Below are positions 1 through 19,011 of a stretch of DNA of 19,011 nt, piece by piece (the first letter of the stretch is position 1; every line of letters begins with the position of its first letter). The notes under the pieces are model-generated. The model saw nothing but the letters and a program-made list of their open reading frames with translations, made no database searches and was not told the DNA's origin. Origin of the DNA: Gemmatimonadota bacterium (GTDB taxonomy: Bacteria; Latescibacterota; UBA2968; UBA8231); NCBI GenBank assembly GCA_002712305.1, contig PATE01000092.1:28621-47631 (forward strand), in the 5' to 3' direction. The position numbers and the translations under genes are program-made.

Positions 1-857
1 CCCGTCAGCGCCTCCACAGCCGCTTTCTGTGACATCGACGAGGGATGGGAAATCGTCTGGCTCTGCGCCTTGTCCATCAGGCCGATCACATCGGCAGGCC
101 CGGCGGCATAGCCGATCCGCCAGCCCGTCATGGCGTACGTCTTGGATACGCCATTCACGATGATCGTGCGGGCCTTGAGTTCATCGTTGAGGGTAGCCAT
201 CGACACGTGGACGGCGTCATCGTAGATCAGCTTCTCGTAAATCTCGTCGCCGAGGACATACAGATCGTTCTCGAGCACAACCTCTCCGAGAGCGGCCATT
301 TCGTCGCGCGTATAAACGGCGCCGCTCGGATTCGACGGGCTGTTGATCAGCACCATCCTCGACCGTGGTGTGATAGCGGCCTTCAGCAACTGTGGGGTCA
401 ACTTCAACCCGTCCTCCGGGCGTGTCTCGACGACGACCGAATCACCACCGACCAGCTTGGGCTGCTCGGTGAAGGTCACCCAATACGGTGTGGGGATGAT
501 CAGTTCGTCCCCGGGGTTGAGCACGGCCGCCGAGGCCAGCGCCAGACAGTGCTTGGCGCCATTGTTGACCACCACCTCGTCCATGCCGTAGTCGAGGCCG
601 TGATCAAGTCGAAAGCGCTCGATCACCGCTTCCTTCAACTCGGGGATTCCTGAAGGGGGCGACGTGTACTTCGTGAAGCCCTCTTCAATGGCACGGATTC
701 CCGCGTCTTTGATGTTCTGAGGTGTATCGAAATCCGGTTCACCTGCCGACAGAGGGATCACATCGACCCCTTCCCGGCGCAGCGCCGCCGCCTTGGCCGT
801 GATCGCCATCGTTGGAGAGGGCGCAACGCGCTGAATGTATTCGGAAAGTGTGGCCAT
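1..857 (-). CDS. Class I (I-gamma) aspartate aminotransferase, C-terminus cut by window edge
   Basis: PLP-dependent transfer of an amino group between aspartate or a related amino acid and 2-oxoglutarate, in the cytoplasm. The frame runs open from the ATG at 857 to the left edge, giving about 285 of the roughly 395 residues usual for the family. The N-terminus MATLSEYIQRVAPSPTMAI and the segment LSAGEPDFDTP are typical of class I aminotransferases. INSPSNPSGA carries the conserved Asn that contacts PLP. GVSKTYAMTGWRIGYA carries the Schiff-base Lys and a conserved Arg, in the form typical of subgroup I-gamma (Thermus/Bacillus type). Its ATG overlaps the argJ stop as TGATG, so translation is probably coupled. 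As last gene visible in a Leu/Ile/Arg operon it may supply aspartate/glutamate exchange. Members of this subgroup can also be prephenate aminotransferases, so substrate is inferred. Confidence 0.93.
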   Translation of the reverse strand, partial: MATLSEYIQRVAPSPTMAITAKAAALRREGVDVIPLSAGEPDFDTPQNIKDAGIRAIEEGFTKYTSPPSGIPELKEAVIERFRLDHGLDYGMDEVVVNNGAKHCLALASAAVLNPGDELIIPTPYWVTFTEQPKLVGGDSVVVETRPEDGLKLTPQLLKAAITPRSRMVLINSPSNPSGAVYTRDEMAALGEVVLENDLYVLGDEIYEKLIYDDAVHVSMATLNDELKARTIIVNGVSKTYAMTGWRIGYAAGPADVIGLMDKAQSQTISHPSSMSQKAAVEALT

Positions 858-2068
858 CAGGTCGTGTACTCCGCGTTGAGTCGGACGTAGTCGTAAGTCA
901 GATCGCAGGTAAAGACCTCCGCCGTCGCCTGCCCCATGGCCAGGTCGATATCGATGGTGATCTCCTTTTCTTTCATGGCATTGCTCAGGACGCCAGCATC
1001 ATACGCCGCACCGGAACCGTCGGCGTAGATGGTTGTACCACACAGTGAGACCTCCACGTCACCCGGTTCGATGTCGACACCGGCATAACCCATGGCACAC
1101 AGAATCCGGCCCCAATTGGGATCATTGCCAAAGGACGCCGTCTTGACCAGACTGGAATTGGCCACGGACAGCCCCACCTGGCGTGCCTCGGCTTCGGTCC
1201 TGCCCCCTCGGACGAGAATCTGAATCAGTTTCGAGGCTCCCTCGCCATCGGCCGCCATCGCCCGGGCCAGGTGACGGCACACGTGGGCCATCGCCTCAAA
1301 CAGCGTCTGCGCTGCGCTCTCGTCCATCGGTGTGTCGACATCGCCAACACCGGCAGCGCCATTGGCCAGGGCGATCACCGTGTCGTTCGTACTCATGTCG
1401 CCGTCGACGGTGACGCAATTGAAGCTGCCCTCGACAGCTTTCACCAGTAGTTCTCGCAGCTGTGACGCGGGCAATGCAGCATCGGTGCCCACCACGGCGA
1501 GCATGGTGGCCATGTTTGGCGAGATCATGGCGGCTCCCTTGGCGACGCCACCGACATGTACCGTCTTGCCGTCGATCTCGATCTCCACAGCCAGATGTTT
1601 GGCCACCGTGTCCGTCGTCATCATCGCCTCGGCACAGTCGACACCTCCCGCTTCCGAAAGGCTCTCCACGAGGGTGGGTATGCCCGCTTCGATGACACCC
1701 ATCGGGAGAGGCTCACCAATGATCCCGGTGGAACAGACCAGGACATCTTCGGGTAGGAGATCGAGGGCTTCTGCACTAAGGCTGCACATCCGCTGAGCGT
1801 CGGCCTCACCCGGTGCCCCCGTGCAGGCGTTGGCATTGCCCGAATTGAGGATCACCGCCTGGGCCCGACCATCTTCAAGATGACGACGATCCACGGCGAT
1901 CGGTGCGGCCTGCACACGGTTGCGTGTGTAGACGGCGGCAGCAGATGCGGGACGGTCGCTGACGACGAGGGCCAGGTCTTTTGTTCCCGAATCCTTGATC
2001 CCACAAGCGATTCCCGCGGCCCGATAGCCGGCAGGTGTGGTGATACTCCCTGATTCCACTTCCCGCAT
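857..2068 (-). CDS. argJ: Bifunctional ornithine acetyltransferase / N-acetylglutamate synthase ArgJ
   Basis: ArgJ moves the acetyl group from N-acetylornithine to glutamate and, in bifunctional forms, also acetylates glutamate from acetyl-CoA, closing the acetyl cycle of arginine synthesis. The 403-residue product has the family's usual length. It carries the STGIIG oxyanion-hole motif near residues 113-118 and the self-cleavage motif KGAAMISPNMATMLAVV. There the chain is normally cut between Ala187 and Thr188, making Thr188 the new N-terminal nucleophile of the beta chain. The ATG at 2068 is chosen because AGGAG lies 8 nt upstream and MREVESGSITTPAGYRAAGI aligns with the family N-terminus; the frame stays open to 2185, but that extension lies inside cimA. 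Only 14 nt separate it from cimA. Placement among branched-chain genes rather than with argBCDF is unusual. Confidence 0.96.
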   Translation of the reverse strand: MREVESGSITTPAGYRAAGIACGIKDSGTKDLALVVSDRPASAAAVYTRNRVQAAPIAVDRRHLEDGRAQAVILNSGNANACTGAPGEADAQRMCSLSAEALDLLPEDVLVCSTGIIGEPLPMGVIEAGIPTLVESLSEAGGVDCAEAMMTTDTVAKHLAVEIEIDGKTVHVGGVAKGAAMISPNMATMLAVVGTDAALPASQLRELLVKAVEGSFNCVTVDGDMSTNDTVIALANGAAGVGDVDTPMDESAAQTLFEAMAHVCRHLARAMAADGEGASKLIQILVRGGRTEAEARQVGLSVANSSLVKTASFGNDPNWGRILCAMGYAGVDIEPGDVEVSLCGTTIYADGSGAAYDAGVLSNAMKEKEITIDIDLAMGQATAEVFTCDLTYDYVRLNAEYTT

Positions 2069-2082
2069 TGAGTCGCTCCTAC

Positions 2083-3720
2083 CTAGCTGCCGCTGGCGGC
2101 AGCCTGAATCGCTGCAGCGGGCTCTGCCTTGGCCATGACTTCCCGCATCAGTTTGTAGTGAAGACTGTCCGCAAGGGCGATCCAACTAGCTTCGATCACA
2201 TTCTCGGAGACACCCACCGTCCCCCACACGTCCTCCCCATCAGAAGATTCGATCAGCACCCGCACACGCGCCGCGGTTCCGTCGGCGCTGGACATGACGC
2301 GCACCTTGTAGTCTTCAAGATGGACCGTAGCGAGACTCGGATAGACGCCCTCCAGAGCCTTGCGCAAAGCCCGGTCGATGGCATTAACGGGCCCATCTCC
2401 TTCGGCGACGGTGTGCAGAATCTCGCCACCGACTTCGACTTTGACGATGGCCTGCGAGTCTTCGGACGCCGCCGTGTTTGGGGCCACAGGTCGGTCCTTG
2501 CGACTCTCGGTACGGTAGCTGACGGTGGTGAACATGTCTTCGTACAGACCCATCGCACGTCTGGCCAAGAGCTCAAAGGACCCTTCCGCCGCTTCGAACT
2601 GATACCCCTCGTGCTCGAGATGCTTCACCTCGTTGAGCACCTGGGCGACGATGGGGTCCTTCTTGTTCATGTCGGGGAAGAAGCGGCCGAGTTTCGCCAC
2701 CACCGTCCCACCACCCGACTGATCTGAAACCAGATAACGCCGCTCGTTGCCCGTCGCCTCGGGGTCTGCGTGCTCATAGCAGCGCGGATCCTTGGTCATG
2801 GCATCGATGTGGACGCCTCCCTTGTGGGCGTAGGCGCTCTCTCCCACGTAAGGTTGGCGGTGGTCGTGAGCGACGTTGGCGATCTCGCTCAGGAACCGGG
2901 AGAACACCATCAGATCACCCAGTTTCTCAGGACCGATCGTGCGCTTGCCCAACTTGAGTTCGAGTGTGGGGATCACTGTGCACAGATTGGCATTGCCGCA
3001 GCGTTCGCCATAGCCGTTGAACGTACCCTGCACCTGCGTGGCTCCGCCTTCGACAGCGGCCACCGAATTTGCGGCGCCCATGCCGGAGTCATTGTGTGCG
3101 TGGATTCCGATCGATGTGTCCCCTGCAGCGGCTTGTGCAGCCGCACAGATCGGCACCAACTCGCTCGGGATGGTCCCACCATTCGTGTCGCACAAGGCGA
3201 GAATCCGGGCGCCTCCCCGAACCGCTGCACGCAGCGTCTCGAGGGCATACTCGGCGTCGGCCTTGTAGCCGTCGAAAAAGTGTTCAGCGTCGTAGATGAC
3301 TTCGCGGCCTTCGGCAACGAGGTACCCCACAGAGTCTTCGATCAGTTCGAGATTCGTCTCACGTGTGGTCTTGAGCACCTCTGTGACGTGCAGATCCCAA
3401 CTCTTGCCGAACACCGCCACCGATTGCGTCTGTGCTTGGAGCAAGGTGCCGAGAGTTGCGTCGTCCTCCGGTGCATTGGTGGGCCGACGCGTGCTGCCAA
3501 AGGCCGTGACCCGCGCCGACAGCCCGAGTTCGCCCACGCGCTCGAAGAACGCCAGATCCTTGGGATTGGTCGGATTCGGCCAGCCGCCTTCGATGTAGTC
3601 GACACCGAGTTCATCGAGGCGCCTGGCGATCAGCAGCTTGTCCTCCAGGGAGTACGTAATGCCTTCCGCCTGCGCTCCGTCCCGTAGGGTCGAATCGTAG
3701 ATCTCAACGCGGTCAGACAT
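2083..3720 (-). CDS. cimA: (R)-citramalate synthase (CimA, LeuA-like)
   Basis: Condenses pyruvate and acetyl-CoA to citramalate, the first step of the threonine-independent route to 2-oxobutyrate and isoleucine. The 545-residue product has the DRE-TIM metallolyase fold. YDSTLRDGAQAEGI (catalytic Arg13, metal-binding Asp14) is the CimA form rather than the LeuA form. GGWPNPTNPKD near residue 45 is also CimA-like. HAH at 207-209 gives two metal ligands. Residues about 425-530 form the LeuA-type C-terminal regulatory dimer domain, which in this family usually binds isoleucine, so feedback inhibition is likely. The ATG at 3720 has AAAGGAG 7 nt upstream. The gene follows leuD after a 126-nt spacer with two hairpins. 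LeuCD encoded just upstream can carry out the next isomerisation. I rate CimA well above a second LeuA or homocitrate synthase. Confidence 0.94.
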   Translation of the reverse strand: MSDRVEIYDSTLRDGAQAEGITYSLEDKLLIARRLDELGVDYIEGGWPNPTNPKDLAFFERVGELGLSARVTAFGSTRRPTNAPEDDATLGTLLQAQTQSVAVFGKSWDLHVTEVLKTTRETNLELIEDSVGYLVAEGREVIYDAEHFFDGYKADAEYALETLRAAVRGGARILALCDTNGGTIPSELVPICAAAQAAAGDTSIGIHAHNDSGMGAANSVAAVEGGATQVQGTFNGYGERCGNANLCTVIPTLELKLGKRTIGPEKLGDLMVFSRFLSEIANVAHDHRQPYVGESAYAHKGGVHIDAMTKDPRCYEHADPEATGNERRYLVSDQSGGGTVVAKLGRFFPDMNKKDPIVAQVLNEVKHLEHEGYQFEAAEGSFELLARRAMGLYEDMFTTVSYRTESRKDRPVAPNTAASEDSQAIVKVEVGGEILHTVAEGDGPVNAIDRALRKALEGVYPSLATVHLEDYKVRVMSSADGTAARVRVLIESSDGEDVWGTVGVSENVIEASWIALADSLHYKLMREVMAKAEPAAAIQAAASGS

Positions 3721-3785
3721 GGCGTAGCTCCTTTACAGAGAATCGACATCGCTGCAAAACGATCTCGGCGAATCCAGTCGTCAGA

Positions 3786-3820
3786 AGACCGGAGAAAACG
3801 GTCTACTCGCCTGAGCGAGT
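3786..3820 (-). promoter_or_regulatory. Two tandem hairpins in the leuD-cimA spacer
   Basis: Two back-to-back perfect inverted repeats lie in the 126-nt leuD-cimA gap. ACTCGC/GCGAGT (3820-3815 with 3810-3805) has a 4-nt loop, and AGACCG/CGGTCT (3804-3799 with 3791-3786) has a 7-nt loop. No T-run follows either, so this is not a classic intrinsic terminator. Possible roles are mRNA processing or stabilisation, or tuning of cimA against leuD. The pairing is visible; the role is inferred. Confidence 0.45.
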
Positions 3821-3846
3821 GGACCCCAGATAGGACATGATGCAAG

Positions 3847-4437
3847 TCAGTACTTCAGATAGGGCAAACCATCGGCTGTGGTAGCGATCGCTTCACGATC
3901 GACAAGCAGTTGCCCCAGCGCATCCCAGCTGCCGTCGACGAATTGCTGCTGCAGTCCGTCCTCGATCTGGCCAGCGATGACCGTGCCGCCGAAACGGATC
4001 TCCTTCGCCGCCACATCGCAGGTCACGTCCTGCGTCGGATCGGCTTCGACGGCAGACTGCAGTTTCGTCACATCCTCTGGAGCCGCCGTCAGACAGGGCA
4101 ACCCCAGGGCGATGCAATTGCTGAAGAAGATCTCGGCAAAGGACTCACCGACGAAGGCATCGATCCCCCATCGCATGAGTGCCTGGGGTGCATGTTCGCG
4201 CGACGAGCCGCAGCCGAAATTCGCATTGGCCACAAGGATCGATGCGCCTTTGTAGTTCGTGTCATCGAAAGGATGGTCACCTCCGGCACGATCGTCTTCG
4301 AACACGTGCGTGCCAAGATCGTCAAAAGTCACCGTACGCAGATAACGCGCGGGGATGATTCGGTCCGTATCGATTTCGTCGCCGCGAATCGGAATGGCCC
4401 GACCAGCGATCTGGCGACGGATGGATTCGTTGTTCAT
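3847..4437 (-). CDS. leuD: 3-isopropylmalate dehydratase small subunit LeuD
   Basis: Small (swivel-domain) subunit of isopropylmalate isomerase, which with LeuC converts 2-isopropylmalate to 3-isopropylmalate; in CimA-containing bacteria the same enzyme usually also converts citramalate to beta-methylmalate. The 196-residue product has the expected length for LeuD. It shows GDEIDTDRIIPARYL near residues 19-33 and the signature NFGCGSSREHAPQAL near 72-86, which closes over the substrate. The ATG at 4437 lies 13 nt after the leuC stop and has an AGGAA element about 10 nt upstream. Order and spacing fit a coupled leuC-leuD pair whose products form a heterodimer. Confidence 0.97.
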   Translation of the reverse strand: MNNESIRRQIAGRAIPIRGDEIDTDRIIPARYLRTVTFDDLGTHVFEDDRAGGDHPFDDTNYKGASILVANANFGCGSSREHAPQALMRWGIDAFVGESFAEIFFSNCIALGLPCLTAAPEDVTKLQSAVEADPTQDVTCDVAAKEIRFGGTVIAGQIEDGLQQQFVDGSWDALGQLLVDREAIATTADGLPYLKY

Positions 4438-4450
4438 GTGAATGCTGTTC

Positions 4451-5836
4451 CTAGTTGAGGATCGAGCGCACGTCCGTCACCTCTCCGGTGACAGCGGCGG
4501 CGGCGACCATGGCGGGACTCATGAGCAGCGTGCGCCCCGTGGGGCTGCCCTGCCGACCCTTGAAATTGCGATTGCTCGAGGATGCACATAACTCGCGCCC
4601 TTGAAGCTTGTCGGGATTCATGGCCAGGCACATGGAACACCCGGGTTCACGCCAGTCGAAACCAGCGGCCTTGAAGATCTCGTCCAACCCCTCAGACCGC
4701 GCCTGATCTCTCACTTCGTGAGACCCGGGAACCACGAGGGCACGCACGCCAGAGGTGACCTTGCGTCCCTCTGCGACGCGGGCCGCTTCGCGCAGATCTG
4801 AAATGCGTGAATTGGTGCAGGAACCGATAAAGGCCACATCCACCTTGGTGCCGGCGATCGGTTGATCCGATTCAAACCCCATGAAATCCATGGCCTCCGC
4901 CGTTCCCGCACCATCAGCTGCGGGAAGATGCTCGTCGATCGCACACGACTGACCGGGATTGATCCCCCATGTGACCGTGGGCTTGATCGACGCTGCATCG
5001 AGGGTCACCTCGTCGTCGAACGTAGAGTCGGCCTCTGACCTCATCGAGTTCCACCACGCCACGGCCTCGTCGAAAACCGCGTCCTTCGGTGCGTGAACCC
5101 GGCCCTGCAGATACTCGTAGGTCGTCTGGTCAGGATTGATATACCCACAGCGGGCACCACCCTCAATAGACATGTTGCACACCGTCATGCGCGCTTCCAT
5201 GTCCATCTCTTCGATCGCTGAACCTGCGAACTCATAGGCGAACCCCACCCCGCCGTTGACGCCCAGGCGATTGATAATGGTGAGGATCACGTCTTTTGCG
5301 TACACCCCTTCGTTCAGCTTGCCGTCAACTTCGACACGACGAACCTTGGGCCGCGCCAGAGCCAGACACTGAGAGGCAAGCACGTCCCGCACCTGGCTGG
5401 TGCCAATCCCGAAGGCGATGGCACCGAAAGCCCCGTGGGTCGAAGTATGACTGTCGCCACAGGCGATGGTCATGCCCGGTTGAGTCAGCCCGAGTTCGGG
5501 GCCGATGACATGAACCACGCCCTGGCGCCGATCATCCATGCCGTAGAGGGGCAGCTCGAATTCGGCCGTATTGCGCTCGATGGCGACCATCATCTCCTCG
5601 GCGAGTTCGTCGAGAAAGGGTCGCTCACGGACGTCAGTCGGCACGATGTGATCGACCGTCGCATAGGTCCGTTCCGGATGCAGCACCTTGAGCCCCCGTT
5701 CGCGCAACATCTGGAAGGCCTGAGGACTGGTCACCTCATGCACAAGGTGCAGACCAACAAACAGTTGACTTTGTCCCGAGGGGAGTTCCCTCACCGTGTG
5801 GTTTGCCCACACCTTCTCAAACAGATTCTTGCTCAC
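4451..5836 (-). CDS. leuC: 3-isopropylmalate dehydratase large subunit LeuC
   Basis: Large, [4Fe-4S]-bearing subunit of isopropylmalate isomerase (aconitase family). The three cluster cysteines are visible at about Cys340 (GSCTNSR) and Cys400/Cys403 ([11 protein letters not shown]). [12 protein letters not shown] near the N-terminus and [21 protein letters not shown] are family hallmarks. I set the start at the GTG at 5836. It gives [10 protein letters not shown], which aligns with the usual LeuC N-terminus, it has GAGGAAAG with 8-nt spacing, and it yields 461 residues, close to the E. coli length. A TTG at 5881 would add 15 unrelated residues. The gene lies between leuA (45-nt gap) and leuD (13-nt gap) and partners with LeuD. 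Confidence 0.97.
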
Positions 5837-5881
5837 TTTTCTTTCCTCACTCGTTGCTCTTCTGTCAGACGGTCTTGGCAA

Positions 5882-7444
5882 TTACACAGTCTGGTCCTGA
5901 ACCTGGTCGCTTCGCACCTGGCGGCCGCGACGCAGATACAGGCGATTCAGGGCATCCACATAGGCTCGAGCGCTGGCTTCGATGATGTCCGTCGAAACAC
6001 CGCGGCCTGTTGTTTTCAGTTCGCCATCATTCACTCGCACTGTGACTTCACCCATCGCCTGACTTCCACCGGTGATCGCCTGGATGACGTATTCCTCCAC
6101 CGTGGGGCGTTGTCCCGCAGCGAGGTTGATCGCCTCATAGGACGCGTCCACGGGACCATCTCCCCACGCCGATTGCTGGACGCTCTCAGCGCCCTCGATG
6201 TGCAGACGCACTGTGGCAGAGGGAACGGTGCCACTCCCGCTGATCGTGTGCAGGTACTCGAGTTTGAATTTCTCGTTCCCTTCGACACGGATTTCATCGC
6301 CCACGATGGCCATCAGATCTTCGTCGAAGACTTCCTTCTTCTTGTCCGCCAATTCGATGAAACGATCGTAGGCCTTCTCGAGCTCGTCTTTGCTCAGATC
6401 GTAACCCAACTCTTCGAGCCTGTGGCGCAGGGCGTGGCGACCACTGCGAGCGGTGAGCACGATCGACGTCGCCTCCCAGCCTACATCGGTGGGCTCCATG
6501 ATCTCGAACGTGTTGCGCGCCTTCAGAACGCCATCCTGGTGGATGCCGGAGCTATGCGCGAACGCGTTGGCACCGACGATTGCCTTGTTCGGCGCCACGA
6601 CGATCCCCATCATGCGACTCACCAGACGACTCGTAGAGACGATCTCTTTGGAGACGATATCTGTATCGAGCCCGTAGTAGTCGGTCCTCGTCCGCAAAGC
6701 CATGACAACCTCTTCGAGGGACGCATTTCCCGCTCGTTCGCCCAGGCCATTCAGGGTACACTCCACCTGGCGCGCCCCTGCCCTGAGGGCGGACAGTGTA
6801 TTCGATACGGCCATGCCCAGATCGTCGTGGCAGTGAACACTGATCACCGCCTTGTCCATGTTGGGCACATTCTGCGTCAGATGCGTGATCAACTCGGCAA
6901 ACTGCTCGGGCACGGTGAAACCCACCGTGTCGGGAATGTTGATCGTCGTCGCCCCCGCCTCGATCGTGGCCTGCACAATGTCGCACAGGTAGTCCAGATC
7001 GGTCCTCGTTGCATCCATGGGCGAGAATTCGACGTCGTCCACGGCACTCTTGGCATGGGCCACGGCCTTGATCGCCATCTCGAGCACTTCGGCCTTACCC
7101 TTGCGCAACTGACCGTCCAGTTGGACCTGTGAAGTGCCTACGAAGGTGTGAATTCGCGGTTTGGCCGCTCCATCGAGGGCCTCGGCGGCGCGATCGATGT
7201 CCTTGAGCACCACCCTCGCCAACCCACAGATCATCGGCCCTTCGATCTCGTGGGCGATCCGGTGAACGGCCTCGAAGTCTTCGTTGGAGGAAATCGGAAA
7301 GCCCGCTTCGATGACATCAACCTGGAGACGTGCCAGTTGTTTGGCGATCTCCATCTTGTCGGGCACGGTCAGTGACGCCCCCGGTGTCTGCTCCGCATCG
7401 CGCAGGGTCGTGTCGAAGATGATGACTTTGTCGGTTGTAGCCAT
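5882..7444 (-). CDS. leuA: 2-isopropylmalate synthase LeuA
   Basis: Condenses 2-ketoisovalerate and acetyl-CoA to 2-isopropylmalate, the committed step of leucine synthesis. The 520-residue product has the two-part LeuA structure. The N-terminal DRE-TIM barrel carries [16 protein letters not shown] (Arg15, Asp16) and HCHDD (His204, His206 as metal ligands). The C-terminal regulatory domain, about residues 395-510, normally binds leucine for feedback inhibition. The ATG at 7444 is preceded by GGAG at 10-nt spacing and gives the family N-terminus [11 protein letters not shown]. The frame stays open to 7498, but those residues do not align. A 245-nt structured spacer separates it from ilvC, suggesting its own control. 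It is a diverged paralogue of the cimA product in the same operon. Confidence 0.97.
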
Positions 7445-7514
7445 GGTGCTTCTACTCCGTCTGAGGCCGGCAAGAATGGGGACGAGAGCTGATCCCACGT
7501 CGGGACGGGTCTCG

Positions 7515-7625
7515 TCAGAGGCAGGTGGAGTTCGCCGGCGTGAACCCCAACCACCACGAATCGGACAGCCGCGTGCGACGCGGCTGCATAAGTCGTAGGT
7601 GGAGGGTCCGGCTGAAATCCATCAT
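7515..7625 (-). CDS. Candidate 36-codon leader ORF upstream of leuA
   Basis: The ilvC-leuA spacer contains an ORF opening with ATGATG (7625-7620). An AGGAAC element lies 4 nt from the first ATG and 7 nt from the second. It encodes 36 residues, seven of them Leu (the LHLRL stretch early), plus a tandem Trp pair, and ends with TGA at 7515-7517, 70 nt before leuA. A perfect 9-bp hairpin lies inside it. It matches no family I know. It could be a leucine leader peptide (leuL-like) that couples ribosome position to RNA folding, or a chance ORF. The Leu codons are scattered rather than in a run, which lowers confidence. Confidence 0.35.
   Translation of the reverse strand: MMDFSRTLHLRLMQPRRTRLSDSWWLGFTPANSTCL
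7566..7586 (-). promoter_or_regulatory. Perfect 9-bp GC-rich hairpin in the leuA leader
   Basis: CAGCCGCGT pairs exactly with ACGCGGCTG around a 3-nt loop. Flanking CCACC and GGTGG segments (with ACCC/GGGGT beyond) can extend it into a longer interrupted stem. No U-run follows, so it is not a standard intrinsic terminator on the minus strand. It lies within the candidate leader ORF and upstream of leuA, which fits an attenuator or a stability element. Confidence 0.55.
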
Positions 7626-7689
7626 CTGTTCCTGTCTCTCATTCTTGGCATGGGCGAATGACGTGTGCACATCGAAGGCCCGCGTCGTG

Positions 7690-8679
7690 TTACTTACCCA
7701 ACCAGGACATCATGCCGCGCAGTCGACCACCGACTTCCTCGATCAGGTGCTCGGAATCGCGACGCTTCTGCGCGTTGTAGTTGGGCCGGCCTACCTGATT
7801 CTCCAGCATCCACTCTTTGGCAAACTTTCCGGTCTGCACGTCGGACAGAATTCGCTTCATTTCGGCGCGTGTCTCTTCCGTCACCACGCGACGACCACGA
7901 GACAGATCGCCGAATTCAGCTGTATCCGAGATCGACGACCGCATGTTGGCGATGCCGCCTTCGTAGATCAGGTCGACGATCAGCTTCACCTCGTGGAGAC
8001 ATTCGAAATACGCCACTTCGGGCTGATACCCCGCCTCTACGAGGGTGTCAAAACCGGCCCGGATCAACTCTGTGAGCCCACCACACAACACGACCTGCTC
8101 ACCGAACAGATCCGTCTCGGTCTCTTCACGGAAGGTCGTCTGAATCACGCCACCACGAGTGCAGCCGATGCCGCGGGCATAGGCCAGACCGATGTCGTGG
8201 GCACGACCACTGGCATCCTGCTCGACGGCAAGCAGACCGGGAACACCACCACCCTCGCTGTAGACCCGTCGCACCAGATGGCCGGGGCCCTTGGGTGCCA
8301 CCATGAACACATCCACATCCGCCGGCGGCACAACCTGACCGAAATGGATGTTAAATCCGTGGGCGAAGGCCAGCGCATTGCCGGCGGTGAGATTCGGCTT
8401 GATGTCCGCTTCGTACACCTGGCCCTGGATCTCGTCGTTGATGAGGATCATGATGATGTCCCCCATCTTGGATGCCTCGGCAACAGACGCAACCTTGAGC
8501 CCTTCTTTCTCCGCCTCTGCACGCCGAGCACTGCCCTCACGAAGACCGACGACGACATTGACGCCACTCTCCTTCAGGTTGAGGGAGTGGGCGTGCCCCT
8601 GACTGCCGTAGCCGATGACGGCGACGGTCTTGTCGGCAAGCAATTCGAGGTTGGCATCGTCATCGTAGTACATCTTCAT
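7690..8679 (-). CDS. ilvC: Class I ketol-acid reductoisomerase IlvC
   Basis: NADPH- and Mg-dependent isomerisation and reduction of acetolactate or acetohydroxybutyrate, shared by the valine, leucine and isoleucine pathways. The 329-residue product has the short class I length. It has the Rossmann motif [19 protein letters not shown] near residues 21-39, the [14 protein letters not shown] stretch, and the knotted C-terminal domain with DLFGEQ (metal ligands) and the HEVKLIVDL helix. Three in-frame ATGs lie close together (8685, 8679, 8673). The AAAAGGAG element ends 1 nt before the first but 7 nt before the second, so I choose 8679. It is the first enzyme gene of the operon, about 480 nt downstream of a strong promoter and 190 nt after an Ile/Leu-rich leader ORF. 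ilvB and ilvN are not adjacent. Confidence 0.97.
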
Positions 8680-8697
8680 GGTCATTCTCCTTTTGCG

Positions 8698-8733
8698 GGT
8701 CGAGGGTTCATCAAGTGGTCTCGACCATCGGTC
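8698..8733 (-). promoter_or_regulatory. Mutually exclusive hairpins just upstream of the ilvC ribosome site
   Basis: GGTCGAG (8726-8720) pairs perfectly with CTCGACC (8704-8698), 7 bp with a 15-nt loop, and ends 4 nt before the AAAAGGAG site of ilvC. The same GGTC (8726-8723) can instead pair with GACC (8733-8730) around a 3-nt loop. A further 6-bp hairpin, GCGGCC/GGCCGC (8753-8748 with 8743-8738), lies just upstream. Alternative pairings next to a ribosome site suggest a translational or attenuation switch. The pairings are seen; the function is inferred. Confidence 0.45.
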
Positions 8734-8823
8734 TTGGGCGGCCAACAGGCCGCGGCCGGTTCATTGTGGATGCGCGAGGTCAGCGCCGGGCATAGCTTTA
8801 TGACTGCCTTTGAGTGCTCTCAG

Positions 8824-8871
8824 AGGCTCCGTCCGTCTTCGTTGTGATATTTAGAAGGTGCGGAGGAGCCT
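8824..8871 (-). promoter_or_regulatory. Long hairpin overlapping the leader-peptide stop codon
   Basis: AGGCTCC (8871-8865) plus TCCG (8864-8861) pairs with CGGA (8835-8832) and GGAGCCT (8830-8824), with one bulged base at 8831 and a 25-nt loop. The 5' arm begins at the TAG stop (8872-8870) of the Ile/Leu-rich ORF. A ribosome finishing the peptide would cover this arm, while one stalled on the Ile/Leu codons upstream would leave it free. No U-run follows, so any attenuation would be Rho-dependent or translational. Confidence 0.5.
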
Positions 8872-8971
8872 ACTCGAGTCCGATAATGACAAGCCCGATA
8901 AGAAGAATCGACCCGAGAAGAATCGAATCCGGAATCAGGCGATCGAGTGAGAAGACCGAACGGCGACTCAG
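8870..8971 (-). CDS. Candidate branched-chain leader peptide (Ile/Leu-rich)
   Basis: In the leader of the ilvC operon this frame ends in a run where 14 of 22 residues are branched-chain (7 Leu, 6 Ile, 1 Val), including SILLGSILLIGLVIIGLE and then TAG. This composition resembles enterobacterial ilv leader peptides, and the operon makes just these amino acids. The start is uncertain. The frame has no ATG after the promoter. A CTG at 8971 has GGAG 8 nt upstream and overlaps the TGA of an upstream 60-codon frame (ATG at 9150). A GTG at 9013 has GAGGA but almost no spacing. Two copies of an 11-bp repeat 15 bp apart encode SILLG/SILLI. Alternatives are a one-helix membrane micro-protein or chance. 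Confidence 0.5.
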   Translation of the reverse strand: MSRRSVFSLDRLIPDSILLGSILLIGLVIIGLE

Positions 8972-9161
8972 ACGCAGCGCTCCAACGACACCACGGGCGT
9001 CAGATGGAAACACTTCCTCGACGCGGGCGTCATGGGAAGTGCGTGCGTATACGGAGATGTGTGAAATAGTGGCCACCGTTTGGCAGGGAAACACAGTGCA
9101 ACAAGCAGGCTCGAAACACAAGGGGTACAGGGACTTACACCTGTGTCCATCAAGGCGGAGA

Positions 9162-9190
9162 AATATAGCGGGGCCCCTGAAGCATGTCAA
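9162..9190 (-). promoter_or_regulatory. Strong sigma70-type promoter of the ilvC-leu-cimA-argJ operon
   Basis: On the minus strand TTGACA (9190-9185, perfect -35) is followed after exactly 17 nt by TATATT (9167-9162, 5 of 6 to the -10 consensus). The spacer holds an 8-bp palindrome GGGGCCCC. The expected start site is near 9155, giving a leader of about 470 nt before ilvC. It faces the operon and lies in the gap to the divergent acyltransferase gene. Confidence 0.78.
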
Positions 9191-9210
9191 GGAGTCCGGG
9201 CGGCCCGACA

Positions 9211-9255
9211 GACTCCATGCTGAGAGACTTCATGCCGGGAGACCCCATGCCTGAC
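9211..9255. repeat. Three imperfect 15-bp tandem repeats at the 5' end of the acyltransferase gene
   Basis: Three consecutive 15-bp units (9211-9225, 9226-9240, 9241-9255) share the pattern GAC..CATGC, each with an ATG in the plus frame. If translated they give DSMLR, DFMPG, DPMPD. They lie about 20 bp upstream of the -35 box of the divergent operon promoter. They could be binding sites for a regulator, or a slipped repeat that multiplied candidate start codons. Confidence 0.6.
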
Positions 9256-10227
9256 GGTGGTCGATTTGAAGTTCGCGAGGTCGCCCTCGATGATTCGTGG
9301 GACGCCTTCGTCGACGCCGCCATTGGGGGCCACATCTTCGTACACAGCGACTGGCTTCGAGTGGCCGAAGCGGCTGGCGCAGGCGATCCGGTGGTGATGG
9401 GCGCCTATGACAAGGATGCTCTCGTGGCTGCCATCGTCGGCGTGCGAACCAAGGGACGCGTACACCGACTGGCCACGGCCCCCCTGCTCCCCCACTCCGG
9501 CATGCTGTTTCGCCAACCTCTGTCTGAGCAGCGCCCTCGCCAGGAAGCGGAACAGTCGGCAGCCTGGCAAACGCTGGCCGCTGAACTGGGTGGATTTGAC
9601 CACATCCACGTGAGCTGTTCACCGGATGTGACCGATGTGCGAGAGCCACTCTGGGCAGGCTGGATTGCCCATCCACGATACACCTATTGGATCGACCTAC
9701 CCCCCGATCGGCAGCAGGTCTGGGATGGCTTCGAGCGTCGGACCCGAACCGTCATCCGCAAGGCGGAAACGGCGGGCTTCCACGTCGCCCCTGCCTCGCC
9801 AGAAGGTTTCGGTGCCCTGTATCAGAGCACCTACCCCGATGGCAGACCGCCAGTGGATGCGCAGATGGCGCAGCGCTACGTGACCGAGGCGTGTTCGGCC
9901 GGCCTGGTAGAGGGTTTCAGTGCCCTGTCCCCCGACGGTGATGTTGCGACAACCGTGTTCTTCGCCCTCGAAGAGGGGGGTTCGGTCTCACAACGATACG
10001 CCTGGGTCGCCGGAGCCGACCCCACCCATCGCGAGTCGGGTGCCAGTGCGCTGCTCTATTGGAAAGTGCTGGAGACGACGCCGGCGACCCACTTTGATTT
10101 CGTGGGCGCCAATATGGCCTCGATCGCCCTGTTCAAGAGGGGGTTTGGCGGAGAACTCGTCAGCTATTACGCAATGGAGCGCTGGAATAGCCGGTGGCGA
10201 CGTTTGCTGGCGAAGCTGCGCGGTTAG
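9247..10227 (+). CDS. FemAB/GNAT-like acyltransferase (Acetyltransf_6 type)
   Basis: About 326 residues. The segment YWIDLPPDRQQVWDGFERRTRTVIRKAETAGFHV matches the central motif of FemAB-related GNAT-fold proteins, which transfer aminoacyl or acyl groups to cell-wall, polysaccharide or small-molecule amines. After it come a regulatory-looking loop and YAWVAGADPTHRESGASALLYWKVLE, then FDFVGANMASIALFKRGFGGE, as in the second GNAT half-domain where acyl-CoA or acyl-tRNA binds. There is no signal peptide or membrane segment, so it is cytoplasmic. I choose the ATG at 9247, which has GGGAG 5 nt upstream. The upstream ATGs at 9184, 9217 and 9232 have poor ribosome sites, and 9184 overlaps the -35 box of the divergent promoter. 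It stands alone, so its acceptor cannot be inferred. Confidence 0.8.
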   Translation: MPDGGRFEVREVALDDSWDAFVDAAIGGHIFVHSDWLRVAEAAGAGDPVVMGAYDKDALVAAIVGVRTKGRVHRLATAPLLPHSGMLFRQPLSEQRPRQEAEQSAAWQTLAAELGGFDHIHVSCSPDVTDVREPLWAGWIAHPRYTYWIDLPPDRQQVWDGFERRTRTVIRKAETAGFHVAPASPEGFGALYQSTYPDGRPPVDAQMAQRYVTEACSAGLVEGFSALSPDGDVATTVFFALEEGGSVSQRYAWVAGADPTHRESGASALLYWKVLETTPATHFDFVGANMASIALFKRGFGGELVSYYAMERWNSRWRRLLAKLRG

Positions 10228-10432
10228 GCTCCAGCTGGGCGTGACCGTCGCCCGGTCGCAGACCCAGGGCCGTCGGCCGATCAGCTCCGAGACAACATGA
10301 CCGACCAGCTACCCAGGCTTGCGTCAGCTGTCGAAGGGCTGCTCACCGATGAACCACAGTGTCAGTCAGACTGTTGCAGCCGAACAGCTCCGGTTGGCCT
10401 GAAGGGCTGACGACCCTATGAGAAGGGTGGCC
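10228..10432. other. Convergent intergenic gap
   Basis: This gap lies between the plus-strand acyltransferase and the minus-strand HPt gene. It holds a weak 5-bp inverted repeat GGGCG/CGCCC (10237-10253) and a 5-bp ACAGT/ACTGT pair near 10358-10376, but no hairpin followed by a T-run on either strand. No convincing terminator or gene is seen here. Confidence 0.5.
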
Positions 10433-11047
10433 CTATGATTGGCGCAGTTGCTGCAGCAGATTTACGTACGTCTCGAACTGCTGCTTGACGCCATCAATGT
10501 CGAAAGCGGCGGCCGCCTCGGACACGCTGTCGCTCCACGCTCTAAGGGGAGTGCAGTCGTGCTCCCGGCTCAAGTTGCCGATCCTGCCAGCGAGCTCCTC
10601 GACCTCGTCGATCGCCAGGGTCACCAGCAGTTCTTCGATGTGCGCCTGTTCGGCGGCCATTCCTTCGACCAACCCCGGCAGATTGCTGATCTCCGACAGA
10701 TCGAGCGTATCAGCGCCACCGGTGGGTCGATCAGATGATCCTCCCAAACCGAGGGCGAGCCGTACAGCGTCGGCCACCTGCTCGGTCTCCCGTCGCGCAG
10801 TCGTCAAGATCGCCTCTATCTCTGTCGGCGGCAGGGCATCTCGGATTGCCACCTCGAGCATTTGTGCCAAGTTCTCGAGTTGGCCAGCCCCGATCGTGCC
10901 GGCGATGCCTTTGAGAGAATGGGCGGTACGTTCGGCCATTTCCACAACCGCAGGGTTGTGAGGCACGACAGCGCAGGTGGCCGCCGGGTTCGGTGAACGA
11001 CTACCTCGACAGGGTCGGCCTGCCATCCCGAGCGCCACCGATCGCAT
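10433..11047 (-). pseudogene. HPt domain plus hybrid-kinase tail, probable 5'-truncated remnant
   Basis: The frame holds AERTAHSLKGIAGTIGAGQLENLAQMLE, the phospho-acceptor helix of a histidine phosphotransfer (HPt) domain, with His43 (AHSLKG) as the phosphorylation site. Residues about 125-204 (IDEVEELAGRIGNLSREHDCTPLRAWSDSVSEAAAAFDID) match a tail often found at the C-terminus of large hybrid sensor kinases after their receiver domains. The first 36 residues look like translated noncoding DNA, the first HPt helix is incomplete, and no start has a good ribosome site (ATG 11047 or ATG 10939). The lyase gene ends only 32 nt upstream, so there is no room for kinase or receiver domains. I read it as the 3' remnant of a phosphorelay kinase. 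A short standalone HPt protein is the alternative. Confidence 0.6.
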
Positions 11048-11079
11048 CGTCCCGCCTGGATCGCAAACTCAAGTTCGGT

Positions 11080-13233
11080 TTAGGGCGTCGGAAGCTGCTC
11101 GCTGGTCACCTCCCCCGCCGCACACGGCAGGTGCCAGCGCTCAACCTGTGATCCGATCTGCGTTCTCACCACGACATCTCCATCGGCACGGCCGTCTTCG
11201 ACGATCATCTCCAGGTTATGTGCCTCCGTGCTCCACATCGACAGAAACATCGCTTGGTCGCCCCTCGATCGAACGACGAGCGCACTCGAACGAGGCAGTG
11301 GCTCCAGCGCGCCGAAAGCCTGCGCTTTTTCTGTAGCCGGATCATCGGCGAGCAAGAACTCGGATCCCTCATCGGCCTGTAACACGGCGCGCAGCGGACT
11401 GCCCGCCGTCTCCCAGGTGAGGTCCGCGATGCCGGCCGGGGCCCTGATGGTTCTCACATTCTTCAAGTGGTCATACCCAATGCCCCGGAAGGGCGCCGCA
11501 CTCGCATACTCCGTCGCTGTGCTCGGCCTTCCGCCAATATGCATCGCGTAGTCGTACTGGTGCGGGCCGGTGCCGATGACCCGAAATAGGTCCAGGATGA
11601 TGCGGTCGGTGAGAACGAGCGTTCGGTCCAGCCGTATCCCCGGATAGACGGCCTCATTCGACGCTCGACAGGCCTTGAAGGGGCCTTCCACCTGGAACAG
11701 CTCCAGGACCCCATCAGACTCCAGGCCTCGTGCCCCGTCCGTTTTCCAGACCGAATCGACCTCCACATCGTAGGGGATCATGGGGCGCCCATCCACGGTC
11801 ACCGTGTTGTGGGCGATCGTCGAGCGCACCCAGGTCTTGTGCAGCGGATCCTCGTACCCGGCCGATTGTGGGGACGCGCTCAGACAGCGGCCGTGGCCAT
11901 ACAGGTCCACGCACAGCGCCGCAGGGCTCTGATGCCCGGCACTGTGAGGCCCCCAGAACATCTGCACGGCGGTACCGGCCGCATCCTCTGGTCGATTTCT
12001 CAGGATCGACACCCCCGTCACCGGGAACAGCGTGCAGCCCTGGCGGTGCGTACCCGCCAGGGAGATGCTGCAGTCCTCGTCAAGGGAAAAGTGCCCCGTC
12101 GGATGCTCGGCATCTTTCAACAGGACAAAGTCCCATTCCCCTGCCGGGGGCTGCAGCGACATGGGCAGTTGCGGGTACTCCCGACCGGACCAGTCGGCGT
12201 ATTCCCGCTCAATCCGGGCCAGTAGCCACGCGTATTTCGGATCGCCGTAGGCCTGGTACGCGAGCTCGTAGAGCGGACCCCATATCCACACCCCTCGCAG
12301 GTTGGCCAGCCCCGAGTCGTGGAGCAGGCTGAAGTCACCGTTGCCCAGCGTCGCGTAAAAGGGGGCGTCAAAGGCGGCCTTCAGGCACTTGCTCCCGTCC
12401 GGTCCGTAGGCCCGATGCAGGTCGCGTCCGTCATCCCCTGTCTGGGCGGGCAACTCGGCGTGCCAGAGGTCCACGCCGGCGTTGGCCAGCATGGCGGCCG
12501 CATCGGTCAGCGCCATCAGGGTATAGAAATGATATCCGGGCGTGCGCTCCCAGTGCAGCCCGTCAGACAGGATGTCATGCCGGAGCTGGTGTATCAGACC
12601 GTAGCGGGGTACGCCGTCAAATGTCCAGCCGTGGAGCGCATCGCGCACGAGTCCGGTCTCGCCGCTTGCCAGGCCTGCGGCAAGGCGGGCAACCAGGTTC
12701 CAGGTGTTGTGATTTCCGCAGGTCGTGTGTTGGCACCGGTCGGTGGTCTCTTCAGTGAGGGCCAGAGCCTGCTGGAACAGCTCGCGGTCGGCCTGTGCGA
12801 GGCCCTCTGGCGCGATCAGGTCGTAGACTCGGGCCAGCGTGATGGTAAACCTGGATTCTGCCAGTCCATAGGGGGCAGCGCGCGTGTGGTCGTTCACGAG
12901 TGGCCAGCGCAGATAGGCCGTCGCGACGCACCTGAAGTCTACGAGAGCCGAATCCAGATACAACCCTCGACCCGTAAGATGGAAGGCGAGAATCTGGCGA
13001 AAGGCGTGGTTCAGAACCTTGGTACCATGCTCGGGGCGCACGGGGGCTGACTCAGAGACGTCCCATTCACAGGGCGCATCGGCCGCCTTCAGGAGGCGGC
13101 CCAACGCGGCTTGAGCCCAGACGGTTTCCTCGGTCAGTGAACGACACCGCTGCAAGCCTTCCTCGGTGACGAAGACGCGGGGGTGCGGTGGCAGATCGAC
13201 GGGTACCAGATCAGGGGTCGATTCGGGCTGCAT
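11080..13233 (-). CDS. Heparinase II/III-type polysaccharide lyase, apparently without signal peptide
   Basis: 717 residues. The N-terminal half, to about residue 350, is an alpha/alpha-toroid; the C-terminal half is a beta-sandwich heparinase II/III-like domain. Likely catalytic elements are CGNHNTWNL (Asn174, His175), ERTPGYHFYTL (Tyr234, placed like the catalytic Tyr of PL17/PL15 lyases), and AGHQS (His434) with RSTIAHNTVTVDG (His475). Such enzymes cleave uronate-containing chains by beta-elimination, leaving unsaturated ends. The N-terminus MQPESTPDLVPVDLPPHPRVF has no hydrophobic signal segment, so a cytoplasmic oligosaccharide lyase is likely. It lies 16 nt after the carrier gene, with only a weak AAGAG site, in an operon with an oxidoreductase. 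The exact substrate (alginate, heparin/chondroitin type, ulvan or other) cannot be told from the sequence. Confidence 0.85.
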   Translation of the reverse strand: MQPESTPDLVPVDLPPHPRVFVTEEGLQRCRSLTEETVWAQAALGRLLKAADAPCEWDVSESAPVRPEHGTKVLNHAFRQILAFHLTGRGLYLDSALVDFRCVATAYLRWPLVNDHTRAAPYGLAESRFTITLARVYDLIAPEGLAQADRELFQQALALTEETTDRCQHTTCGNHNTWNLVARLAAGLASGETGLVRDALHGWTFDGVPRYGLIHQLRHDILSDGLHWERTPGYHFYTLMALTDAAAMLANAGVDLWHAELPAQTGDDGRDLHRAYGPDGSKCLKAAFDAPFYATLGNGDFSLLHDSGLANLRGVWIWGPLYELAYQAYGDPKYAWLLARIEREYADWSGREYPQLPMSLQPPAGEWDFVLLKDAEHPTGHFSLDEDCSISLAGTHRQGCTLFPVTGVSILRNRPEDAAGTAVQMFWGPHSAGHQSPAALCVDLYGHGRCLSASPQSAGYEDPLHKTWVRSTIAHNTVTVDGRPMIPYDVEVDSVWKTDGARGLESDGVLELFQVEGPFKACRASNEAVYPGIRLDRTLVLTDRIILDLFRVIGTGPHQYDYAMHIGGRPSTATEYASAAPFRGIGYDHLKNVRTIRAPAGIADLTWETAGSPLRAVLQADEGSEFLLADDPATEKAQAFGALEPLPRSSALVVRSRGDQAMFLSMWSTEAHNLEMIVEDGRADGDVVVRTQIGSQVERWHLPCAAGEVTSEQLPTP

Positions 13234-13249
13234 GGGCAGACAGAAACTC

Positions 13250-14719
13250 TTACCCGAACAGCCGTGGAATCTGGTTCTTCAGCGTGACGAAGGTGAAGTA
13301 ACCGAAGAAGGCGCAGGACCAGATCATCACGACGAAACGCACCGGTGGCATCCGCAATTGACCGCCGAGAATTCTGTTGTTCAACCACAACAACAGAACC
13401 GAGTAGATGAGCATGACCCCGCCGTTCAGTGAGGCGCTCAACACCAGCAGGACCATGGGCTGCGTCAGCCCGGGCACGACAAGCCCGAGGAGCATGATGC
13501 CACAGCCGATCAGAATCTGGGCCCAGAGCAACACGAAGTAGAGACGTGAATCTGTCCAGGTCTGGTTGTCGCGCAGCCAGTTGACCTTGATGATATCCGT
13601 CGAGATTCGGGCACACGCGTCCAGCAATCCCAGTTCTGTCGTTAGCAGGATCGCGATCCCCATCCAGTGGAAGGCGTGCTGGAAGAACGGGCCGTGCAGA
13701 TTGCCGATGAACTGGCCCTCGGCACGGATGAATCCGATCCCACTTTCGAGACCGGGTGTAGAGCGCGCCGTACTGTAGGCGATCAGCGACAGCATCATGA
13801 GCGATACGACGGAAAGCAGGTAGAAACTGATTGCATGCTCACGATTGGCGACACGCCACCAGTCTTTCCAGCGGCGAAGATTCTCTTCGGTCTGGTGAAA
13901 GTGGGCGCCAATGTCCGCCACCACCTCTTCCCTGCCGGTGAGCGGGCTTGTCAGTCGTCCAGCGAACCGCCCCATGGCGTAGCCCTTTTCCCGCACGTAA
14001 TCGCTCTGCACGAGATTCATCGTCCCCCCCGCGCCGGCAAAGGCCAAAGCGCCCAGCAGGAGTGGCAACTCCATGCCCTCTGGCACAAAGCCGACATTGG
14101 TGATCCCCACCGCCATGTCTACCACATGGGCCGAGTCGACGACGAGGGCGAAGATGATGAGCATGAAGACGAAGACGAGACCGATCAGGATCTTCTGCAA
14201 CCGTTCGACGGTGTTGTAGACGATCGGACCCACGGTGAGCGCCGCGCCGATCGCCAACAGGCTCACGATGGAGTACACGACTCTCATCGTCTCACTGCCG
14301 CCGATCTCCCACGTGAGAAGTGTGGCCGCCCCGGATGCCCATCCGGGCCAGACCCATGGAAGCACGTTTGCAGCCAGAAAAATCGGCGCCCATCCGCGCC
14401 ACAGTCGGCAGAAGCCGGTGATCGCCGTCTCACCTGTGGCCAGCGTCCACCGTTCGATCTCCATGTTGATGAAATACTGGGTTGTAACCCCCACCATGCA
14501 TGCCCAGAAGACGGCAAATCCGAACTGGTAGGAGATGTAGGGCCAGAGGACAAACTCCCCCGATCCCAGCGACAATCCGAGAAGCAGAATGCTCGGTCCC
14601 ACGAGTTTGCGCCATGTGGGCGGTGCCTCGGGCAGATCCCGATAGGTCATCGGTGGGAGATGATCACACGGCATCACCTCATGAGGTACGAGCTGTTCCT
14701 CGTTCGGCTCCTGACTCAT
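13250..14719 (-). CDS. Nramp-superfamily-like membrane carrier lacking the canonical metal motifs
   Basis: 489 residues with about 10-12 hydrophobic segments: the first near residues 38-60 (LVGPSILLLGLSLGSGEFVLWPY), then others near 66-85, 110-130, 147-165, 178-195, 216-235, 298-315, 350-368, 394-415, 422-446 and 462-480. The first segment aligns with helix 1 of Nramp divalent-metal transporters, but the metal-binding DPGN is replaced by SLGSGE. The helix-6 MPH motif is replaced by AFAGAGGTMNL. A 60-residue hydrophilic loop (about 237-297) follows. So it probably carries something other than Mn or Fe, perhaps the organic substrate of the neighbouring lyase and dehydrogenase. Its ATG overlaps the stop of the oxidoreductase gene (ATGA), suggesting coupled translation. 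Confidence 0.8.
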   Translation of the reverse strand: MSQEPNEEQLVPHEVMPCDHLPPMTYRDLPEAPPTWRKLVGPSILLLGLSLGSGEFVLWPYISYQFGFAVFWACMVGVTTQYFINMEIERWTLATGETAITGFCRLWRGWAPIFLAANVLPWVWPGWASGAATLLTWEIGGSETMRVVYSIVSLLAIGAALTVGPIVYNTVERLQKILIGLVFVFMLIIFALVVDSAHVVDMAVGITNVGFVPEGMELPLLLGALAFAGAGGTMNLVQSDYVREKGYAMGRFAGRLTSPLTGREEVVADIGAHFHQTEENLRRWKDWWRVANREHAISFYLLSVVSLMMLSLIAYSTARSTPGLESGIGFIRAEGQFIGNLHGPFFQHAFHWMGIAILLTTELGLLDACARISTDIIKVNWLRDNQTWTDSRLYFVLLWAQILIGCGIMLLGLVVPGLTQPMVLLVLSASLNGGVMLIYSVLLLWLNNRILGGQLRMPPVRFVVMIWSCAFFGYFTFVTLKNQIPRLFG

Positions 14720-15804
14720 TGGGCAAACTCAACGAGGGGGTGTTGGCGATGGGTCATCGGCATCTCGACACGATGACCGGTGATCTGTGACGCGTAGGCG
14801 CCGTGAATCATCTCCAGGGCGGCCACGGCAGCGGCCGCGGAGGAAACCGGCTCACGATCTGACTCGGCGGCATCGATGAGATCACGAATGGCCAGTTGAT
14901 TGCCGAGTCCGAGTCCACTGTCGGGCAGGTCCGTTACGGGCGTCCAGGACTGATCGCCGTCTGCGGGCCGAAAGACGGGATGGGGATACAGCATCAGTTC
15001 AGATCCGCTGCCACCCCTCAGCGACAGGGTCGCCTCGCTGCCGATGATTTCCATGCCATATCGCTGACTCGAGCCGGCTTGATCCTTCCGGGAATCAAAG
15101 AATCCGCTGACGCCGGAACTGAAGGCGAAGTACGAGTTGATGCAGTCACCTGCGACCGGCCCGACGGGCTCAGAAGGCTCACGCACGTGATCGGGGTGCA
15201 GTTCCTGCCCATTTTCTGTCACGTGGGCACTCATCCACTGCACATCACCTGCGAAGAAGCGCATCATGTTGAACAGATGCGTTCCGAGAGTGATCATGTC
15301 CTCGCCACCACCGCGTCGGTCCTGCTTCCCGTGAGCGTGAATCGCTTGAACCTGACCGATCAGCCCCTCTTCGAGGAGTTTCCTGACGCCTTGAACACGC
15401 GGCAGGTAAACGCCCTGATGGGCGACAGCGACTTTGCGCCCTGTCGATTTGGCCAGCGCGACGATGGCATCCCCGTCGCTCAGATTCCAGGTCATGGGCT
15501 TTTCGCAATACACGTGGGCACCCGCCTCGAGACAACTCGTCACCATCTCGAGATGGCAATCGGTCCAGCGAGGACAGACACTGACGATGTCAGGTTTTTC
15601 CTGCTCGAGCATCTGACGCCAATCGGCGTAGGCCGAGGCAGCACCGGTCTGCTCCTTTGCCTTTACCATGCCCTGCTCGTCTTCATCGGCAACAGCGACG
15701 AATTCGACGTTCTCGATCTCTTGATATGCCGTGTGCAGTCCATGTCCGTAGTCGCCACGGCCGGTTCGTCCGATTGCAGCCGCTCTGTACGTATCGTTCA
15801 CCAT
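14716..15804 (-). CDS. Gfo/Idh/MocA family NAD(P)-dependent oxidoreductase
   Basis: 362 residues. The N-terminal Rossmann fold begins RAAAIGRTGRGDYGHGLH; CEKPMTWNLSD near residue 99 carries the conserved EKP nucleotide/substrate motif; the C-terminal alpha/beta domain has GGGEDMITLGTHLFNMMRFF with the conserved catalytic His of the family. Members oxidise or reduce sugars, inositols and sugar acids. There is no Tat signal. The ATG at 15804 is only 2 nt from GGGAGG, while the next codon, GTG at 15801, has the better 5-nt spacing, so the true start may be one codon later. It is first in a three-gene operon (oxidoreductase, carrier, lyase) and divergent from an aldolase-dehydratase pair, pointing to sugar-acid or oligouronide metabolism. 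The exact substrate is unknown. Confidence 0.92.
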   Translation of the reverse strand: MVNDTYRAAAIGRTGRGDYGHGLHTAYQEIENVEFVAVADEDEQGMVKAKEQTGAASAYADWRQMLEQEKPDIVSVCPRWTDCHLEMVTSCLEAGAHVYCEKPMTWNLSDGDAIVALAKSTGRKVAVAHQGVYLPRVQGVRKLLEEGLIGQVQAIHAHGKQDRRGGGEDMITLGTHLFNMMRFFAGDVQWMSAHVTENGQELHPDHVREPSEPVGPVAGDCINSYFAFSSGVSGFFDSRKDQAGSSQRYGMEIIGSEATLSLRGGSGSELMLYPHPVFRPADGDQSWTPVTDLPDSGLGLGNQLAIRDLIDAAESDREPVSSAAAAVAALEMIHGAYASQITGHRVEMPMTHRQHPLVEFAQ

Positions 15805-15900
15805 GGCCTCCCGTTCTGCCCTGCCTTTGACTTCTGTGCGGTCTGTCTTCCAGTTAGATGGCCCGGCAAAGTACTTCGCGTCCTACTCGGGGCCAACTGT

Positions 15901-15917
15901 CTGGCATCACTTGCCAG
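15901..15917. promoter_or_regulatory. Candidate operator in the divergent catabolic intergenic region
   Basis: A perfect inverted repeat CTGGCA-N5-TGCCAG lies in the 240-bp gap between the divergent oxidoreductase and aldolase genes. This is where a local regulator would be expected to control both sides. Shape and size fit a dimeric repressor site. No regulator gene is in the window and no strong -35/-10 pair is visible here, so the role is inferred. Confidence 0.4.
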
Positions 15918-16002
15918 CCGGCGGCCTTGCTCGGGCACGTGGGGTATGCGTTTTTCCTCTTGAGAGCCAAAGGGTCGACATCGGATTCTGGCTCACCAAC
16001 CT

Positions 16003-16018
16003 GGCCGTGAAAACGGCC
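16003..16018 (+). promoter_or_regulatory. GAAA-tetraloop hairpin in the aldolase 5' leader
   Basis: GGCCGT and ACGGCC form a perfect 6-bp stem closed by a stable GNRA-type GAAA loop, 26 nt before the TTG start and 15 nt before the ribosome site GAAGGAA. It is probably an mRNA leader structure. No U-run follows, so it is not a terminator. Confidence 0.4.
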
Positions 16019-16044
16019 CTGACCCCAAAGCTGAAGGAACCACC

Positions 16045-16995
16045 TTGACTGCTCTGGAAGCCCTGGGCGGGCATCGCCCTCTCCACACAGAAGAATTCGC
16101 CCGTCGTGCCCATGCCTTTGCCCTCAACCCTCAGCGAAATCCCGTGAAAGAGGCTCTCGATCGGGCATCGTCGGTTGAGACCACACCTCCAATGCTGGGC
16201 ATCTTCAACGACATCCCCTGGCATCTGCTGCGCGAAGATGACGTCCACACGTGGGCCAAGGCGGGATTCAGTTGGATCTGCAACGACGCCGAACACTGCC
16301 AGCGGGAAGGTTGGTATGGGAAGCAGCAGAATGCCATGGAGGGCCGAGTCGGTCTGCTGCAGTTGCAGCGTCTTCATCGAGAGGCATTCAGCGCCCATGG
16401 CGATGTATTTCAACTCGGGGCTCGAGCCACGATGAAGCCCTACGGCACGACCTACGAACAGGCGGAGCGCTTCTTCCGCGCCGTCAATTTTCCTGTCCCC
16501 GGAGAGGCGACCCTCGATGACCGTGGTGGGTATCCGGTGCGATTGGGAGACCGCAACTTCACGTTCACACCCGACTCGCTGCTGGGCGCCGAGACGCAGA
16601 CCCAGGGGTGGATTCAGTTTGAAACGGGCGAATACATCATGGACACGAACATCCGAAATCAGGTCCTCGATCTGATGGCGGAACAAGGCGCCAACAAGGC
16701 CTGTGGTTTTGTCGGTCCCTTCGACGCGATTCTGCGGGAGGGTGCCATCCCTGAGGTAGAGGATGCCACCAACGACTTGTTCCGCAATGCGGCCGAGCGT
16801 GGAATTCACACAGGTCGAGTGGTCGGCTCCGGTTCGATGGAAGACCCGAAAGACATCGAAGATGCCATGGTCATCGCCATCGAGAATGGCGCCCGCCTCA
16901 TCTGCGCCCACCCCTTCACCAGTGACCTCGCCTTCCGGGGTGCGATGGCTGTGACAGAGCCATTCTTCCGGGCCTGCGAGCGGTGCGGATTCTAA
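16045..16995 (+). CDS. HpcH/HpaI-type class II aldolase
   Basis: Retro-aldol cleavage of a 2-keto-3-deoxy acid, normally yielding pyruvate and an aldehyde, with a divalent metal in the cytoplasm. The 316-residue barrel keeps the likely active-site set of the family: His84 (FSWICNDAEHCQ), Arg127 (ARATMKPYG), Gln191/Glu193 (IQFET, metal ligand) and Asp227 (GFVGPFDAI, metal ligand). It is longer than the typical 250-270 residues. Extra sequence includes an N-terminal arm of about 45 residues and a stretch at about 150-185 between strands, so it is a divergent subgroup. The start is a TTG with GAAGGAA 5 nt upstream; no ATG or GTG precedes it before an in-frame stop at 15961. It is followed after 49 nt by a sugar-acid dehydratase homologue, the usual enzyme pair for acid-sugar breakdown. 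Confidence 0.85.
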   Translation: MTALEALGGHRPLHTEEFARRAHAFALNPQRNPVKEALDRASSVETTPPMLGIFNDIPWHLLREDDVHTWAKAGFSWICNDAEHCQREGWYGKQQNAMEGRVGLLQLQRLHREAFSAHGDVFQLGARATMKPYGTTYEQAERFFRAVNFPVPGEATLDDRGGYPVRLGDRNFTFTPDSLLGAETQTQGWIQFETGEYIMDTNIRNQVLDLMAEQGANKACGFVGPFDAILREGAIPEVEDATNDLFRNAAERGIHTGRVVGSGSMEDPKDIEDAMVIAIENGARLICAHPFTSDLAFRGAMAVTEPFFRACERCGF

Positions 16996-17044
16996 ATTCG
17001 CCACTTCTCAATAACCCTCAGCCAACGCTCACGGCGTCCCAGTC

Positions 17045-18241
17045 ATGAAGATTGCCAAGATTGAAACGGTGCACGTCGCCGAATTCGCCAACATCCTGTT
17101 TGTACGGATCCACACGGATTCGGGATTGATCGGACTCGGCGAGACCTACTATACCCCCGACGCGACACGCGCCTTCGTGCACGAGGTCTGTGCACCCATG
17201 CTAATCGGCCAGGATGCGCGCGATGTAGAAACCCATTGGCGCAGGCTGTACGACGCGACCCACGTCTATGGCAATCGTGGCAATGAGATGCGCGCCATCT
17301 CCGCCGTCGACGTGGCCCTGTGGGATCTGCTGGGACAGGTGGCAGGGCTGCCCCTCTATCGATTGTTAGGTGGAGCGGCTCGCGAGAAGATCCAACTCTA
17401 CAACACGTGTGCCGGCCCCCTCTACGCTCGCGGAATCCCCGGTGTACCCCGGCAGCACCAGGAACGGCGCATCACCGACAATCGTTATGAGGATCTCGAG
17501 GCCTTCACCCACCGTGCCGACGAGTTGGCGAAGGATCTCCTGTCGGAAGGGATACGGGCGATGAAGATCTGGCCCTTCGACCCCTACGCGGCAGCCAGCC
17601 ACGGCAACTACATCAGCTTCGCTGACGTCGACCGAGGCCTCGAACCGGTCCGCAAGATTCGCGATGCTGTGGGCCTCGACATGGAAATCATGATGGAGGG
17701 GCACGGCTACTGGAAGGTTCCACCGGCGATCCGCATCGCCGAAGCGCTGGAACCGTACAAGCCGATGTGGTTGGAAGATTTCATCAAGCCCGACAATCCC
17801 CATTCACTGGCCGAGTTGCGGAATGCGACGTCCATACCCATCTGTGGATCTGAACTGGCGCTGACTCGCTATCATGCCCGCGAACTGCTCGAAGCGGACG
17901 CCGTCGACATTCTGATGACGGATGTCACCTGGACGGGCGGGATCGGCGAGAGCAAGCGAATCGCTGCCATGGCCGAGGCGGCCAACCTTCCCTTCGTCGC
18001 ACATGACTGTACGGGACCCGTCACGTTTATCGCATCCATCCACCTCTCCATTCATTGCTCCAATGCCCTGATTCAGGAGAGTGTGCGCGCCTATTACCGT
18101 GGCTTCTATGGTGATCTGGTGACCGAGCTGCCGCGAATCGAAGAAGGATTTGCCTGGGCGCCTGAAGGACCCGGTATCGGTACCCAACTGCGAGAGGAGT
18201 TGTTCAGCAGAGCTGATACGACCGTGCGCGAATCGGCCTGA
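17045..18241 (+). CDS. Mandelate racemase/muconate lactonizing enzyme family, probable acid-sugar dehydratase
   Basis: 398-residue enolase-superfamily enzyme with an N-terminal capping domain (1-120) and a TIM-barrel. These enzymes abstract the proton alpha to a carboxylate held by Mg. Seen here: Lys174 (AMKIWPFD), metal ligands Glu218 (MMEGHGYW), Glu244 (WLEDF) and Glu270 (GSELAL), His220 two residues after the first ligand, and an Asp293-His320 dyad (MTD, AHD). The x-H spacing after the first ligand and the later dyad His resemble galactonate dehydratase-type members, though those usually have Asp as first ligand. Dehydration of an aldonate or aldarate to a 2-keto-3-deoxy acid would feed the upstream aldolase. 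No clear ribosome site precedes the ATG, 49 nt after the aldolase gene. Substrate is unknown. Confidence 0.9.
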   Translation: MKIAKIETVHVAEFANILFVRIHTDSGLIGLGETYYTPDATRAFVHEVCAPMLIGQDARDVETHWRRLYDATHVYGNRGNEMRAISAVDVALWDLLGQVAGLPLYRLLGGAAREKIQLYNTCAGPLYARGIPGVPRQHQERRITDNRYEDLEAFTHRADELAKDLLSEGIRAMKIWPFDPYAAASHGNYISFADVDRGLEPVRKIRDAVGLDMEIMMEGHGYWKVPPAIRIAEALEPYKPMWLEDFIKPDNPHSLAELRNATSIPICGSELALTRYHARELLEADAVDILMTDVTWTGGIGESKRIAAMAEAANLPFVAHDCTGPVTFIASIHLSIHCSNALIQESVRAYYRGFYGDLVTELPRIEEGFAWAPEGPGIGTQLREELFSRADTTVRESA

Positions 18242-18340
18242 TGCGCCGTCTCCCGGTGGCGTTGCGGCTCTATCACACTTCACCGGTAGTTCTCGATTGC
18301 CGGATTTGGGCGACCTGTGTATCTTGGGTCGTCCGCCGGA

Positions 18341-18368
18341 GGAATCGCCCCCGATTCCACACTTTTTT
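18341..18368 (+). terminator. Intrinsic terminator of the aldolase-dehydratase operon
   Basis: GGAATCG (18341-18347) pairs perfectly with CGATTCC (18352-18358) around a CCCC loop. After 4 nt comes a run of six T (18363-18368). It lies 100 nt after the dehydratase stop, in the right place and orientation to end that transcript. Confidence 0.8.
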
Positions 18369-18414
18369 CCGACCAACCCCGTTGTCGCTCAACCCTCTTC
18401 ACGCCCAAACCACG

Positions 18415-18428
18415 GCGATACGTATCGC
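18415..18428. promoter_or_regulatory. 14-bp perfect palindrome upstream of the secreted-protein gene
   Basis: GCGATACGTATCGC reads the same on both strands and lies between the upstream terminator and the next gene, 87 bp before its GTG. It could be an operator for that gene. No convincing promoter was identified nearby. Confidence 0.4.
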
Positions 18429-18514
18429 GGCCGCCTTGATGCTAATCGGCCTCAGGACCGATCGCCTTGTACCGGCGCTGCGCTCGTCTCGAACAACGAA
18501 TTCCAGGAGACCTC

Positions 18515-19011
18515 GTGCGGCGATCGGTGATCGGCTGTCTGCTCTTGGCCTTGGCCACCACCGTCAGTGCTCAGCACTACGACCCCTATTACGTATTTCC
18601 CGGTCCGAAGTGCCGGATCGTAGCAGATCTGGGGCTGTTTGCGGATGATGTCAGTCGGATCGCCGACGCCAGCAGCACCATCACAGCCGGAAAACTCTCG
18701 ATCTCGGACGAATGGGAGGTGGGCCTGGCCGCAGATCTCGGCTTACTGCGGGACCACGCAGGAACACTGTCCAGCGTACAGGTCGGGACCAAACTTGGCT
18801 TGGATGAGCACATGGCCCTGACGGGGGCGGCTGTATTGCCCTTGGGAGAAACGGACGATCTGGGTCTGTCCGTGGGTTTAATGAAGACCTTCCTCGCCGG
18901 CCAACACATGGTGAACACGTGGACGAGTGCCGCCTTACTCGATGGCTACACCGGAAAGGACGTCGCCCCCTCCGTGCTGATCGAGCCCACACGCAGTGTG
19001 GGCGATCGGAT
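18515..19011 (+). CDS. Secreted or outer-membrane protein of unknown function, C-terminus cut by window edge
   Basis: The frame starts at a GTG with AGGAG 5 nt upstream and stays open for 165 codons to the right edge. The N-terminus MRRSVIGCLLLALATTVSAQ is a clear signal peptide: two Arg, a hydrophobic core, and a VSA-Q signal peptidase I site. The Cys at residue 8 is too early for a lipobox. The mature part has alternating short segments such as WEVGLAADLGLL, SSVQVGTKLGLDEHMALTGAAVLPLG and DDLGLSVGLMKTFLAG, suggesting beta strands of an outer-membrane barrel or a related beta-rich protein. I recognise no named family. It is separated from the upstream operon by a terminator, so it is probably transcribed independently. 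Confidence 0.75.
   Translation, partial: MRRSVIGCLLLALATTVSAQHYDPYYVFPGPKCRIVADLGLFADDVSRIADASSTITAGKLSISDEWEVGLAADLGLLRDHAGTLSSVQVGTKLGLDEHMALTGAAVLPLGETDDLGLSVGLMKTFLAGQHMVNTWTSAALLDGYTGKDVAPSVLIEPTRSVGDR

Follow-up and report, generated by a model that had tools for sequence, protein, structure and literature searches.

Organization of the Locus

The window (the whole stretch of 19,011 nt that was analysed) carries on its minus strand six genes in the order ilvC-leuA-leuC-leuD-cimA-argJ, assigned through Pfam, together with a promoter, a leader open reading frame (ORF) and two overlapping RNA helices upstream of ilvC. The features, in the direction of transcription, are as follows.

9162–9190, minus strand: promoter, TTGACA (9190–9185), 17-nt spacer and TATATT (9167–9162), from the sequence
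8870–9076, minus strand: leader ORF of 68 codons, with a GTG start at 9076 (common to the same-genus relative G001) and a TAG stop at 8872–8870
8873–8938, minus strand: control region, from codon counts, 22 codons with 7 Leu, 6 Ile and 1 Val, many of them the rare CTT and ATT
8824–8871, minus strand: helix A (antiterminator-like), 8871–8861 with 8835–8824, 11 bp, C8831 bulged, G-poor loop, from covariation
8806–8827, minus strand: helix B (terminator-like), 8827–8819 with 8814–8806, C8823/A8810 mismatch, loop AGCA, from covariation
8791–8805, minus strand: conserved tail AGTCATAAAGCT-ATG, its NTG starting exactly 12 nt past the base of helix B
8687–8690, minus strand: Shine-Dalgarno sequence GGAG of ilvC, from the sequence, about 115 nt from helix B
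7690–8679, minus strand: ilvC, ketol-acid reductoisomerase (Pfam KARI_N and KARI_C), first gene of the regulated operon
857–7498, minus strand: the genes downstream of ilvC, leuA to argJ together (Pfam)
5882–7498, minus strand: leuA (Pfam)
4451–5881, minus strand: leuC (Pfam)
3847–4437, minus strand: leuD (Pfam)
2083–3720, minus strand: cimA (Pfam)
857–2185, minus strand: argJ (Pfam)

The listed TTG start of argJ overlaps cimA by about 100 nt (2083–2185), so the true argJ start probably lies further downstream. Between the leader element and ilvC, at 8753–8738, there is a GC hairpin (GCGGCC-TGTT-GGCCGC); at that place, the same-genus relative carries another GC hairpin, and neither one is followed by U's.

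Occurrence of the Element in Relatives

We compared the sequence ahead of ilvC between the window's genome and those of 22 relatives. In nearly all of them, the promoter and both helices recurred, as did the leader ORF, which has Leu/Ile codons just before its stop and ends at the foot of helix A. With a covariance model (R1), matches were obtained in 31 of 64 genomes from the phylum; one of these matches (L138, in G039) falls within an open reading frame and is a chance match, and the weak matches L173–L177 were also attributed to chance. A rebuilt model (R2) added further members and, once matches inside genes had been dropped, 37 members, in families f1, f2 and f3 of one class, were retained for analysis.

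In f1, the element precedes ilvC, or leuA in the case of G003; in f2 and f3, it precedes ilvN, followed by leuA or ilvC. The downstream genes (ilvC, ilvN or leuA) are thus those of branched-chain amino acid (BCAA) biosynthesis, as expected for an attenuator. The G003 copy (L139:1501–1588), placed before leuA and not ilvC, occurs in a genome that encodes, on the same contig, a divergent KARI (L024; 37% identity).

A near-consensus promoter had been noticed in the window's sequence beforehand, and it proved to be conserved in f1: a near-identical promoter (TTGACA or TTGACT, N17, and TATATT or one mismatch to it) stands ahead of nearly all f1 leaders, at 143–291 nt from the leader stop.

The window's genome contains a single copy of the element, and no similar attenuator was seen before hisG. 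A search of 80 ilvC loci of other phyla with the model gave nothing convincing, and in the open-access literature we found no description of the element. The long structured 5' leader ahead of BCAA genes might suggest direct sensing of a ligand or tRNA by a riboswitch or a T-box. However, Rfam returned no match, even at E values up to 5, and conservation is confined to two helices beside the ORF stop, which makes direct reading of this kind scarcely credible. As judged from the genome comparison, the finding is confirmed as real, namely a conserved predicted switch of textbook type in an uncultured phylum.

The Leader ORF and Its Codons

The leader ORF measures some 30–70 codons among the members. 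No in-frame ATG occurs in the window's leader frame, where GTG 9076 is the only conserved in-frame start shared with G001 (VATISHI.../VANISYV...). The non-ATG start described in the sequence-only reading is therefore valid as a trait of the window's genus (G000 and G001), but it does not extend to most other genera, where an ATG starts the ORF at the same place.

That reading had also counted 14 Ile, Leu and Val residues in the final 22 codons, and the recount gave the same numbers. When one sequence per genus was considered (12 genera), the share of Ile, Leu and Val in the last 16 codons was 0.62 in frame, whereas the two alternative frames gave 0.04 and 0.17. Codon counts over all members, in which sequences from within a genus are not independent, revealed that ATT accounts for 77% of leader Ile codons (27% of Ile codons in genes) and CTT for 29% of leader Leu codons (6% in genes). 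Codons for the regulated amino acids are accordingly found near the leader stop, as in an attenuator.

The hydrophobic C-terminal segments of the leader peptides, present in all members, could also be taken to mean that the ORF encodes a small membrane protein, the hairpins being incidental. We disfavour this explanation as highly improbable. Beyond its richness in Ile, Leu and Val, the peptide showed no conservation as a protein or as a membrane helix; it had no Pfam match, and substitution counts by codon position were flat, indicating no strong coding constraint. Moreover, the hairpins show covariation and a fixed geometry next to the stop codon. The situation in which the Ile/Leu run is kept only as a membrane helix, named beforehand as contrary to attenuation, was not seen.

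Two Mutually Exclusive Helices

The hairpin of 11 bp with one bulge that the sequence-only reading had drawn next to the stop codon is correct, and it is conserved as helix A, with the leader stop TAG inside its 5' arm. In the core of helix A, 100% of the alignment cells were paired over 17 sequences and 99.4% over 28, with UA/CG, CG/UA and CG/AU exchanges. Helix B, GCCTCTGAG-AGCA-CTCAAAGGC, lies directly 3' of helix A and overlaps it. Its cells were 92.5% paired and, as in helix A, compensatory changes have altered both sides. The real hairpin B was more stable than its own shuffles in all 37 members. Over the 28-sequence alignment, 95.6% of the cells pair, versus 87.1% upon shuffling and 30–49% upon sliding, a figure that leans towards structure because the alignment was fitted to the covariance model.

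The stretch GCCT (8827–8824) is common to the two helices, which are therefore mutually exclusive. Mutually exclusive hairpins had been anticipated, albeit at 8698–8733, near the ilvC ribosome site. Their existence is borne out by helix B, which overlaps helix A and had been missed, but their location is not: the hairpins at 8698–8733 (GACCgatGGTC; GGTCGAG...CTCGACC) can be drawn in the window, yet they are absent in the same-genus G001 (L002). A third helix, between the 3' arm of helix B and the tail, was rejected on inspection by eye, as its pairs fail across genera.

We then modeled the folding of the 37 sequences in the presence of a ribosome that covers the RNA up to 9 nt beyond its A-site codon, the readout being how probable it was, on average, for the shared GCC to pair upstream (A) or downstream (B). 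The A/B values were 0.83/0.15 for the free RNA; they became 0.03/0.85 once the ribosome stood at the stop, and 0.77/0.19 when it was stalled on the last Leu/Ile pair. When the downstream part was shuffled, B dropped to 0.49. In three members (L121, L130 and L135), helix B was still favoured in the stalled state.

This predicted A-to-B flip is the classical attenuation geometry, and covariation and folding together point to two mutually exclusive helices, the first of which would be covered by a ribosome standing at the stop, as in an attenuator.

Proposed Mechanism

We consider it likely that the element is a ribosome-mediated attenuator for BCAA, placed ahead of the ilvC operon. The ORF, its codon bias, the spacing and both helices are supported by comparison of the sequences, while the A/B switch is shown in the folding model. 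The frame, the Ile/Leu codon run and the compensatory base pairs, whose conservation in relatives had been suggested as a check, all turned out to be conserved, which supports the ilv-type attenuation logic originally proposed from the window. What speaks against it is the missing U-tract after helix B in nearly all members, in a family with canonical U-tract terminators elsewhere, the preference for helix B under stalling in L121, L130 and L135, and the flat substitution counts by codon position.

RNA polymerase would start at the promoter and a ribosome would translate the leader ORF. When charged Leu- or Ile-tRNA is scarce, the ribosome would stall on the CTT and ATT codons, about 3–6 codons before the stop and short of helix A, so that helix A would form, helix B would be blocked and the operon would be expressed. 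When charged tRNA is ample, the ribosome would reach the TAG and cover the 5' arm of helix A, allowing helix B to form and reducing expression. The signal would thus be tRNA charging, and helix B would most likely lower expression by ending or pausing transcription.

The Output Step

As noted beforehand, the window has no U-run terminator. The U-tract of a Rho-independent terminator was absent directly after helix B in 36 of the 37 members, the window's included. The sole exception is L134 (G034; L134:1501–1581, before ilvN-ilvC), which has the same architecture with a U8 after helix B; judging by its sequence, this combination is an ordinary intrinsic terminator. In the window, the conserved tail occupies the position of the U8, and most other members likewise have there a tail with an NTG, about 12 nt past helix B. 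Most f1 genera have T(A/G/T)TG there, the NTG lying exactly 12 nt beyond helix B while the sequence between varies; the variable letter is only A, G or T, and genera g8, g15 and g16 have GTA or ATA instead.

A Rho-dependent or translational output had been suggested beforehand. Tentatively, the ribosome-controlled hairpin may not be an intrinsic terminator but act via the site 12 nt downstream, through either a hairpin-dependent pause with factor-dependent release or the start of a second mini-ORF.

The first of these options retains the same A/B switch with a Rho- or pause-dependent output: helix B would stabilise a polymerase paused about 12–14 nt downstream, at the conserved position, and Rho or NusG-type factors would release it. 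The general lack of a U-tract, in a family that does have U-tract terminators at some gene ends at least (few in G018), is consistent with this, as are the exact 12-nt spacing despite the variable intervening sequence, the presence of a rho gene, and the G-poor loop of helix A (9% G, 36% C). However, the excess of C over G here is mild, near the 70th percentile of the window, and a Rho loading site was not accepted on that basis. Furthermore, the tail, compared by eye, departs from the pause consensus of E. coli, which has a G at −10. On balance, we regard a Rho- or pause-dependent output as conceivable but somewhat doubtful.

In the other option, translational attenuation, the NTG past helix B would open a second mini-ORF, often ending at the Shine-Dalgarno sequence of the structural gene; helix B would gate access to it, and re-initiation would set ilvC translation. 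The restriction of the variable letter to A, G or T fits such a start, and re-initiation at leader genes has been proposed (PMC4833913). Out of 20 representatives, 12 have an NTG frame that ends between −20 and +25 nt relative to the start of the structural gene; for the other two frames the figures are 7 and 5, but this excess is small and phylogenetically dependent. In the window, the NTG frame reaches its stop 81 nt short of ilvC; in g4, it ends after two codons. Nor did we find a switch helix sequestering the ilvC ribosome site, helix B lying about 115 nt before the ilvC Shine-Dalgarno sequence; among relatives, the leader stop is 114 to 318 nt from the gene. Translational attenuation therefore appears unlikely.

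Comparison with Known Attenuators

The ribosome-mediated attenuator proposed here resembles the classical enterobacterial ilv, leu and trp transcription attenuators (ilvGMEDA, ilvBN and leuABCD) in having a leader with rare codons for the regulated amino acids, mutually exclusive helices, and a stop codon whose ribosome masks the antiterminator arm. It differs from them in the lack of a U-tract after the terminator-like helix in all members but L134, in the length of the leader ORF and its GTG start in the window's genus, and in the operon, ilvC-leuACD-cimA-argJ.

In Corynebacterium, attenuation of ilvBNC through a BCAA-rich uORF is known (PMC10272879), and the ilvB-II motif/ilvBNC attenuator (PMC10272879, PMC11857589) shares with our element such a uORF and alternative hairpins; however, lineage, target gene, sequence and structure all differ. 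Attenuation through a uORF is suspected for two further motifs, ilvB-OMG and Leptospira ilvB (PMC10272879). These motifs also combine a variable BCAA-rich uORF with a structured RNA before an ilv gene, the mechanism being deduced from sequence; the difference noted here is that our element has no Rfam match.

Concerning the output step, actinobacterial ilvB leaders have candidate terminators followed by U-runs, whereas the mycobacterial cys leaders have no terminators, and Rho has been suggested (PMC1262725). The cys leader peptides are similar to our case in being amino-acid-specific and devoid of an obvious intrinsic terminator, but they lack conserved hairpins, whereas the element described here has two conserved competing helices.

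Implications

The principle is an ordinary one and well supported, namely that ribosome speed on a leader ORF can, as modeled here, set the output of amino-acid enzymes; what is unusual is an output step without a U-tract. The element adds an uncultured phylum to the range of leader-peptide attenuation, on evidence at the level of covariation. It also provides a natural series, in which one genus has the U8 and its relatives do not, that bears on the action of an attenuator hairpin lacking a U-tract, and its covariance model offers a search tool for BCAA regulons in genomes that lack cultured members.
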